From assembly GCF_004402535.1 (NCBI RefSeq), contig NZ_SOEY01000018.1, forward strand, positions 1 to 64,000: DNA of 64,000 bases. Direction: 5' to 3'. Below, piece after piece: positions 1 through 64,000 of this stretch; positions within the stretch are counted from its first letter, which is position 1, and the number at the start of each line of letters is the position of its first letter. The stretch comes from Cryobacterium glaciale (GTDB lineage Bacteria > Actinomycetota > Actinomycetes > Actinomycetales > Microbacteriaceae). A program made the position numbers and the translations under genes. Below the pieces are notes generated by a model. It was not told the DNA's origin and did not search any database. It was given only the letters and a program-made list of their open reading frames with translations.

Positions 1-1147
1 TGATGGGGGCTTCGATGCCGTCGATCCAGCCGACGCCGCGTTCGTTGTCGAGGTCGGTGGCGTTGATGTGGATCATGACGGTGGGGGCGGCGCCGCCCAT
101 GGTCGGGGTCTTCGGGTCGCGGGCGGCCGATTCGAACACGGCGCGGAGGATGTCGGCGCGTTTCTCCCCGGCGGTGCGGCGGTCGCCGTCGTAGCGGGTG
201 TCACCGGTGAAGGGGTCGGCACTGAAGCGCTCGGTGCCGTCTTCTGCCGGATCGAGGCCATCCAACGCGGTGTCAGCGCCGTCCACGCCGCTGCCGTCAG
301 TGGGTTCAGCGGGTTCGGTGGGTTCAAACCGTGGCGTGCGAGACCGTGCCGACAGGTGGGTGTCGAACAGGGTGTCCATGATGCCGCGTAGTTCCGGGGT
401 GACGTCGGCGCGCAGCGGGTAGAGCCCGTTGCGCAGCAGGCCGAAGGTGAGGGTGCTCTTCGCTTCGGTCGCGTCGTCGCCCGGGGCGGTGCCGTCGGGG
501 TCGAGCCGCCCCTGCCACTCCAGGGCTTGGGCGCGGAGCAGGTCGGGGGCGAAGCGGATGCCCGCCCCGGGCAGCCCCGCGGTCTCCGGGGTGATCGCGC
601 CGGTGGCAGAGGCGACCAGAGCACGTTCGACGTGGTCGAGGTCGTCCTGCATGACCGTGCCGTGCAGCGCGGTGAGAGTAGTGGCGATGATCTCCGCCGA
701 CTCGATACCCAGCTCGCCGCTGCCCAGCCCGTCGGCGATGACCGGATACCGGGCGGGCACGGGAAGGCCCATCGGGGTGCGTTCGACCGTGGTTTCACCG
801 AGTTTGAGGCGGCGTTTAGCTTCGCGGCCGGAGATGCCGGCGAGTTGGCTGATGAATTCGACCCGGTTGCGGCATCCGTTTCGGTAGGCCAGCGACCCGC
901 TGCCGAGGTCGGTCTCAGCACGCACCCCGATGTCGGTGGTCGAACGTAGTCTGACACCATCAACCTTGCGACCGAGACCTTCGAGGGCGGCCAGGACCGC
1001 GATGGCCTCGGCATCGTCGAGGTACCCAAACTTCACACCGTCGAACGCCGCAGCCAGAATCGACCCGGCCTGAGCGACCGCCGCCACCAGGGATCCCTCG
1101 GGTTCCGGCACAGGGCCGGGTGCGGCGGGCGGGGCGGTGAGGGTCAT
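1..1147 (-). CDS. DUF222 (REP13E12) family protein, N-terminal part, cut by window edge
   Basis: The minus-strand frame starts at the ATG at 1147 (MTLTAPPAAPGPVPEPEG) and stays open to the window edge, so at least 382 codons are present and the 3' end is missing. The reading contains the typical DUF222 pattern: an N-terminal helical part with many Ala and Leu residues, a basic stretch with GREAKRRLKLGE, and a C-proximal MIHINA segment. In this family the C-terminus normally carries an HNH nuclease domain, which would lie outside the window. These proteins are multicopy in actinobacteria and their role is unknown; a complete relative sits at 37583-39388. Family call is firm, function is not. 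Confidence 0.85.
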   Translation of the reverse strand, partial: MTLTAPPAAPGPVPEPEGSLVAAVAQAGSILAAAFDGVKFGYLDDAEAIAVLAALEGLGRKVDGVRLRSTTDIGVRAETDLGSGSLAYRNGCRNRVEFISQLAGISGREAKRRLKLGETTVERTPMGLPVPARYPVIADGLGSGELGIESAEIIATTLTALHGTVMQDDLDHVERALVASATGAITPETAGLPGAGIRFAPDLLRAQALEWQGRLDPDGTAPGDDATEAKSTLTFGLLRNGLYPLRADVTPELRGIMDTLFDTHLSARSRTPRFEPTEPAEPTDGSGVDGADTALDGLDPAEDGTERFSADPFTGDTRYDGDRRTAGEKRADILRAVFESAARDPKTPTMGGAAPTVMIHINATDLDNERGVGWIDGIEAPI

Positions 1148-1414
1148 GGCGACGGTGCCTCCTTCACCCACAATCCTAACGCAAATCGCCAATAAAGGCG
1201 AGAGAATCTCAATAATATGATGACGTAAGTTCAGAAGTTTCTTCTTATCGCTAAGCGCCTTCCGACCGACTCAGAGGTACACCCCGCCACAAGCGGACGC
1301 CGCAGGCCCGGCCGGTTCGCCGCCAGACAGCCATCGAGCCCCGAAGGTGGAGTGCGCAGACCCTGGCCCAACGATAAGTTGGACACGTCGTGGCTATGCG
1401 GCCGAAGGAGCATC

Positions 1415-2674
1415 ATGTCCACAACACCCCGCCTTCGCGGACCCAAATTCTCCACGCTCACCTGGATCGTGCTCGGAGTGTCACAAGTGCTGTTGCTCGT
1501 GGCCGCATCGACCGGCGGTTTTTCCGGCCTGTTCATGATGATTGGCTCGATCGGCGCCTTTACCGCCATCTACGTGCTGGCCACCGGCCGCCAATCCTGG
1601 GCTGTCATCCCCACGCGCAAGGTTGCCGGAGTCGTTCTGGCCGGGGCTCTCGTGGCGGTCATCGCCGGATCGTCGCTGGCGGCGGCATCCATCGACACCA
1701 ATCTGGCGAGCTCGACTGCCCACCCGACCGCGACCGCCGCAACACCGACACTGACCCCGACCCCGACGCCGAGCCCGACGCCCACTCCCGTGGCCTTCAC
1801 CGACGAAGCGCCGGCGGATCCGGCCACCACGAGGCCGGCATCCGAAGGGGCGAGCATCGTTCTGGCCGATACCGCAGCGACCGACACCACGGCCGTCGCG
1901 CTGCTGGCGACCCTGGCTGTGAAGGGACGCGCGCCCAAGACCGGGTACGACCGCAGCGGGGAATTCGGCACCGCCTGGCTCGACGTCGACCAGAACGGCT
2001 GCGACACGCGCAACGACATTCTGGCGCGAGACCTCACCGGCTCGGTGAAATCGGGCAGCTGTCGGGTTTTGACCGGCACGTTACTCGGGCCGTACACGGG
2101 AAAAACCATCAATTTCGTGCGTGGAAACGCGACATCGTCGCTGGTCCAGATCGACCACGTGGTGGCTCTGTCGAATGCGTGGCAGACCGGCGCCCAGCAA
2201 CTCAGCCAGGCCCAGCGGGTGTCGCTGGCGAACGATCCACTCAACCTTCTGGCCGTGGATGGGCGCACGAACTCCAGCAAGGGTGACGGCGACACGGCCA
2301 CCTGGTTACCGCCGGTGAAGTCGTACCGGTGCGCCTATGTGGCACGCCAGATTTCGGTCAAGGCAACCTACGGATTGTGGGTGACCCAGGCCGAGCACGA
2401 CGCGATGACCCGCATTCTCACGGCCTGCCCCGACGAGCGGGCTACGGCATCCGCTTTTGCGCCGGAGCCAGTGGTCGTGGCCCCCGCTCCGGTGGTCGTC
2501 GCGCCGGTTCCTGTCGTCGTAGAACCGGCACCGGTTGAGCCCGCTCCGGCAAGCGCCTCTTACGAAAACTGCACTGCGGCACGAGCGGCGGGCGCCGCCC
2601 CGGTGTACAGAGGCGACCCTGGGTACGGAGACCACCTCGACGGCGACAACGACGGAGTCGGCTGCCAAAATTAG
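1415..2674 (+). CDS. Membrane-anchored HNH (DUF1524/GmrSD C-like) nuclease with excalibur domain
   Basis: 419 residues. The ATG at 1415 is chosen because GAAGGAG lies 5 nt upstream; an in-frame start at 1352 has no such site. Residues about 15-90 hold hydrophobic membrane segments, followed by a Thr/Pro-rich linker. The middle contains a DUF1524-type HNH core (GYDRSGEFGTAW, IDHVVALSNAWQTGA, NDPLNLLAVDG with the Asn, KGDGDTATWLPP). A Val/Pro/Ala-rich repeat linker then leads to a C-terminal excalibur calcium-binding motif (YENCTAARAAG, DGDNDGVGCQN). The layout fits an extracytoplasmic, surface-held nuclease, as in other actinobacterial HNH/excalibur proteins. Substrate and biological role are unknown. 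Confidence 0.85.
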   Translation: MSTTPRLRGPKFSTLTWIVLGVSQVLLLVAASTGGFSGLFMMIGSIGAFTAIYVLATGRQSWAVIPTRKVAGVVLAGALVAVIAGSSLAAASIDTNLASSTAHPTATAATPTLTPTPTPSPTPTPVAFTDEAPADPATTRPASEGASIVLADTAATDTTAVALLATLAVKGRAPKTGYDRSGEFGTAWLDVDQNGCDTRNDILARDLTGSVKSGSCRVLTGTLLGPYTGKTINFVRGNATSSLVQIDHVVALSNAWQTGAQQLSQAQRVSLANDPLNLLAVDGRTNSSKGDGDTATWLPPVKSYRCAYVARQISVKATYGLWVTQAEHDAMTRILTACPDERATASAFAPEPVVVAPAPVVVAPVPVVVEPAPVEPAPASASYENCTAARAAGAAPVYRGDPGYGDHLDGDNDGVGCQN

Positions 2675-2712
2675 CAGTCCAGCGGGCGCAATACGGGCCC
2701 AGGACTGCGCCC
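2675..2712. terminator. Competing inverted repeats between convergent genes
   Basis: Just after the stop at 2674, CAGTCC (2675-2680) pairs with GGACTG (2702-2707), and GGGCGCA (2684-2690) pairs with TGCGCCC (2706-2712). The two hairpins are mutually exclusive. No U-tract follows. Position between the convergent nuclease and AarF genes suggests a terminator. Confidence 0.45.
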
Positions 2713-2794
2713 ATAGACCTCACAAGCGGATGCCGTCCCGCCCGTCGGCCGGGTCGCCTCCGCGTCGCAGACCGTCGCGACCGCCGACTCTGAA

Positions 2795-2832
2795 CTAACG
2801 CAGCTCCGACCTAACGCAGCTCCGACCTAACG
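2795..2832. repeat. 16-bp tandem repeat overlapping the AarF stop codon
   Basis: The unit CTAACGCAGCTCCGAC occurs at 2795-2810 and 2811-2826 and is followed by CTAACG at 2827-2832. The third CTA is the minus-strand TAG stop of the AarF gene, so the duplication copied the stop-codon region into the 3' flank. Confidence 0.8.
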
Positions 2833-4527
2833 GCGACCGGCGAACAGGGCGTGCAACAGGGGGGCGACCGACGCGACCATGATTACGGTGCCCAGCACCG
2901 CGTCATCCGCTCGCAGAAGTACACCGGCGATGAGCAGTGCGCCGAACAACACGGCCGAAACCGCCTGCCGGGTGGAGCGTTCGAGGCGCGCGACCCGCTT
3001 CTCCAGGCCCGGGCTGGCGACGCCCACCGAGCCGTCTTCGACTCGGGTGATGAACTCATCCAGTCGCTTCGGCAGACGAACGGCGAGACCGACCGTCTCC
3101 ATCGCCTGCTTAATGATGTCCTGCACCAGGTTGCCGCTCTCGTCGCGCAGCAGTTGCGCGGCGTAGGGCTCGACGGAGTCCCACAGGTTGAACGCGGGGT
3201 TCAGCGCACTGGATACCCCGGAGGTGAGTGACATCGCCCGAATGATGAGCAGAAAGTTCTCGGGCAGCTGAAACGGCAGTGAGCGCACGACGTCGCCGAA
3301 TTGCACCGCGAAGTCGCGGAACTCGCGCGGGTCGACCTCGCGCAACTCGGCGAAGCCCATTCCGCCGAACCGGGCGAACAGGGTCGTCATCGCGCGTTCG
3401 AGTTCCGTCGTCTCGGCCGAGGGAAGGAGCACGCCGACGTCGTTCATAGCGTTGACCAGTCCGCGCCCGTCCCGTGAGGCGGCGGCGATCAGCATTTTGC
3501 GCAGTCCGGTGCGTGTACTGGTGGGAACCTCACCCATCATGCCGAAGTCGATGAACGTCAGCTTCCAGCCACGCTCGCTCTCTGCGTCGGAGGTGACGAA
3601 GATGTTTCCGGGGTGCGGGTCGGCGTGAAAAAAGCCCATCGTGAACATCTGGTCGAACATGACCTCGGCGAAGACCGGGGCCACCTCAGCCGGGTCGATC
3701 CCGGCAGCACGCAGGGCCTCGACGTCGGTGATCTTGATCGCCGTCACGTCTTCGAGGGTGAGCACCCGGCGGGTAGTACGCTCCCAGACGACACCGGGCA
3801 CGCTCACCCGGTCGTCGTCGGGGAAGGCCGCCGCAAAGCGCTCGGAACTGGCTGCCTCGTGCAGGTAGTCGATCTCTTCGAGGCTGGTCTGGGCGAATTC
3901 CTCGACCAGCGCTGGCATGTCGACGCGGTTGTACACCAGCCGAACGTGGCTGAGCCACCCGCCCACCTTGCGCAGGGCGGCGAGGTCGACGTCGATGATC
4001 TCGTCGATTCCGGGTCGCTGCACCTTGATGATGACCTCGTCGAGTCCCGTGTCAGCGGCATCGAGTGCGGTTAGTCGGGCTCGGTGCGCCTGCCCGAGCG
4101 ATGCCGCCGCCACGGGCGTCTCGTCGACCGACGTGAAGGCCCGCTCGAGCGGCATGCCCAGCTCGGTCTCGATGGCAGCGCGAATGGCCGCGAACGATAC
4201 CGGCGCGACTTCGTCTTGCAGCCCCTCGAGTTCTTTGGTGATCTCGGGCGGCAGCACGTCGAGGCGCGATGACATGAACTGCCCGACCTTGATCATGAGA
4301 CCGCCGAGGTCGGCCGCGAGCACGTGAAAACCCTTGGCGAAGCGTTGCATCCGCTTGGAGCGGGTGCGCTCGGCGATTTTGACCAGCCCGATGCGAGGCA
4401 GGAACAACTCGAACCACCACGTTATGGCGAGATACCAGCTGGCAAAACGCAGTATGCGGCGGTAGCGGGCGCGCATGTTTCCCGCGCCCGAATTCGAGTC
4501 GTAGCTACCTCGTCGAGCCAGTGGCAC
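2827..4527 (-). CDS. AarF/ABC1/UbiB family atypical kinase
   Basis: 566 residues, the usual length for the family. Visible marks are the KxGQ motif (LMIKVGQFMSSRLD), the Ala-rich nucleotide loop replacement (AAASLGQAHRA), the lysine in IIKVQRPG, and the catalytic HADPHPGNIF and FIDFGMMG motifs. Two hydrophobic C-terminal segments suggest membrane attachment. UbiB relatives are atypical ATPases that support isoprenoid-lipid or quinone metabolism; the substrate here cannot be told. The start is GTG at 4527, three bases after the PadR stop, so the two are probably cotranscribed and coupled; an in-frame ATG at 4476 (MRARYRRIL) is the alternative. Confidence 0.9.
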   Translation of the reverse strand: MPLARRGSYDSNSGAGNMRARYRRILRFASWYLAITWWFELFLPRIGLVKIAERTRSKRMQRFAKGFHVLAADLGGLMIKVGQFMSSRLDVLPPEITKELEGLQDEVAPVSFAAIRAAIETELGMPLERAFTSVDETPVAAASLGQAHRARLTALDAADTGLDEVIIKVQRPGIDEIIDVDLAALRKVGGWLSHVRLVYNRVDMPALVEEFAQTSLEEIDYLHEAASSERFAAAFPDDDRVSVPGVVWERTTRRVLTLEDVTAIKITDVEALRAAGIDPAEVAPVFAEVMFDQMFTMGFFHADPHPGNIFVTSDAESERGWKLTFIDFGMMGEVPTSTRTGLRKMLIAAASRDGRGLVNAMNDVGVLLPSAETTELERAMTTLFARFGGMGFAELREVDPREFRDFAVQFGDVVRSLPFQLPENFLLIIRAMSLTSGVSSALNPAFNLWDSVEPYAAQLLRDESGNLVQDIIKQAMETVGLAVRLPKRLDEFITRVEDGSVGVASPGLEKRVARLERSTRQAVSAVLFGALLIAGVLLRADDAVLGTVIMVASVAPLLHALFAGRR

Positions 4528-4530
4528 CCG

Positions 4531-5067
4531 TCAGTCCTGGGCGAGGATCGAGTAGAGCTTGCGACGGGCGTCGTCGAGCACCGTGACGGCTTGCTTCACC
4601 TGCTCGGGCGAGCCGGTGCGGCCAACCTGTGCCGCTGCCTGGGCGAGCTCGATACCGGCCTTCGGCAGTGCCGCATGGCCAGAAGGCGACGGGGTGGCTT
4701 CCCAGGGCGCGCTGGTGTCGGCGTCAGCGACAGCGGCGCGACCCTCGTCGGTCAGGGAGTAGATCTTGCGCCCGTTGCTCTCTTCGGCGCTGATCAGGCC
4801 TTCGTCGGCCAGCAACTGTAGGGTCGGGTAGACCGATCCGGCGCTGGGCTTCCAGCTACCGCCGCTGCGCTCTTCGATTTCGTGAATGATCTGGTAGCCG
4901 TGCATCGACTGTTCCGCGAGCAGCGCCAGCACTGCCGTGCGTACCTCGCCGCGGCCGGCGCGGGTGCCGGTCTGCTTTTCGAACCGCGAGCGGAACTGTT
5001 CCATGGCCTGCCAGATGCCGTCGATGTTGCCAGCGTTGAACCCGCCTGTTGGGAATGTATTGCCCAT
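4531..5067 (-). CDS. PadR family transcriptional regulator
   Basis: 178 residues. A Gly/Asn-rich N-terminus precedes a PadR winged helix (VLALLAEQSMHGYQIIHEIE, SAGSVYPTLQLLADEGLI) and a C-terminal helical dimerisation region. The ATG at 5067 has a strong AGAGGAGG site. The gene leads a two-gene operon with the AarF-type kinase, so it probably represses itself and that gene. An inverted repeat at 5094-5109 just upstream is a likely operator. Confidence 0.92.
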   Translation of the reverse strand: MGNTFPTGGFNAGNIDGIWQAMEQFRSRFEKQTGTRAGRGEVRTAVLALLAEQSMHGYQIIHEIEERSGGSWKPSAGSVYPTLQLLADEGLISAEESNGRKIYSLTDEGRAAVADADTSAPWEATPSPSGHAALPKAGIELAQAAAQVGRTGSPEQVKQAVTVLDDARRKLYSILAQD

Positions 5068-5093
5068 GATTGCCTCCTCTAGGAACTGCGAAC

Positions 5094-5109
5094 GATATAC
5101 AGCGATATC
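5094..5109 (-). promoter_or_regulatory. Candidate PadR operator
   Basis: GATAT-ACAGCG-ATATC is a perfect 5-bp inverted repeat 27 bp upstream of the padR start codon, in an AT-rich patch of otherwise GC-rich DNA. A related GATA element follows near 5114-5118. Autoregulation is inferred from position only. Confidence 0.4.
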
Positions 5110-5238
5110 TCAACGATACCCAGCGATGCCTGCGAACGACACACCCAAACGGATGCTCAGGGTTCGCTCCCAGCCAGCGCCGATTTTAGCAATCACCATC
5201 GATCGAGAGAGAGGCGGCCACGGGTCTAGCGTTGAATC

Positions 5239-5565
5239 ATGGAACACACAACGCTGCCCCTCACCCACATCGCGAACGTTCGGGCCGACGCCGCGGTTGA
5301 ACCCGGCCGACTCGGGCACAGCACGGTTCTCGCCTCCCCCGGCGTGCGCGTGGTCGTGCTCACCTTTGAGGCCGGATTCACGCTCAAGAAGCACTCAGCG
5401 CCCAAGATCCTGCTCATGCAAGCCCTCGACGGGAGCCTCCGCGTCACCGCCGGCGGGCAGGTCACCGACCTGGTGCCCGGCGCCCTGCTGCGGCTCGATG
5501 CCAGCCTCGAACACGAGGTCGAGGCGCTCGAGGAGTCGCGGCTGATGCTCACCCTGATCGGTTAG
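5239..5565 (+). CDS. Cupin domain protein
   Basis: 108 residues forming a single small cupin barrel: a Gly-containing first part (GVRVVVLTFEAGFTLKKH), a middle strand (KILLMQALDGSLRVTAGG) and a second half ending VPGALLRLDASLEHEVEAL. The second-half His (LEHEV) is in place for a metal site, and His of TLKKH in the first. Small stand-alone cupins of this kind are often sensors or sugar or small-molecule binders; the ligand is unknown. It is followed 26 bp later by the YccF gene on the same strand. Confidence 0.75.
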   Translation: MEHTTLPLTHIANVRADAAVEPGRLGHSTVLASPGVRVVVLTFEAGFTLKKHSAPKILLMQALDGSLRVTAGGQVTDLVPGALLRLDASLEHEVEALEESRLMLTLIG

Positions 5566-5591
5566 ACGCCACCTGCGAGAATAGAACCACC

Positions 5592-5966
5592 ATGAAGACT
5601 CTCCTCAACATCATCTGGCTCGTGCTCTCCGGGTTCTGGCTGTTCATCGGCTACATGGTGGCAGCCCTCATCATGTGCGTGCTCATCGTCACAATTCCCT
5701 GGGGAATCGCGGCGGCACGCATCGGCGTCTACGCGCTCTGGCCGTTCGGTAAAACCGTGGTCGACACCCCGAACGCGGGCGTCGCGTCCCTACTCGGCAA
5801 CGTCGTCTGGGTGATTCTGGCCGGCTGGTGGATCGCCCTCGAGCACCTGCTCTCTGGCATCGCGCTCTGCATCACCATCATCGGCATCCCGTTCGGCATC
5901 GCTAATTTCAAGCTGATCCCGGTCGCGCTCATGCCGCTCGGCAAGCAGATAGTCGACACGCCCTAA
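5592..5966 (+). CDS. YccF domain membrane protein
   Basis: 124 residues made of two similar halves, each with a hydrophobic helix, the motif IP(W/F)GIA and a final (A/P)L(W/M)P(F/L)GK with VDTP at its end (residues about 30-60 and 95-124). This duplicated pattern is the YccF family of inner-membrane proteins, whose function is unknown. The ATG is preceded by a weak site (GAGAATAG). It may be cotranscribed with the upstream cupin gene. Confidence 0.88.
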   Translation: MKTLLNIIWLVLSGFWLFIGYMVAALIMCVLIVTIPWGIAAARIGVYALWPFGKTVVDTPNAGVASLLGNVVWVILAGWWIALEHLLSGIALCITIIGIPFGIANFKLIPVALMPLGKQIVDTP

Positions 5967-6088
5967 CGTTCATCGGTCGCACGCCAATGCTTTGCAGAAA
6001 AGCGGATGCCGCCGGCGCCGGCACCACAGGCAGGCCTGGGTCGAACTTTCCCATAGAAAAGTCTTACGCTTCGTATTACGCTGGCATC

Positions 6089-6319
6089 ATGGCGATAGTC
6101 AACTTCCGCACCGACGAAGTCACCCAACAGGCACTCGACGAGCTCACAGCCGAGGGCTCAACCGTCTCCGCCGCGATTCGTAAGGCTTTACTCGATGCGG
6201 CACGCCAGAAGCGGCGTAATTTCATGCGGCGCGAGTCCACTGCCCTTCTGAATGACGCAGCCGACCTCGCAGAAAGCCGTGCCGCGCTCCGCGATATGGA
6301 CGACCTGCGTGCGTGGTGA
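6089..6319 (+). CDS. Ribbon-helix-helix type antitoxin of a MazF-type pair
   Basis: 76 residues. The start at ATG 6089 gives MAIVNFRTDEVTQQALDEL, a short beta strand followed by a helix as in ribbon-helix-helix antitoxins, then a second helix with TVSAAIRKALLDAAR and an acidic tail (ALRDMDDLRAW) that would wrap the toxin. The gene overlaps the toxin start by 11 nt, the usual antitoxin-first coupling. Autorepression is expected but no operator was identified with confidence. Confidence 0.75.
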   Translation: MAIVNFRTDEVTQQALDELTAEGSTVSAAIRKALLDAARQKRRNFMRRESTALLNDAADLAESRAALRDMDDLRAW

Positions 6320-6623
6320 CATCCACCGGCTGCGCGCACCTCACGGCACGCGTGGCCACGAGCAGTCGGGCGAGCGTTTCGCGGTCATCCTGCAGTCCGA
6401 CGATCTGATGCTGTCGACCGTCTTGGTGGCCCCGACCTCTCGTTCTGCGCAACCCAGAAGCTTTCGCCCGACAATTTCGATCGCGGGCGAACGAACGCAG
6501 GTGCTCGTGGAGCAGACATCCCCTGTCGCGCCCGAACGTCTCGGCGTGCTGATAGGTCATGTCAGCCGCGAGGAACTCAACAGCATTGACGATGCCCTCC
6601 GTCTCGCCCTGCAACTGGACTAA
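6309..6623 (+). CDS. MazF/PemK-type toxin (endoribonuclease)
   Basis: 104 residues from a GTG at 6309. The N-terminus matches the PemK/MazF consensus: RGDIHRL, then GHEQSGERFAVILQSDDL, LSTVLVAPTS and a late VEQTSPV segment. The RGDI and GHEQ-G-R patterns carry the residues expected for mRNA cleavage in this family. Starting at GTG gives the normal family length and an 11-nt overlap with the antitoxin; an in-frame ATG further upstream lies inside the antitoxin gene and is unlikely. Predicted to cleave mRNA at short sequences when antitoxin is lost. Confidence 0.85.
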   Translation: MRGDIHRLRAPHGTRGHEQSGERFAVILQSDDLMLSTVLVAPTSRSAQPRSFRPTISIAGERTQVLVEQTSPVAPERLGVLIGHVSREELNSIDDALRLALQLD

Positions 6624-6720
6624 CGGCGCCGGCCGAGGCTGACGTACGCGATTCGCCGGTCGAGGAGCCGGCATGCCTTTCGCCGGCATCTCGAGACCTG
6701 GCGAGACCACCTGTCGAATC

Positions 6721-7317
6721 TCAGACGGGGAGAGCCCTGCGGTACGTGACGTGTGTGACCAGTTCCCGCCCCACCGAGCTGAGCTTCTCAAGCTTGAGGT
6801 CGTCTAGCCCCGCCAGCAACGGCTCGCCGGCGCGCAGCAACGCCGTCGCGATGTGCAGCCGCAGTTCGTCGATCAGCCCGGTTGACAGGTATTGCCGCGC
6901 AGTGGCGACCCCGCCCGCGATCGCCACCTCTCGCTCCCCCGCAGCGGAGCGAGCCTGCTCCAGTGCCGATTCGATGCCAGCGGTGACGAACGTGAAGGAT
7001 GTCCCGCCTTTCATGGTCAGCAGAGCTCGCGGGTAGTGCGTCAGCACGAACACCGGCGCGTGGTACGGCGGGTCGTCGCCCCACCAGCCCGTCCATTCGT
7101 CGTCCCACTCGCCGCGGCCAGGACCGAACATATTGCGCCCCATGATGTAGGCGCCCGCGGTCGCGATGGCGGCGATCTCGGCGGCGTTCTCGTCGGGCCG
7201 CTCGAAGCGCCAGCGGGCCAGACGTTCGCCGCCTTCTCCGAGCGGATGCTCCAGACTCTGATTCACGCCGGCCGCGTAGCCGTCTTCCGAGACCATCATG
7301 TCGCAGGTCACTGTCAT
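6721..7317 (-). CDS. Dihydrofolate reductase family (RibD C-terminal-like) protein
   Basis: 198 residues. The ATG at 7317 has CAGGAGCG at proper spacing and is preferred to the GTG at 7341. Motifs of the RibD-C/DHFR-like fold include MMVSEDGYAAG near the start, AGAYIMGRNMFGPG, and VAIAGGVATARQYLSTGLID with the Gly-rich NADPH loop. Such stand-alone proteins are annotated as NADPH-dependent reductases of unknown substrate; they are not the essential folate enzyme. It is separate from the neighbouring toxin-antitoxin pairs. Confidence 0.87.
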   Translation of the reverse strand: MTVTCDMMVSEDGYAAGVNQSLEHPLGEGGERLARWRFERPDENAAEIAAIATAGAYIMGRNMFGPGRGEWDDEWTGWWGDDPPYHAPVFVLTHYPRALLTMKGGTSFTFVTAGIESALEQARSAAGEREVAIAGGVATARQYLSTGLIDELRLHIATALLRAGEPLLAGLDDLKLEKLSSVGRELVTHVTYRRALPV

Positions 7318-7350
7318 GTCGATCGCTCCTGTTCTGGTCACACTGATTGG

Positions 7351-7734
7351 TTACGACCGGGCGTCGCGCACGAATGGTCGGCCTAACGAGATCAAGACCC
7401 GGTCTGCGGTGAGCAGGGTCATACCCTCCACGTATGCCTGCGCGAGAATCAGACGGTCGAACGGGTCATGTCGGGCGAGTTCAGGGAAGACTCCCACAGC
7501 CTCAGCGTGGCGGTGGTTCAACGGTAATTGTTGGATCCCATTGGCGCGAGCAACAGCGGCGAAGTCCGGCGGAACGGAGAGCTTGCCCAGCATGGTCTTG
7601 ATCGAGATCTCGAAGAGCGAAACTGGAGACGAGTAGACCTCGTCGCTCTCGGCCAACAGACGGAGGGAATTCGCGCCGAACTGTTTCGGATCGCCGAGCA
7701 CCCAGAGCAACGCGTTGGTGTCAAGAAGGATCAT
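7351..7734 (-). CDS. vapC: PIN-domain toxin, VapC type
   Basis: 127 residues from ATG 7734 (MILLDTNALLWVLGD). PIN-domain acids are visible: the first Asp in LLDTNA, the Glu of SLFEISIK and the late Asp in LLTADRVL, with HDPFDRLILAQA between. PIN toxins of this subgroup cleave RNA. The start lies inside the last 14 nt of the upstream Phd-type antitoxin gene, so the pair is coupled. Confidence 0.9.
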   Translation of the reverse strand: MILLDTNALLWVLGDPKQFGANSLRLLAESDEVYSSPVSLFEISIKTMLGKLSVPPDFAAVARANGIQQLPLNHRHAEAVGVFPELARHDPFDRLILAQAYVEGMTLLTADRVLISLGRPFVRDARS

Positions 7735-7987
7735 CAGTGTGCAGGGGTGCGTGATCACCGTAAAACATGGCATCGATCTCGTCGTTCGGCCACGAGAATG
7801 CGTCTGTGGCCACCCAGATCTGGCCCTCGAGCGCCCCGAATTGCAGCCCGTTACCGCCTTGATGAGGCACTAAGTCGGCAATCGGCTTGCCAGCCCGGGC
7901 GATGACTACCCGCTCCCCACCCTCGACGCGCTGAAGCAGTCGCGATAATTGGGTCTTTGCGTCGTGGATGTTCACGATCTCGGTCAT
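7721..7987 (-). CDS. Phd/YefM family antitoxin
   Basis: 88 residues, ATG 7987. The N-terminal MTEIVNIHDAKTQLSRLL is the classical Phd/YefM DNA-binding pattern, followed by GERVVIARAGKPIADLVP. The C-terminal part contains WPNDEIDAMFYG, the toxin-binding tail often seen in partners of PIN toxins. Overlap with the downstream vapC start is 14 nt. Upstream, TTAGTCCACTGGACTAA (about 7999-8015) is a near-perfect palindrome and a plausible operator. Confidence 0.9.
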   Translation of the reverse strand: MTEIVNIHDAKTQLSRLLQRVEGGERVVIARAGKPIADLVPHQGGNGLQFGALEGQIWVATDAFSWPNDEIDAMFYGDHAPLHTDDPS

Positions 7988-7998
7988 GCAGCCAGCGT

Positions 7999-8015
7999 AC
8001 TTAGTCCACTGGACT
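7999..8015 (-). promoter_or_regulatory. Palindrome upstream of the Phd-type antitoxin gene
   Basis: TTAGTCCACTGGACTAA is a 17-bp dyad (TTAGTCCA-C-TGGACTAA) 12 bp upstream of the antitoxin ATG. It is a good candidate for the operator through which the antitoxin, alone or with its toxin, represses the pair. Confidence 0.6.
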
Positions 8016-8103
8016 AAGTCCAGATCTGCTGGGTTATCGCCGCGGGCGCATGCAGGCCTGTCGATACAGATATCCAGAACCCGGGCATCTACGATTGCAG
8101 GGC

Positions 8104-9645
8104 TCACGCCCAGGTGATCAGCGCGGCGCGTGCTAGCCGACGGGAGGCATCCGTGTCGAGCCCATGCGACGACAGACCCCGCGGCGGCAGCAGGCCGCCC
8201 GTTCCCGCCCAGCCGAGCACTCTTCGGGTGTCCGAGGCGTCGTTCAGAGCTGACTCGTTTCCATATCGACCGCGCCCACCGAAACTCCACCCCACCATGG
8301 AGGTGAGCAGGTCGAGCGACTGGCGTGTGCGCTCCCATTCCCCGGCGTCACCGGCGGCGACCAGCAGCAGCAGGAGCAGCGCGCAGTCGTGGCCGTAATC
8401 GGTGCGTTCCACTGGAAGCCGTGCCGCGACGTGGTGCCAGAGTTCAACGGGTGTCTCGCGCAATTGGGCACCACGCTTGGTCAGGCGCAGCTCGCCCCGA
8501 TACTTGCGTATCAGGCCAAATTGCGTGAGTGTTTCACGCAGAATGAGCAGCGGGTACGTTTGCGCTTCCCGGTTCGCCTCGCCCTGCCAGCGCTTGTCTA
8601 TGTCAAGCTCTCGCATCAGCGCCTTGACGTGCACGGGCGGAAGATATCCCGCGCTGGTCAAACGGATGCCTGCGCCCACATGTTCGAGGAAGGCACGGAT
8701 CACCGCGGTGGCTGCCGCCGCCTCGGGCTCCCCAACCTCAACCGGCTCCTCCACTTTCGCCGCCGCAAGATAGCCCGCGAGATGCCGCTGCGCCTGTTCA
8801 CTAAGGCCCGCGAGGAGAACGACGAGTGGGGATGGCTCTTCGCCGGCATTCGACTGTTGACGTAACGAAATGAGCGCGGTTCGCGACCCTGCCAGCCGCT
8901 CCAGGCCCCGGTTGATCTCGGCGAGATCGATCTCGTCGACGAACGCGTGCAGGCCCATCTCGAAGGCGATCTCCCGTTCCTCCGGGTAGTCAGGAGCCAC
9001 GGTGCCCGCGGCCACCGCCAGAAGGTGCTCCCAGCCATGGATCCCACCCACGTCTTCAGCGGGGCCTTGGCGGCGGCCGTCGATGCAGCGCACTGCGGCA
9101 TCTGTCGCCGGCAGCACCTCTTCAAGTTTGATCGTGTGGTCCCAATCGTCGCCGAAGTCGTAGGTGTAGAGCAGCGAATCGCCCTTCTTTGCCACGAGCT
9201 GGTCGAGCCGCAACTCGATCTCCAACATGCCCTCCTCACCCTCCGCAATGTCGTAGGGGGTAAGGATCTCCTGCGTCTGACGAGCGTAGCGGTCGCCGGT
9301 CAGCGCGAAGCGGTGCAGGTGGCTGTCGGTCCAGCCGAAGGATGTCTGCAGGACGGCGTGCAGCACGTCGAGAGTCATATTTGACGGCACGATGACCCGC
9401 CGCCAGATCGGCGGATGCGAATCCTCGAGGTCAACGCGCAGACGGAACTGTACCGGAGTGGCCGGCGGCTTCTTCAGCGGAAGCGGCTTCAGCGGCGCTT
9501 CGGGGAATGTCCCGGTTGAGAGGTCTCGCATGGCAGCGCCCACTGAGGGCGCTCCCGCGACAGATATCGCGCCGAGCCGTGCCTTGAATTCGGCGAAGTC
9601 GGTCAGGTTGTCAGACTTGAAGTCTTGGTTTCGCGGTGTCGTCAT
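8104..9645 (-). CDS. Plasmid pRiA4b ORF-3-like family protein
   Basis: 513 residues. Residues about 65-200 hold the pRiA4b ORF-3-like domain: FRLRVDLEDSHPPIWRRV, TLDVLHAVLQTSFGW, SHLHRF, LLYTYDFGDDWDHTI and GGIHGWEHLL. This domain has unknown function. The remaining ~300 residues contain a winged-helix-like stretch (GYLPPVHVKALMREL, YPLLILRETLTQFGLI, LTKRGAQL) seen in the longer members of the family. The gene is monocistronic; its 5' neighbour is 61 bp away. No catalytic motif was recognised. Confidence 0.88.
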   Translation of the reverse strand: MTTPRNQDFKSDNLTDFAEFKARLGAISVAGAPSVGAAMRDLSTGTFPEAPLKPLPLKKPPATPVQFRLRVDLEDSHPPIWRRVIVPSNMTLDVLHAVLQTSFGWTDSHLHRFALTGDRYARQTQEILTPYDIAEGEEGMLEIELRLDQLVAKKGDSLLYTYDFGDDWDHTIKLEEVLPATDAAVRCIDGRRQGPAEDVGGIHGWEHLLAVAAGTVAPDYPEEREIAFEMGLHAFVDEIDLAEINRGLERLAGSRTALISLRQQSNAGEEPSPLVVLLAGLSEQAQRHLAGYLAAAKVEEPVEVGEPEAAAATAVIRAFLEHVGAGIRLTSAGYLPPVHVKALMRELDIDKRWQGEANREAQTYPLLILRETLTQFGLIRKYRGELRLTKRGAQLRETPVELWHHVAARLPVERTDYGHDCALLLLLLVAAGDAGEWERTRQSLDLLTSMVGWSFGGRGRYGNESALNDASDTRRVLGWAGTGGLLPPRGLSSHGLDTDASRRLARAALITWA

Positions 9646-9706
9646 ACCAACAGGTTATTTGGCCACGGTCGACCGCGCGCCGCTTCACAAGACCTTCTTC
9701 AGTGCG

Positions 9707-10117
9707 CTAGCGCGGAGTTCGCAACCGAATCGCGCCCTTGGCGGTCGACGGGTCGACCACGACTCCGCCTTGGGTAATCTGCAATTCGCCGCGGGCGACC
9801 ATGCGGCGTGCGGCTCGGCGGGCCGGCTCCATCAGGTCGCGCCATTCCTCTCCGCCGATGGCTCGCGCCGCGTCGGACGGGCAGATCGTGGAATCGTGTG
9901 CCCGGGCCTGGAGCAGCGTCACGATGGTCGCTTCGAGCTTCAGGTCTGTTGCATTGACGCCGTGGGAGCGGCACGCTGCCGAGCAGTACTTTACCGAATC
10001 CCAATTCTTGGCCCACTTTGCGCGCCCCTCGATGCGTCGCCCGCACGACGCGCAGGTCTTATCCACCCGGGCGGCTGCGGGGTCAGCATCGGAAGGCGTT
10101 GGTTGACGGTGGGCCAT
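9707..10117 (-). CDS. DUF2256 and DUF3253 domain protein
   Basis: 136 residues. The first half has a DUF2256 zinc-binding pattern (CASCGRRI...WDSVKYCSAACR, residues about 22-50). The second half is a DUF3253 winged-helix domain (ATIVTLLQARAHDSTICPSD, WRDLMEPARRAARRMVARGE, ITQGGVVVDP). The two-domain architecture is recurrent in bacteria; function is unknown, although a DNA- or RNA-binding role is suggested by the fold. Confidence 0.88.
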   Translation of the reverse strand: MAHRQPTPSDADPAAARVDKTCASCGRRIEGRAKWAKNWDSVKYCSAACRSHGVNATDLKLEATIVTLLQARAHDSTICPSDAARAIGGEEWRDLMEPARRAARRMVARGELQITQGGVVVDPSTAKGAIRLRTPR

Positions 10118-10224
10118 GACCTCTATCTTGCCCGGAGAGCCGAGATAGTAATCACTGATTATCGAATAAAGCCTCGTGACCTTTCATTGATCCGACCGCT
10201 TCCAGCCATGCGGATGCTGGCGCG

Positions 10225-10500
10225 CTATCCCGCGAGCGGGAGAACCTCCGGCCGTGGCTTCTGCTTTTCGTTCCACAGGTCGTAGGCAGTCTGCATTCCC
10301 AGCCAGAGTTCCGCGCTCGTCCCCAGAAGCAGGCCCAGCCGCACGGCCATGTCCGCGGTCACACCGGAATGGCCATGGCGAATGCGGGAAAGCGTCGCCC
10401 GAGTCACTCCGAGGCGCCGTGCGGCCTCAGACAGACTGACCTCCCCGAGATAGTCCTCAAAGAGCAGACCCGGGTGAGGCGGGTTGTGCATTCCGGTCAT
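10225..10500 (-). CDS. higA: HigA-type antitoxin (XRE/HTH), no adjacent toxin found
   Basis: 91 residues from ATG 10500 (MTGMHNPPHPG), with AGGA upstream. The pattern NPPHPGLLFEDYL, then LSEAARRLGVTRATLSRI and ADMAVRLGLLLGTSAELWLGMQ, is characteristic of HigA antitoxins of HigBA systems. In HigBA the toxin normally sits just upstream; the 144 bp between this start and the exonuclease stop at 10645 contain no convincing HigB reading frame. It may be an orphan regulator. Confidence 0.85.
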   Translation of the reverse strand: MTGMHNPPHPGLLFEDYLGEVSLSEAARRLGVTRATLSRIRHGHSGVTADMAVRLGLLLGTSAELWLGMQTAYDLWNEKQKPRPEVLPLAG

Positions 10501-10644
10501 CTTCGTTCCTGTCCTCCTGGTCCATTCGTTTTGTGGAGCCCACAGAGCCGTGTCTAGGTATAGCAAGAGCGTACGGCGCCTGCAGCGTTATTTGTGAGTA
10601 ATCCTGCGCAGTACTTGCTGACTCTAAAGTGCCACTCAGAGCGA

Positions 10645-11871
10645 TCAGCGGAGCGGAAACGCACCCGCCAGCCGGGCGAGAGCAGCCTCCCCCACGATCG
10701 GGATGCCATAATCGCGGGCCTTGCGCGCCTTGCCCGAGAGGGAGTCCGGATCGGCAGCCACGAGCAGCGTGACTTTCTTGGTCACCGCACTTTTCGGGGC
10801 GAAGCCGCGGGCGAGTAGCTCCGATTCCCAGTCACTGCGCGGCCGGGTCATGTCGCCGGTCAGCACCACGAGGTCGCCGAGGTGCAGTTCGAAGTGTGCG
10901 CTCGCCACCGCGACGATGGCTTCTTCCGGCTCGTCCAGGGCGGCGTCGAGGGCATCCGCCGAGATGTCGAGCAGGTTGGCGACGTCGACGAGGTCGGCCA
11001 TCTCATCCGTTGTGAGCACGCCGTCGCCCCAGGCGATGCGGGCGAGCGCAGCGAAATACTCCCCGTGCAACAGCTCGCAGCGGTGCCGGCTGAGGCCGAG
11101 CTCCTCGGCCAGCTGCACGAGCGCCTGCGCTTCGTGGGTGGAGAGCTGCCGGTCGAGCAGGCAGCGGTCAAGCAGGGCGAGGTAGTCCTGGTGTTCAGCC
11201 GGCCCGGTGATCTCGGGCAGCCGCACACTGATGCGTTCCAGAAAAGCGGATGCCGTCTGTTCCGTTGCGAAATCCGGCCGCGGGAACCACGGGCGCTCCG
11301 ACAACGACAGGGTCGGCCACCGGTATGCGGCGGCAAGGTCGAGGGCGTCGGCCCACAGGATCGGATCGGCGGCACCGGAGATGTAGTGGCTGAGCAGTTG
11401 GGCGGTGGCGTAGGTATCGACCGAGGCTCGGTGGGCGCCGGTGAGATCGATGTCGTAGGCGGCGCAGCAGTCGGCGAGCGACCGACCGGTGCCCGGTAGA
11501 AAGTCACGGGCGAGCTGCATGGTGCACAGGCTGATCACCGGTTCGAAAATCGGGTAGCCGGCGCGGGCGAGTTCGGCGAGCAAAAAGCGGGTATCGAAGG
11601 CGGCGTTGTGGGCCACGATGACGCGGCCGTCGAGCAGCGCCACGAGCTGGGGGGCAATCTCGACGAAGCTGGGCGCGTTCATGACATCGGCGGCGCGCAC
11701 GCGGTGGATATCCTGACGCCCGAGGTCCCGCCCGGGGTTGATGAGCGTCTCCCACTGCCCTTCGATCTGTCCGTCAGCGCTGACATGCGCGACGGCCACC
11801 TCGATGACCCGGTGACTGCCGCCCGCAAAGAGTCCGGTGGTCTCAAAGTCGATGACGGCGAAACCGGGCAT
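10645..11871 (-). CDS. DnaQ-type 3'-5' exonuclease with TerB-like middle and BRCT C-terminus
   Basis: 408 residues. The exonuclease domain (1-165) has ExoI DFETTG, ExoII with AHNAAFDTRFL and ExoIII with HRASVDTYATA, giving the DEDDh set. The middle (about 215-300) resembles a TerB-like helical domain (ALARIAWGDGVLTTDEMADL). The C-terminal ~90 residues look like a BRCT domain (LHLGDLVVLTGDM...LLARGFAPKSAVTKKVTLLV). Related actinobacterial proteins are annotated as DNA polymerase III epsilon-like exonucleases; a role in repair rather than replication proofreading is likely given the extra domains. Confidence 0.9.
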   Translation of the reverse strand: MPGFAVIDFETTGLFAGGSHRVIEVAVAHVSADGQIEGQWETLINPGRDLGRQDIHRVRAADVMNAPSFVEIAPQLVALLDGRVIVAHNAAFDTRFLLAELARAGYPIFEPVISLCTMQLARDFLPGTGRSLADCCAAYDIDLTGAHRASVDTYATAQLLSHYISGAADPILWADALDLAAAYRWPTLSLSERPWFPRPDFATEQTASAFLERISVRLPEITGPAEHQDYLALLDRCLLDRQLSTHEAQALVQLAEELGLSRHRCELLHGEYFAALARIAWGDGVLTTDEMADLVDVANLLDISADALDAALDEPEEAIVAVASAHFELHLGDLVVLTGDMTRPRSDWESELLARGFAPKSAVTKKVTLLVAADPDSLSGKARKARDYGIPIVGEAALARLAGAFPLR

Positions 11872-11948
11872 GTTGCTTCTGAGCTGAGGGTGGTGGTTTC
11901 TTGACTGTAGCGAGGGACAGACGTGGGCGCGGACCTCGGACGAGGGGT

Positions 11949-12048
11949 CATCAGCGGTTACGGCGGTACGGCCTGTACGGTTTGCGGTACCCGACCACCG
12001 GCTTAACGACCGGCACCGACGGGCTCCCGTCGATGGACAGCGTCGCCT
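11949..12048. repeat. Copy A of a ~100-bp direct repeat of the helicase gene 3' end
   Basis: 97 of 100 bases match 13320-13419. In the minus direction it encodes the last ~33 codons and the stop of the helicase, with two substitutions in the protein (KPYRPYRRNR instead of KPFTPYRRNR). It lies 1,371 bp away from the functional copy and is not attached to an open helicase frame. Confidence 0.9.
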
Positions 12049-12191
12049 ATCAAGTTCCTCGGTCAGACAAAGTCAAATTTGTACGATTCGTCAATCCCAT
12101 CCGCCCAGGACGTTCACCACAACGACATCGATCGCCCCAGCGGTCAGCAATTTCCGCTCAGCAACCGGCGAAGCGGCACCAATGGTCGCAT

Positions 12192-12848
12192 CTAAGTCTC
12201 GAATATGTCCGACGGAGCCCAGAAATCGTCGGAGCCATCAGCGTCCGCGTAGAAGAGACTTCTCACATGGTACTCGGCCGTTCCGTCCTGTCGCTGCCTA
12301 ATACCCCTCACCACAAACCTCTCGTGAGATCTGTCACGCTTGTAAATGTCGTTGCCAATTTCCCGGCCAAGTGGATCGACCCATTCTGCAACGTCCTGTT
12401 CCTTCCGAGCTTGCATGGCGCAGCGAGCCTCCATTCGCGCCTCGTCAAGCTCGCGTGACAGCCGTTTTGCGGCGTATCGAGCGTCGTCACGTTCGCGCAC
12501 GAGCTGCCGCACCGTCTCTCCGTAGCGAAGGATGAAGCCGCTCAGTTCGCCAAAAGTAGTCGGCGGGATCTCGTCACGGCTAGGGAGGGCGGTAAGGATC
12601 TTTTGGAGAGAGGAAGCCATGACGGCAGATTCACCACGTCCAGCCGAATTGGGGCGGATGATGCTTGTTTCGGTCACCATTTCCCACGGAATCGCCATCG
12701 GAGCGCTAGAGCGGCTGTAGGCGGAAACCGTGTACCCAGCGTCCCCGCGAGTCACGCGCAGCGTGCGGCCATCGGTGAGTTGGAGGTCAACGACTGTATC
12801 AGGCGCGAGAGTTTGCAAATAGCTGTCGAAATTGTCGTGACTTGAAAT
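12192..12848 (-). CDS. Hypothetical protein in the repeat-flanked insert
   Basis: I do not recognise the family. The reading frame is open to 12947, but the only strong ribosome site (GGGAGG, 12860-12855) points to an ATT codon at 12848, which would give 218 residues; a TTG at 12947 is an alternative with no site. The N-terminal ~60 residues look like a small beta-rich domain (DNFDSYLQTLAPDTVVDLQL, RTLRVTRGDAGYTVS). The middle is predicted coiled coil (VRQLVRERDDARYAAKRLSR, ELDEARMEARCAMQAR). The C-terminus (DRSHERFVVRGIRQRQDG, YHVRSLFYADADG) is again beta-rich. It may encode a structural or antagonistic factor, but nothing supports a function. Confidence 0.6.
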   Translation of the reverse strand: MSSHDNFDSYLQTLAPDTVVDLQLTDGRTLRVTRGDAGYTVSAYSRSSAPMAIPWEMVTETSIIRPNSAGRGESAVMASSLQKILTALPSRDEIPPTTFGELSGFILRYGETVRQLVRERDDARYAAKRLSRELDEARMEARCAMQARKEQDVAEWVDPLGREIGNDIYKRDRSHERFVVRGIRQRQDGTAEYHVRSLFYADADGSDDFWAPSDIFET

Positions 12849-13158
12849 GGGGTTCCTCCCTTGAAATGGTTGACGCTCGCGCAGGAGTCGCGAATCGCTG
12901 TTCCCACTGACGCAGGTAGTGGCGGTTCGTGAATGAGAAATGGGCAAAGGTTACCGGCGCTGAATGTCGCTGACTTGAAGTTCACTACGCCTACGGTACT
13001 TTGAATAGTGGCTTCTGTGAGCTTCACCGGTGGTGCGGGTGAACGCCGCTGTTTGGTTTCTGATGCGCGCTCTTCAGCACCACTATCGGTGTGGTTAAGC
13101 CCCACCAGAAAGGCTCTGTCGACTCGATGATGGCCTCGTGGTGAAAGGAGTGCCGGTA

Positions 13159-13230
13159 ATGGTGCGAAAGATCAAAGCGAAGCTGGTGTTTCACCTGCGT
13201 AATCAAAGTCTGTCGCGACGAGCTATTGAG
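13159..13230 (+). pseudogene. IS21-family IstA transposase, N-terminal remnant
   Basis: An ATG at 13159 with GAAAGGAG upstream begins MVRKIKAKLVFHLRNQSLS, followed by RRAIE, which matches the helix-turn-helix start of IS21-type IstA proteins. After about 24 codons the similarity ends and the frame soon closes. Only this 5' fragment remains. GGTGTGG-TTAAG-CCCCACC (around 13089-13107) lies upstream and could belong to the element end. Confidence 0.5.
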
Positions 13231-13319
13231 TCCCCTCACACAAACCCGGCCTGCGCGGCCACACCATCCCGCTGATCGAGCCTGCCGAGATCGCCATACG
13301 ACCAACGCAACTTTGTCTC

Positions 13320-13419
13320 CATCAGCGGTTGCGGCGGTACGGCGTGAACGGTTTGCGGTACCCGACCACCGGCTTAACGACCGGCACCGACGGGCTCCCG
13401 TCGATGGACAGCGTCGCCT
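13320..13419. repeat. Copy B of the direct repeat (end of the intact helicase gene)
   Basis: Partner of 11949-12048, 97/100 identical. It covers the stop codon (13322-13324) and the last 32 codons of the intact helicase gene. Confidence 0.9.
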
Positions 13420-16105
13420 TGCAGCGCGGGTAGCGGCGGCAGCCGAGGAACGGGCCGCGCTTGCTGGTGCGTTCGAGCATAAATCCGCGGCCGCACCGCG
13501 GGCAGACGATCGAGTGCAGCTCCTCGCCGATGGCGTTTGTGCGCAGCACACTCTGGTCGCGAACGAGTTCCATGACGAAGCGTGATTCGCGCTTGTCGAT
13601 CGTCACCAGGAGTACGCTGCGCCGCGCGCGGGTCAGCGCCACATAGAACAGGCGACGTTCTTCGGCCTTCGGAAATTCTTCGGCGGCCGGCATCGCGAGA
13701 CGCAAGACCGGGTCGTTGGGGATGGTGCTCGGGAACCCCCATTTGCCTGAGACCAGGCCGGGCATCACGATGTAGTCAGCCTCTCCACCCTTGGAGGCGT
13801 GAATGGTCGTGAACGAGATGTCGAGCAGATCCGCGAGATGTTTGCAGCCATCCAAATAGCTACTCTGGTGGCGATACCGACCGAGCACAAGCACCGATAA
13901 TTTGCGGCCTAAAGCGCTGGGAACCGCGCCACTCGCAACGCGGGCGTGCAGGGTCGTCAAACGATGACGGATGGCTGCTGCCACGACAGTATCGGCTTCG
14001 ACCGTCATGATTTCCACAGGTGGCGCATACTCTGCGGTCGACGAGACAACGCTCTTGGCGATCTGCACGGGGTTTTGCATGACGAATGCGCTGGAGACAT
14101 CCGCTATGGATTGCGGAAAACGAAAGGTGCGCTCGAGGCGCATGGTCTCGCTCGGGCCGAACCAGGTCTCAAAGTCGGTCATGACCGACACATCGGCACC
14201 AGCGAAGCGGTTGATGCTTTGCCAGTCGTCGCCAACCGCGAACAGGAAGCGTCCCGGTGTGGCCACAAGCGCCCGAGCCAGGCGGGCGCGGGCATAGCTG
14301 GCGTCCTGGAATTCGTCGACCATCACGAGGTCGTACGGGCTGTCCCAGTCTCCGTTCTCGAGGTGCTGTGCCGAGAGCGTGAGCATGTCCTCGAAGTCGA
14401 TGCAGTCGTCCGCTGCCAGCTTCCCGTCCCATTCGCGGCGGATAGCCGCAAAAAGTCTCAGAAACGATGCGTCGCGATAGCGCACCGGGCCGTGGGCTAG
14501 TTCTGCGAGACGAGCGGTCAGCTGTTCGTCTGTGAGGCAATTGCTCTTCGCGTGGATGAGGAACGTGCGGAACGTACCCAACAGGAGGGCATTCTCGACC
14601 GGTTTCTGGCCGACGGCGAGCCGATCGGGGTCGGGCTGAAGGGAGATGCCCCGTTTCGTCAGTTGCTTTGCGAGCGCGGTAAGTGCCGTGCCACCATAGA
14701 GCTCGCCCCTCGTGGTCTCGAGCAGTGTGGTTCCGTTGGTGCGATGCAGCTTGCGCTTCCACGCGACGTCGTCCAAATACCCCTCGAACGGCGACGAGCC
14801 ATCTGCATCGATCGCCCAATGCTCGTGGTAGGCATTGATATCTGGATAGTAGAAGTCCGGCCGGTAGTGCCCGTGCTCGGCGTCGGCGGTCTCAATCTCG
14901 TAGCGCGTCTCGTAGATGTAATCGACCCCGTTGAAGAAGAGCCAATCCGCGATTATTCGCTCAGCGGGGCTCCGGACAGGAACGCCTTGCAAAGTCTGAA
15001 ACCCCTCGCTCGCACCGGCCTTCTCTCCGTCGTCATCAGGGTAGTCACGGGCCAGCACAGCGCGAAAGAAGTCCCACTCGGAGCGGAACATGACGTCGGT
15101 GGCACGCAGCCGGTCCACGATCAGGCCAAGTTGTTCGATGTCCTTACCGCCCTCGAGCCAGGGCGCTAGCGACGGCTTCTTTCCGGTGGCCTGGCCGATG
15201 ACTTCGAGGCCGAATGCGTGAAATGTGCGGGCGACGACCTTGTCTGCGTCAAGTCCGAGCGGGGTGAGGCGGTCGCGGGTGCGCTGCTGCAATTGTTTGG
15301 CTGCCGCCGAGTTGAAGGCGAGCATGAGTATTTTGTCGGCCGAAATGAGGTTGCGGTGCAGCGCGTAGCCGGCCTTGGCCACCATAGTGGAGGTCTTGCC
15401 AGAGCCGGCGGATGCCACGACGAGCATACGGTTGTCAAAACAGATCACGGCGCGGGTCTGCTCTGGGGTCAACGGCGAGGATTCCACGTTGTCGAAGAAT
15501 TCGCGGCACTCATCCGTTTCCCGCTCGAGGTGATTCAGGTTCTCACGGGCAGTTACATCCTGCACGTCTTCCGACCAGTGCGCAATCGTGTCCGCGACGT
15601 TGCCGGTCTGGGCCGCAATATGGTAGTGCAGAGTCTTGTTGTCGAGCAGGTGGCTGAAGCCCACGGCAGCCTTGCGGGCCGCCCAATCTGTGTCGAATTC
15701 GGTAGTGATCCAACCCTTTGTTTGCCTGTGTTCGGTGAGCGCGGTAGTGAAGCTATTCAGCCAGAGCGTGGCCTGGCGGGCTGCCGTATCGAACTCCGTA
15801 GTGAGCTGCCGAAGCTGCAATGACTGCCGTGACGTGGTGAAAGCGTGCTCAAAGGCAGCAGCCTCTTTCGAGCGGATCCCGCGGAGCCGGCTCACCCGCT
15901 CCCCCACCTGCAGCTCAATTTGACTCCAGAACAGGCCACCGGTGACAGCCACTGTCGCGACATCCTCGACCGCGGTCGCAATGGCAGCACCGTCAATGGT
16001 GACCGTGACGATGTCGTCGTGGAGGGCAAGTTGCCAGTCACCGGAGCCGGTGAGAGTTTTGGCCCAAGCGGAGGGCTGCCAGGTTGGGAGGGCGTGTTTG
16101 ATCAT
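13322..16105 (-). CDS. helD: Helicase IV-like UvrD/Rep helicase with nuclease-like insertion and zinc ribbon
   Basis: 927 residues from ATG 16105. The N-terminal ~200 residues and the junction FFDNVESSPLTPEQTRAV match the DNA helicase IV layout. Walker A is ASAGSGKTS (about 230-240), motif II is VDEFQD, and GDDWQSINRF, TIHASKG and YVALTRARR follow. Between Walker A and motif II is an insertion (about 380-470) with ERIIADWLFFNGVDY, then YRPDFYYPDINAYHEHW, which resembles a PD-(D/E)XK nuclease. The C-terminus carries a topoisomerase-type zinc ribbon (CPRCGRGF...GCRRYPRCKATL). This is the E. coli helicase IV type, not the RNA-polymerase-associated HelD of Bacillus. It overlaps the upstream membrane-protein gene by ATGA. 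Likely role: DNA repair or defence; inferred. Confidence 0.88.
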   Translation of the reverse strand: MIKHALPTWQPSAWAKTLTGSGDWQLALHDDIVTVTIDGAAIATAVEDVATVAVTGGLFWSQIELQVGERVSRLRGIRSKEAAAFEHAFTTSRQSLQLRQLTTEFDTAARQATLWLNSFTTALTEHRQTKGWITTEFDTDWAARKAAVGFSHLLDNKTLHYHIAAQTGNVADTIAHWSEDVQDVTARENLNHLERETDECREFFDNVESSPLTPEQTRAVICFDNRMLVVASAGSGKTSTMVAKAGYALHRNLISADKILMLAFNSAAAKQLQQRTRDRLTPLGLDADKVVARTFHAFGLEVIGQATGKKPSLAPWLEGGKDIEQLGLIVDRLRATDVMFRSEWDFFRAVLARDYPDDDGEKAGASEGFQTLQGVPVRSPAERIIADWLFFNGVDYIYETRYEIETADAEHGHYRPDFYYPDINAYHEHWAIDADGSSPFEGYLDDVAWKRKLHRTNGTTLLETTRGELYGGTALTALAKQLTKRGISLQPDPDRLAVGQKPVENALLLGTFRTFLIHAKSNCLTDEQLTARLAELAHGPVRYRDASFLRLFAAIRREWDGKLAADDCIDFEDMLTLSAQHLENGDWDSPYDLVMVDEFQDASYARARLARALVATPGRFLFAVGDDWQSINRFAGADVSVMTDFETWFGPSETMRLERTFRFPQSIADVSSAFVMQNPVQIAKSVVSSTAEYAPPVEIMTVEADTVVAAAIRHRLTTLHARVASGAVPSALGRKLSVLVLGRYRHQSSYLDGCKHLADLLDISFTTIHASKGGEADYIVMPGLVSGKWGFPSTIPNDPVLRLAMPAAEEFPKAEERRLFYVALTRARRSVLLVTIDKRESRFVMELVRDQSVLRTNAIGEELHSIVCPRCGRGFMLERTSKRGPFLGCRRYPRCKATLSIDGSPSVPVVKPVVGYRKPFTPYRRNR

Positions 16106-16446
16106 CGGGATTTGCGCAGTAGTTTGATCGTGCGCATGATAAAGGCAATCAGTGATATCGGAATTGTGAACATGAGGAACGTCTTGGCTAAAGAATTCAT
16201 GACCGAGATCGACTCCGCTGAAACGTCTGAGGCGCCCAGCCCGTATTGCCGCACGAAGTACCCGGCCCCGGCCACGACAACTGTGAAGCCCAGCGCCATC
16301 CAGAAGAGTTTCAGACCGTTGTGTCGAATTACCTGCACGACGCCATCGAGCAGCCATGAGGCAACAAACGGCAGGATGCCAGCCCACAGCATCACGGCCG
16401 CGACCCCTGCAAATTGCGACACGATAATGGAAGAAATAATGGTCAA
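16102..16446 (-). CDS. Small membrane protein coupled to the helicase gene
   Basis: 114 residues starting with TTG 16446 (MTIISSIIVSQFAG). Three hydrophobic segments are visible, about residues 5-30, 45-65 and 85-105, separated by short basic loops, ending in a basic tail (RTIKLLRKSR). I do not recognise the family. Its stop codon overlaps the helicase ATG in an ATGA arrangement, so both are translated from one message. The 238 bp upstream (16447-16684) separate it from the divergent SRA-HNH gene and must hold both promoters. Confidence 0.7.
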   Translation of the reverse strand: MTIISSIIVSQFAGVAAVMLWAGILPFVASWLLDGVVQVIRHNGLKLFWMALGFTVVVAGAGYFVRQYGLGASDVSAESISVMNSLAKTFLMFTIPISLIAFIMRTIKLLRKSR

Positions 16447-16684
16447 CCCCCGGTTGCTTCATCTTGCCGCGGCTGATTGGCTGCCGTCACACAAGCAGAT
16501 CCAGCCAAGCACCAGCTTTGACACGTACTTCGAACTATAGAGACAGTCCGTGTCCGGGCGCGGCCCTCGGATGGGCTGCAGGCAAGAAACTCAAGATAGA
16601 AACCCTTTTCTCCTCCCGAACGGGGTCCAATACAAAGCGCACCGCTCACGGTAAAAAATCGATAGCCTGGTGCAAGGGGGACAA

Positions 16685-17590
16685 ATGGGCAAATTCTTTG
16701 GAACACCGGACGGGGCAAAGGTCGGTCAGCTATTCGTCGACCGCCGTGAATTGCATGACGCGTTCGTTCACCGGCCCTTACAAGCGGGAATTAGCGGTAC
16801 GAAATCAGACGGCGCCGATTCTGTCGTTGTTTCTGGTGGCTACGCCGATGACGACGACCACGGCGACTACATCATTTACACGGGTCACGGCGGCAAGGAC
16901 CCGAATAGTAATCGACAGGTCAAAGACCAATCCATCGATGCTCCGGGGAATGCTGGACTAATCACCAGCTATGTAAATGCACTGCCCGTGCGTGTCATAC
17001 GTGGCAAACACAAGGCATCACCTTTCGCCCCACCGGCCGGATATCTATACTCCGGTCTGTATCTGGTGACGCAATGGTGGCTCAAATCTGGTCGGGATGG
17101 TTACGAGGTCGTTCGTTTTAGGCTCGAGCGCATTGATGAGCAGCCCAGGTTGGAGCCGCAAAGCGCAAACGTCCCGGATCCAGAATTTTCGACGACCATC
17201 GTTTCACGCCGAATACGCGACTCGGCACTTGCGCGGGACGTGAAAAAATTGTACGACTTTCGCTGCCAAATTTGCGATACACAAGTGGTCACGTTTGATG
17301 GCAATGTTTACGCCGAAGGTGCTCACGTACGTCCCCTGGGGCGACCACATGTTGGTCACGACGCTTTAGAAAACATCCTGTGTCTCTGCCCCAATCACCA
17401 CACTCAATTCGATTTCGGAGGGCTCGTGCTTTCCGATAATTTGGAGGCAGTAGAGACACAGAAAATGACGGTGATCTCAAATCTCTCATTTCGAAAGAAT
17501 CATGTCGTAACCACTGAAAACGTCAGATATCACCGTGAGTTGTGGACTCCAGCGACCTATTCGGCGTCGGAGAAACTGGCTGTCAGCTAG
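16685..17590 (+). CDS. SRA/YDG-HNH endonuclease, predicted modification-dependent (type IV-like) restriction enzyme
   Basis: 301 residues. ATG 16685 follows AAGGGGGA at correct spacing. The N-terminal ~160 residues form an SRA (YDG) domain: VGQLFVDRRELHDAFVHRP, GISGTKSDGADSVVVSGGY, DDDDHGDYIIYTGHGG, PVRVIRG and YSGLYLVTQWW. The C-terminal part is an HNH domain (FRCQICDT, EGAHVRPLG, LENILCLCPNHHTQFDFG). In characterised SRA-HNH enzymes the SRA domain reads modified cytosine and the HNH domain cuts nearby. Base composition is less GC-rich than its neighbours, which suggests transfer. No methyltransferase lies nearby, as expected for a type IV enzyme. Confidence 0.88.
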   Translation: MGKFFGTPDGAKVGQLFVDRRELHDAFVHRPLQAGISGTKSDGADSVVVSGGYADDDDHGDYIIYTGHGGKDPNSNRQVKDQSIDAPGNAGLITSYVNALPVRVIRGKHKASPFAPPAGYLYSGLYLVTQWWLKSGRDGYEVVRFRLERIDEQPRLEPQSANVPDPEFSTTIVSRRIRDSALARDVKKLYDFRCQICDTQVVTFDGNVYAEGAHVRPLGRPHVGHDALENILCLCPNHHTQFDFGGLVLSDNLEAVETQKMTVISNLSFRKNHVVTTENVRYHRELWTPATYSASEKLAVS

Positions 17591-17647
17591 CTATCAACGA
17601 TAAGTCGATGCTGCCGCCTGCGGGAAACGAATATATGTGGCCAGCAT

Positions 17648-18463
17648 TTAATGTGGGGCCAGGAAATCCTGAAACACCGCGGTGATGAAGGATGGCCCTG
17701 CTATAACCAAAATTGCCGTCAAAGAAACGATGCGGAGCAGCTTCCAGACGGTGCGCCTCACGCGCGCGGTTCGAAACTCGCCGTCGATCACAGCGAATTT
17801 CGCCATCAGACTCGGAGTCGGTCCCGATGTGAGCGCAGTCCAGGTCGCTGGCGCGTCGACTATCGCCGCGAGGTCGACCAGATCGGCTTCGATGAGAGAG
17901 ACTGGCCGTTTCAGAAGCCAGCGCCGTAAGTCGTTTGCATCCATGACTCGCACTTCGTCGGGCTTCTTTTTGATCGTGATCTGCCCGGGGCCGACCAGCG
18001 CGATCACCGCCTGCGCTGGCGGGAGCTGCGGCATCCGCTCTCGAAGCATTTTGGTGACGCGAGTTGCCTCGAATTTGGAGTTGCGCAGGTAGGGCTGTTT
18101 GTGGCCGTCGACCATAATCGTCCGTTCGGCGATCCAGATTTTCTTGCCGCGGTGGTGCTTGGTGTTGATGGTGAAGATTCCGCCGGGGCCAAGTACCAGG
18201 TGGTCTATGTCGGCGCCGGCTTTGCCGATGGGGAGGGCGTGGAAGACTCGCCACTCGGGCGGGAGACGGCTGAGAATCCTGCCGACCTCGATCTCGCCCT
18301 GGGCGCCGCGATACCAGGCGACGCTGTCGGCGCCCAGCGGGGAGTATCCCCAAAATCGGGCGAAGCCAGAGCGTGGCGGCACGGCTTGCTGCAGGCGGAG
18401 CAGCTCTTCGATGACCGATTGGGCCGCGATCTGGTCGCTCATGCCCGGTGCCTGCGTTGCCAT
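17648..18463 (-). CDS. NERD-domain protein, paralogue 1
   Basis: 271 residues from ATG 18463, with GGGGGA upstream. The NERD region spans about 50-170: GAQGEIEVGRIL (Glu57), ADIDHLVLGPGGIFTIN (Asp87) and TKHHRGKKIW. The usual catalytic Glu before the Lys is Asn here (N100, K102), as in many actinobacterial members. A C-terminal hydrophobic helix (LLRIVSLTAILVIAGPSF) suggests membrane attachment. NERD is a nuclease-related domain; activity of this variant is unproven. It is convergent with the SRA-HNH gene, and three relatives lie at 29084, 30422 and 33308. Confidence 0.88.
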   Translation of the reverse strand: MATQAPGMSDQIAAQSVIEELLRLQQAVPPRSGFARFWGYSPLGADSVAWYRGAQGEIEVGRILSRLPPEWRVFHALPIGKAGADIDHLVLGPGGIFTINTKHHRGKKIWIAERTIMVDGHKQPYLRNSKFEATRVTKMLRERMPQLPPAQAVIALVGPGQITIKKKPDEVRVMDANDLRRWLLKRPVSLIEADLVDLAAIVDAPATWTALTSGPTPSLMAKFAVIDGEFRTARVRRTVWKLLRIVSLTAILVIAGPSFITAVFQDFLAPH

Positions 18464-18568
18464 GCGTCCCCCGATGGTTTAGTGCCAATTTAGCGGGAAC
18501 CGCTGGTAGCTCAGTCTCTGAATGACTTCTGCACGGCGAGCACACACTCCTCTGGCCTTCTTATTCTG

Positions 18569-19183
18569 CTACGCGAGAACCGCGGCGAGCTGCTGGTAGG
18601 CGTCCGCTTGATGGTTTACGCGCCGGATGCGCTCGGCCGGGTCCTTGTGCCAGAGTGCCTGGAGTCCTGGATGGTAGGTCGGGATGACGGTGAGATCTTT
18701 GGCAATATTCGGCGAGCGCCGAAGCACCCGGCGCCAGGATCTGCGGGCGTCCCCACCTTGCAGCAGCACGACCTGGATCGCTGGGGCCAGGCGGAGCATT
18801 TCGAGTACGGTGTCGACGCCGTCCTCCAGCTCGGCGGCTTTCGGGGCACGGTTGATGTACCAGGGGTAGGCGTTCCACGGCAAGATGTCATACGCACTCA
18901 GGCCGACGGACTCGAAGCGATCGCATTGCCGTTCGGCGGTGGGGTCGTCGTTCTCGATGCTGATGAATCCGCTACCGGTCTCTCTCTGCGTTGCCGGGCC
19001 CGGATCGCGCAGCACGGAGAGCACGCGAGCGTTGATGCCGCCGTGGATGGGTGCGACGTAGGGAACCCAGAGGTCGGGCGTGCGGATCGCGTCGACGTAG
19101 TCGTTAATCGGCTTGATGTGCGGATCGCAGCGATGTTGCCACTGGTCTGCGCGGTAATTCTTGTCTTGCATGCGTCGACTCAT
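18569..19183 (-). CDS. Uracil-DNA glycosylase superfamily protein
   Basis: 204 residues, ATG 19183. The pattern VPYVAPIHGGINARVL with SVLRDPGPAT in the first half and VIPTYHPGLQALWHKDP near the C-terminus corresponds to the two active-site loops of the uracil-DNA glycosylase fold; ILPWNAYPWYINR sits between. Close actinobacterial relatives are annotated as uracil-DNA glycosylase. The first motif is unusual compared with families 1, 4 and 5, so substrate specificity is uncertain. Gene stands alone. Confidence 0.72.
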   Translation of the reverse strand: MSRRMQDKNYRADQWQHRCDPHIKPINDYVDAIRTPDLWVPYVAPIHGGINARVLSVLRDPGPATQRETGSGFISIENDDPTAERQCDRFESVGLSAYDILPWNAYPWYINRAPKAAELEDGVDTVLEMLRLAPAIQVVLLQGGDARRSWRRVLRRSPNIAKDLTVIPTYHPGLQALWHKDPAERIRRVNHQADAYQQLAAVLA

Positions 19184-19252
19184 GGGATGAACGTACCCGA
19201 GTTGCCGCGGTTGTCGAGGTTCCCGGGCTGGACGTTTCTATATCGCGGGTTG

Positions 19253-19648
19253 CTAGCCCGCCGTCAGCAGACGAGCATCCCTTTGGCTGGCTAGTTTGCG
19301 ATCGAATGTGTACAGCGGTTGATTCGACGTCATGTCTGCCGACGTCACGAGGTAGCAATCTTCGAATGACAATTTGGCATTCTGGACGTATAGCGTCAAT
19401 GCTCGATCGAACAGCGAGGCTTTGGCGATGATCTGGGGCAGATAAATGAGACCCTGAATGGCCTCGCGCTGCTGCTCGCGAGTGAGTCCATACGCGCGCC
19501 CCAGCACGAACGCCGTCTCGACGAGTGCGATATCTGAGACGACAAAGGTGCCACCCGCCTGCAGCAGAGCCACAGCGGCGTCATGCTGTTCGGGCACATC
19601 ATTGAGCAGCAATCGGAGAACGACATTTGCGTCCAGGGAGGCGCTCAA
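19253..19648 (-). CDS. vapC: PIN-domain toxin, VapC type
   Basis: 131 residues. PIN acids are in SLDANVVLRLL, ALVETAFVL, LSFEDCYLVTSA and LYTFDRKLA. The start overlaps the antitoxin stop by 4 nt (ATGA), giving a coupled pair. Predicted RNase toxin. Confidence 0.9.
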   Translation of the reverse strand: MSASLDANVVLRLLLNDVPEQHDAAVALLQAGGTFVVSDIALVETAFVLGRAYGLTREQQREAIQGLIYLPQIIAKASLFDRALTLYVQNAKLSFEDCYLVTSADMTSNQPLYTFDRKLASQRDARLLTAG

Positions 19649-19899
19649 TCTGCGCGCTCGTCGTCTCGATGTTCCTGATAGTAGGCGTCGACGTCGGTGA
19701 TGGGCTCGATGATAGTCACGTAACTGGAGATGCGCGCGCTGAGCGCTTCGATGCCGGCGATCGGCGCGATGTTTATCGTGTTGTTAGCTTCGTCGATCGA
19801 GATTTCCAGTCGATCACCGCGCTCAAGTCGTAGGGCTTTGCGCACCGCTGCGGGAAGAGTTAGCTGTCCCTTGCTGCTCAGGGTGACGATGGCCTTCAT
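19645..19899 (-). CDS. vapB: AbrB/MazE-type antitoxin (VapB)
   Basis: 84 residues. MKAIVTLSSKGQLTLPAAVR begins a swapped-hairpin AbrB DNA-binding domain, followed by KALRLERGDRLEISID. The acidic C-terminus (DVDAYYQEHRDDERAD) fits a toxin-binding tail. There is no ribosome site before the ATG, and TAAAAT lies 7 nt upstream, so the message may be leaderless. Operator at 19902-19923. Confidence 0.9.
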   Translation of the reverse strand: MKAIVTLSSKGQLTLPAAVRKALRLERGDRLEISIDEANNTINIAPIAGIEALSARISSYVTIIEPITDVDAYYQEHRDDERAD

Positions 19900-19901
19900 G
19901 G

Positions 19902-19923
19902 CTTACATTTTAGACGGTGTAAG
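19902..19923 (-). promoter_or_regulatory. Operator/promoter of the vapBC pair
   Basis: CTTACA (19902-19907) and TGTAAG (19918-19923) form a perfect inverted repeat. In the minus direction a -10 like TAAAAT lies between the arms, 7 nt before the vapB ATG, so repressor binding here would cover the promoter. Confidence 0.55.
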
Positions 19924-20425
19924 ACTATGACGCCAGAGACTGCGGTCAATCGTGCAGCAGGGCCTGATGGGCTGACTAAAGCCGGTCGGTGATTCGTTGC
20001 GGCGGGATGACGCGTCGCTTACACACTCGCTGCGCCTTCGACTGCACCCTGGTCTCCAGTGGTCAAACTTGTGCGCCTTTCAGTGAAGGCCACACACGTC
20101 GGCGCGGTGCGCAATTCGCAAAACATAGACGATTTGCGCGTTTTCGTCGATCGCAACCAGAACGCGGTAGGCGATAAGCGGAGCAATTCGAGGATGGTTC
20201 TGTGCAGGAACTGCTTCCAGGCACTCGTGGATGTCGCCTCGACGAGTAGTTGCGAAGTGAGCCTGCGGTCGGGGAGGCGGTCACCGGAGGTTTGGTGACG
20301 CCACCGAAGGCATCCGCTGTATCAAAGCGTCGACGCGCACGGCGCAGGATGGCTGCGGGGCTGGGAGGCTTTGCTCAGGTTTGGCTGGGCACAATAGAAA
20401 CCCCAGCCAAACCGAAGGGCCCCCA
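19924..20425. other. Intergenic stretch with a toxin remnant
   Basis: About 500 bp with no intact gene. The only recognisable content is the C-terminal remnant of a RelE/ParE toxin at 20080-20280 (minus). The last ~20 bp hold a GAAGGGCC site for the gene at 20426. Confidence 0.6.
20080..20280 (-). pseudogene. RelE/ParE-type toxin, C-terminal remnant
   Basis: A minus-strand frame without any start codon reads GDIHECLEAVP and then YRVLVAIDENAQIVYVLRIA, HRADV, stop at 20080-20082. The strand pattern with ID and VLRI-HR-DV is typical of RelE/ParE C-termini. A stop codon (20281-20283) interrupts the frame where the first third of the toxin should be. No antitoxin is adjacent. Confidence 0.55.
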
Positions 20426-21241
20426 ATGAGCAACCTCCAGCGCATTCTGAGCATGGCATCCAAGGCCCTTGATAAGAAGGGGCAGCCGTCCTCCGGCGGC
20501 TCAGGCAAGACCGATTGGCGCGAGATGGTGCGCACCGCAGCCGACAAGGTCACCGGAGACAGCAGGCCCCCGGCGAATAACGCGCAAAGAAGTGCCGCTC
20601 CCGTCTCAGCTGCGAAAGCGGCGCCGGCGGTGAGCGCGGACGACCGCGCGGCTATCGCCCGTTACGACTACCTGCTGCAGACCGCGCAGCCGCAGCAGCT
20701 CGAGCAGGTGCACCGCGATGCGTTCGCGCGGCTCACGCCGGCTCAACGCGACGAGGTCAATTCCCAGTTGCGCGCCGAGCTGCCCGCCAACGAATACCCG
20801 GCATCGACCAGCCCGGACGACCTGGCCCGGTCGGCCACCCGCGGCGAAGCCCAGAATCCCGGCTTCCTGAAGAAACTGTTCGCGAAGCCGTCCGGCCGAG
20901 GAGTCGGCGGCGCTCTGGCCGGAGCCGCTGTCGGGCTCGGGGCCGGCGGGCTGCTCGCTGCCGTCGCCGGTGGCGCGGTGCTCAGTACTGTGGCCGGGCC
21001 TCTGCTGGAACAGGCGGCCGGCTTCGGCGTCGATTTCGAGAACCTTGCCGGCGGTCTTGAGGGAGTCACCCAGGGCGTTGATTTCGAGAACCTTGCCGGC
21101 GGTGTCGAGGGAGTCACCCAGGGCGTCGCCGACGGCGCGGGCGAGTACGCGACCGGACTGGGCGAGCAGGTGAAAGATCTAGGATCGAACTTTGAGATCC
21201 CCGGTCTCTCGGCACTCGGCAACCTGTTTGGCCGCGACTAG
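20426..21241 (+). CDS. Conserved hypothetical protein with hydrophobic core and internal repeat
   Basis: 271 residues from ATG 20426. The N-terminus (SMASKALDKKGQ, DWREMVRTAADKVTGD) and the segment ARYDYLLQTAQPQQLEQVHR, DAFARLTPAQRDEV recur in actinobacterial proteins sometimes labelled cation-transporting ATPase; nothing here supports ATPase activity. A Gly/Ala-rich hydrophobic stretch (about 165-205) could span the membrane. Next comes a duplicated 16-residue unit, VDFENLAGG(L/V)EGVTQG, encoded by a 48-bp tandem repeat. Confidence 0.75.
   Translation: MSNLQRILSMASKALDKKGQPSSGGSGKTDWREMVRTAADKVTGDSRPPANNAQRSAAPVSAAKAAPAVSADDRAAIARYDYLLQTAQPQQLEQVHRDAFARLTPAQRDEVNSQLRAELPANEYPASTSPDDLARSATRGEAQNPGFLKKLFAKPSGRGVGGALAGAAVGLGAGGLLAAVAGGAVLSTVAGPLLEQAAGFGVDFENLAGGLEGVTQGVDFENLAGGVEGVTQGVADGAGEYATGLGEQVKDLGSNFEIPGLSALGNLFGRD
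21029..21124 (+). repeat. 48-bp in-frame tandem duplication
   Basis: Units 21029-21076 and 21077-21124 differ at only three positions and encode VDFENLAGGLEGVTQG and VDFENLAGGVEGVTQG. The length preserves the reading frame. Confidence 0.9.
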
Positions 21242-21290
21242 GCCATACCGACAAAGCTGGCTGCCAGCCGGCACGCTGCCTGAACCTGGG

Positions 21291-21311
21291 GAGCCATCGG
21301 AACGATGGCTC
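21291..21311. terminator. Perfect 9-bp hairpin after the 20426 gene
   Basis: GAGCCATCG-GAA-CGATGGCTC forms a perfect stem with a 3-nt loop, 50 nt after the stop at 21241. The 3' arm includes an ATG (21305) that is in frame with the LysE gene, so the hairpin bears on which LysE start is used. Confidence 0.55.
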
Positions 21312-21328
21312 CCGCGCTACGCTGGCAT

Positions 21329-21952
21329 GTGCAACTTTCCCTATGGCTGGCCCTCGTGGGCGCCGGCGTGCTGATCAGCTTCACCCCGGGCGCTGGCGCG
21401 ATCAACACCATGAACAACTCGCTGACCAGTGGGTTTCGCCGGTCGATCTGGGGAATTTTCGGGCAGCAGGCGGCGCTCGTCGTGCACGTGATTGTGGTGG
21501 CGCTCGGCGTCGGGGTGCTTGTCACCAGCTCACCCGTCCTGTTCAACGTCATTCGGTATGCCGGGGCCGCCTACCTGGTGTTTCTGGGCATCCGTTTAAT
21601 TCTGCAGAAACCCGACCCGTCTCGAGACCTGGCTGCACCGCGAGCCAGGGAACTCGCGTGGTCGATGTTTCGCCGCGGCCTGTGGGTGAACCTGCTCAAT
21701 CCCAAGGCTCTCGTGTTCTTTCTCGCGTTCATGCCGCAGTTCATCCAGCCGGAGCAGCCGCTGCTCCCCCAGTATTTGGTGCTGACCGTCACCGTGGTTC
21801 TTATCGACGTCCTGGTGATGTGGTTCTTCTTCGCGGTGGCGGCGCGGTCGTTTCAGCGGTTCACGAACACGGCCCGCGGGCAGCTGATTCTCAACCGCAC
21901 GTTCGGCCTGCTGTTCGTGGCTGTCGCGCTGCTGCTGGCGCTGGTGCACTGA
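21329..21952 (+). CDS. LysE/RhtB family amino-acid exporter
   Basis: 207 residues from GTG 21329 (VQLSLWLALVGAGVLISFTP), or 215 from ATG 21305. The GTG gives the common LysE beginning, and TACGCT lies 5-6 nt before it, consistent with a leaderless message; the ATG lies inside a hairpin. SFTPGAGAINTMNNSLTSGF is the family signature, followed by six hydrophobic segments and LLNPKALVFFLAFMPQF. Predicted efflux of amino acids or similar metabolites across the membrane; substrate unknown. Confidence 0.88.
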   Translation: MQLSLWLALVGAGVLISFTPGAGAINTMNNSLTSGFRRSIWGIFGQQAALVVHVIVVALGVGVLVTSSPVLFNVIRYAGAAYLVFLGIRLILQKPDPSRDLAAPRARELAWSMFRRGLWVNLLNPKALVFFLAFMPQFIQPEQPLLPQYLVLTVTVVLIDVLVMWFFFAVAARSFQRFTNTARGQLILNRTFGLLFVAVALLLALVH

Positions 21953-21958
21953 GGCTGC

Positions 21959-22378
21959 TCAGGGCGCGACCAGCGGGAGGTCGGGAAACGCGGTACGGTA
22001 CCGGCGCGCGTCTCTCGTTACCAGGGTGAGCCGCTCAACGACGGCATGTGCACCGATGAAAAAATCCGGGAGGGTCGTGGTGCGGGTGCCGCCGCGGCTG
22101 CGATACGCCTGATGCGCCCGAGCCGCAAGAAAACCGGCGGGCCAGGGCAACGGGGCGCGGCGAAAAGTTTTCGGGGGCAGCGCGGCGTCTTGCGCGGCAA
22201 TCGATGCAAAGGCCAGCGACACGTCCGCGTAAACGATCGGATTGATCCAGACCTCTCCCGAGCGAGCGGCCTCGGCGAGCGCGGCTTCTGACCACGTCGA
22301 CCAGAGAGGATCTTGAGTGATGATACCGAGCAGAACGTTTGAATCGATCAGGAATCCGCGCGACTCAGTCATCTTCAT
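21959..22378 (-). CDS. vapC: PIN-domain toxin, VapC type
   Basis: 139 residues. Acidic PIN positions are seen in FLIDSNVLLGI, YADVSLAF, LPDFFIGAHAV and LVTRDARRY. The start overlaps the antitoxin gene by 14 nt. Third PIN-domain toxin in the window; sequence is clearly different from the other two. Confidence 0.88.
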   Translation of the reverse strand: MKMTESRGFLIDSNVLLGIITQDPLWSTWSEAALAEAARSGEVWINPIVYADVSLAFASIAAQDAALPPKTFRRAPLPWPAGFLAARAHQAYRSRGGTRTTTLPDFFIGAHAVVERLTLVTRDARRYRTAFPDLPLVAP

Positions 22379-22607
22379 AGGCGCGGGTAAGTTGCATGAT
22401 CTCGTCAGTGGTCAGGGACTTCTGGGCGGACCCCCTCAGCCCGGCCAGCATCAGATCGGCTCGATCGTGCTTCGAGGCAGAGGCCAGCGGGGTGAGCACG
22501 ACCATTCCGTCGCGTTCGGTGAACTCGACGTCGGTCTGGGGCATGAGTCCGTAGCGCTCACGCACCCATTGTGGAATCGTCACCTGGCCTTTCGAAGTGA
22601 TTCGCAT
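22365..22607 (-). CDS. vapB: AbrB/SpoVT-type antitoxin (VapB)
   Basis: 80 residues from ATG 22607 (MRITSKGQVTIPQWVRERYG), the usual beginning for this family; an ATG at 22634 would add nine residues. The DNA-binding hairpin is followed by a linker rich in Ala and Leu and an acidic end (DEIMQLTRAYEDD). Coupled to the downstream vapC. Confidence 0.85.
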   Translation of the reverse strand: MRITSKGQVTIPQWVRERYGLMPQTDVEFTERDGMVVLTPLASASKHDRADLMLAGLRGSAQKSLTTDEIMQLTRAYEDD

Positions 22608-22660
22608 GCCTCGAGTGCAGTTCTTACTGGTCATGGTAATACTTACGATTCGAGCCCAGC

Positions 22661-22770
22661 GGCATCCGTTTTTGGGAAGCGCGGCGCGACCGACAGCTGC
22701 CCACGCTGCTACGTGCTGCTCGCGCGACCGGCAGGCCACACGCGCGAGCCGCTTTTGGGCGCGCGCCAGC
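22661..22770. repeat. Interspersed GC-rich repeat, copy 1
   Basis: Starts GGCATCCGTTTTTGGGAAG and contains AGCTGCCCACGCTGCTACG and CTGCTCGCGC, then GGCAGGCCACACGCGC. Aligns with gaps to 23017-23125; read on the minus strand both copies give a similar string (VACRSREQHVAAWAA against VACQQREQPVAAPAA). Confidence 0.45.
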
Positions 22771-23016
22771 TCGAGCGGGAGGCGTGTCCAGCGCGACCTC
22801 ACCCGCATCGAGGGGTTTCTACGCTCAGTGATTCTGCCGCAGCTCGCCGATCCGCTCACTTTCGACGTGGTGCTCCCGCTGGTGCAACGGCTGACCGGCG
22901 CGAATCGCGCCAGAGCGGATGCAGCGCTGGCCCGGTGGGCGCACGACGGCGACCCCTGGCTGAACCGGGCCGCCGGCATCGTGAACGAGCGGATCGCGAG
23001 CAAATAGGGAGCGGGG

Positions 23017-23125
23017 GCATCCGCTTAGGGGAGTTGCGCGGCCGGAAGCTGCCGGCGCGGCCACCGGCTGCTCGCGCTGCTGGCACGCCACGCGCTCCAG
23101 CAGGGTCGGCGCGCGCGGGCAGCGG
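23017..23125. repeat. Interspersed GC-rich repeat, copy 2
   Basis: Begins GGCATCCGCTTAGGGGAG and shares AGCTGCC, CTGCTCGCGCTGCTGGCACG and CCACGCGC with copy 1. Non-coding, immediately upstream of the quinone reductase gene. Confidence 0.45.
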
Positions 23126-23178
23126 CATCCGTTGGCAGCACGCGACGCCGGGTCGCACCTCGCGCGTAGGCTGCGGGT

Positions 23179-24156
23179 ATGCGCGCAATCATCGTGAACT
23201 CCCCCGGCGGGCCGGATGCCCTGACCCTTTCGACCGTGCCCGACCTCGAAATCGGGTCCCACGACATTCGAATCGAGGTAGCCGCGGCGGGTGTGAACCG
23301 AGCGGATGTCTCGCAGCGGCAGGGCCGTTACCCTTCGCCCGCCGGCGCACCGCAGTGGCCGGGGCTCGAAGTCTCCGGCGTGGTCACCGAAATCGGCGAC
23401 GACGTGACCCGTTTCGGCGTCGGAGACCGGGTCTGCGCCCTGCTTCCCGGTGGCGGGTATGCCACCGAAGCCGTGGTGCACGAAGGCCTGGCGCTGCTGG
23501 TGCCGCTGTCGATGGACCTCATCGATGCCGCCGGCCTGGTCGAAGCCCTCGCCACGGTGTGGTCGAACGTGTTCATGAGCGGCGAGCTCGCTCCCGGTGA
23601 GACCCTGCTCGTGCACGGCGGCGGCAGCGGAATCGGCACGACCGCCATCCAACTCGCCCGACTGATGGACGCCCGCGTAGCCGTGACGGCCGGGTCGGCC
23701 GAGAAACTCGCCGTCTGCGAGACCCTCGGGGCCGAGGTGCTCATCAACTACCGCGAGCAGGACTTCGTGGCCGAGATCAAGGCCGCCACCGACGGGCGCG
23801 GCGCCGACGTGATCCTCGACATCATGGGCGGCTCCTATGCGGCACGCAACATCGAGGCCATCGCGGTCAACGGGCGCATCATGGTGATCGCCAACCAGAG
23901 CGGCGAACCGGCCACCTTCGACCCGTTCCGGCTCATGCAGAAACGGGCCCGGTACTGGGCGACCACCCTGCGCGCGCGCTCGCTGGCCGAGAGAATCGCC
24001 ATCATACGTTCGCTCGAATCAATGGTCTGGCCCTTCGTTGCGTCGGGCGAGTTTCGCCCGGTGATCGACGGCCGATTCTCGTTTGCGACCGCAGCGGATG
24101 CGCACCGGCGGCTGGAATCATCCGCTCACGTCGGCAAAATCGTGCTCGTGCCCTGA
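23179..24156 (+). CDS. NAD(P)H-quinone oxidoreductase, PIG3/zeta-crystallin type
   Basis: 325 residues. Medium-chain dehydrogenase/reductase without catalytic zinc ligands: GVNRADVSQRQGRYPSPAGA and PQWPGLEVSGVVTEIG in the catalytic domain, then the NADPH loop HGGGSGIGTTAIQLARLM and GADVILDIMGG. This matches the PIG3 subgroup. Predicted two-electron reduction of quinones in the cytosol. Its 3' end overlaps the convergent phosphatase gene by 31 bp. Confidence 0.9.
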   Translation: MRAIIVNSPGGPDALTLSTVPDLEIGSHDIRIEVAAAGVNRADVSQRQGRYPSPAGAPQWPGLEVSGVVTEIGDDVTRFGVGDRVCALLPGGGYATEAVVHEGLALLVPLSMDLIDAAGLVEALATVWSNVFMSGELAPGETLLVHGGGSGIGTTAIQLARLMDARVAVTAGSAEKLAVCETLGAEVLINYREQDFVAEIKAATDGRGADVILDIMGGSYAARNIEAIAVNGRIMVIANQSGEPATFDPFRLMQKRARYWATTLRARSLAERIAIIRSLESMVWPFVASGEFRPVIDGRFSFATAADAHRRLESSAHVGKIVLVP

Positions 24157-25817
24157 CCCGCTCGGGGCGTCAGGGTGATTGTTGCCACCGTCTCCACGAG
24201 CGGATGCCGGTGGTCGCCGGCATGGACGACTCCCTTCTCCCACCGAATCGTGAGCCCGGCCGGGGTGTCGTCGAGGCTCGCCAGACAGTTGTCGAACCAG
24301 GGCCCCTTGATGCCCGCCCAGCGGAACGGCGGCGACGCGACTCCAGCGGACCGGGCCAGCCGGGCGCTCAGTCGCGTGGCGATGCCATAGGCGAGTACGG
24401 CGGAGAACGATCGCATGGCAATGGGGAGCGGATTGCGGATCGGCGAGCAGACGGCCTGCACGATGCGGCTCCCCGAGGTTCGCTCGACCTCGGAGACTGT
24501 GGAGTAGTGCACGTCACCTGACAGGAACGTCACCGTAGCGGGCGCCGTTCCGCGTTGGCCGTCGGCCACCTCGGTGACCATCCGCGCCACCTCGCGGAAG
24601 CTGCGCTGGAAGGCACCCCAATGCTCCAGGTCGACCAGCTGACGCAGCCGTTCGCCGACCCGCGCGGCCGACCGACCCCAGGCCCCTTCGGAAATGGCTT
24701 CGTCCCAGGATTCCAGATGGTGGAGGCCGGGCGGAAGCAGAAAGGGCAGCGAGGTGCCGATCAAAAGGTGCCGAAAGCCGCCTCGCATCCGCTCATTCAG
24801 CCAGCCGATCTCGTCGTCGTCTAATAATGCCCGCCGGGCCGGGTCGAGTTCGCGGGCTGCGCGGGAGTCGACCACGATCAGTCGAACATCGCTGATGTCT
24901 CGGCAATAACTCCATCGGTAGCTCGTGGGCTGCTGGTCACACCGTTCGGCAAATGCGTCGAGCGCGACGCTCAGGTCGAGTTCATCCGGGCCATCGTGGG
25001 CAGCGATCAGGCGCCAGATGTCATCGCCGGCTCGTTCGGCGGGTGACATGTTGCCGAGATGCTGGTACACCCAGTAGGAGGCCAACCCCGCCACAATGCG
25101 CCCCCGCCACCACGTCGTCGCCTCCATCTTGCGCTTCCAGCTCAGCGAGGTATTCCAGTCGTCGCGAATGTCATGGTCATCGAAAATCATCGCGGTCGGC
25201 ACGGTCGACAGCAGCCAGCGGTTCGCGTCGTCTGACCAGGCCAGGCGGTAGAGGTGTGCGTATTCTTCGTAGTCGGCCAGTTCCTTGCCGGGCGGCTCGC
25301 TGATGTCACGCCGAGCCCGAATGAACTCCTGCATCTTCTCCGTGGTCAGGTCGGCGTAGACCTGGTCGCCGAGAAAGAGGATCAAATCCGGCCGCGGCAC
25401 GTCATTGTTCGGCGAGGCCAGGCGAAGAGCGCAGGCTCGCAGGGCGTCGACGCCGTGCGTACGGTTGCCCTCTTCGTCATGGGGAACGCTGGTGCGGCAG
25501 GAACCAAACGACAGGCGAAGCGGATGCTCGCTTCCCAGCGTCGCGATGACGGACGCCGGAAACGAGGACTCCGAATCGGGCCACGCCGAGGTACCGTCGA
25601 TCTCCACAGTGTACGGCAGGGTCGAATCGGGTTGCAGGCCGTCCACGTGCACGAGGGCGTAGTGGTGGCCGTGTACGGCGAAGGTGCGCGCCGCAAAGGA
25701 TCGACCAGCGGCCCGCACCACGACCTCACCGGCATCCCGCATCTCGAACCAGATGCTCGCCGAGACATGGTCGACGTACCGCATCATCGGGCCGAGAATC
25801 ACGCGCGAACTCGTCAT
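24126..25817 (-). CDS. PhoD-like alkaline phosphatase family protein
   Basis: 563 residues. An N-terminal beta domain (about 1-95) precedes the metallophosphatase core: LSFGSCRTS, LILFLGDQVYADL, AMIFDDHDIRDDWN, LLIGTSLPFLLPP and FLSGDVHYSTVSEVER. These are the PhoD family metal ligands. There is no signal peptide, unlike secreted PhoD enzymes, so a cytoplasmic phosphodiesterase role is possible. Convergent 31-bp overlap with the quinone reductase gene. Confidence 0.88.
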   Translation of the reverse strand: MTSSRVILGPMMRYVDHVSASIWFEMRDAGEVVVRAAGRSFAARTFAVHGHHYALVHVDGLQPDSTLPYTVEIDGTSAWPDSESSFPASVIATLGSEHPLRLSFGSCRTSVPHDEEGNRTHGVDALRACALRLASPNNDVPRPDLILFLGDQVYADLTTEKMQEFIRARRDISEPPGKELADYEEYAHLYRLAWSDDANRWLLSTVPTAMIFDDHDIRDDWNTSLSWKRKMEATTWWRGRIVAGLASYWVYQHLGNMSPAERAGDDIWRLIAAHDGPDELDLSVALDAFAERCDQQPTSYRWSYCRDISDVRLIVVDSRAARELDPARRALLDDDEIGWLNERMRGGFRHLLIGTSLPFLLPPGLHHLESWDEAISEGAWGRSAARVGERLRQLVDLEHWGAFQRSFREVARMVTEVADGQRGTAPATVTFLSGDVHYSTVSEVERTSGSRIVQAVCSPIRNPLPIAMRSFSAVLAYGIATRLSARLARSAGVASPPFRWAGIKGPWFDNCLASLDDTPAGLTIRWEKGVVHAGDHRHPLVETVATITLTPRAGQGTSTILPT

Positions 25818-26029
25818 GAGTCAGTTGTACCGCTCCAACTCCGCGATGGCTACACTCGAACGCAGGCTCCCCCCGATGTGGTGTCGGGACATCTTGGCCA
25901 GGGTCGCTTAAACTCCAGATAACCTCAACGGGATAGTCGAACCAGCTTCGTCACGTAGGGCCGCAGATCCGCCATGGGCGGGCTTGGCGGTGATGGGCCA
26001 TTCCCATCCGAGCTGAAAGACGATCCACC

Positions 26030-27849
26030 GTGATTTCTCGTTCTGAGCTACACCTGTCTGAAAAATCACGGCGGCGCGGTCTTTTCGGTTCACTGGCTGC
26101 GGCGCTGGCCATTGGTCTTGGTGCGGCGAGCAGTCTCGTGCTCGCCGCCCCCGCCGCGGCCGTGGGCAACAATCCGATGCCGAATTGCGTACTCACCGGT
26201 GATGAAGCGCGATGCAGCTTCACCTATTACAGCACCGGGGCTGAACAAACCTTTACCGTGCCCGACGGGATCACGTCGCTGGATATCACGCTGGTTGGTG
26301 GCTCGGGTGGCTCCTGGCCTTCCTATCCAGGAGGCGCCGGAGCGTCAGTGACGCAGAGCATTGCGGTAACACCGGGCCAGTCCCTCTATGTCCTCGTCGC
26401 TGGAAACGGTCAAAACGGCTCGTACGATGGCGGCGGGGCCGGCGGTTACAACGGCGGCGGCTGGGGCGGCGGCTCTCCGTATTCAACGTGGGTCGGCGCG
26501 GGCGGCGGCGGCGGCTCTGACATTCGAACGGTCCCTCAATCCGGCTCAGATTCGCTTTCATTGAGAACCTCACCAGCGTGGCGGCCTATTCAACGACCGA
26601 ACCGACCGACGAGTTTCTCGATAACACCATCCGTTTTACCGTCGCCGGCAGCACTATCGTCACCGCTGGCTACGGCGGATTCAGCACGAACACGACCATG
26701 ACGATCGTCCCGGCCGACCTCACAGCGATCATCATCTCCCCCGACGCAACGACCGTCACGGCGGGAACCCCCCAGGGGTTCGACCGCTACGGCAATACCC
26801 GAGGTGATTTCACCGGTGCGACGGCGTGGAGCAGCACCGAACCGGCCGATGAGTTCACCGCGAACTCGGTGCGCTTCACCACGGCCGGAACGAGCACGGT
26901 GACGGCGTCCGCCGGCGGATTCACAGCGGATGCGACGCTCACCGTCGTGCCGGCGCCGCTGGCTGTGCTGGTAATCGAGCCGGCAGCATCCGCTCTGACA
27001 GCGGGCGATGCCGTAGCGTTCACGACCAGCGGATTTGACAGCTTCGGGAACAGCCGCGGCGATGTCACCGACCTGAGCACCTTTTCGAGCTCACAGCCCG
27101 CGGATGAGATCCGAGAGAACGTCGTCGGGTTCACGACGTCGGGCACCAGCCGCATCACGGCTCGCATCGGCGAGATCGAGGCTCAGGCAACGCTGGTCGT
27201 GACCCCCGGTCCCCTGGCATCGGTCACGGTCACGCCCGGCTCGGACACGACCGACGTGGGAATAGCCCAAACCTTCTCCTCGGAGGGTTTCGACACCTTC
27301 GGAAACTCCCGCGGCGATCTGACCGCTGACGCCATTCTCACCAGCCTCGACGACACCGACGTCATCACGGCGAACAGCATCCTGTTCGTCGTCTCCGGCC
27401 GCAATACCGTCACCGCAACCGTGGACGGCATCGCCGGCACGTTTCCCCTGACGGTGATCGCCGGAGAGGCCATCAGGATCACCCTGAATGCCAACGCCAC
27501 GACCGTGCGCCAGGGCGATTCACTGACCTTCTTCGTCACCGGCGTCGATCAGTACGGCAACAATCTGGGCGACCTCAGCGGCCTCATCACTCTCACGAAC
27601 AACTGGTCAGAGGACATCATCAGCGGAGCCACGGTGACCTTTCCGCACGCCTCGCCGCACATCATCACGGCAACCTTGAATGGTGTGAGTATTTCCGTGA
27701 ATATCGAAGTCATCCCGACACCGCTCGCGAGCGCGATCCTGGCCATCACGGGCGCAGACAGTGCGCTGCCACTGACCGGGGCGCTCTTGACCCTGCTGCT
27801 GGGCGTGACCGCGGTCATCGCACGGGCTCGCCGCCGGCAGGAGGCCTGA
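26030..27849 (+). pseudogene. LPxTG-type surface protein with Gly-rich and repeated beta domains, frame broken
   Basis: A GTG at 26030 opens a frame with a signal peptide (GLFGSLAAALAIGLGAASS, ending AAPAAAVG), a beta segment and a Gly-rich region (AGGYNGGGWGGGSP, GAGGGGGSDIR). Around 26540-26570 the coding sequence switches frame: the continuation, reading from about 26560 to 27849, holds ~95-residue repeats with TAG-F..GFD.(F/Y)GN(S/T)RGD and a C-terminal LPLTG, hydrophobic helix and RARRRQ tail, a sortase signal. The first repeat lacks its N-terminal half, and the second lacks about six residues (TAGTPQGFDRYGN), so a deletion rather than a simple frameshift is likely. Confidence 0.75.
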
Positions 27850-27884
27850 TTGGCCGAACGCCGCTGCCAGCCTAGACTCGGCGC

Positions 27885-28370
27885 ATGCCCCGCGTCGTCG
27901 TCGTTCTGCCGCTCACACCGCTTCAGACGGGCGACCGCTTCGCCGTAGAACACTGGCCGTTGCACATCACCGTGCTCGCCCCCTTCGAAACGGATGCCGC
28001 GCCCGCCGAGATCGTACACGTCACCGCTGTCGCCCTGGCCGGGGTTCTAGCCTTCACGGTGGTCGCCGGGCCGGACGAGCTGTTCGGCCGTCACCACGAC
28101 ATTCCGGTGACCCTCATCGACGACGACGCGGTGTTGACGAGGCTGCACGACCGGCTGGTCGAGGCACTGCGGTCGCTCGCCACTTCTTCAAACGAGGCGG
28201 CCTTCGCCGGATCGAACTTTCGGGCGCACGTGACCGTGAAGTCGCAGGGGCGCGTGAACACGGGCGACGAACTCAGACTCAGCCAGATCGCGCTCGTGGA
28301 CATGGCGCCGCGGGCCGCGACCAGCGGACGCACGGTGCTCGCGACGCTCGACCTGGTTCCGACCAGATAA
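27885..28370 (+). CDS. 2'-5' RNA ligase/LigT (2H phosphoesterase) family protein
   Basis: 161 residues. The two catalytic HxT motifs are WPLHITVLAPF (about residue 27-37) and FRAHVTVKSQG (about 108-118), as expected for 2H phosphoesterases acting on 2'-5' or cyclic phosphodiester bonds. Small, cytosolic. It precedes the DUF7002 gene by ~40 bp on the same strand and may be cotranscribed. Confidence 0.85.
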   Translation: MPRVVVVLPLTPLQTGDRFAVEHWPLHITVLAPFETDAAPAEIVHVTAVALAGVLAFTVVAGPDELFGRHHDIPVTLIDDDAVLTRLHDRLVEALRSLATSSNEAAFAGSNFRAHVTVKSQGRVNTGDELRLSQIALVDMAPRAATSGRTVLATLDLVPTR

Positions 28371-28412
28371 TGCGTGGCTCGCCGCTGCCCCGGCGGCGAG
28401 TACGCTCGAAAC

Positions 28413-29075
28413 GTGTTGTCCCGCGATCTGATTCGTCTCTACCCCGAGCTTTACCACGTGGCCGCCGACGAAAGCTGGCCCGCCATCGAACGGCACGGGC
28501 TGCTCAGTCCAGCTGCGCTCGTGACCCGCTGGGGCGTCAAGCAGGGAGCCCCGCAAGCCGCCATTCTCGGCAAACGCCGCGGTGAGTCACGCGTGCTGGA
28601 GCATGCGGAATTCGGCACCGCGGTCATCCGTCATCAGAAAGCCATTCATGAGCCCTCGCTCGAGGACGCCCTCGAAGACATGACGCTCGCCGAATGGTAC
28701 GCGGCTCTCAACGACCGCGTCTTCTTTCACCTGCAGCCGCGACTGCTGCGTGACCTGCTGAACGCCCGTTCCTATCGGGATGACGCCCACACCGTGATCA
28801 CCCTGAACACCAGGAGCCTGGTCGCCGCCCACGAAGACGAGATCGAACTGAGCGCCATCAATTCCGGCTTCGCGCAGCGACACAGCAAAGAACCGCGCGG
28901 GCGGGACACCTTCGAGTCGATCGAGGATTACCGGCACCCCACCCGGTCGCACGCGGTGACCAAGGGGCAGGATATCGCCGAACTCGCCATCCCCCGCGGG
29001 GTGCGCGACCTGCGCAACCACGTCGTGCGCGTCGAACGGATGCGTGAGGGCACGGTTCTCGAACGCCTCGCCTAA
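28413..29075 (+). CDS. DUF7002 family protein
   Basis: 220 residues from GTG 28413 (VLSRDLIRLYPELYHVAADE); GGCGAG lies upstream. The conserved beginning LYPELYHVA-ESWPAIERHGLLSP and FFHLQPRLLRDLLNARSY with HTVITLNTRSL match DUF7002, a family resembling RNA 2'-phosphotransferase or ADP-ribosyl-related folds only loosely. Function unknown. Adjacent to an RNA 2H phosphoesterase-like gene, which hints at RNA-end or nucleotide chemistry, but that is inference. Confidence 0.75.
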   Translation: MLSRDLIRLYPELYHVAADESWPAIERHGLLSPAALVTRWGVKQGAPQAAILGKRRGESRVLEHAEFGTAVIRHQKAIHEPSLEDALEDMTLAEWYAALNDRVFFHLQPRLLRDLLNARSYRDDAHTVITLNTRSLVAAHEDEIELSAINSGFAQRHSKEPRGRDTFESIEDYRHPTRSHAVTKGQDIAELAIPRGVRDLRNHVVRVERMREGTVLERLA

Positions 29076-29083
29076 CGACCCGC

Positions 29084-29959
29084 TCAGCCGGCGGCGAGGT
29101 ACTCGACGGCGGTGACGATGAGGAGCGAGGTCGCCAGAGCGAGCACGGTGGCAGCCGCAGCGGCGGCGAGAACGGTGAACGTCGTGCGCCGGGTGCGGGC
29201 AGCAGCGACCTGCTGTTCGAGCGCAGTGAACCGGGCGTGCAGGTGCGCCGGCGCGAGCGGCTGTCCGGCCGCACGCCAGGTTGCGGGGTCGTCGACGAGC
29301 GCGATGAGCGCGGCCTGTTGCTCGGCGTTGAACACCTGCGGGCGTCCGACGAGCCACCGGCGCAGGCGCGGCGAGTCGATGACGGTCACGATATCGGGTT
29401 TGCGGGCGAGCAGAATCTTGTGCGGGTTGACCAGCACGATCACGGGCTGGACCACGGTCGACGCCGGCATGGCTGCGGCGAGCAGCGCGGTGATCTGGGC
29501 CGATTCGAACCGGGCGTCGCGCAGGTACGGCATGGCGTGTTCGCCGATCGGAATCGAACGCAGCGACCCGGTCAGGTCGCGATCCCAGTGGGTCTTCGAG
29601 TTGATCGAAAAAATTCCGCCCGGCCCGACGACGAGGTGATCAACCCAGAACGCCGTGTTGCGAATGGGCAGGGAATGATAGACGGTGTAGCCCTCGGGCA
29701 GCCGTCCGAGAATGTCTCCGACAACCATCTCGGCCTGGGCGGCGCGCAACCAGCTCAGCTCGTTCGCATCGAGCGGCGAGGCGCCCAGGGTGCGGGCGAG
29801 CCGGGAGCGCTGCGGCCGGTCGCCGTGCTGGCGGAGGAGTTCTTCGACGACGGACTGGCCGGCGAACCGACCGGGAGCGATCGGCGAGACCTGCGCGACC
29901 GTGGGTGCTGGCTCGCTGTCACGGGACGGTACTCCTGCGCCGAGAATTGTTATAGCCAC
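29084..29959 (-). CDS. NERD-domain protein, paralogue 2
   Basis: About 291 residues from GTG 29959; GTG codons at 29965 and 29977 are alternatives, with GAGG between. NERD core: AAQAEMVVGDIL (Glu77), FWVDHLVVGPGGIFSIN (Asp107) and SKTHWDRDLT (N120, K122), the same E, D, N-x-K set as paralogue 1. SPIRNTAF-type and PYLRDARFESAQI segments also align. A C-terminal hydrophobic helix follows basic RTRRTTF. Convergent with the DUF7002 gene (8 bp apart). A G4/C4 dyad overlaps the start region. Confidence 0.85.
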   Translation of the reverse strand: MAITILGAGVPSRDSEPAPTVAQVSPIAPGRFAGQSVVEELLRQHGDRPQRSRLARTLGASPLDANELSWLRAAQAEMVVGDILGRLPEGYTVYHSLPIRNTAFWVDHLVVGPGGIFSINSKTHWDRDLTGSLRSIPIGEHAMPYLRDARFESAQITALLAAAMPASTVVQPVIVLVNPHKILLARKPDIVTVIDSPRLRRWLVGRPQVFNAEQQAALIALVDDPATWRAAGQPLAPAHLHARFTALEQQVAAARTRRTTFTVLAAAAAATVLALATSLLIVTAVEYLAAG

Positions 29960-29977
29960 GTTCACTTGCCTCACCAC

Positions 29978-30144
29978 GGGGTCACACCCCGTACTATCGT
30001 GGCACCGACACCTGCCGATTCCGTGTTAACAATCGGCCGTGTCGCAGCGTTGGTTAGCAATTCCTAAGTAATGCTCATTCCGGTCTGGAACGACGTGCGA
30101 GGCTGGCGCGGAGCATCCGCTGTCAATATAGGGGTGCGACCCCC
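29978..30144. promoter_or_regulatory. Two copies of GGGGT-N3-ACCCC in a divergent promoter region
   Basis: GGGGTCACACCCC (29978-29990; extended to ACGGGGT-CAC-ACCCCGT at 29976-29992) and GGGGTGCGACCCC (30131-30143) are dyads facing the NERD-2 gene and the small membrane protein gene. On opposite strands the two match 12 of 13 bases. They are plausible sites for one regulator. Confidence 0.4.
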
Positions 30145-30215
30145 AACACTGCCTCCCCCACTAAGTAGGGCAACGTCGGCTAGCCTGAAAGTCACCCCAC
30201 CGATTGGATTCGCTC

Positions 30216-30425
30216 GTGAAGCACCTGACTTTCAACGTTTGCGCGATCGCTGGACTCGGTTTCAGTGGCCTGGCCGTGCTTCTGTTGCTGGCCAACCTGC
30301 TCTCGGGCAACCAGTTCGTCGACGTGATCCTGCCGGCGGCCGTGGTCTCGCTCGTGGTCGGCGGCGCCTTCTCGGTGCGTGCACGCCTACTCTCCGCCAA
30401 GGGGCGCGGGCCCGCCAAGCGCTAG
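30216..30425 (+). CDS. Small two-helix membrane protein
   Basis: 69 residues from GTG 30216. Two hydrophobic segments (AIAGLGFSGLAVLLLLANLL and VILPAAVVSLVVGGAFSV) are followed by a basic C-terminus (RARLLSAKGRGPAKR). No ribosome site is seen. Family unknown. It ends on CTAG at 30422-30425, which is also the stop of the convergent NERD-3 gene. Confidence 0.6.
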   Translation: MKHLTFNVCAIAGLGFSGLAVLLLLANLLSGNQFVDVILPAAVVSLVVGGAFSVRARLLSAKGRGPAKR

Positions 30426-31105
30426 CGGCCGGTGCCCAGATCGGGACGCGGCACGATCGACGGGCGAATCCCCCAGGTCAGCGGGTTGTCGATCACGGCG
30501 GCGAGATCCATGCGTTCGATCGGGCGCAACGCCTGCGGGCGCGCTGCCAGCCAGTCACCGAGCATGGCTGCGCCGAGCACCGGAACGGGCGGCGCCTTGC
30601 CCGAACTCATCCGACCGGTCACCCACAGGGCGCGGGTACCGAGAACGACGAACGCCGGCTGCACCGCGGTGCGCAGCGGCAGCCGCCCGCGCAGCAACGT
30701 GGTCAGGCGGTGCGCGGCGGCTTCGGCGACAGCGAGATCCGGGGAGCGCTGCCCGGCGACGAGCACCGTGTGGCGACGCACCCAGGCAATCTGGCCGTCA
30801 TAGAGCTGGGCATGCAGCGCAAAGACGCCGCCCGGGCCCACCAGCAGTCGGGCCGCGCTCGCTCCGTCACCGCCCAGCGAGGTGAAGGCGGCCCAGTGTT
30901 CCGGCAGTGTCGCGAGCAGCGTGTCAATGGCGGCCTCACTGCGCGCACGGGCCAGCGCCAGGTCGGTCGGCGTAGCGGCAGGGCGCGACGCACGGCTGAG
31001 CAGCCAGGCAGGGCCAGTCGAAGATCGAGGCGCTCCGGTGCGAGTCGATTCGGGCAATTCCGGGGGCGTCGCCAGACGCCGCCGCGTGGAGAGTATGTGA
31101 GTCAT
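30422..31105 (-). CDS. NERD-like protein, paralogue 3, catalytic residues lost
   Basis: 227 residues from ATG 31105 with GAGGAG upstream. Alignment to the other NERD paralogues is clear at ARSEAAIDTLLATLPEHW and LLVGPGGVFALHAQ, and at WLAARPQALRPIERMDLAAV, DNPLTWGI. The catalytic Asp is Ala or Ser (GASAARLLVG) and the Lys is Gln; only Glu57 is kept. There is no C-terminal membrane helix. Likely a catalytically dead relative, perhaps a regulatory subunit; inferred. Confidence 0.75.
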   Translation of the reverse strand: MTHILSTRRRLATPPELPESTRTGAPRSSTGPAWLLSRASRPAATPTDLALARARSEAAIDTLLATLPEHWAAFTSLGGDGASAARLLVGPGGVFALHAQLYDGQIAWVRRHTVLVAGQRSPDLAVAEAAAHRLTTLLRGRLPLRTAVQPAFVVLGTRALWVTGRMSSGKAPPVPVLGAAMLGDWLAARPQALRPIERMDLAAVIDNPLTWGIRPSIVPRPDLGTGR

Positions 31106-31125
31106 GAGTGCTCCTCGCCGGGTTC

Positions 31126-31176
31126 TATATCTTGCCAGTGCCGCCCTCACCGCAAGACCCCCAGAATGGGTGACTT
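31126..31176 (-). promoter_or_regulatory. Promoter and shared upstream element of NERD paralogue 3
   Basis: In the minus direction: AAGTCACCCATTCTGGGGG then TCTTGCGGT (31176-31149), containing the -35 TTGCGG (31155-31150), and a -10 GATATA (31131-31126) 18 bp later. The element before the -35 matches that of paralogue 4 and ends 44 bp before the start codon in both. Confidence 0.55.
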
Positions 31177-31207
31177 TTCACCAAGCTGATGCCGCCCACT
31201 CGCTGCC

Positions 31208-32377
31208 TCAGGCGGGGGCCAGGGGCAGGGTCAGGGCGAACCGGGCACCGCGCGGCTCGGCTGCCACAGCGCCGCCGACCGGAGAAACCGGATCGCGGCA
31301 CTCGAGGGTGCCACCGTGGGTTCGGGCGAGAGCGCGGGCAATCGACAGACCCAGGCCGGAACCGCCGCGATTGCTGGCCCGCGACGGGTCGAGGCGCACG
31401 AACCGTTCGAAGATACGCTCCCGGTCGACCTCGGGGACACCTCCTCCGGAATCGGTCACCTCGAGTTGTGCGGCGCCGTTGACAACGACCAGGCTCGTGC
31501 GGATGCTCGCGCCCACCTCGGTGGCGTTGCGCGCGTTCCCGAGCAGGTTCGTCACGATCTGGGCCAACCTCTGCGCGTCGCCGCTCACCCACACGTCGGG
31601 TGCGACCGTCACCTCGAACTCGCGGCTGGCCCCGAGCAGACGCTGCTCGGCGACGACACCGCGGGTGAGTGCTGAGAGGTCGACCGGTGCGAACGCCGCG
31701 CCCGGGTCGCCCTGGTCGAGCCTCGTTATCAGCAGCAGGTCGTCGACCAGCCGGGCGGCCCGTTGCGTCTGCTGGATCATGCCGACCGTGAGGCTCTCCC
31801 GCTCGGCGCGGGGCGGATTGTCGCGCAGCAGGGTTTCCGCGCTCGCCTGCAGGCCGGCGACGGGGGTGCGCAGCTCGCGGGAGACGTCGGCGAGGAGCTG
31901 GCGCATCCGCTCCTCGGCAGCGGCCGCGACCTGGGCTGCGTCGCGGGCCGTGGTCTCGGCGGCTTGCGCCTCGGCGGCGGTCTGGGTGACCGAGACTCGG
32001 TCGCCGCTCTGCGAGACGACGGCGCCCGGCACGGTCTCGGCATGGGGCGGGGCGCCCGGGCCACGGTCGCCAACACGGCCGCCATCCGGATCGCCGCCGG
32101 GAGTGGGATCGGCCCGGCCATAAACCGTGTCGCCGCCGACCGAGTACGTCACGGTGACGCCGTCGCCGGTCAGTCGGTTCGCCAGGCTCTGCGCTTCGAG
32201 GCCCTCTTCGGCCAGAATCTGCGCGTAGCCGGCCCGGTCGATCAGTCGCTGCTGCAGGTCGGCGCGCAACTGTTCGCCGAGCACGAGGTTGACCAGAATT
32301 CCGACCGTCACCAGCACGATGGTGAGCATCGCCAGGACGGCGGCGACGACTCGCACTCGCAGAGAGGTGGTGCGCAT
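31208..32377 (-). CDS. Sensor histidine kinase with Arg in place of the phospho-accepting His
   Basis: 389 residues. An N-terminal membrane helix (VVAAVLAMLTIVLVTVGIL), an extracellular region of ~100 residues, an Ala-rich helix, then the dimerisation box LLADVSRELRTPVAGL. The canonical DVSHELRTP has His; the codon here (31877-31879) is CGC. The ATPase domain keeps the N box (NLLGNA), DSGGGV and GGSGLGLSIA. The gene next upstream, where a response regulator is expected, is only a remnant. The protein can probably bind ATP but cannot be phosphorylated on the usual residue. Confidence 0.88.
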   Translation of the reverse strand: MRTTSLRVRVVAAVLAMLTIVLVTVGILVNLVLGEQLRADLQQRLIDRAGYAQILAEEGLEAQSLANRLTGDGVTVTYSVGGDTVYGRADPTPGGDPDGGRVGDRGPGAPPHAETVPGAVVSQSGDRVSVTQTAAEAQAAETTARDAAQVAAAAEERMRQLLADVSRELRTPVAGLQASAETLLRDNPPRAERESLTVGMIQQTQRAARLVDDLLLITRLDQGDPGAAFAPVDLSALTRGVVAEQRLLGASREFEVTVAPDVWVSGDAQRLAQIVTNLLGNARNATEVGASIRTSLVVVNGAAQLEVTDSGGGVPEVDRERIFERFVRLDPSRASNRGGSGLGLSIARALARTHGGTLECRDPVSPVGGAVAAEPRGARFALTLPLAPA

Positions 32378-32404
32378 GGGCGTACTTTCGCAGAAGCGGA
32401 TAAA

Positions 32405-32438
32405 CGGATGCCGCGTTCGCGACGAGCACCGGCATCCG
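32405..32438. repeat. Inverted pair of the CGGATGCCG word
   Basis: CGGATGCCG (32405-32413) and CGGCATCCG (32430-32438) form a 9-bp stem with a 16-nt loop in the gap between the regulator remnant and the kinase gene. Both arms are copies of the genome-typical AGCGGATGC word. Confidence 0.6.
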
Positions 32439-32464
32439 CTGTCGCGGGGCAGCGCCGAGTCGGG

Positions 32465-32583
32465 TCAGCCGGTGAGGCGGTAGCCGATCCCCCGCACGGT
32501 GTGGATGAGACGGGGACCGTTGGCGTCGAGTTTGCGGCGGAGCGTGCTCACGTAGGCCTCGACCAGGTTGGGGCCAAACTGAA
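32465..32583 (-). pseudogene. OmpR-type response regulator, C-terminal remnant
   Basis: The minus strand reads [20 protein letters not shown] then [18 protein letters not shown] and a stop at 32465-32467. This is the final third of an OmpR/PhoB winged helix. Upstream of QFGPN the frame no longer resembles a regulator; the receiver domain and most of the DNA-binding domain are gone. It sits where the partner of the downstream kinase would be. Confidence 0.85.
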
Positions 32584-32713
32584 CGTTTGCTATGCGCCGG
32601 CTGACTGTTTATCGGCCCCGGGCAAGATTCAGTTCGTCTTCAGATTCGCCCCCAAGGCTGAAAAAAGAGCAACCGGCTTGACCCCCACTTTTGTCACTGC
32701 GTCAGGAGACACC

Positions 32714-33238
32714 ATGACCCGCACCAACGATTCCCAGCCCACCGACCCGACCGAGGCACTCGACTCTCAGTCGGCCCTGCCCTACGACGCGCAGGCCACC
32801 GTGCCCTACGACTCCAACGCGACCGTCCCGTTCAACGACGCACCTTTGAACAACGCACCCCTGAACGCCGCGGCTGCCGGTTATGCCACTCCGGACGCTC
32901 CATTCGACCCCGCCACGCCGAAGAAGCGCGCCTGGTACCGCAAGCCGGTCGTCTTCGGCAGCGTCGCGGCCGCTGCGCTCCTTCTCGGAGGCGCCGGGAT
33001 CGGCTTCGGAATTGGTGCCAACGTCGGTTCGAACGCCGAATTGGCGTCGAACAATTCCAGCATCTCCGACGGACCCGGCGACGCGCACGACGATTCGGCC
33101 CCCAGGGCTGGTCACTCGCTCGGTGAAGGCGGCCCCGGTGAAGGCGGCCCGCGAGGAACGGATGACGGCACCCTTCCGGTCGCACCGATCACCCCCACGG
33201 ATACACCGACTGGCGCGCCGGCGGTCCCGAACTCCTAG
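32714..33238 (+). CDS. Membrane protein with Gly/Pro/Thr-rich exterior
   Basis: 174 residues from ATG 32714, with CAGGAG at good spacing. The first ~75 residues are a low-complexity Asn/Ala/Pro region with repeated PYD/PFND (ALPYDAQATVPYDSNATVPF). One membrane helix follows (VFGSVAAAALLLGGAGIGFG), then a Gly/Glu/Asp-rich tail (HSLGEGGPGEGGPRG). Family unknown. Located beside a decayed two-component system and a PepSY gene, it may once have been part of that envelope-stress locus. Confidence 0.7.
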   Translation: MTRTNDSQPTDPTEALDSQSALPYDAQATVPYDSNATVPFNDAPLNNAPLNAAAAGYATPDAPFDPATPKKRAWYRKPVVFGSVAAAALLLGGAGIGFGIGANVGSNAELASNNSSISDGPGDAHDDSAPRAGHSLGEGGPGEGGPRGTDDGTLPVAPITPTDTPTGAPAVPNS

Positions 33239-33246
33239 CCCCTGAC

Positions 33247-33287
33247 CAGCCGCTCTGCTCCTGCGAATCCCAAGGGCCGAGCGGCTG
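33247..33287. terminator. Bidirectional terminator-like hairpin
   Basis: CAGCCGCTC (33247-33255) and GAGCGGCTG (33279-33287) form a perfect 9-bp stem with a 23-nt loop between the convergent 32714 and NERD-4 genes. Confidence 0.5.
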
Positions 33288-33307
33288 TGCTGTGCCCGCG
33301 TCTCGCG

Positions 33308-34108
33308 CTACAACACGCTCACGAGACGGGGCAAGGTCAGAAGAAGTTCCAGCGCCGCCACGCTGGTGAGCACCATTCCCAGCGGCAACCACAACCGGCG
33401 GGTGCGACGGGCACGAGCCACTTCGGCTTCGAGCACACCGAATCGCTGCAGAATCTCGGCCGGCTCGAGCGCGGCGAGGGCCTGCCAGAGCACCGGATTC
33501 TCCACGAACCCGGCAATTTCCAGCCGGTCGAGGGGCGCCAGCACCGGAGGCAGCCCCTGAAGCCACACGCACAGGTTGGCCGCCTCGATGATTTTCACCC
33601 GCGACGGCGGCGCCTTCACGGTGACGCTCTTGGTATCGACGAGCACGACGACACCGTGCACTGAAGCGGCGCGCGGCATCCGTTGGGCGAAAAGAGTGGT
33701 GAGGCAGACGGCTTCGTATTCCGCTTCCCTTATATAGGGAATCTTGCGGGCACCGACCAGAACGCTGCGCCCGGCGACCTGCACGGCTTTGCGGGCCTGC
33801 CGGTCGGAATGGAGCGCGAACACGCCGCCCGGGCCGATCACGAGATGGTCGACGTCGGCGCCACTGTCGCCGACCGGGAGGGAATGAAAGACGATCCATT
33901 CCCGCGGCAGTTCGGCCAGAGCCAGCCCCACCGCGATTTCGGCGCGGGCGGCGTCGAAGCACCGAACGGCGTCGGCGCCGAGCGGGGAGCGACCGATCAG
34001 GCGTTCCAGCGGATTACGAGGCGCGACCAAGCGCTGCTCCAGCAGGAGCACTTCTATGATCGACTGCGCAGGGCAACGCTGTCGCATGATCGGAGCATCG
34101 ATGGTCAC
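33308..34108 (-). CDS. NERD-like protein, paralogue 4, Lys lost
   Basis: 266 residues from GTG 34108, with CAGGAG 4 nt upstream. AARAEIAVGLAL (Glu57) and ADVDHLVIGPGGVFALH (Asp87) are conserved, but N-x-K is replaced by H-x-D (H100, D102). The rest aligns with paralogue 1: PYIREAEYEAVCLTTLF, PPSRVKIIEAANLCVWL, LEIAGFVENPVLWQAL. A C-terminal hydrophobic helix follows RARRTRRLW. Probably inactive as a nuclease. Its promoter element is shared with paralogue 3. Confidence 0.82.
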   Translation of the reverse strand: MTIDAPIMRQRCPAQSIIEVLLLEQRLVAPRNPLERLIGRSPLGADAVRCFDAARAEIAVGLALAELPREWIVFHSLPVGDSGADVDHLVIGPGGVFALHSDRQARKAVQVAGRSVLVGARKIPYIREAEYEAVCLTTLFAQRMPRAASVHGVVVLVDTKSVTVKAPPSRVKIIEAANLCVWLQGLPPVLAPLDRLEIAGFVENPVLWQALAALEPAEILQRFGVLEAEVARARRTRRLWLPLGMVLTSVAALELLLTLPRLVSVL

Positions 34109-34130
34109 GGTTCTCCTGTTCGGGTGTTTG

Positions 34131-34179
34131 AATATATCCGTCCCGAGGATGACCGCAAGAGCCCCCATTTGGGGCACTT
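34131..34179 (-). promoter_or_regulatory. Promoter and shared upstream element of NERD paralogue 4
   Basis: In the minus direction: AAGTGCCCCAAATGGGGGC then TCTTGCGGT (34179-34152), with -35 TTGCGG (34158-34153), 16 bp, and -10 TATATT (34136-34131). CCCC-AAAT-GGGG is a dyad immediately upstream of the -35. The predicted transcript leader is ~16 nt and carries the ribosome site. Confidence 0.6.
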
Positions 34180-34333
34180 GCGCGTGGGGGCCGATCGGCG
34201 CGCCGGTGAATTGGCTGTGGCTTGCGAGCGCACGTTAGGGGGCGTATATACCTTCGCTTAGGCTGAGTCAGCAACTTAGGCCGGCCGTTTGGTCCCCTGC
34301 GCCTGGGGGCTCCAACGTAAAGGCACCTGCACC

Positions 34334-34903
34334 ATGAACAAGAAGAATATTCTCATCGCCACGGCCGTAGGAGTCGTACTCGTCTTGGGCGGCGCGGGCG
34401 TCGCCCTGGCCGTCAGTGACATGGGCGACAACGACGGCCCGCTCTCCGGCGAGACCCTCGACCGTGCGAGCAACGCCGCCCTCGCCGAAGTCGGTCCGGG
34501 CACCGTGACGAGCGCCGAGCGCAACGATGACGGCGGCAGCGCCTACGACCTCGAGGTGCGTCTCGACGATGGAACCACGGTCGACGTTGAGCTCAACGAT
34601 TCCTTCGACGTGGTCTGGGTCGGCGACTACGACAGCGACAACAACTCATTGAACAGCTCAGCAGCGCCGAGCGCCAGCGCCACCGCCACCACCACCGCCA
34701 CCGACCTGGCCGCCAGCGAGCGAGCCAGTGCCGAAGCCGCCGCCCTCGCCGCGATCGGCAGCGGACGCGTCACCGACTTCGACCGGGACGACGACTGGGA
34801 TCACCTCTACGAGGTTGAGGTCACCCTCGACGACGGCAGCGATAGCGACGTCGACCTCGACGCCAATTTCGTCGTCGTGAGCATTGACGACGTGCAGCAG
34901 TAA
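34334..34903 (+). CDS. PepSY domain protein, exported
   Basis: 189 residues from ATG 34334. An N-terminal signal or anchor (NILIATAVGVVLVLGGAGVA) is followed by two PepSY-like units, about 38-85 and 128-185: each has an Ala-rich helix (ASNAALAEVGPGTVT, AEAAALAAIGSGRVT) and then a strand pattern YDLEVRLDDGT-VDVELN or YEVEVTLDDGS-DVDLD. PepSY proteins often sit next to two-component systems and modulate peptidases or sensors. Here the nearest such system is broken. Confidence 0.85.
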   Translation: MNKKNILIATAVGVVLVLGGAGVALAVSDMGDNDGPLSGETLDRASNAALAEVGPGTVTSAERNDDGGSAYDLEVRLDDGTTVDVELNDSFDVVWVGDYDSDNNSLNSSAAPSASATATTTATDLAASERASAEAAALAAIGSGRVTDFDRDDDWDHLYEVEVTLDDGSDSDVDLDANFVVVSIDDVQQ

Positions 34904-34915
34904 GTCTGTTTCGGT

Positions 34916-34945
34916 GAAGCGCTGGGCGAATTCGCTCAGCGCTTC
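34916..34945. terminator. 30-nt near-perfect palindrome
   Basis: GAAGCGCTG (34916-34924) and CAGCGCTTC (34937-34945) pair perfectly, and the centre GCGAATTCGC is itself a palindrome, with one mismatch between. It lies between the convergent PepSY and rraA genes and suits a bidirectional terminator. Confidence 0.65.
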
Positions 34946-34952
34946 AGCGACG

Positions 34953-35420
34953 TCAGCGTTCGACCAGAATGCCGTCTTCATCGCAGTACACGGTGCGTCC
35001 GGGAGTGAAGACCACGCCGGCGAACTCGACGACAGCATCCGCTACCCCTGAGCCGGTCTTGGAACTCTTGCGAGGGTTACTGCCGAGGGCTTTCACCCCG
35101 AGGTCGAGGGCGCCGATCGCGACCCGGTCGCGCACGGCGCCGTTGATGATCGCGCCGGACCAGCCGTTCGCGACGGCGAGGTCGGCGATCATGTCGCCCA
35201 TCAGCGCCGAGTTGAGGGAGCCGCCACCGTCGATGACGAGTACGGCGCCGTCACCGGGTGTGGACAGGATCGACTTGAGCAGGGCGTTGTCTTCGAAGCA
35301 GACGACCGTGCGGATCGGGCCGCTGAAGCGGGCTCGCCCACCGATCGTCTGAAACTGCAGGGGTACGGATTGCAGCTCGTCGCCACGCTCGTCGTACAAA
35401 TCGGCGGTCAACACGGTCAT
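34953..35420 (-). CDS. rraA: RraA family protein
   Basis: 155 residues, ATG 35420 with GGAGGAACA upstream. Typical RraA features: [13 protein letters not shown] at the N-terminus, [35 protein letters not shown] and [18 protein letters not shown]. In Enterobacteria RraA inhibits RNase E; other members are oxaloacetate decarboxylase or hydroxymethylglutarate aldolase-like enzymes using the GD...R site seen here. Actinobacterial function is uncertain. Confidence 0.9.
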
Positions 35421-35465
35421 TGTTCCTCCAGGGTTTCGTTGCTTCCAGAGTAGGCCCCGCGCCAG

Positions 35466-36575
35466 CTAGAAACGGATGCTGGTGCTGCTGGCGGTGACGC
35501 TGGCCAACACGTCGGGCAGCACCGCCACGCCGATGCCGGGGCCGGTCGGTACTCGTAGATGCCCGTTCTCAAGCTCAAACGGTGCGGTAAGATCCTGCGC
35601 GAAGTACCGGTTGGAGGCCGACGTGTCGCCCGGCAGTACGAAGTTCGGCAGGGCGGCGAGGGCCACATTGGCCGCGCGGCCGATGCCGGTTTCGAGCATT
35701 CCGCCGCACCACACGGGCACGCCGTGGGCCGCCGCGACATCGTGGATACGGCGCGCCTCAAGGTAGCCGCCGACTCGAGCCGGCTTGACGTTGATGATGC
35801 TGCAGGCGCCGAGGGTGATCGCTGTGGCGGCGTCGCGAGCCGATTCGATCGACTCGTCGAGGCAGATCGGCGTCGTGATGAGTTTGGCCAGGTTGGCGTG
35901 ACCGAGCATGTCGTTTTCCTTCATCGGCTGTTCCATCAGCAGCAGGTCGAAGGGGTCGAGCAGGGCGAGGTGGCGGGCATCGGCGAGGGTGTACGCGGTG
36001 TTGGCGTCGACCTGCAGCAGCATGTCGGGGCCGAATTTTTCGCGCACGGCTCGCACCGGTTCCAGGTCCCAGCCCGGTTCGATCTTCAGTTTGATCCGCA
36101 GGTACCCCTCGGCGAGATAGCCGGCGACGGCGTCGAGCAGTTCCGGGATCGAGTCCATGATGCCGACCGAGACCCCGGCCGGCACGGTGTCGCGCACCGC
36201 GCCGAGGTGACTGCCGAACGAGACGCCGGTTGTCTTCAGCTGTGCGTCGAGGATGGCGGTTTCGAGCACGGCCTTGCTCATCATGTGCCCCTTGACCGGT
36301 TCGAGCGCGGTGGCCACGAGTTCGGCACTGAGCCGGTTGCCGAGCGCCTGCAGCCGGGGCACGAGGTGGTCGCGAATGACCAGGTCGCTCGCGTCCAGAA
36401 ATTCACTGCTGTAGAGCGGATGCGGGTCGGCGGCGCACTCGGCCCAGCCCTCGGCATCCGCTGTGATGACGCGCAGGACGGTGACTTCCCGCTCGGTGGA
36501 GGTGCCGAAGGACGTGCGGAACGGCCGCACCAACGGCAGGTGCACGCGACGCAGTTCGATGGTCTCGATTTTCAT
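35466..36575 (-). CDS. menC: N-succinylamino-acid racemase / o-succinylbenzoate synthase family
   Basis: 369 residues of the enolase superfamily (MLE subgroup). Catalytic pattern: KLKIEPGW with KxK (second-sphere and acid/base lysines), LQVDANTAY, LLMEQPM, CLDESI and NVKPARVGG. Substrate loop MSKAVLETAILD is present. The gene directly follows and overlaps (ATGA) a GNAT gene of the type that accompanies N-succinylamino-acid racemases, and no other men gene is near. Racemase function is therefore at least as likely as menaquinone synthesis. Confidence 0.85.
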   Translation of the reverse strand: MKIETIELRRVHLPLVRPFRTSFGTSTEREVTVLRVITADAEGWAECAADPHPLYSSEFLDASDLVIRDHLVPRLQALGNRLSAELVATALEPVKGHMMSKAVLETAILDAQLKTTGVSFGSHLGAVRDTVPAGVSVGIMDSIPELLDAVAGYLAEGYLRIKLKIEPGWDLEPVRAVREKFGPDMLLQVDANTAYTLADARHLALLDPFDLLLMEQPMKENDMLGHANLAKLITTPICLDESIESARDAATAITLGACSIINVKPARVGGYLEARRIHDVAAAHGVPVWCGGMLETGIGRAANVALAALPNFVLPGDTSASNRYFAQDLTAPFELENGHLRVPTGPGIGVAVLPDVLASVTASSTSIRF

Positions 36576-37435
36576 TCTGTTCCTCCTGGTGCGAGTCGGT
36601 ACCAGCCGTCACGGCTGACCCCGCGGGCTATATGCCCGGAAGCGAATACATCGGTAAAAATAGAGCGGATGCTGCTCCGCCACTCGGCGGCGACCTGCGG
36701 GCTCTGCGCGCGCAGCGCCACAATATCGTTGGGAACCCGGCACCACAGGGCTCCGTGCGCGTTCACCAGAACGGGGTCGCCGTCGGGGCCTTCTTTGAGC
36801 ACATCGCTGCGGCTGAAGGACGGGTGGTCGACCGGGATCGGACGGTCTTCGCTGCAGGCCGCGGTCTCCGCACTCGTGAGCGGCCAGACGGCGACCAGAC
36901 GATCGCTCTCGTCGTTGGCGTTCATGTCGCCCTGCATCGGTCCGTAGAAATCAACGGCGTACTCGCTCGCGTCGGCGCCGAGTTTGCTGAGATTGAATCG
37001 GGCGTTGCGGCTCACCAGGGGGTCGAAGGTCCAGGTCATCTCGGTGAGGTCACGCGCCAGGCCCCAGGCCCGCTGGTGCTGCTTGAGAGCGAAGCCCACA
37101 CCCCGGTCGCTGATGCCCGACGCAACGCCGGCGATGAGGGAGTACATCGACTGGGACTGCGGGGTTACGATCGCCGCGGCAGCGCCGATGATTCTGCCGG
37201 TCTGGTCGCGCGCCGCGGTCACATTACAGCCCGCATGACTGATGCTGCGCAGGAGCTCGGACGGAATGGCACTCTCGCCGGGCGGCAGCAGCCAAATCCG
37301 GTTGAACAGGGCTTCGATTTCTAGGAAACCGGCAAGGCTGCCCTCGTCGCTCACCCGCACGCCAGCCGAATGGGCCGCGACCAGGGCCGCGGTTTCGGCC
37401 TGTTGGGTGAGGGCGGCGCGTTCTGTCGGCAACAT
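36572..37435 (-). CDS. GNAT-family acyltransferase partner of the racemase
   Basis: 287 residues of the COG3375-type predicted acetyltransferases. FLEIEALFNRIWLLPPGESA, PSELLRSISHAG, GRIIGAAAAIV, SGISDRGVGFALKQHQRAWG and TWTFDPLVSRNARFNLSKLG match; the last is the family hallmark. In Geobacillus a similar GNAT succinylates D-amino acids for the racemase in a D-to-L conversion route. The stop overlaps the racemase ATG. No M20-type desuccinylase is seen in the window. Confidence 0.82.
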   Translation of the reverse strand: MLPTERAALTQQAETAALVAAHSAGVRVSDEGSLAGFLEIEALFNRIWLLPPGESAIPSELLRSISHAGCNVTAARDQTGRIIGAAAAIVTPQSQSMYSLIAGVASGISDRGVGFALKQHQRAWGLARDLTEMTWTFDPLVSRNARFNLSKLGADASEYAVDFYGPMQGDMNANDESDRLVAVWPLTSAETAACSEDRPIPVDHPSFSRSDVLKEGPDGDPVLVNAHGALWCRVPNDIVALRAQSPQVAAEWRSSIRSIFTDVFASGHIARGVSRDGWYRLAPGGTE

Positions 37436-37582
37436 CTGACCAGTGTGGCAGTCTCAGCCGCTACCGGACTGCCCGAGTCCATCTGAGAACGGCGCTTGCT
37501 GCCCGAATACGTCTACGCAGAGAATTCCCAATATATCTGAGTATCCCTCGACTTGCCGGGCTGAGCTTGGTACACTTGTTCT

Positions 37583-39388
37583 ATGAGCCAGCGCGGCGAC
37601 ACCCCCCAGCCGGGCCTCGTCGATCCGTTCTTCGCGGCCCACGGCTACCGGCCGTCCACCCCCGAGGAGCGCGCTGAATTTGATGCGTTCTGGGCGCAGT
37701 ACCAGGCTGATTGGCGGGTCGAGATCGCCGAAGGCCTCGGGCAATTCGCTCCGTACGACGGCCTCGAAGACGTCGATACCGAGCTCGTCAGCACGGACCC
37801 CTTCAGCACGGGCCCCTTCGTCGCGGCTCCTGTCGGCCGGGCGTCCTACCGCCGTGAGATGCCTGACGGTCCGCCTGTGCCGGCCGGTCTGGACCTGACC
37901 GAGGTGTTTGCCGCGGTGCCGCTCGAGCATCGGTTCGATGACGACCTGCGTGAGGAGTTCCTCTACGCCGAGTATCTCCGCACCGAGCACGACATTGAGG
38001 ATGAACCGGGCGAGGCGCTGCCGGCCGACAGCCCGGCCGACGGTTTGAGTCCGTTCCAGCGGCACCAAGCGCAGTTCGTCGACCGGGTGCGCTACTTCGA
38101 GAAGGTGATCGCCTGGGCGCAGGCGAGCAAGGCGGAGGTCCTTACCGACGCCTGGGACTACACCACCAACACCGCCGAAACCGGCCGGCCCCTGGCCGGG
38201 CCCGGGCACGAGCACGACTGGGACGCGACCTTCGCCGCCCAACAAGGCCTCGTCGCCGAGATGGCCTGCGCACTCCGCATCCCCAACGGCACCGCCTCCG
38301 GCCTCCTCCGGGACAGCCGCGTGCTGGTGCACTCCCGCACCCAGACCCTCGATGCCCTCCGCACCGGGCAGATCTCCCTGCGGCATGTGCGCCAGATGCT
38401 CGACCAGCTGGGCTCCGTCCCGCAGCCCGCCCGCACCGAACTCGAGGCGGTGCTGCTGCCGCACGCCAAACGCCTCACGCCGACGCAGTTCGACGGTAAG
38501 GCCCGCAAATTGCGGGAACGGTTCCACCCTGACAGCATCACCGTGCGCCGGGCGAAATGCCTCGCCGACCGCCGGGTGCAGTTCTTCCCCGACAAAGACG
38601 GCATGGCCACGCTCTGGCTCCGCGCCGCCGGTGACGACCTCCAGGCCGTGTACACCCGCATCACCGATGCCGCGATCAGCCTGCAAGGCCCGGGCGAATC
38701 CCGCACCCTGAGTGAACTCCGCGCCGACGTCGCTGTCGACCTGCTGCAGCAGGGCGTCACCGGCACCGGCCTCGGCGCCGGGTTGACCGCGAACGTCAAT
38801 ATCACCGTGCCGGTGCTCACCCTGATGGGCAAGAGCGAGGAGCCCGCCGACCTGGAAGGGTACGGGCCGATCGACCCGGAGACTGCCCGCCGGCTGGCCG
38901 GGACCGCGACGAGTTTCCTGCGGGTCCTCACCCACCCGCACACCGGCATCGTCCTCGACGTCAGCGCCGAACCCTTCCGGGTGCCCGCAAGCCTGAAGAA
39001 ATACCTGCGGCTACGCGATGGAACCTGCCGCTTCCCCGGTTGCAACCGCTCCGCCGGGCACAGCGACCTCGACCACACCATCGACAAACAATTCGGCGGC
39101 CCCACCACCGCCACCAACCTGCACTTCCTCTCCCCGGCACACCACAACCTGAAGCACTTCAGCGACTGGAAAGCCGTCGCCGACCCCGACGGCACCCTGC
39201 ACTGGACCAGCCCCGCCGGCAAACACTACGCCACCGACCCCGCCACCCGCATCAGCCCACCGCGACAACACACCGAACCAGCATCACCAGCACCACCCCC
39301 GGCGGCTGCACCACCCAGGCCAGACCCATGGACCTCGGCCGGGGACAGCATCTGGAATATCGACAACCCTGACCCCGACCCGTTCTAA
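37583..39388 (+). CDS. DUF222 (REP13E12) HNH endonuclease family protein
   Basis: 601 residues. The DUF222 region lies at about 170-440 (EMACALRIPNGTASGLLRDS, RFHPDSITVRRAKC, SELRADVAVDLLQ). The C-terminal HNH is FRLRDGTCRFPGC-type: LRDGTCRFPGCN, DLDHTIDKQFGGPTT, LHFLSPAHHNLKH. A Pro/Thr-rich tail ends the protein. Relative of the partial gene at 1-1147. DUF222-HNH genes are numerous in actinobacteria and their activity in cells is not established. Confidence 0.9.
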   Translation: MSQRGDTPQPGLVDPFFAAHGYRPSTPEERAEFDAFWAQYQADWRVEIAEGLGQFAPYDGLEDVDTELVSTDPFSTGPFVAAPVGRASYRREMPDGPPVPAGLDLTEVFAAVPLEHRFDDDLREEFLYAEYLRTEHDIEDEPGEALPADSPADGLSPFQRHQAQFVDRVRYFEKVIAWAQASKAEVLTDAWDYTTNTAETGRPLAGPGHEHDWDATFAAQQGLVAEMACALRIPNGTASGLLRDSRVLVHSRTQTLDALRTGQISLRHVRQMLDQLGSVPQPARTELEAVLLPHAKRLTPTQFDGKARKLRERFHPDSITVRRAKCLADRRVQFFPDKDGMATLWLRAAGDDLQAVYTRITDAAISLQGPGESRTLSELRADVAVDLLQQGVTGTGLGAGLTANVNITVPVLTLMGKSEEPADLEGYGPIDPETARRLAGTATSFLRVLTHPHTGIVLDVSAEPFRVPASLKKYLRLRDGTCRFPGCNRSAGHSDLDHTIDKQFGGPTTATNLHFLSPAHHNLKHFSDWKAVADPDGTLHWTSPAGKHYATDPATRISPPRQHTEPASPAPPPAAAPPRPDPWTSAGDSIWNIDNPDPDPF

Positions 39389-39392
39389 CCGG

Positions 39393-39551
39393 CTATTCCT
39401 TGAGGTCGAGCATGGGCGTCGGTCGGCGAAACCCGCGGGTGAGCACCAGCAGGTAGACGAATCCGACCGGCAGGTTCGCCTCGGTCGAGGCCCACAGACC
39501 GACATCAGTAAGAACCGCGCGGGTCGCGCGGAGGCGGAGACGGGCGCACAA
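39393..39551 (-). other. Possible small ORF or gene tail, unassigned
   Basis: A minus-strand frame of 52 codons (TTG 39551 to TAG 39393-39395) contains a short hydrophobic stretch (NLPVGFVYLLVLTRGF) and ends RRPTPMLDLKE. It has no ribosome site. It could be the tail of a lost membrane-protein gene or chance. Confidence 0.25.
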
Positions 39552-39558
39552 TAGTGGG

Positions 39559-39828
39559 GTGATTCGCAAACGAGTACTCGCGCGCGGCGAGGTGCAGGGC
39601 GTCGGATTTCGCTACCACGCCCGGGCCCAGGCTCTGCACCTCGGGTTGGTCGGGTATGCCCGCAACCGGCAGGACGGGTCGGTGGAACTCGAGATTGAGG
39701 GGCGGGAAGAACCCATTTCGCGCATGCTGCTGTGGCTACAGACCGGACCGCGCTACGCCTTGGTGACCGCCCTCGAGGTGAGTGATATCGCCGCAATCGG
39801 CGAGAGCGAGTTTCAGATCACCGACTGA
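39559..39828 (+). CDS. acyP: Acylphosphatase
   Basis: 89 residues from GTG 39559. The signature GEVQGVGFRYHAR carries the catalytic Arg, and GYARNRQDGSVELEIEG includes the catalytic Asn. Length is standard. Hydrolyses acyl phosphates in the cytosol. One substitution is of note: the usual GxVQGVxFR pattern is intact. Confidence 0.93.
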   Translation: MIRKRVLARGEVQGVGFRYHARAQALHLGLVGYARNRQDGSVELEIEGREEPISRMLLWLQTGPRYALVTALEVSDIAAIGESEFQITD

Positions 39829-39865
39829 GGTCGGGGGCCGCCCGGCGCTGGCGTAGCGTTAGCCT

Positions 39866-39904
39866 ATGACCGCGCGCAGGAGCCCCGCCGGGGGGCGGCA
39901 ATGA
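39866..39904 (+). CDS. 12-residue upstream ORF, possibly leaderless
   Basis: ATG 39866 encodes MTARRSPAGGRQ and stops at 39902-39904, overlapping the next ATG (39901) as ATGA. TAGCGT lies 6 nt before the ATG, so the transcript could start at or near the start codon. Likely role: translational coupling of the downstream membrane-protein gene. Confidence 0.4.
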   Translation: MTARRSPAGGRQ

Positions 39905-40554
39905 GAGCGCGCACCGCGTTCGGTGTGGCGCGCCTGGGTCTGACGGCGGCGGGACTGGTCGCGCTGATCGGCTATTTTCAGTACACCCTCGGGGTGGCCA
40001 CCTTTGCGATCGCGAACTTCTTCAGCTATTTCACGGTGCAGAGCGCCATCGCGTCAATCTTCGTCTTCGTGACGGCCGCCGTGGTGGCGTTACGACGGCC
40101 CACCGACCCGGCCTGGCTCGACATGTTGCGGGCCATGGTGACGACCTACATTCTGGTCTCGGGCGTGGTCTACGGAATCATCGTCTGGCAGTCTTCGGGG
40201 GCAAACTACTCGATCGAGGTGCCGTGGTCTAGCCAACTGCTGCATTTCGTGATTCCGACCTGCGCCCTGATCGACTGGATCGTCGACCCGTTCAAGGCCC
40301 GCCTGCCGTGGAAATATCTCGGCTGGGCCATTGTTTTTCCGGTGTTCTGGCTGGTCTTCACCCTTATTCGCGGACCGATCGTTGGGTGGTACCCGTACTT
40401 CTTTCTCGACGCCCGCCAGGTGAGCGGCCCGGGCGAGACCGTGTTTTATTGCCTGATCATCGTGGCGATCATCACCGGAATCGCGGCGCTGCTCACCTGG
40501 ATCACGCGAGTGAAGCGGATGCCGCGCCACCTGCTTCCGTCTTGGCGCGCCTGA
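39901..40554 (+). CDS. Pr6Pr family membrane protein
   Basis: 217 residues with six hydrophobic segments. Family marks include NFFSYFTVQSAIASIFVFV in the second helix, ILVSGVVYGIIVW, QLLHFVIPTCALIDWIVDP with the conserved His and Asp, and a cytosolic basic tail (RVKRMPRHLLPSWRA). Pr6Pr (FAR-17a/AIG1-like) members are of unknown function in bacteria; eukaryotic relatives hydrolyse fatty-acid esters of hydroxy fatty acids using conserved Thr and His. Confidence 0.87.
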   Translation: MRARTAFGVARLGLTAAGLVALIGYFQYTLGVATFAIANFFSYFTVQSAIASIFVFVTAAVVALRRPTDPAWLDMLRAMVTTYILVSGVVYGIIVWQSSGANYSIEVPWSSQLLHFVIPTCALIDWIVDPFKARLPWKYLGWAIVFPVFWLVFTLIRGPIVGWYPYFFLDARQVSGPGETVFYCLIIVAIITGIAALLTWITRVKRMPRHLLPSWRA

Positions 40555-40555
40555 G

Positions 40556-41965
40556 CTATTCGTCCGGTACAGCGAGGAACGGCTCGAGCGCGGTGAGTGC
40601 TGCGGCCAGAAACTCGTCGTCGTCGAGTTCGCTCAACCTGGTTGCATTCTCGGCGGCGACCAGTCCCATGAGGATGGGCTCCCCGGTGAGCGGCATCATG
40701 TTGATCCACACCGGAAAGTCGGCGTCTTCGCCGACGATGGTCCAGAGCCGGGCAGCGGTGTCCCAGAACGGCACGTCGAAGCGCAGCCAGACCTTGTCGA
40801 CCACGCCCATGCCCAGAGCCGCGATGGCACCCCGGTGGGCAAAGGGCAGCGCGGGCGAAAACTCGATCGCCGCAGCCTTCAGTACGCCGAGCGGCACCGT
40901 CACGATTACCCGATCTGCCGACAATGACTCGCCGGTGCCGAGCCGCAGGCTCACACCACGGTCGTCGTGGGCGATGCGGTTGACCACGCTCGAGAGCAAC
41001 AGTTCGAGGCCCTCGGCGTCACTCGTCAGCAGGGTTGAGTAGCTGCCCACCACGATCTGATCATCGTCGGCGCTCGCAATGTCAGTCGTGTACCAGGCCG
41101 ATTGCTGGCTCGGCGTCGCCCCGGTTTCGACCTTGAGCCTGGTGGCGATTTCGTACTCGAGCCAGTCGGCATCCGACAGCCCTTCGGCGTTCGGGGTGGT
41201 CGACAGGCCGGCTTCGCCCGAATCGACGAGGGCACGTTCGACCGAGACGTCCTGCTGCTGATCGGCCGCCCATTCGAGGGCGCCGGCGACGGCCTGGGCA
41301 CCGAGCGGTGACACTTCGACGACCAAACCGGCCCGGGTGCGCACCTCGGGCGTGCGCACGAACGGCAGGAGTGTCACTCCGAGGGCGGTCAGCTCGTCAT
41401 GCAGAAAATTTTCGGAGGTGCGGTGCACGAATGAGGGACCACGCTCGATCGGAAATGGCCAGTCGCCGCTGACCGTGTCGATGCGCCCACCGATACGGTC
41501 GCGGGCCTCGATCACGACCACAGTGAAACCGGCATCGACGAGCTGGCGGGCCGCGATGATGCCGGCAATACCGGCACCGACGACGATGATGCGTTCGCCG
41601 GGCGCTGCGACGTCCTGCACCTGGCTGGCCGCGAGCAAGCCCGACGCGCGCGCGCCCTGCACGGTGCCTGGCTCATCCCCCGCGGTGGCTTCACCGGCGA
41701 AGAACACCCGGGCGTCGATGGCCTGACCGAGGGCCGTGCGGTGCTCCGGCGTGGCGCCGACGGCGGCATAACTGAAGGAGCCCCGGGAGAATGGGTCGGT
41801 CGACCAGTTGGTGCGGGAGACCATGAGGGGCTGGGGCACCAGTGAGGGCGTGAGCGTGGTGGGCGAAGCGGATGGCGTCGGCACCGGCGCCGGCGCCACG
41901 CACGCTGCGAGGGCCAACACGGAAAAACCCGACGCCGTGCCGAGCAGAAAAGTGCGCCGCTTCAC
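40556..41965 (-). CDS. Flavin amine oxidase-like protein, exported lipoprotein, circularly permuted
   Basis: 469 residues from GTG 41965. KRRTFLLG plus a lipobox ending at Cys22 (LALAAC) mark a Tat-like exported lipoprotein. Residues 52-116 contain NWSTDPFSRGSFSYAA, RVFFAGEAT and GTVQGARASGLLAA, which in monoamine oxidases form the very C-terminal FAD segment. Only then comes the Rossmann motif (IIVVGAGIAGIIAARQL, residues 126-142) and VVIEARDRIGGRI, followed by the normal order through VIVTVPLGVLKAA. The protein ends at LEPFLAVPDE, just where a standard enzyme would continue into the W-DPFSRGS segment. All parts of one oxidase are present once, in permuted order. Substrate unknown. Confidence 0.85.
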   Translation of the reverse strand: MKRRTFLLGTASGFSVLALAACVAPAPVPTPSASPTTLTPSLVPQPLMVSRTNWSTDPFSRGSFSYAAVGATPEHRTALGQAIDARVFFAGEATAGDEPGTVQGARASGLLAASQVQDVAAPGERIIVVGAGIAGIIAARQLVDAGFTVVVIEARDRIGGRIDTVSGDWPFPIERGPSFVHRTSENFLHDELTALGVTLLPFVRTPEVRTRAGLVVEVSPLGAQAVAGALEWAADQQQDVSVERALVDSGEAGLSTTPNAEGLSDADWLEYEIATRLKVETGATPSQQSAWYTTDIASADDDQIVVGSYSTLLTSDAEGLELLLSSVVNRIAHDDRGVSLRLGTGESLSADRVIVTVPLGVLKAAAIEFSPALPFAHRGAIAALGMGVVDKVWLRFDVPFWDTAARLWTIVGEDADFPVWINMMPLTGEPILMGLVAAENATRLSELDDDEFLAAALTALEPFLAVPDE

Positions 41966-42009
41966 GACTGGCCCGGTTCAGAACGGTCAGTCGGTCCGGC
42001 GCCAGTCAT
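41962..42009 (-). CDS. 15-residue upstream ORF, possibly leaderless
   Basis: ATG 42009 encodes MTGAGPTDRSEPGQS and its TGA overlaps the amine oxidase GTG as GTGA. A -10 like TAGTTT (42021-42016) lies 6 nt before the ATG. The oxidase itself has no clear ribosome site, so coupling to this ORF would explain its translation. Confidence 0.4.
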   Translation of the reverse strand: MTGAGPTDRSEPGQS

Positions 42010-42037
42010 GAGACCAAACTACCTCAGACCGTGTGGG

Positions 42038-42085
42038 TTGACGTTTTCTTCTCGAGGTAGTTAGTTAGTTGCATGACCAACTAAC
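42038..42085 (+). promoter_or_regulatory. GntR-type promoter and operator
   Basis: TTGACG (42038-42043), 18 bp, TAGTTA (42062-42067). Overlapping the -10 is a perfect dyad GTTAGTTG-CATGAC-CAACTAAC (42064-42085), like operators of YtrA-type GntR repressors. The gene it would control is a relic. Confidence 0.6.
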
Positions 42086-42130
42086 CCGTGAACCGAAGCG
42101 GGCGCAGCATCCACTGAAAGCAGGCAGTCC

Positions 42131-42370
42131 TTGATCGAAGCGGGCAAACCGATCTTCCTGCAGATCGCGTAGCAGATCGAGAACGACATCATCGATGGCG
42201 TCATCGAGGATGAGCCAGAAGTACCCAGACAGCTTTCGCCCGCAGCACGATTTCGCCGCCCGTGTGGCACGCAGGGCATCGCGGGCATCTTCGCCTGGCT
42301 GCTGGTGCCGGCAGCACTGGCCGGCTTCGGCGGGTTTCTGGCCCTGCGCCGGGCCACCCCGAAGAACTAA
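42131..42370 (+). pseudogene. Collapsed GntR operon: regulator start joined to a membrane-protein tail
   Basis: The frame reads LIEAGKPIFLQIA, an in-frame stop (TAG), then QIENDIIDGVIEDEPEVP, the N-terminus of a YtrA-type GntR regulator. Without a frame change it runs into GIAGIFAWLLVPAALAGFGG and FLALRRATPKN, stop, which looks like the end of a membrane protein. A deletion has removed most of the regulator and whatever followed. Confidence 0.65.
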
Positions 42371-42373
42371 GCG

Positions 42374-43177
42374 TTACGCCGGGCGGCGCTCCTCAGCCAC
42401 GGAGTTGCCGCCGTCGACGACGATCACCTGCCCGGTGACATAGGCAGCGCCGGGCGAGGCGAGGAACGCGATAACGGATGCGACCTCTGCCGGCGTACCG
42501 CTGCGCCCGGCCGGAACGAGCGCACCTTCCAGCGCTTCGCTCGTGAGCTGGGACCCGGTCGCGATCCAGCCCGGCGCCACGGCGTTGGACGTGATGCCGG
42601 CGGCGGCCTCGTCGACGGCGAGGGCGCGGGTCAGTCCGACCAGGCCGGCCTTGGCCGCAGCGTAGGCGACGTCGCCGCGGCTCGCCATGATCGATCCGCT
42701 CACGCTCGACACCGTCACGATGCGGCCCCAGCCGGCCGCGCGCATGAAACCGATCACCGCGCGCGTCGCGTGGAAAGCCGTGGAAAGGTTGATGGCGAGG
42801 GCGTGGTCCCATTCGGCGGGGCTGGTCAGGATGTCGCCGTGCCCCATCTCGGCGTCGCCGACGGCGACCATGCCGGCATTGTTCACGAGGATCGTCGGCT
42901 CGTACCCGCCCGCGGCGAGCGCCCCCTCAAGTTCCGCGGCTCCCTCGGACGAGTCGAGGGTGCAGACCATTCCGACGACGCCCCGGCCGGCTGCGGCGAG
43001 TTCCGCTGCCCGGTCGTGCACCCGCGCCGTCGTGCCGGTGAGAATCACCCGGGCGCCGAGGTCACCGAGCATCCGTGCGGCGGCAAAACCGATGCCGGTG
43101 GCGCTGCCCGCCCCGGTGACGAGCGCCGTGCGCCCGCCGAGGTCGAAGGCGGCCGGGAGCACGGGTGCAGGAGTCAT
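42374..43177 (-). CDS. SDR family oxidoreductase
   Basis: 267 residues. Classical SDR marks: cofactor loop LVTGAGSATGIGFAA, ILVNNAGMVAVGD, the Ser in TVSSVSGSI, YAAAKAGLVGLTRAL with Tyr and Lys, and a C-terminal GAAYVTGQVIVVDGGNS. The cofactor loop has extra residues compared with TGxxxGIG. Substrate unknown. Last of six genes in the same direction, 15 bp after the methyltransferase gene. Confidence 0.9.
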   Translation of the reverse strand: MTPAPVLPAAFDLGGRTALVTGAGSATGIGFAAARMLGDLGARVILTGTTARVHDRAAELAAAGRGVVGMVCTLDSSEGAAELEGALAAGGYEPTILVNNAGMVAVGDAEMGHGDILTSPAEWDHALAINLSTAFHATRAVIGFMRAAGWGRIVTVSSVSGSIMASRGDVAYAAAKAGLVGLTRALAVDEAAAGITSNAVAPGWIATGSQLTSEALEGALVPAGRSGTPAEVASVIAFLASPGAAYVTGQVIVVDGGNSVAEERRPA

Positions 43178-43192
43178 GGCGTCAGGTTAGCG

Positions 43193-44761
43193 CTAGACCG
43201 GCTCCGGCACGGTCAGAAACCCGTCCACCAGCAGGTCGCGCACCTTGGGCAGCAGCTCGGCACTCAGCGCGACCTCATCGGCCTCGAGCAGCTGGGCGAG
43301 AGCACCGATGATGGCGCCGACCGCGAGGTCGCCGTCACAGGCACCGACCAGACCGGCGAGGGCCGTGTCGAGGGGTACCGCACGGCCGAATCCGCTGCCC
43401 TGGCGCAGGGTCATCACGGTCGGATCCTGCTGACCGGGCCAGTAGTGACGCTCCTCGGTGACGTCGGAGGCCACGGTGAGCTGCGTGCGCAGCAGACGCG
43501 CGTCATCCGTCTGCGCCTGCCAGTCGTGGGCGGTGAGGCACTCGGCGAGGTGCGCGCCGAGGCCGGCCGGGTTGTGACCGAGGGCGTCGGGCATCCGTTC
43601 GAGGCGGCGCAGGGTGGGCGGGGCGGAGGAATCGACCGGTCGGCGCAGCAGCAGGTAGCCGAACCCGACCCGGCGCACGCCACGCGCGTCGAAGTCGTTC
43701 AGCCAGGCGTCGTACAGTCGGTCGAAGTCGGGGCCCGGCCGGGTGCCGCCGTCACGAATCCAGGTCTCGGCGTATTCACCCGGCGACTGCACCTCGCGTT
43801 CGATGATCCACGCGTCGAGCGTTGAAGAAGGCGCCGCCGGGCCGGCGACCGGCGTGAGCCAGCCTTCGACCCGCTCGAAGGCATCCGTGTCGCCCGGATA
43901 TTCCCAGTTGCCGAGCAGCTGCGCGACGCCGCCAGGCGTGAGATGGTCGGCGGCCCCGCGCACGACGGCTTCGACCAGGGCATCACCGACCATGCCGCCG
44001 TCGCGATACTCATAGTTCGGCACCCCCTCGGCGCGCGGCGTGATCACGAATGGCGGATTGGAGATGATGTGATCGAACCGCTCCCCCGCCACCGGCTCGA
44101 ACAGGCTGCCCAGCCGAAACTCGATATTGTCGATGTCGTTGAGCTCGGCGTTGAGGGCGGCGAGTTCGAGCGCCCGCACCGAGATGTCGGTGGCGACAAC
44201 ATACTCGGCGTGCCGCGAGGCGTGCAACGCCTGGATTCCGCAACCCGTGCCGATGTCGAGCGCACGCCCGGCCCTGGTCGGCATCATGAGCCCGCTGAGG
44301 GTGCGCGAGGCTCCGCCGATGCCCAGAACGTGGGTTTCGCCGAGCGGATGCCCGAGCACCAGCTCCCCGAGATCGCTCACGATCCACCAGCTGCCGGCGC
44401 CGTGCGCGTCGATGAAGTTGTACGGGCGCAGGTCGACGATCGGGCGCACCCCGCCCTCACCGTCAGCAACGACGAGTCCGAGCTGTTCAGCCCCGGTCGC
44501 GCCGAGCTCCGGCAGCGCGGCGTCGAGGTCGGCGCGGGAGACCGGGTCGCCGAGCAGGAACAGCCCGGCGAGGGTCGCGGCCGGCTCTTTGCGCCCCAGT
44601 GTGGTGGCGAGCGCGGCGAGTGCCCGCCTGGCCGGAACCCGCTGGTTGCGCTGCAGGGCGGCGTCCGCTTCGATGCCCCACAAACCGGTCAGGCCGGGAA
44701 CAGAGAAACGAGCGGCGGCGAGGTCGGAGCGCAGCCGAGGGAGGAGAGTTGCAGAAGTCAC
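43193..44761 (-). CDS. Class I SAM methyltransferase with DUF7059-type N-terminus
   Basis: 522 residues. The N-terminal ~130 residues include a winged-helix-like region typical of the actinobacterial DUF7059 group. The Rossmann core has RALDIGTGCGIQALHASRHA (motif I), ATDISVRALELAALNAEL and the NPPF motif (HIISNPPFVITPR), which indicates methylation of a planar nitrogen such as in an adenine, guanine or glutamine. Target is unknown; rRNA is a reasonable guess. The C-terminal ~150 residues are a family-specific domain. Confidence 0.85.
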   Translation of the reverse strand: MTSATLLPRLRSDLAAARFSVPGLTGLWGIEADAALQRNQRVPARRALAALATTLGRKEPAATLAGLFLLGDPVSRADLDAALPELGATGAEQLGLVVADGEGGVRPIVDLRPYNFIDAHGAGSWWIVSDLGELVLGHPLGETHVLGIGGASRTLSGLMMPTRAGRALDIGTGCGIQALHASRHAEYVVATDISVRALELAALNAELNDIDNIEFRLGSLFEPVAGERFDHIISNPPFVITPRAEGVPNYEYRDGGMVGDALVEAVVRGAADHLTPGGVAQLLGNWEYPGDTDAFERVEGWLTPVAGPAAPSSTLDAWIIEREVQSPGEYAETWIRDGGTRPGPDFDRLYDAWLNDFDARGVRRVGFGYLLLRRPVDSSAPPTLRRLERMPDALGHNPAGLGAHLAECLTAHDWQAQTDDARLLRTQLTVASDVTEERHYWPGQQDPTVMTLRQGSGFGRAVPLDTALAGLVGACDGDLAVGAIIGALAQLLEADEVALSAELLPKVRDLLVDGFLTVPEPV

Positions 44762-44787
44762 CTATCCATTCAACTCGATGTGCGCCG

Positions 44788-45912
44788 TCACAACCACCGC
44801 ATCGTGAACGCCCGGGCCACCAGCTCGTTGGCCGGCGGCAGCGTGAGACCGCGCACCAGGGCGTTGCGGGCGCCGAGCCGCAGGCCGTGGGCCGGCCGCC
44901 CCATCACCATGTTGAATCCGGCCTGCCGGGCCGCTCGGCGCGCTGCGCTGCGTCGGGTACGGTCGTAGTCGCCCAGAACGGATGCCGCCGCCGGCGGCTC
45001 GAGCAGCGCCCGCTGCAGCGCCGGCCGGAGTGCGACGGCGTCGAGCCAGCCGAGGTTCATGCCCTGCCCACCGATCGGACTGATCTGATGCGCGGCATCA
45101 CCGACCAGCACGACACGGCCAGCGTGCATGCTCCCCGCGAGCCGCTGCTGCACCGCGAACGCGCTGGCCGCCCCGAGCGGTTCGGCCACGCTCACGCCGG
45201 TTCGATGACGGATGACCGCGGCCAGGTCGGCACTGTCGGCATCCGCTGCCAGATAATCGGTCATCGCCACCCAACGCCGCCGGCCGCCGGGCAGTGGAAA
45301 CGACTCGACCACACCGCCGCGCTCGAAATAGAGTACCGCGCCGGTATCGCGTGGATCCGTGTCGGCGAAGTCGCCCATGAGATAGGTTTCCCGGCCGCCG
45401 AACTGCTGCCAGCTGATGCCGGCCTGCTCGCGCACGCGACTGCGCGCGCCGTCCGCACCGACCACATAGCGGGCCAGGGCCGGGCCGGCGGTCGTTGCGA
45501 GTTCGAGGGCATCGCCTCGGTCATGGAGCCCGGTCACCGTAACACCGCTGTGATACCGGCCGGGCCTCAACTGGTCGAACCGGTCACGCAGCAGGGCTTC
45601 CGTCTCGTATTGCGGCAGAGCGACGACGAACGGATATTCCGGCGCGGCCCGCTCGAAGGACAGGGCCCCGAGCTGACGGCCGTCGCAGCGCACCTCCCCG
45701 GCGCGAATGCGCACGGCCCGCGTAAGCAGCGCGTCGGCAACGCCGATCCCAGCGAGGGCGGCGAGCGACGGCGGGTGGATGCCGATCGCCCGGGAGCGCA
45801 TCGACGGCGTCTCACGCTGTTCGAGCACCTCAACGTCGAGGCCGCCGACGGCCAGCACGCAGGCGAGCATCGTACCGACCGGTCCCCCTCCCACGATCAC
45901 GACATCACGCAT
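44788..45912 (-). CDS. FAD-dependent aromatic monooxygenase (UbiH/PHBH type)
   Basis: 374 residues. FAD motifs: VVIVGGGPVGTMLACVLAVG at the N-terminus, YVVGADGARSRVREQAG (DG motif) and VVLVGDAAHQISPIGGQGMN (GD motif). Such flavoproteins hydroxylate phenolic rings. It overlaps the methyltransferase gene by 8 bp and belongs with the type III PKS, so a tailoring hydroxylation of a phenolic polyketide is likely. Confidence 0.9.
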   Translation of the reverse strand: MRDVVIVGGGPVGTMLACVLAVGGLDVEVLEQRETPSMRSRAIGIHPPSLAALAGIGVADALLTRAVRIRAGEVRCDGRQLGALSFERAAPEYPFVVALPQYETEALLRDRFDQLRPGRYHSGVTVTGLHDRGDALELATTAGPALARYVVGADGARSRVREQAGISWQQFGGRETYLMGDFADTDPRDTGAVLYFERGGVVESFPLPGGRRRWVAMTDYLAADADSADLAAVIRHRTGVSVAEPLGAASAFAVQQRLAGSMHAGRVVLVGDAAHQISPIGGQGMNLGWLDAVALRPALQRALLEPPAAASVLGDYDRTRRSAARRAARQAGFNMVMGRPAHGLRLGARNALVRGLTLPPANELVARAFTMRWL

Positions 45913-46609
45913 CGGGCGCGGTCCAGCTCAGCACAAGCCGGGACGGCAGGCCGCGCGACACCGTCCACCCGGCGGGCACCACAGCGCGCAACTCGGCGGC
46001 GGTGTAACTGCGCCGAATCGAAGTGAGCCCGTCCGGGCGAATGTAGGAGTGCCGGAAGAACGGCTTGGTAGCCGCCGCGAACCCGAGATAGGCGTAGTTC
46101 GTGCGTTCCAGGTCGGCGTGCAACACCCGGCGCCGCACGAGATCCTCCGAATCCACGAGCAGCCCCTTCAGCTCGGCCACGCTGAGGTGGTGCAGCACGT
46201 GGTTGGAGACCACAAAGTCGAACCGCGCGCCCTCGGCCACGAGGTCTGAGCTCAACGCCCGCCGAAACGACAACCCGGCGATTTTCGGCTGACTGGTCGA
46301 AAACACGTGTGCGCGGGCATCCGGATCGATGCCGGTCACCGTGAGGCGCAGGCCGTCTCGCACCGCCCAGCGAGCCAGCGCCCGCGAAACGTCTCCACCA
46401 CCGGATCCGACGTCGAGCAGCGTGGCTTCGGTCGTGGTGGACAGCTCCGGGCGGATGCTGCGGCGATAGATCCCCCACCAGCCAGAGACCAGCGCGTTGA
46501 CCACGCGAAAATCCTGATACGTGCGGGTGAGCATGGCCGGGTCGCAGAGCGGCGAATCCATAAGCTCGACCGCTCTATGTGCCCGAACCCGCAGTGATGG
46601 AAGGGCCAT
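45905..46609 (-). CDS. SAM-dependent methyltransferase of the PKS operon
   Basis: 234 residues. SAM-binding TLLDVGSGGGDVSRALARWA, then VTGIDPDARAHVF, and VVSNHVLHHLS (post-I motifs). The ATG directly abuts the stop of the PKS gene (46610) with no gap. Predicted O- or C-methylation of the polyketide product or a quinone intermediate; the streptomycete srs operon has a methyltransferase at this place, although of a different family. Confidence 0.88.
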   Translation of the reverse strand: MALPSLRVRAHRAVELMDSPLCDPAMLTRTYQDFRVVNALVSGWWGIYRRSIRPELSTTTEATLLDVGSGGGDVSRALARWAVRDGLRLTVTGIDPDARAHVFSTSQPKIAGLSFRRALSSDLVAEGARFDFVVSNHVLHHLSVAELKGLLVDSEDLVRRRVLHADLERTNYAYLGFAAATKPFFRHSYIRPDGLTSIRRSYTAAELRAVVPAGWTVSRGLPSRLVLSWTAPDA

Positions 46610-47830
46610 TCAGCCCTCGATCACGGTCATCAGGCCGGATTCCACGGTGAGGCCAGGGCCGAACGCCATGGCGCAGACCCGTTCCCCGTCGGCGGTGGCC
46701 GGGCCGTCGAGAATGGCTTTCATCACGAACAGGATGGTCGCGCTGCTCATATTGCCGTTGGTGCGCAGGGTCTCGCGGGAAGGAAGGAGCTGGTCGGCGC
46801 GCAGCTTTAGCTTCGCCTCGGTCTTGTCGAGGATGCTGCGACCGCCGGGATGGATCGCCCAGTGCTCGATTACCGAGCTGAGCGAGGCGGGGGGTGTAAT
46901 GGTGAGCACCGGCGCAGCCAGGGCGGCGGCGTCGAACGCTGATGCGGCATCCGCCTGGAGCGGAGCGGCGAGCCGACCGGTGATCGACGCATCGCGGGCG
47001 AACAGCGGGGCCAGGGCGCCTTCTATGTGCTCGTCGATGATGTGCGGCACGTAGGTGCTCAGTATCATTTCGAAGCCCTCATCGCCGATCTTCCAGGCCA
47101 TGTCGCCCTCACCGACCGGGGTGATCACCGTTTCGAACAGGTCGAGGCCGAGGGCCTTCTCGCCGGGCAGCGGCGCCCGGGCGCTGACGATGCCGGCAGC
47201 GGCGCCGTCGGAGAACAGCGAGGACGCGACGATAGTGTCCGGGTCGCTCGAGGTGCGCAGGTGCAGCGAGCAGAGTTCGGCGCTGACCACGAGCACGACC
47301 GCGTTCGGATCGGCCTCAACGAACTGCTTCGCGGTGCGGAGGGCCGGCATCGAGGCGTAGCAGCCCATGAATCCGAGGTGATAGCGCTGGGTGCTGGCTT
47401 TGAGGCCGAGCTCCCGCACGAGCATGTAGTCGGGGCCGGGCGCGTAGAACCCGGTGCAGGAGACGGTCACGACGTGGGTCACGTCGTCGGGGCGAATGTC
47501 GGGGCAGGCGGCGAGCGCACGACGGCCGGCCTCGACGAAAAGCTTGGTGGCCTCGGAAATATACAGCTCGTTGCGCACTTTGGTGCTCGGCACCAGCAGG
47601 AGTTGCTGCCGGGCGTCGAAGAACTGCGGATCAGCGGCGTCGTTGTCGAGGGTGAGCTCGGCGATGACGGTATGCCGGGTCTCGATGCCCGACACATTGA
47701 AACTGGTGCTGACCAGCCGTTGCGCCAGCCGGCTGAGCCCGGGCTGGGCGGCGAAGATGTCGCGCACCTGCTCCTGGATCAGAATCGTCGGGGGAACTAC
47801 GGTCTGGAGCGCTCTCAGCGTGACGGCCAT
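46610..47830 (-). CDS. Type III polyketide synthase
   Basis: 406 residues of the chalcone/stilbene synthase superfamily. Catalytic Cys125 in VTVSCTGFYAPGPDYML, the His in EHWAIHPGGRSILDK and the Asn in TNGNMSSATILFVM form the triad; the C-terminal GFGP-like loop reads MAFGPGLTVE. It condenses malonyl-CoA units on an acyl starter to make phenols or pyrones. The operon (PAP2, PKS, methyltransferase, FAD monooxygenase) resembles phenolic lipid/alkylquinone loci. Product inferred only. Confidence 0.92.
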   Translation of the reverse strand: MAVTLRALQTVVPPTILIQEQVRDIFAAQPGLSRLAQRLVSTSFNVSGIETRHTVIAELTLDNDAADPQFFDARQQLLLVPSTKVRNELYISEATKLFVEAGRRALAACPDIRPDDVTHVVTVSCTGFYAPGPDYMLVRELGLKASTQRYHLGFMGCYASMPALRTAKQFVEADPNAVVLVVSAELCSLHLRTSSDPDTIVASSLFSDGAAAGIVSARAPLPGEKALGLDLFETVITPVGEGDMAWKIGDEGFEMILSTYVPHIIDEHIEGALAPLFARDASITGRLAAPLQADAASAFDAAALAAPVLTITPPASLSSVIEHWAIHPGGRSILDKTEAKLKLRADQLLPSRETLRTNGNMSSATILFVMKAILDGPATADGERVCAMAFGPGLTVESGLMTVIEG

Positions 47831-47880
47831 GAGTCAGTGTTGCACGCGACCTCGATCGAGTACACCCCGACTTTGCACAG

Positions 47881-48801
47881 CTACGGCAGGCGGGCGAACA
47901 GCCGGGTTCCGCTGAGGGCGAGCAGCAGGCCGGCGGTCACGATGGCCGCGACACCGCCGAGGTAGGCAACGAGGGTGCCGACTGTTCCGACACTATCGAA
48001 CAGGCTGCTGTTCGCAACGAGGGTGGCGATGAAGGCCAGGCTCGAGAGCGCGCCGCAACCGATCGACAGCCAGCGAATGATGCGAATTGTGGAGCGGCGG
48101 AGTCCCGTGAAAGCTGGCCACCGTGAGCTGGAGGCCGCCGCCGCTGTTCGTGGCACGACGCCCAGGCGCGGCCAGGCCAGCACCGCCCCGGCGAGGCACC
48201 CCCACAGGGCCACCCAGAGCAAGGCGGCGATCACGTCGCTGGGCCGGTGCCACTGATTGGCGAGCGTCGCCACGCCGGCCAGCACGGCGAAGGCGGTGCC
48301 CCAGCCGGCGACCATCGGGCGCATGCGCGGGCTCGCCACCAGAAACACGACGAGAGCGGATGCCGCCGCCACCGTCGTATGCCCCGACGGAAATGAGTTT
48401 CCCGCGTAGCCCTCGACGGCGAGGTCGGGTCGGGCCAGGATGCCGTACTTCAGCAGCTGGGCCGACGCCGTGGCCGCTGCGGCAGCGACGAGCGCGACGA
48501 GGAGGGTGCGCCAGTTTCGGCGCACGAACGCGATGACCGCGGTCAGCAGCACCCCGAACGCCACAGCCACGTCGGGTACCGAGTCGAGCACCCGCCCGGT
48601 GAACGGGGTGATGCTGCGGCGACCGAATTCGGCGCCGTCATAGGCGAGCTGATCGGCTTCCTGGCCGATCTGGCTGCGCACAAAGAAAAGGTAGAGGCCG
48701 ATGAAGGCGACGGTGGTGAGCACGGCTCCGGCGACGTAACCGAGCGTTCCCCGGGTGAGGGAGCTGGAAAGGGACCGGATGCGCACGATCAAGCATGCCA
48801 C
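47881..48801 (-). CDS. PAP2 family membrane phosphatase
   Basis: 306 residues, GTG 48801 (in-frame GTG 48786 is possible). Several membrane helices surround the PAP2 motifs KYGILARPDL, NSFPSGHTTVAA and NQWHRPSDVIAALL. Such enzymes dephosphorylate polyprenyl or phospholipid phosphates. 50 bp upstream of the PKS gene on the same strand, so probably first gene of the operon, which suggests handling of a lipid precursor or product. Confidence 0.88.
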   Translation of the reverse strand: MACLIVRIRSLSSSLTRGTLGYVAGAVLTTVAFIGLYLFFVRSQIGQEADQLAYDGAEFGRRSITPFTGRVLDSVPDVAVAFGVLLTAVIAFVRRNWRTLLVALVAAAAATASAQLLKYGILARPDLAVEGYAGNSFPSGHTTVAAASALVVFLVASPRMRPMVAGWGTAFAVLAGVATLANQWHRPSDVIAALLWVALWGCLAGAVLAWPRLGVVPRTAAAASSSRWPAFTGLRRSTIRIIRWLSIGCGALSSLAFIATLVANSSLFDSVGTVGTLVAYLGGVAAIVTAGLLLALSGTRLFARLP

Positions 48802-48834
48802 AGTGTATGTGGGAGGAACCTGCGCTCGAGCCGC

Positions 48835-49752
48835 CTACCGGGTGCTGAGCACGACCTTGCCGCGCAGGTGCCCGGCCATGAGGTAGCGGTAGGCATCCTG
48901 CACCTGCTCGAGCGGAAACACCCGGTCGATCGGCAGCACGATCTCGCCCGCGGCGATGAGTTCAGCGAGCGTCTGAAGGTCGCGGAGGTCAGCGACCTGG
49001 CCACCCACCTCGGTGATTCCGGCTCCGGCCCGATGACCACGCGCGGCGATCGTGTTGATGCGGGCGCCGGGCACGCCGAGCTCGAGGGCCGCATCGATCG
49101 TCGCTGCACCGTTGTAGTCGAGGGCGGCCGTCACGGACGGGGTGATCGCGCGCACCCGGTCGACCAGGCCGTCCCCGTAGGCCACCGGCAGGACGCCGAG
49201 GCCGCGCAGGAAGTCGTGGTTGACCGGGCTTGCGGTACCGATCACGGTCGCACCGGCTCGGAGCGCGAGCTGGCAGGCGAGCACGCCGACCCCGCCGGCG
49301 GCGGCACCGATCAGCACGGTGTCGTCGACACTCAGCCCGAGCGAGGCCACGCTGGCCCAGGCTGCGCGCCCGGCGATGTCGAGGCTACCGGCCTGTTCAA
49401 AGGTGAGGGCGGCCGGTTTCTTGATGATGCGGGTCGCGTCGACGACGACGTAATCGGCCTGGGCGTTCATCCGTTTACCACCGAAGACCGCGTCCCCGAG
49501 CTGAAAATCGGTCACGCCGTCACCGAGCTCGTCGACCACACCGGAGAAGTCGTTGCCGTTGCCGCAGGGTGGAACCGCCTCGTAGCGCGCAGCAGCCGGG
49601 CCGCCGTGAAAGATCTTGTAATCCACCGGGTTGAGGCCGGCAAAGAGCACGCGCACCCGCACCTCGCCCCGCCCGGCCTGCGGCTGCTCATCGTGCACGA
49701 TGCTCAGCACCTCCGGACCACCGAATTCGTCAATGAGTACGTATCGCGCCAT
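48835..49752 (-). CDS. NADP-dependent MDR oxidoreductase
   Basis: 305 residues. GroES-like N-terminus (YVLIDEFGGPEVLSIVHDEQ, GLNPVDYKI), PPCGNGNDFSGVVDELGDGV, and the cofactor loop LIGAAAGGVGVLACQLALRA. The C-terminal IVLPIDRVFPLEQVQDAYRY is common in quinone reductase-like MDRs. Zinc ligands are absent. Substrate unknown. Likely transcribed apart from the PAP2 gene (34 bp gap, same strand). Confidence 0.88.
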   Translation of the reverse strand: MARYVLIDEFGGPEVLSIVHDEQPQAGRGEVRVRVLFAGLNPVDYKIFHGGPAAARYEAVPPCGNGNDFSGVVDELGDGVTDFQLGDAVFGGKRMNAQADYVVVDATRIIKKPAALTFEQAGSLDIAGRAAWASVASLGLSVDDTVLIGAAAGGVGVLACQLALRAGATVIGTASPVNHDFLRGLGVLPVAYGDGLVDRVRAITPSVTAALDYNGAATIDAALELGVPGARINTIAARGHRAGAGITEVGGQVADLRDLQTLAELIAAGEIVLPIDRVFPLEQVQDAYRYLMAGHLRGKVVLSTR

Positions 49753-49826
49753 GCGGCCAGCCTAGGGCCACTGATCCCTTGCCCATTTACCCCGTGCGTT
49801 GCAGATTAACGCGTGGCGTACACCGG

Positions 49827-49855
49827 TTGTTCAAGAACGTCTGATCAAATAGTGT
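49827..49855 (+). promoter_or_regulatory. Sigma-70-type promoter of the phosphodiesterase gene
   Basis: TTGTTC (49827-49832), 17 bp, TAGTGT (49850-49855). Start of transcription would be near 49862, leaving a ~50-nt leader that contains the 4-codon ORF at 49902-49916. Confidence 0.45.
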
Positions 49856-49912
49856 CAAGCATCGTAGAAGCGTGCTCGCAGAGCGCGCCCAAGACAAACG
49901 AATGGACGCTCC

Positions 49913-50851
49913 GTGAGCATTCGAACGGCTGAGTACCCCCGGCCGGACCACTTCCTGCTACACCTGAGCGACACCCACCTGCTGGCGGGAGGCTCGAAGC
50001 TCTATGGCAGCGTCAACGTCGAGGCCCATCTGGCGGGGCTCTTCGCCGAGGTTGAAGCCTCCGGGGCCCGCCCCCAGGCCATCGTTTTCACCGGCGATCT
50101 CGCCGACAAGGGCGAACCGGGGGCGTATGAAACCCTGCGCAACATCGTCGAGCCCGCCGCGGCTCGGCTCGGCGCCCGCGTCATCTGGGTGATGGGTAAC
50201 CACGACAACCGTTCGGCCTTTCGCCGAGAACTCCTCGACCAGGAGCCGAGCGAAGCCCCGATCGACCGCTCGTATGACCTCAACGGTCTGCGCCTGATCA
50301 CCCTCGACACCTCGGTCCCCGGCCATCACCACGGAGCGGTGACCGACCAGCAGTTACTCTGGCTCGCCGACGAACTGCGCGTGCCCGCACCCGACGGCAC
50401 CATCCTCGCCATGCACCACCCGCCGATCCCGAGCGTGCTCGACTTGGCCGCCGCCGTGGAGCTGCGCGCTCAGAGCCGTCTGGCCGACGTGCTGCGCGGC
50501 ACGGATGTGCGCAGCATCATCGCCGGGCACCTGCACTATTCATCCATGGCGATGTTCGCCGGCATTCCCGTGTCGGTGTCGTCGGCAACCTGCTACACGC
50601 AGGATCTGAACGTTCCCGTCGGCGGTACCCTCGGCCGCGACGGCGCCCGCGCGTTCAACCTCGTGCACGTCTACCCGGATACCGTGCTGCACTCCGTGGT
50701 GCCGCTCGGCCATTACCCGACGCTGGAGTATGTCGATGCCGCCGAAAGCGCGCGTCGTCTGCGCGCTTCCGGCGTCGAGATCACGCCGTCGGAAACTCTG
50801 CCTGCATTGCGCGAGCCGCCGATGACCAGGCCGATCCCCGTTCTGCACTAG
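49913..50851 (+). CDS. cpdA: Metallophosphoesterase, cyclic-nucleotide phosphodiesterase (CpdA/Rv0805) type
   Basis: 312 residues from GTG 49913. Metal-binding motifs in order: [40 protein letters not shown] and IAGHLHYS. This is the class III cyclic nucleotide phosphodiesterase pattern, close to mycobacterial Rv0805. Predicted hydrolysis of 2',3'- or 3',5'-cNMP. A tiny ORF (ATG 49902, MDAP, stop) overlaps the start as GTGA. The 3' end overlaps the convergent Stealth gene by 71 bp. Confidence 0.87.
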
Positions 50852-52577
50852 TCGCCGGGCTGGCCCGTTCCCACGGTGCCACGATCGGAAAGTACAGTTC
50901 GAGAAATTCGGTGACCGCGGCGCGACGCACCTCGGTCGAGATCTCCGGGTGGCTGCCGTCGTTGAGGCAGAACATGTCTTGGTCGCGGCGCTTGCGCAGC
51001 TGGTTCATCTGCCGCAGGGCGATGCGCAAAGTCGTCTCGATGTAGAGCGAGTGCACCTGCGTCTGGGCCACCGCCCGACCGGTCATCAACGCGTAGTAGT
51101 GATACAACGAGTTGGTGACCGAGATGTCGGTCGCCGACCGAAAACGACTTGCCGCCGTGCGGCTGAAGTCCTCGGGAAACTCACTCTCCAGCTCGAGCAG
51201 AACGCTCTTGCGCATCGGGGCCGGCGTGTGCTCGAGGTGCCGGGTGGTGACCTTGCCGAAACGCCCGCGCAGCAGCGCACGGTTCACGCGGGCGGCGTTC
51301 TCGAACCCGCTGCGGGTCGGATCGTTCTCCCCCAGGCCGATACGAGTGGATGCCTCCACAAACTTGGTCACTCCGCCCGGAGAGAAGAACAACTCCGGAC
51401 CCACCGGACGACCGAAGAACATGTCGTCGTTGGAATAGAGAAAGTGCTCAGCGAGCCCGGGAATGTGGTGCAGCTGGCTCTCGACGGCGTGCGAGTTGTG
51501 GATCGGCAGCACGCTCGTGTCGACGAAGAAGTCTTCGCTGCGCATGATCGTGACCCGGGGATGCTCGGCGAGCCACTCGGGTGCGGGCGAATCCGTGGCG
51601 ATGAAGATGCGTCGAATCCACGGTGCGAACATGTAGACGCTGCGCAGGGCGTATTTAAGTTCGTCGATCTGGCGAAAACGAGCGTCGGAATCGTCACCTT
51701 CGCCGACCACGTACGCCTGCATCCGCTTGGCGCGCTCGCGCTGGAACTCATCGCTCGAGCCGTCAACCCAGCTGAACACGAGGTCGATGTCGAAGGAGAC
51801 GTCGCTCGCGAGGTCGTCGAACATGTTCTGCAGGGTCAGCCAGGTGCGCCCATACAGCTCGATCGTGGTTTCGCGGGCTTCGGAGCGAGGCAACCGGGTA
51901 CGCATGAGGGCGTTCTCGACCGGGGCGATGATCTCGTCTTCGCCGAAACGCCACAGTTCGAACTGGAACGCGGTCTGGGCACCATAACGCAAACGGCCGA
52001 TCGGTTCGATGCGCGGGCGGTAGACCCGAAAAACGCTGGACTTGCGCAGGGTCGTGAGCGCGCCGTCGGCGAGCAGAAACTGCTGGCTCACGTTGCCGTC
52101 GAGGGGCTTGGCATAGAAGGGCTCGTTGGCGAAGGCCCGGCCCAGAACCTTGGTGATTTCCTTGCGCTGCTTGCGGTCGACGGCGATGACCGGACGGTTG
52201 TGGTCGCCGCGCACCAGCAGGAATTCGATGCCGGCGCCGGTGAGGGCGTCGTGCACGGCCACGAGGTCCTTGACCATGGACTCGTGCGGGGTGTAGTGGC
52301 CGTTGATCAGGGCGATCTCCCCCTTACGCACAACCAGATCGTCGCGGTCGAAGCGGCGGGTGCGGGCATCCGGTGTGATCAGGACCAGCTCGGGCTCGCT
52401 GCTGAGCGACAGCGTCGGGATCAGGCCGGTGTTGGTGGGGGGTTCCGGCTCACTCGAATCGTGACCGACCGAGTCGGGGCGGAAGGCGTCGGTGTCGAAG
52501 ATCTCACCGGAGAACGAATCGGCGTAACCCAGCTCGGGAGTTTCCGGTTGTGCGTCCGGGATGTCGAGTGTCGCCAT
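50781..52577 (-). CDS. Stealth family sugar-phosphate transferase
   Basis: 598 residues from ATG 52577, with AAGGAGG upstream. Conserved regions: CR1 [15 protein letters not shown] (about 260), CR2 [20 protein letters not shown] (about 306-326), CR3 with [30 protein letters not shown] (about 358-390) and CR4 LNDGSHPEI (about 538). A ~200-residue N-terminal extension contains [16 protein letters not shown]. Stealth proteins transfer hexose-1-phosphate to build capsule or exopolysaccharide, often shielding the cell. No other capsule gene is in the window. Confidence 0.9.
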
Positions 52578-52685
52578 GGTCCTCCTTGAAAAAAATGGAA
52601 CACTCGATCGCGAACAGCCGGGGCTCTCGAGGAGTGCGGCCGACGATGTCGGCGTGGATGCTTCAGTGTGGTGCGCAGCGACGAT

Positions 52686-52697
52686 CTTCTCGAGAAG
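52686..52697. repeat. Perfect 12-bp palindrome upstream of the Stealth gene
   Basis: CTTCTCGAGAAG lies 109 bp before the Stealth ATG, in the 229-bp gap to the DUF1761 gene. It may be an operator; no other feature was seen in this gap. Confidence 0.35.
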
Positions 52698-52806
52698 TGA
52701 CCTGTTCTCGATGAGCGACTGGCGTTCGGGGAACGCGGTGGCTTTCGTCACGGTGCTCGTTTGCCCAGTGTACGTCCCGAGGTCGGTAGTTTGCTGCGCG
52801 AGCGGG

Positions 52807-53235
52807 TCAGAGCGCGGAGATGCCGAACAGCCCGATGATCAGGGCCATGAGCAGAATCGTGACGAGTTCGTGGGCGAGGTTCAACACGGTCAGACCGGCC
52901 GGGCGGCGGTCGAACGCGTCGTGCGTGACCATGCGAGCTGCGGTGAATCCGGCCCAGAGGATGAGCGCGGTGAGCAGGGTGTTGAACAGAAAGTTGCCAC
53001 CGTAGAAGTTCTGGGCGATCGCCGCGGCGCCGGCCAGCACTGTGGCGGTGATGAAGCTGACGATGATCGTGATGATGACCGCTCCGGTGCCGCTGCCCTT
53101 CATACTTTCTTCGGTGTGGCCGACGGCTTTCATCCAGTACCGGCCGAAGACGGCGCGGGTGTACCAGATGGAGCCGACGACCATGCTCGACGCGGTAGCC
53201 AGGAGCACTGCCCAGATGTTGATTTCGGGAACCAT
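52807..53235 (-). CDS. DUF1761 family membrane protein
   Basis: 142 residues with four hydrophobic segments. INIWAVLLATASSMVVGSIW, YTRAVFGRYWMKAVGHTEE and ILWAGFTAARMVTHDAFDRR match DUF1761. Function unknown. The start ATG 53235 is preceded by AAAGGACCC. Confidence 0.88.
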   Translation of the reverse strand: MVPEINIWAVLLATASSMVVGSIWYTRAVFGRYWMKAVGHTEESMKGSGTGAVIITIIVSFITATVLAGAAAIAQNFYGGNFLFNTLLTALILWAGFTAARMVTHDAFDRRPAGLTVLNLAHELVTILLMALIIGLFGISAL

Positions 53236-53282
53236 GATGGGTCCTTTCGGGTGGTCCCAGGAGCGGGACGGGTACCCCGATG

Positions 53283-55337
53283 TTAGTGCTTGTGCTGTCG
53301 ATCCGATTGTTGCGCTTCAGCGGCAATTTCGGCGAGGAGCACGGCGGTGGCGTCCACTGGGGGCAGCTGTGCCGGGTCGGTGACCGGCAGCTGGCAGACG
53401 AAGTCGCGGCAGAGGTAGGCGGTGGGCTGGCCGCTCGATGAAATGCGGGCCGCGAACAGGTCGAATCCGGCTGCGGCGAATGCCCGCGCCTGGGATTCTG
53501 AAACGGATGCGACGACTGGCGCCGGGTGGCGCCGAGCGAGGTCCTGCAGGGTGACCGGGTTCGGGGATTCGATCGCCTGGCCCGGCTGGTCGGGCGAGAC
53601 GATGACGAGCTGCTCGATCGGTGCGTTCAGCTCGTCGAACAGCCGCAGCGCGGCGCCGTAGGCCAGGGGGCGGGCCGGAGCGAGGCCGGCGACGAGCGCG
53701 AGTCCGGCCTGGGCCGCACGCCGGTAGCGGTCGTCGCCGGTGAGGCGGTGCAGGAGCAGTGCCGCGTCGGCGGTGGCGGACAGTCCGGAGGGGTAGGCGC
53801 CCTCGGAGGGATCGATGGCGCCGACCAGGCCCTGCCAGCTCAGCACCGGATCGGCGCCGTGCGGCGGGCGGAAGGCGGGCGCCGTGGCGGTGTCCGTGTC
53901 CGTGTCCGTGTCCGTGTCCGTGTCCGTGTCCGTGTCCGTGTCCGTGGTGCCCGATAGTGTGCTCTCGAGCAGGTGACGAGCCTGGGTGGCGCCGGGAACG
54001 TCGCCGGTGACGAGTGCGAGTTCGAGGAGTCCCCATGAGTACATGCCGTAGTCCTCCAGGGTGGCTTTCGCGGCCGAGATTCGAGGTTTAGTGCTATGTC
54101 CGCTGACCGAGGCGCGCACGAGGGTGCCGTCGGCGCGCACGTGGTGCGCCTGCAGGTAGTCGGCGGCGCGGCGGGCAGCGTCGATGAGATCGGGCCGGTC
54201 GAAGGCGAAGCCGGCTCGGGCCAGGGCCTGCATGGCGAGACCGTTCCAGCCGGTCAGTACCTTCTCGTCGAGTGCTGGCGGGGTCTGCCTCGCGCGCTCC
54301 CCCGGTTCGAGTGCGTAGTAGCCGCCCTCGACCCGCTGACCGTCGACGGTGCTCTCGGAGTCCTGGGCGCTCGCGAACCCACCGCCGGGCAGCTGCATCA
54401 CCGTGCAGAGAAAACGGGCGATGCCCTCGGCGACCTGACGGGCCCACGGCTGGCCGGTGAGCACCCAGGCACGGGTGTAGAGGCTGAGCAGCTGGGCGTT
54501 GTCGTAGAGCATGCGTTCGTAGTGCGGGTCACTCCAGTTTCGGTTGACCGCGTAGCGAAAGAAGCCGCCCTCGATCGGGTCCCGCAGCGGTGACGCACCC
54601 ATGAGTTTGAGGGTGCGCAGGGCCAGGGCCGGTCCGTCGCCGGGCGCTGCACCGTGCCCGAGATCACCGTGCGCGAGTAGAAAGGACAGTGCCGGGGCCA
54701 CCGGAAACTTCGGGCTGCCGCCGAAGCCGCCGAACCGGGCGTCTTCGTAGCCGATCAGTTCGGCGACGGCCCGGTCGAGTGCGTCGATGCCGGGCTGGGC
54801 GGCAGCCGCCGCACCGCCCCCAGCGGCGAGCTGCCGGGTCGATTCGGCGAGCAGGTCGGCTACCCGGGCGGCACCGGCCGTCACCTCGGCACGGCGGGTG
54901 AGCCAGGCCGTCGTCACGGCGCTGAGAACATCGCGGAAGGACGGATGCCCCGGCATCGCGACCGGCGGAAAGTACGTTCCCGCGTGGAACGCCTGGCCGT
55001 CGGGAGTGACGAATACGTTGAGCGGCCAGCCCAGCCCCTCCACGAAGGCACTCGCGGCGGCGAGATAGCTCGCGTCGACGTCGGGGTGCTCTTCCCGGTC
55101 GACCTTGATGCTCACGAAGTGGGCGTTGAGATACTCGGCGATGGCCGGATCGCTGAAGCTCTCCCTGGCCATGACGTGGCACCAGTGGCAGGTGGAATAG
55201 CCGATCGACACGAGCACAGGAACGTCCCGCTCGCGGGCCTCGGCGAAAGCCTCATCGCCCCAGCCGAACCAGGCGACCGGATTGTCGGCGTGGCTGCGCA
55301 GGTAGGGACTGATGGCGTCGGCGAGATGGTTGGGCAT
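53283..55337 (-). CDS. YyaL/spermatogenesis-associated protein 20-type thioredoxin-fold protein
   Basis: 684 residues from ATG 55337 ([20 protein letters not shown]), the common family start; the frame is open further upstream. The N-terminal thioredoxin-like domain has [14 protein letters not shown] with CxxC and [26 protein letters not shown]. The rest is a six-hairpin glycosidase-like region ([41 protein letters not shown]). Role unknown. Near residue 470 the protein contains (Thr-Asp)9, encoded by nine GTGTCC units. Confidence 0.9.
53890..53943. repeat. Hexanucleotide microsatellite (GTGTCC)9 inside a coding region
   Basis: Nine exact copies of GTGTCC (minus strand GGACAC) in the YyaL gene encode alternating Thr and Asp. 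Changes in copy number would keep the frame. Confidence 0.95.
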
Positions 55338-55474
55338 GCTCCATTCTGCGCCCAGCGCACGGGTGGAGGCCAGCCGGTGCAGCTCCCAATGTACGCCGCT
55401 CGCAGTGCCCGCTGATCCAACAGTGGCCCCGCCGCTATCGGTCTGCGGGGCCACCCTCACACGGATGCTGCGCG

Positions 55475-56317
<843 letters not shown>

Positions 56318-56408
56318 CTATTGGCCGCAGTTCTTCAGCCACCCCCCGAACACCCGATGTTCACTGTCCGCGAAAGCAGTGATATGTCCGACGTAATATT
56401 GAGACTTC

Positions 56409-59400
56409 ATGGAAACGCTGAATATCACCTTCCCGCCCGAACTGCCGGTCAGCCAGCGTCGGGAGGACATCGCCCGCGCGATTCGCGACCACCAGGTCGT
56501 GATCGTCGCCGGGTCGACCGGGTCGGGCAAGACCACCCAGCTGCCCAAGATCTGCCTCGAACTCGGCCGCCAGAACATTGGCCACACCCAGCCGCGCCGG
56601 CTCGCCGCGCGCACCATCGCCGAACGCATCGCCGAGGAGCTCGGCCAGGAGGTCGGGCAGCTGGTCGGCTACCAGGTGCGGTTCACCGACAAGGTCGGCT
56701 CCGACACGCGTATTAAGTTGATGACCGACGGCATCCTGTTGAATGAGATCCACCGCGACCGGATGCTGCGCAAGTACGACACGATCATCATCGACGAGGC
56801 GCACGAGCGCAGCCTCAACATCGACTTTCTGCTCGGCTACCTGCGGCAGCTGCTGCCCAAGCGCCCCGATCTCAAGCTCATCATCACCTCGGCCACGATC
56901 GACCCCGCCAGTTTCGCGAAGCATTTCGCGGCCGCCGATGGCACTCCGGCGCCGGTCGTCGAGGTCTCCGGCCGTACTTTTCCGGTGGAGATCCGCTACC
57001 GTCCACTTGTCGCTGAGCCCGGAATCGCAGACGACGACACGACGGATGCCGCTCCCCCGGTCGACCGCGACTATATCGACGGCATCACCACCGCCCTTGA
57101 CGAGCTCGAACGCGAGTCGAACGGCGACGTACTCGTCTTTCTCTCCGGTGAGACCGAGATTCGCGACGCCGCCGACGCCCTGCAGGGCAAGTACGCCTCC
57201 TCGGCCAGCCGCAATCCCACCGAGGTGCTGCCGCTCTACGGCCGGCTGTCATCGGCCGACCAGCACCGGGTGTTCCAGCCGTCGACCGTCGCCGGGGTCA
57301 AACGGCGCATCGTGCTCGCGACCAACGTGGCCGAGACCAGCCTGACGGTACCGGGCATCCGCTATGTCATCGACGCGGGAACCGCGCGCATCAGCCGGTA
57401 CAGCGTGCGCTCCAAGGTGCAACGCCTGCCGATCGAAGCGATCTCGCAGGCTTCCGGCAACCAGCGCAGCGGCCGCAGCGGCCGCACCAGCGACGGTATT
57501 GCGATTCGGTTATATTCCGAAGAAGACTATCTGCGCCGCCCGGACTATACCGAGCCGGAAATTCTGCGCACCAACCTCGCCGCGGTCATTCTGCAGATGA
57601 TCTCGCTCGGCCTCGGCGACATCGCGTCGTTCCCGTTTTTGACCCCGCCGGACAGCCGCAATATCAAGGACGGTCTCGACCTGCTCGCCGAACTTGGCGC
57701 CATCGAGGCTGTAGATAAAACGACCCCGCGCCTCACTCGAATCGGCCAGCAGCTCGCGCAGCTGCCGATCGACCCGCGCTTTGGCCGCATGGTGATCGAG
57801 TCGAAGACGCAGGGCACCAGCCGGGAGGTCATGGCGATCGTCGCCGGGCTGACCATTCAAGATCCGCGGGAACGCCCGCTCGAGCGACGCGCCCAGGCGG
57901 ACCAGTTCCATGCCCGGTTCGCCGACCCGACGAGCGACTTCCTCAGCTTGCTGAACCTCTGGAACTACCTCGAGAAGCAGCAGTCCGAGCTGGGCTCGAG
58001 CGCCTTTCGTCGCCTATGCAAGAACGAATACCTCAACTATCTGCGGGTGCGCGAGTGGCAAGACGTGCTGCGGCAGTTGCGCCAGCTGGCCAAACCACTC
58101 GGACTGCCGCGAGGTGAGCCGAGCTCGAACCCCGACGGCGTGCACCGGTCGCTGCTGGCCGGCCTGCTCTCGCATATCGGGCTGAAGGACGTCGCCAAGA
58201 AGGACTACGTCGGCGCCCGCCAGCAGCGCTTCGTGCTGTTTCCCGGTTCGACCCTGGCCAAGAAGCAGCCGAACGCGGTGATGAGCGCCGAACTGGTCGA
58301 AACCAGCCGGCTGTTCGCCCGCATGAACGCCGTCGTCGACCCGGCGTGGGCCGAACCGCTCGCCGGCAACCTGTGCAAGCGCAGCTATTCCGAACCGCAC
58401 TGGGAGATGAAGCAGGGCGCCGCCGTCGTGTACGAACGGGTGACGCTGTACGGCGTGCCGATCGTGGCCCGCCGCCGGGTGCAGTTCTCCCGGATCGACC
58501 CGGCGTATGCCAGGGAGCTGTTCATTCGCCACGCCCTCGTCGAGGGCGAGTGGGACCGCGCGTCGGGGCCGCAGTCTGTATCGGTCGAGAAGGAAGCGGA
58601 TCGCGGCGGACGCGGGCCGTCGCGCAACGAACGCGTGAGCATCTCGAGCGACGGCGGCGACGCCAGCAGTGGGCGCGGTTCCGGCCGCGCCCCCGCCGTC
58701 GGCTCGAGCGCGAGCCGGGGCGGAAGACCGGGCCAGACCGGCGACCCGGGCATGTGGGCGTTCGAACGGGCCAATGCGCGGCTGCGGGAGGAACTCGCCG
58801 AGTTGGAGGAGCGCACCCGGCGCCGGGACATCCTCTTTGACGACGAAGCCGTCTTCGACTTCTACCAGCGCCGCATTCCGGCCGAGGTGTCGTCGACCAA
58901 GAGCTTCGAGGGCTGGTGGCGCACGGCCCGGTTTGACACCCCCGATCTGCTCACCATGACCGCCGACGCGCTCGTCGCCGAGGACTCCCCCGAGATCGAC
59001 GAGGGGCTGTTTCCGCCGAGCTGGCAGCAGGGCGACCAGCGCCTGACGCTCGGTTACCGCTTCGAGCCCGGCGAGGAAGACGACGGCGTGACCGTGCGTA
59101 TTCCGCTCGCCCTGCTGGCCCGTCTCTCGCCCCACGGTTTCGACTGGCAGGTGCCTGGCCTCCGTGCCGAGCTGGTGACCGCCATGATCAAGTCGCTGCC
59201 GAAGAGCATCCGCCGTAATGTCGTTCCCGCCGCGGACTGGGCCGCCCGCCTGCTCAGCGAGCTGCCAGCCGAGCCCGGCGTGGTGCAGACTTTGCCGACT
59301 GCCGTTCCAGAGGCGACGTTCGCCGAGACCCTCGCCGCCCTGATTCAGAAGCTCACCTATGTGCCGGTTTCCGCGCGCGACTTCGAGCTCGGTCGCGTGC

Positions 59401-60419
59401 CTTCGCACCTGCGCATGACCTTCGTCGTCACCGACGAGCGCGGACGCACCGTCGCCGCCGACAAGGACCTCGCCGACCTGCAACGTCGGCTCGGCACCCG
59501 GGTACGGGAGAGCGTCGCGAAGGCGACGAGTGCGGCAGCGCCCAGCAACGCGATCGAGCGTGGTGGCCTCGTGACCTGGGACCTCGGCGAACTCCCGCGC
59601 TTCCTGGACACGAAGCAGGGCGACAACACGATTCGCGGGTATCCGACGCTGGTCGATGATGGGGCATCCGTTTCTATTCGCATGATGAGTACCGAGCTGG
59701 AGCAGGCCCGCGCGCTGCCTCGCGGGGTGCGCCGGCTGCTGCTGCTTGCGACGCCGTCGCCGGCCGCGTACGTGCAGCAGCACCTGACCGCTGCCGAGAA
59801 GCTCAGCTTGGCGACGAGCCCGTACAAGACCACGCAGGCCCTGTTCGAGGATTGCCTCGCCGCCGCGGTCGACGACGTATTGTTTCGGGTGCGTCCCGAC
59901 GGGCAGGTGTTCATGAAGGCGGAGTTCGATACCATTCGTGACCGGGTGTCGGGGGTCGTGATGGACTCCATGTTCGAAACGGTGGGGCTGGTGGCCCGCA
60001 TTCTGACCGCTCACCGACTGGCCGATAAGGCGCTCAAGGCCGCGACCAGCATGGCGCTGCTGCCCGGAATCAGCGATGCCCGCCAGCAGCTGACGGCCCT
60101 GGTCTACCCGGGCTTCGTCAGCGAGACCGGCCTGGCCCAGCTGCGGCACCTGCCGCGCTACCTCGGCGGCATCAGCGTGCGCGTGCCGAAACTGGTCGAC
60201 AACCCGAGCCGCGACCGAGTCTGGATGAACGAGACCCAGGCCGCGACCACCCGGTTCGAGAACGCCGGCGGCACCATGCCGCTCCAAGCGGATGCCGCGG
60301 CGCCGGTCCTCCGCGCCCGCTGGATGATCGAGGAGCTGCGCATCAGCCTGTTCGCGCAGGAGCTCAAGGCTGCGGAGTCGGTATCGTTGCAGCGGATCCA
60401 GAAGGTGCTCGCCGGGTAA
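56409..60419 (+). CDS. hrpA: ATP-dependent RNA helicase HrpA
   Basis: 1336 residues, the expected size. Walker A GSTGSGKTTQ (about 35), IIDEAHERS with DEAH, ITSATIDPASF, LVFLSGETEIRDAADAL, TNVAETSLTVPGIRYVID and QRSGRSGRTSDGIAIRLY are DExH helicase motifs. The HA2/OB region and the DUF3418 C-terminal domain (from about 750) follow. A Gly/Ser-rich insertion of ~50 residues sits near 735-785. Bacterial HrpA rescues collided ribosomes. TAATAT lies about 10 nt before the ATG. Confidence 0.95.
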   Translation: METLNITFPPELPVSQRREDIARAIRDHQVVIVAGSTGSGKTTQLPKICLELGRQNIGHTQPRRLAARTIAERIAEELGQEVGQLVGYQVRFTDKVGSDTRIKLMTDGILLNEIHRDRMLRKYDTIIIDEAHERSLNIDFLLGYLRQLLPKRPDLKLIITSATIDPASFAKHFAAADGTPAPVVEVSGRTFPVEIRYRPLVAEPGIADDDTTDAAPPVDRDYIDGITTALDELERESNGDVLVFLSGETEIRDAADALQGKYASSASRNPTEVLPLYGRLSSADQHRVFQPSTVAGVKRRIVLATNVAETSLTVPGIRYVIDAGTARISRYSVRSKVQRLPIEAISQASGNQRSGRSGRTSDGIAIRLYSEEDYLRRPDYTEPEILRTNLAAVILQMISLGLGDIASFPFLTPPDSRNIKDGLDLLAELGAIEAVDKTTPRLTRIGQQLAQLPIDPRFGRMVIESKTQGTSREVMAIVAGLTIQDPRERPLERRAQADQFHARFADPTSDFLSLLNLWNYLEKQQSELGSSAFRRLCKNEYLNYLRVREWQDVLRQLRQLAKPLGLPRGEPSSNPDGVHRSLLAGLLSHIGLKDVAKKDYVGARQQRFVLFPGSTLAKKQPNAVMSAELVETSRLFARMNAVVDPAWAEPLAGNLCKRSYSEPHWEMKQGAAVVYERVTLYGVPIVARRRVQFSRIDPAYARELFIRHALVEGEWDRASGPQSVSVEKEADRGGRGPSRNERVSISSDGGDASSGRGSGRAPAVGSSASRGGRPGQTGDPGMWAFERANARLREELAELEERTRRRDILFDDEAVFDFYQRRIPAEVSSTKSFEGWWRTARFDTPDLLTMTADALVAEDSPEIDEGLFPPSWQQGDQRLTLGYRFEPGEEDDGVTVRIPLALLARLSPHGFDWQVPGLRAELVTAMIKSLPKSIRRNVVPAADWAARLLSELPAEPGVVQTLPTAVPEATFAETLAALIQKLTYVPVSARDFELGRVPSHLRMTFVVTDERGRTVAADKDLADLQRRLGTRVRESVAKATSAAAPSNAIERGGLVTWDLGELPRFLDTKQGDNTIRGYPTLVDDGASVSIRMMSTELEQARALPRGVRRLLLLATPSPAAYVQQHLTAAEKLSLATSPYKTTQALFEDCLAAAVDDVLFRVRPDGQVFMKAEFDTIRDRVSGVVMDSMFETVGLVARILTAHRLADKALKAATSMALLPGISDARQQLTALVYPGFVSETGLAQLRHLPRYLGGISVRVPKLVDNPSRDRVWMNETQAATTRFENAGGTMPLQADAAAPVLRARWMIEELRISLFAQELKAAESVSLQRIQKVLAG

Positions 60420-60485
60420 AGGGGCTCCGTGGGGGTGTTTTCCCGCCCGGGCCCACCTTCGGGAACTGGGCCCATGATCTATCCT

Positions 60486-60504
60486 GGGCCCGGTTTCCGG
60501 GCCC
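60486..60504. terminator. Hairpin within a GGGCCC-rich gap
   Basis: GGGCCCGG-TTT-CCGGGCCC is a perfect 8-bp stem between the convergent hrpA and ABC-transporter genes. Five GGGCCC words occur between about 60449 and 60510, so alternative pairings are possible. Confidence 0.6.
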
Positions 60505-60529
60505 GGGCCCGGAAAGTAGGGGGCGGGGG

Positions 60530-61297
60530 CTAGAGCACCTTGGAGAGGAACGCCTGGGTGCGGTGGTGCTGGGGGTTGGCGAGCACCTCGGTGGGCACGC
60601 CGCTCTCGACGACGACGCCGCCGTCCATGAAGACGAGCGAATCGGCGACCTCGCGAGCGAAACCCATCTCGTGGGTGACCACGATCATGGTCATTCCGTC
60701 GCGGGCCAGGCCCTGCATGACGTCGAGCACCTCACCGACGAGTTCGGGGTCGAGCGCGCTCGTGGGCTCGTCGAAGAGCATGAGCTTGGGCTCCATGGCG
60801 AGGGCACGGGCGATCGCAACACGCTGCTGCTGACCGCCGGACAGGTGCGCCGGATAGTAGTCGGCGCGATCGGCGAGGCCGACTCGGGCCAGCAAGGCAC
60901 GGGCATTGGCCTCAACCCCGGCCCTCGACAGGCCTTTGACCCGGATGGGCGCTTCCATCACGTTCTGCAGCGCGGTCATGTGCGGGAACAGGTTGAACCG
61001 CTGGAACACCATGCCGATATCGCGGCGCTGCCGAGCCGCCTCTTTGGGGCGCATCTCGTAGAGCTTGTGGTTAGCCTCGCGGTAGCCGATGAGTTCACCG
61101 TCGACGCTGAGGCGTCCGGACGAGACCACCTCGAGGTGGTTGATGCAGCGCAGAAAGGTGGACTTGCCGGAGCCGCTGGGCCCGACCAGGCACATGACCT
61201 CGCCGCGCTTGACTTCGAGCGAGATGCTCTTGAGCACCTCATTGGAGCCGAAGCTCTTCGATACGCGGTCAGCGACCACCATGGGGATGTCGGGCAT
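60530..61297 (-). CDS. Polar amino-acid ABC transporter ATP-binding protein
   Basis: 255 residues. Walker [20 protein letters not shown] loop [17 protein letters not shown], signature [15 protein letters not shown], Walker [15 protein letters not shown] and the His switch VTHEMGFA. The RCINHLE and FNLFPHMT context is typical of the PAAT family (GlnQ/ArtP). The ATG overlaps the permease stop by one base, giving an operon. Confidence 0.95.
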
Positions 61298-62304
61298 CAG
61301 CGGTCTCCCTTCGGTGAGTCAGCACGTGGGTCCGTCGGCGGCAGCACGACGGTGGGCTGGCCGCTGCCGACGACCGGGGTGACGCCGGTCATGGCGCCCG
61401 CGATCGACGCGGTGGCGTCATCGGCTTTCTTGTCTGGACGGCGGTCACCGATGCCGCGGGCGAACCGCTTCTCGAGAAAGTACTGGCCGACCATGAGAAT
61501 AGAGGTGAAGAACAGGTACCAGATCGACGCGACGATGAGCATCGGCACGGTGTCAAAAGTCACGGCCGCGATATCGCGAGAGCGCGTGTAGAGCTCGAGC
61601 GTGAACGGAATGGCCGTCACGAGCGAGGTGGTCTTGAGCATCGAGATGACCTCGTTGCCGGCCGGCGGAATGATCACCCGCATCGACTGCGGCACGACCA
61701 CGCGCACCATGGTCTGGAACCAGCTCATGCCGAGCGCGGTCGCGGCCTCTTCCTGACCGCTGTCGACCGACAATAGCCCGGCGCGAACGATCTCGGCCAT
61801 GTACGCGGCCTCGTTGAGTGCGAGCCCGATGATCGCCAGCACGAACGCGCTCAGCGCCACCCGGGTCGGGAACGACACCAACGGTTCGGTGAACGGCAGC
61901 CCCATGTCGATGGACTGGTAGATCGTGCCGATCAGGCCCCAGAACACCAGCTGCACGTACACCGGGGTGCCGCGGAACACCCACAGGTACACCCAGGCAA
62001 TGCTGTTCACGACCGGGTTGGGTGACAGCCGCATGATGGCGAGGGTCACTCCGAGGATGATCGCGATGATCATCGAGTACACCGTGAGCTGCAGGGTGAC
62101 GAACGCCGCCTGGGAGATACGCTGGTCGAATAGATATTTTCCGACCGCCGGCCAGTCGTAGGCCGGGCGCATCGCCGCGTCGGCGATGAACAGGGCGACG
62201 ATGAGCAGTAACACGACCGCGAAGGTGTTGCGCCACGGATGGCGCAGGCGAATCGCCTTGATTCCAGGCTCAGTCTTTTCGCCGTTCGCGGCCGTGTTCG
62301 TCAT
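61297..62304 (-). CDS. Polar amino-acid ABC transporter permease
   Basis: 335 residues. A 40-residue N-terminal extension and one helix precede the HisM-type permease with five helices. [20 protein letters not shown] followed by [16 protein letters not shown] is the EAA loop that contacts the ATPase. A ~50-residue C-terminal cytosolic tail is unusual in length. Second gene of the operon, 19 bp after the binding-protein gene. Confidence 0.93.
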
Positions 62305-62323
62305 GATGCGGGTCGCTTATTCT

Positions 62324-63217
62324 CTAGCCGTTGGAGGCAGCGTTGATGGTGATGGTGTCGATGCCGCCGTCGGTGACTCCCCAGGCTTCGAGGATCTTGC
62401 CGTAGGAACCGTCATCGACCATGGACTGCAGGGCAGCCTGCACGGCTGCCGTCAGCTCAGAACCCTTGTCGACCGTGATGCCGTAGGGCGCCACGTCGAA
62501 GCTCTCGCCGGCCGCCTCCAGCTTGCCCTCAGCCTTGCTGATGGCATACAGGGTGACGGGCGAGTCGGCGCTGAGCGCGTCGGCCTTGCCGAGAACGACC
62601 GCGTTGGTCGCTTCGTCCTGTGAACCGTAGGTGAGAACTTCGATCTTCTCCAGGCCGGCGGCGGCGCAGGCCGCGTTCTTGGCGGGGAGTTCATCGGTGT
62701 CTTCGACCGTGTTGTCCTGCACGGCGACGGTCAGGCCGCAGGCGTTGTCGGGGTCGACGGTTGATCCGGTCGGCGCGGCCCAGAGAATTCCGGCGTTGTA
62801 GTAGTTGACGAAGTCGACCTGCTTCTCACGCTCGAGGTTGTCGGTGAACGAGGATTCGCCGATGTCGACGGTGCCGCCGGTGATGCTCGGAATGATGTTG
62901 TCGAACGATGCGATCTGGTACTTGGTCGTGAGGCCGAGCTTGGCGGCGATGCCGTTGGAGAGTTCGATGCCCCAGCCGATCGGTGCGCCCGACTCATCCT
63001 TGAACTCGTTCGGCGGGTACGCCGCATCGGTGCCGATCACGAGCACGCCGGCGCTCTTGATGTCCTCGGGGAGCAACGCGACCGCGGCGGCATCCGCTTC
63101 AATGGTGCTTGTCTCGCCGGAGGGCGTCGTGGCGGCCGGGGTGGAGTTGTCGACACAGCCGGTCAGCAGCAGAACGGCGGCGGCGGCGAATGCCGGAACA
63201 ATGTAGCGTGCGCGCAT
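62324..63217 (-). CDS. Amino-acid ABC transporter substrate-binding lipoprotein
   Basis: 297 residues. Signal with lipobox (AAVLLLTGC, Cys21), then the family-3 solute-binding fold: GVLVIGTDAAYPPNEFKDES, GWGIELSNGIAAKLG, GGTVDIGESSFTDN and YGITVDKGSELTAAVQ. Ends IDTITINAASNG. The pattern fits binding of a polar or basic amino acid, exact ligand unknown. AAGAAGGAAG precedes the ATG. Confidence 0.93.
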   Translation of the reverse strand: MRARYIVPAFAAAAVLLLTGCVDNSTPAATTPSGETSTIEADAAAVALLPEDIKSAGVLVIGTDAAYPPNEFKDESGAPIGWGIELSNGIAAKLGLTTKYQIASFDNIIPSITGGTVDIGESSFTDNLEREKQVDFVNYYNAGILWAAPTGSTVDPDNACGLTVAVQDNTVEDTDELPAKNAACAAAGLEKIEVLTYGSQDEATNAVVLGKADALSADSPVTLYAISKAEGKLEAAGESFDVAPYGITVDKGSELTAAVQAALQSMVDDGSYGKILEAWGVTDGGIDTITINAASNG

Positions 63218-63344
63218 GGCACTTCCTTCTTTATTTGGTCGAAAATGCGCGGATTCGCCGGTGAACCCACACGCGGGTAAGACCTAACGAGCCTAGTACA
63301 ACCGTCGACGCCTGATTTCGAGCTCCGGGAGCACGAAGACGGTT

Positions 63345-63380
63345 TTGACGAGCGGATGCTGCGGATCTATCGTCGAGGGG
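63345..63380 (+). promoter_or_regulatory. Leaderless promoter of the GNAT gene
   Basis: TTGACG (63345-63350), exactly 17 bp, TATCGT (63368-63373), then 6 nt to the GTG at 63380. Transcription would begin at the start codon. Confidence 0.65.
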
Positions 63381-63919
63381 TGCCCACCACCAGCCCGAAC
63401 ATTTTGTACACGTCGCCGACCGACCCGCTCGCCCTCCCGCTGGTGGCCGAGCTGTCGCGGGAGTACGACGAGCGGTACGGCCTGAACGACGGCATTCCGT
63501 CGTCGGCGGAGCTCAGCCGGTATCCGGCGAGGCGCTTTCAACCGATCGACGGCGGCGCCTTCCTGCTGCTCGTGGAGAACGGCCGGGCGGTCGCCGGCGG
63601 CGCGTTCATGCGGGCCGAAGACAACGACGCTTGTCCTGACACCGCGGTCGAGGTCAAACGGGTGTGGACGCATTCCGCCCATCGGCGGCGCGGCCTGGCC
63701 CGCCAGGTGATGGCCGAGCTGGAGGCCGAAGCCGGCCGCCGCGGCATCCGTTCCATAGTGCTGACCACGGGAGCACGCCAACCCGAAGCGGTCGCCCTGT
63801 ACCGCTCGCTCGGCTACGAGCCGCAGTTCGACCTCGACGGCGACTGGGAAGCAGTCGGCTATCTGGAGTTTCGCAAAGCACTCGACGCGGTCGATGAGTC
63901 GGGCGAGACGCCGCTGTAA
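63380..63919 (+). CDS. GNAT family N-acetyltransferase
   Basis: 179 residues from GTG 63380, chosen from the promoter position; an ATG at 63356 lies inside the promoter spacer. Acetyl-CoA site VKRVWTHSAHRRRGLARQVM (R/Q-x-x-G-x-A pattern), then RSIVLTTGARQPEAVALYRS and LGYEPQF. Substrate unknown. Stands alone, divergent from the transporter operon. Confidence 0.88.
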   Translation: MPTTSPNILYTSPTDPLALPLVAELSREYDERYGLNDGIPSSAELSRYPARRFQPIDGGAFLLLVENGRAVAGGAFMRAEDNDACPDTAVEVKRVWTHSAHRRRGLARQVMAELEAEAGRRGIRSIVLTTGARQPEAVALYRSLGYEPQFDLDGDWEAVGYLEFRKALDAVDESGETPL

Positions 63920-63931
63920 GTACGTCGCAAT

Positions 63932-64000
63932 TTAGCTGGCAAGCAGTTGCACCGCCCCGGAAACGAGGTCGGCCGACGGCAGGCCCCGGCCCCAGAGGGC
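63932..64000 (-). CDS. C-terminal end of a gene running off the window
   Basis: The minus frame ending at the TAA 63932-63934 reads ALWGRGLPSADLVSGAVQLL, AS, stop. It is open to the edge and has the codon use of a real gene, but 22 residues are too few to identify a family. Confidence 0.4.
   Translation of the reverse strand, partial: ALWGRGLPSADLVSGAVQLLAS

Follow-up and report, generated by a model that had tools for sequence, protein, structure and literature searches.

A conserved, circularly permuted flavoprotein of the amine oxidase fold with a Tat-type lipoprotein signal in Cryobacterium glaciale and other Actinomycetota

The gene and its predicted product

The window analysed here, a stretch of 64,000 nucleotides from Cryobacterium glaciale (contig NZ_SOEY01000018.1, positions 1–64,000), carries on its reverse strand a gene for a flavoprotein of the amine oxidase fold and, on the opposite strand, a convergent gene for a membrane protein. 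The features of this locus, in window positions, are listed below.

40556..41965, reverse strand: whole permuted flavoprotein gene, 469 aa plus stop, GTG start; all 57 genomes searched in the genus have collinear homologues
41900..41965, reverse strand: Tat-type lipoprotein signal, residues 1–22; RR at 3–4, lipobox LAAC, Cys22
41609..41836, reverse strand: displaced segment, residues 44–119 (W-DPFSRGSFS, FFAGEAT, GTVQGARASG); Pfam PF01593 positions 365–442, LSD2 residues 700–773
41594..41608, reverse strand: short linker, residues 120–124, from the old C-terminal helix (102–119) to the first Rossmann strand (125–129) according to DSSP of the AlphaFold2 model
40571..41593, reverse strand: Rossmann (GAGIAG, 130–135) and substrate domain, residues 125–465; Pfam positions 1–366, VIA-align to LSD1
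40793..40795, reverse strand: Lys391, aligned with an LSD2 lysine by phmmer
39901..40554, forward strand: Pr6Pr family membrane protein, convergent neighbour (NF038065, E 3.5e-37)

The N-terminus, MKRRTFLLGTASGFSVLALAAC, consists of a twin arginine, a hydrophobic stretch and a lipobox cysteine, the signature of a Tat lipoprotein. An earlier sequence-only reading had proposed a Tat-like lipoprotein signal, and this proposal is upheld by the twin arginine at positions 3–4 and the lipobox LAAC22, signatures that are conserved: Cys22 is invariant in all 59 rows of alignment A1, and a twin arginine with a lipobox occurs in 127 of 132 permuted sequences (a simple pattern without chance control). These features suggest that the permuted protein is exported and located at the membrane. 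A Pro/Ser/Thr-rich linker separates the signal from the displaced segment, whose motifs W54-STDPFSRGSFS, FFAGEAT (88–94) and GTVQGARASG (100–109) all precede GAGIAG (130–135). In usual amine oxidases this segment is the C-terminal end of the FAD-binding domain, whereas here it is N-terminal to the Rossmann motif. The core (residues 125–465) contains EARDRIGGR besides GAGIAG and the substrate domain. With its stop codon just one base away from where the convergent gene ends (40554), the gene leaves no room for a second in-frame copy of the segment after the core.

Swapped order of the amine oxidase profile and the predicted fold

In a search of the genome, positions 365–442 of PF01593 matched 41618–41851 (E 8.5e-17), in the N-terminal part of the protein, and positions 1–366 matched 40571–41569 (E 9.7e-46), in the C-terminal part, so that the profile is complete across the two pieces with almost nothing doubled. 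An hmmscan of the permuted protein gave Amino_oxidase 220.4 bits against a curated cut-off of 19.8, again in two stretches, the better one being 1–366. The protein thus scores as a member of PF01593 and has both the Rossmann GxGxxG and the FAGE/GA-SG segment, but the usual linear order of the family, Rossmann first and FAD segment last, is not found, since 365–442 precedes 1–366. The Pfam break fell at positions 363–366 in all six permuted proteins scanned, and in a standard-order relative (L149) positions 1–442 matched in one piece. With phmmer, residues 124–461 aligned to residues 337–692 of the LSD2 chain and residues 43–116 to residues 700–773 (E 7.9e-8 for this second piece). The three alignments listed were all to LSD2, each with the swapped split; the LSD1, PAO, yeast FMS1 and MAO A chains matched in two or three stretches, and MAO B in one. 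The motif order described by the sequence-only reading, with the FAD segment (residues 52–116) ahead of GxGxxG (130–135) and the chain ending where that segment would come, is therefore borne out by the sequence and by the swapped Pfam halves. Its claim of a circular permutation also stands, as two profile methods agree and the same order is conserved in well over a hundred genomes. Judged from sequence, the gene is confirmed as a real natural circular permutation of the amine oxidase fold, in which the last structural piece has moved to the front of the chain.

AlphaFold2 modelled the whole chain from the 59-row alignment with a mean pLDDT of 89.8 and a pTM of 0.86, confidence being low only in residues 1–23 and moderate to about residue 40. 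Residues 41–120 had block mean pLDDT values of 86–98 within the whole-protein model, whereas the displaced segment folded alone, from 32 of the 59 rows, reached a pLDDT of 66.4 and a pTM of 0.42, a comparison confounded by the smaller alignment. The poor lone fold against the good fold in the whole chain would fit a segment that needs the core. VIA-align superimposed residues 122–467 of the model on residues 277–738 of LSD1 (Z 26.3, r.m.s.d. 2.4 over 335 residues), the best match by fold to a solved structure, and also matched maize PAO (Z 24.6). This aligner is bound to sequence order, and its listed alignments cover only residues ~110–468, leaving the segment out. Homology and the AlphaFold2 confidence together suggest that residues 52–116 sit beside the FAD, in the usual C-terminal place.

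By sequence, the best match to a solved structure is LSD2 (E 1.3e-39). LSD1 and LSD2 (KDM1A and KDM1B) have the same Rossmann, substrate-domain and FAD-segment motifs as the permuted protein, which differs in having the last segment first and an exported lipoprotein signal. The SWIRM domain of LSD1/KDM1 was not among the 19 Pfam families matched at E up to 1, no other extra domain matched, and the 341-residue core leaves little room for a Tower insertion like that of LSD1. The Amino_oxidase match and the fold match to maize PAO likewise relate the protein to the polyamine and monoamine oxidases of PF01593, from which it is distinguished by the permuted order and by the absence of the covalent-flavin cysteine motif from the segment. 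Among its nearest standard-order relatives are seven LSD1-like amine oxidases (L150, L151, L154, L155, L167, L169 and L195) from Actinomycetota and a Synechocystis plasmid. These have, by eye, twin-arginine N-termini with a lipobox-like cysteine, but the Rossmann motif comes first and the segment last. Such standard-order proteins are perhaps the exported stock behind the permuted form.

Distribution, cut site and origin of the permuted order

The sequence-only reading had asked whether the same order occurs in other Microbacteriaceae, and it does, in at least 132 of 398 genomes of the family. In a protein search, all 57 Cryobacterium genomes matched in one frame and without a stop from query residue 29 or earlier through residue 412 or later, at 52–100% identity. 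Across the family, 158 of the 398 genomes matched at E 1e-30 or better, and by hand count at least 132 had a match running in one piece from query residue 17 or earlier past the Rossmann motif; four of the 132 matches listed read through an in-frame stop, and one further match is partial. A scan of genome contigs, in which the best 80 of 356 relatives gave 79 loci, recovered the gene in Clavibacter, Rathayibacter, Leifsonia, Herbiconiux, Microbacterium, Naasia and Frigoribacterium, together with more distant members (L102, from IMCC26207, L118 and L129). An order-wide sample gave 14 matching genomes of 297 at 1e-80, all in the family of Cryobacterium itself. In a phylum-wide sample, 25 of 396 genomes gave a match at E 1e-40, which had permuted coordinates in 11 and covered the core only in 14, and the permuted gene is also present in some genomes of three other actinobacterial classes: that of genome G632 (13 of 296 genomes match at 1e-60; 10 permuted, 3 standard), that of G606 (4 of 66 at 1e-45; 2 permuted, 2 standard) and that of G587 (7 of 139 at 1e-40; 4 with permuted coordinates).

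Open reading frames of the loci were classified with two profiles, one for the segment and one for the core, built from A1. This yielded 132 unique permuted and 23 unique standard sequences, to which later loci added two permuted ones. Of 17 plasmid records with matches, four (H1, H3, H9 and H14) were examined, and all four are in standard order. Three apparent permuted junctions were rejected: L202 holds a single gene in standard order, L203 a pair of adjacent standard genes, and L204 showed a short core piece only. Isolated segment reading frames in L152–L154 are situated at the edge of their loci and appear to be the tail of an adjacent standard amine oxidase. In the complete genome of Naasia aerilata (L136), a frame change inside the segment splits the permuted gene over two reading frames, through either a sequencing error or pseudogene formation. 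A metagenome-assembled contig titled Bifidobacterium breve (L098, 5777–7273) is probably mis-binned or mislabelled, because its permuted gene is 88% identical to that of IMCC26207.

The position of the cut is also conserved. All 132 permuted sequences have 5 to 11 residues between the segment and core profiles. The end of the core profile is reached in 130 of these, of which 102 stop within 10 residues beyond it, and the longest tail among the 130 is 43 residues; the permuted sequences of L158 and L164 are shortened by a frame change or stop, and L198, found later, has 109 residues beyond the core that appear unrelated. In standard relatives, 3 to 15 residues separate the core and segment profiles in 21 of 23; two distant standard proteins of L002 have 78 and 89 residues there, and the core profile stops early in them. 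The permuted chains end within this standard linker (...LRAAYG, ...LRRIV, ...LRTIYS, ...LEPFLAVPDE), and the segment start in many of them corresponds to the PxP of the same linker. The new termini had been placed near a surface loop by the sequence-only reading, in agreement with our finding that relatives with both ends intact are cut at the linker between the core and the last segment of standard proteins. The old termini adjoin in the amine oxidase fold, and a linker of a few residues would close them with the fold kept. The last ~75 residues, which would complete the FAD site, now follow the signal peptide and precede the Rossmann domain, and the chain stops in the loop that formerly came before this last segment.

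Trees were built with core and segment set in one order. The first contained 63 rows (43 permuted, 20 standard), near-copies and permuted rows with a core below 250 residues having been dropped, and placed 37 permuted rows in a main starred clade (99/94) with six other permuted rows among the standard ones. The order label needs 4 changes on this tree, and a tree constrained to a single permuted clade is worse by 40.5 log units (AU p 0.022). A second tree of 43 rows (25 permuted, 18 standard), from which the two long L002 rows and most Microbacteriaceae were removed and to which L198 and L199 were added, needs 6 changes (AU p 0.007 for a single permuted clade), and a core-only tree needs 5 (AU p 0.013). 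Permuted and standard relatives thus interleave, and a single permuted clade is rejected in each case, on trees that have overlapping row sets, many weak inner branches and long branches, and whose starred branches force only 2 changes.

Fusion of two adjacent amine oxidase genes through a fault of sequencing or assembly, one of the refuting explanations named by the sequence-only reading, is hardly credible. A small change could join such genes, since neighbouring standard-order amine oxidase genes with one in-frame stop between them occur in the genus, but an artefact is excluded by the recurrence of this order in all 57 Cryobacterium genomes, at 79 loci of named assemblies and in further actinobacterial classes, with dN/dS values well below 1. 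The history of the order is less clear. Because one single permuted clade is rejected, the order change may have occurred, or been reversed, more than once, and a history of more than one event, with the permutation either repeated or reversed, is likely though not certain. It is quite possible, though somewhat doubtful, that the permutation happened once and was followed by reversals to standard order, or that an ancestor carrying a copy of the segment at each end lost one or the other, rather than that the permuted order arose independently several times. A single event would be a simple explanation for the linker cut shared by members whose ends are intact, and it accords with the 2 changes forced by the starred branches; the rejected clade speaks against it, a reversal would require a second rearrangement, and no protein with the segment at both ends, the expected duplication intermediate, was found among the reading frames scanned. 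Duplication and fusion, the route suggested by the sequence-only reading, is plausible only. In one Cryobacterium genome (G049, L203, 1020–3572), two standard-order amine oxidase genes lie side by side on one strand and in one frame with a single stop between them, and the source genome has a similar neighbouring pair (C13:27680-30167). A pair of the L203 type could be an arrangement from which such a fusion starts, and serves as an illustration only, since the first tree places these genes (L002) far from the LSD1-like group.

Cofactor site, active site and possible function

All 59 rows of A1 share FFAGEAT, the Rossmann glycines, EA and GGR without change, and most GxGxxG and FAGE/GA-SG columns are invariant or kept in at least 90% of the 59 rows. 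Lys391 and Thr101 align with a lysine and a threonine of LSD2 in the phmmer alignment, and we take this LSD2 lysine to be the flavin-N5 lysine of amine oxidases. At the position in the last segment that is presumably the aromatic-cage tyrosine of catalytic amine oxidases, LSD2 has a tyrosine where the C. glaciale protein has Phe64. The C. glaciale protein therefore has the N5 lysine and a replaced cage tyrosine, and it keeps His181. Among the permuted sequences of the family, the N5 lysine is present in 45 of 115, the cage tyrosine in 6 of 115 and His181 in 22 of 115, compared with 21, 22 and 16 of 23 standard relatives, respectively. The lysine is found in 37 of 37 Cryobacterium sequences and in 8 of 78 others, being lost from 70 of the 78 (near-copies included); in A1 it occurs in 15 of 59 rows, namely the C. 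glaciale protein, 10 Cryobacterium rows and four deep rows, and in none of the other 44. Permuted members outside Microbacteriaceae, sorted by hand into groups of 8 and 11 sequences, have the lysine in 8/8 and 8/11 (two gaps), the cage tyrosine in 8/8 and 11/11 and His181 in 8/8 and 8/11. The dN/dS ratio of the C. glaciale gene was 0.07–0.14 against ten near relatives and 0.31 against two more distant Cryobacterium relatives, and 0.07–0.27 in 14 family pairs outside Cryobacterium, where the gene is under purifying selection despite the loss of the lysine.

Gene neighbourhoods were compared using simple gene calls and single-linkage similarity clusters, the NCBIfam scan being applied to the C. 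glaciale Pr6Pr protein only. Relatives of the Pr6Pr gene occur in 49 of 66 loci (65 loci and C. glaciale), with 47 entries at position +1, immediately downstream and on the opposing strand; the neighbour that ranks second occurs in 14 loci. No Pr6Pr relatives were found beside the four deep loci L098, L102, L118 and L129. We rejected a reading of the neighbourhood as an operon, as only the convergent Pr6Pr gene is widely conserved, and no paper naming Pr6Pr was found in the open-access literature. Its association with the permuted gene may be functional, making Pr6Pr a possible partner, or plain synteny.

Taken as a whole, the data are best explained by a natural circular permutant of an LSD1/polyamine-oxidase-like fold that would act as a Tat-exported, FAD-dependent and probably oxygen-using oxidase, a reading we hold with good confidence. 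The protein would fold with non-covalent FAD in the cytoplasm, be exported by the Tat route, be lipidated at Cys22 and work on the outer face of the membrane; FAD binding, oxidase chemistry and location are inferred. Whether much of the family carries out amine oxidase chemistry is doubtful, since three residues, the N5 lysine, the cage tyrosine and the histidine, are lost there; their poor conservation across Microbacteriaceae argues against one uniform amine oxidase function. As the N5 lysine is not kept, the substrate or chemistry has probably changed in most Microbacteriaceae outside Cryobacterium. The best reading is of an exported FAD-dependent oxidase whose active site was probably rebuilt within Microbacteriaceae.

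The main rival is a non-enzymatic FAD protein in Microbacteriaceae outside Cryobacterium: in most of the family at least, the permuted protein would no longer be an oxidase but an exported FAD-binding sensor, electron carrier or structural protein that kept the cofactor site and lost the amine oxidase active site, perhaps with Pr6Pr as a partner. Invariant FAD motifs alongside a lysine missing from most family sequences outside Cryobacterium, continued purifying selection there and the frequent Pr6Pr neighbour all point this way. We nevertheless consider it somewhat unlikely, given that the C. glaciale protein retains Lys391 and His181, that permuted members outside the family mostly retain the tyrosine, histidine and lysine, that a few family sequences outside Cryobacterium still have the lysine, and that the convergent Pr6Pr gene is not co-transcribed and may be adjacent by synteny. 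Moreover, some flavoprotein oxidases function without an N5 lysine. A combined scenario, which we judge unlikely, is that an exported subfamily was permuted several times independently at the same loop in Actinomycetota and that in most Microbacteriaceae the amine oxidase active site was then lost, the protein turning into another kind of conserved, FAD-dependent surface protein with a genetic link to Pr6Pr.

In large, well-studied enzyme families, natural circular permutants are, to our knowledge, uncommon. No published permuted flavin amine oxidase was found among the titles and beginnings of abstracts listed from the open-access literature; the title of one paper reports a permutation in a flavoprotein domain, which is said to have a different flavin-binding fold and not to belong to the amine oxidase family. 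The proteins described here are a real, conserved and naturally permuted subfamily of a well-known flavoenzyme fold. They show that the fold of the drug targets MAO and LSD1 tolerates a cut in the loop ahead of its final FAD segment when a few residues bridge the old termini, and they offer protein engineers naturally tested termini. Repeated permutation at one site becomes open to phylogenetic study. For Microbacteriaceae, they constitute a conserved exported flavoprotein that profiles would annotate as an amine oxidase, even though the catalytic lysine is missing from most sequences outside Cryobacterium.
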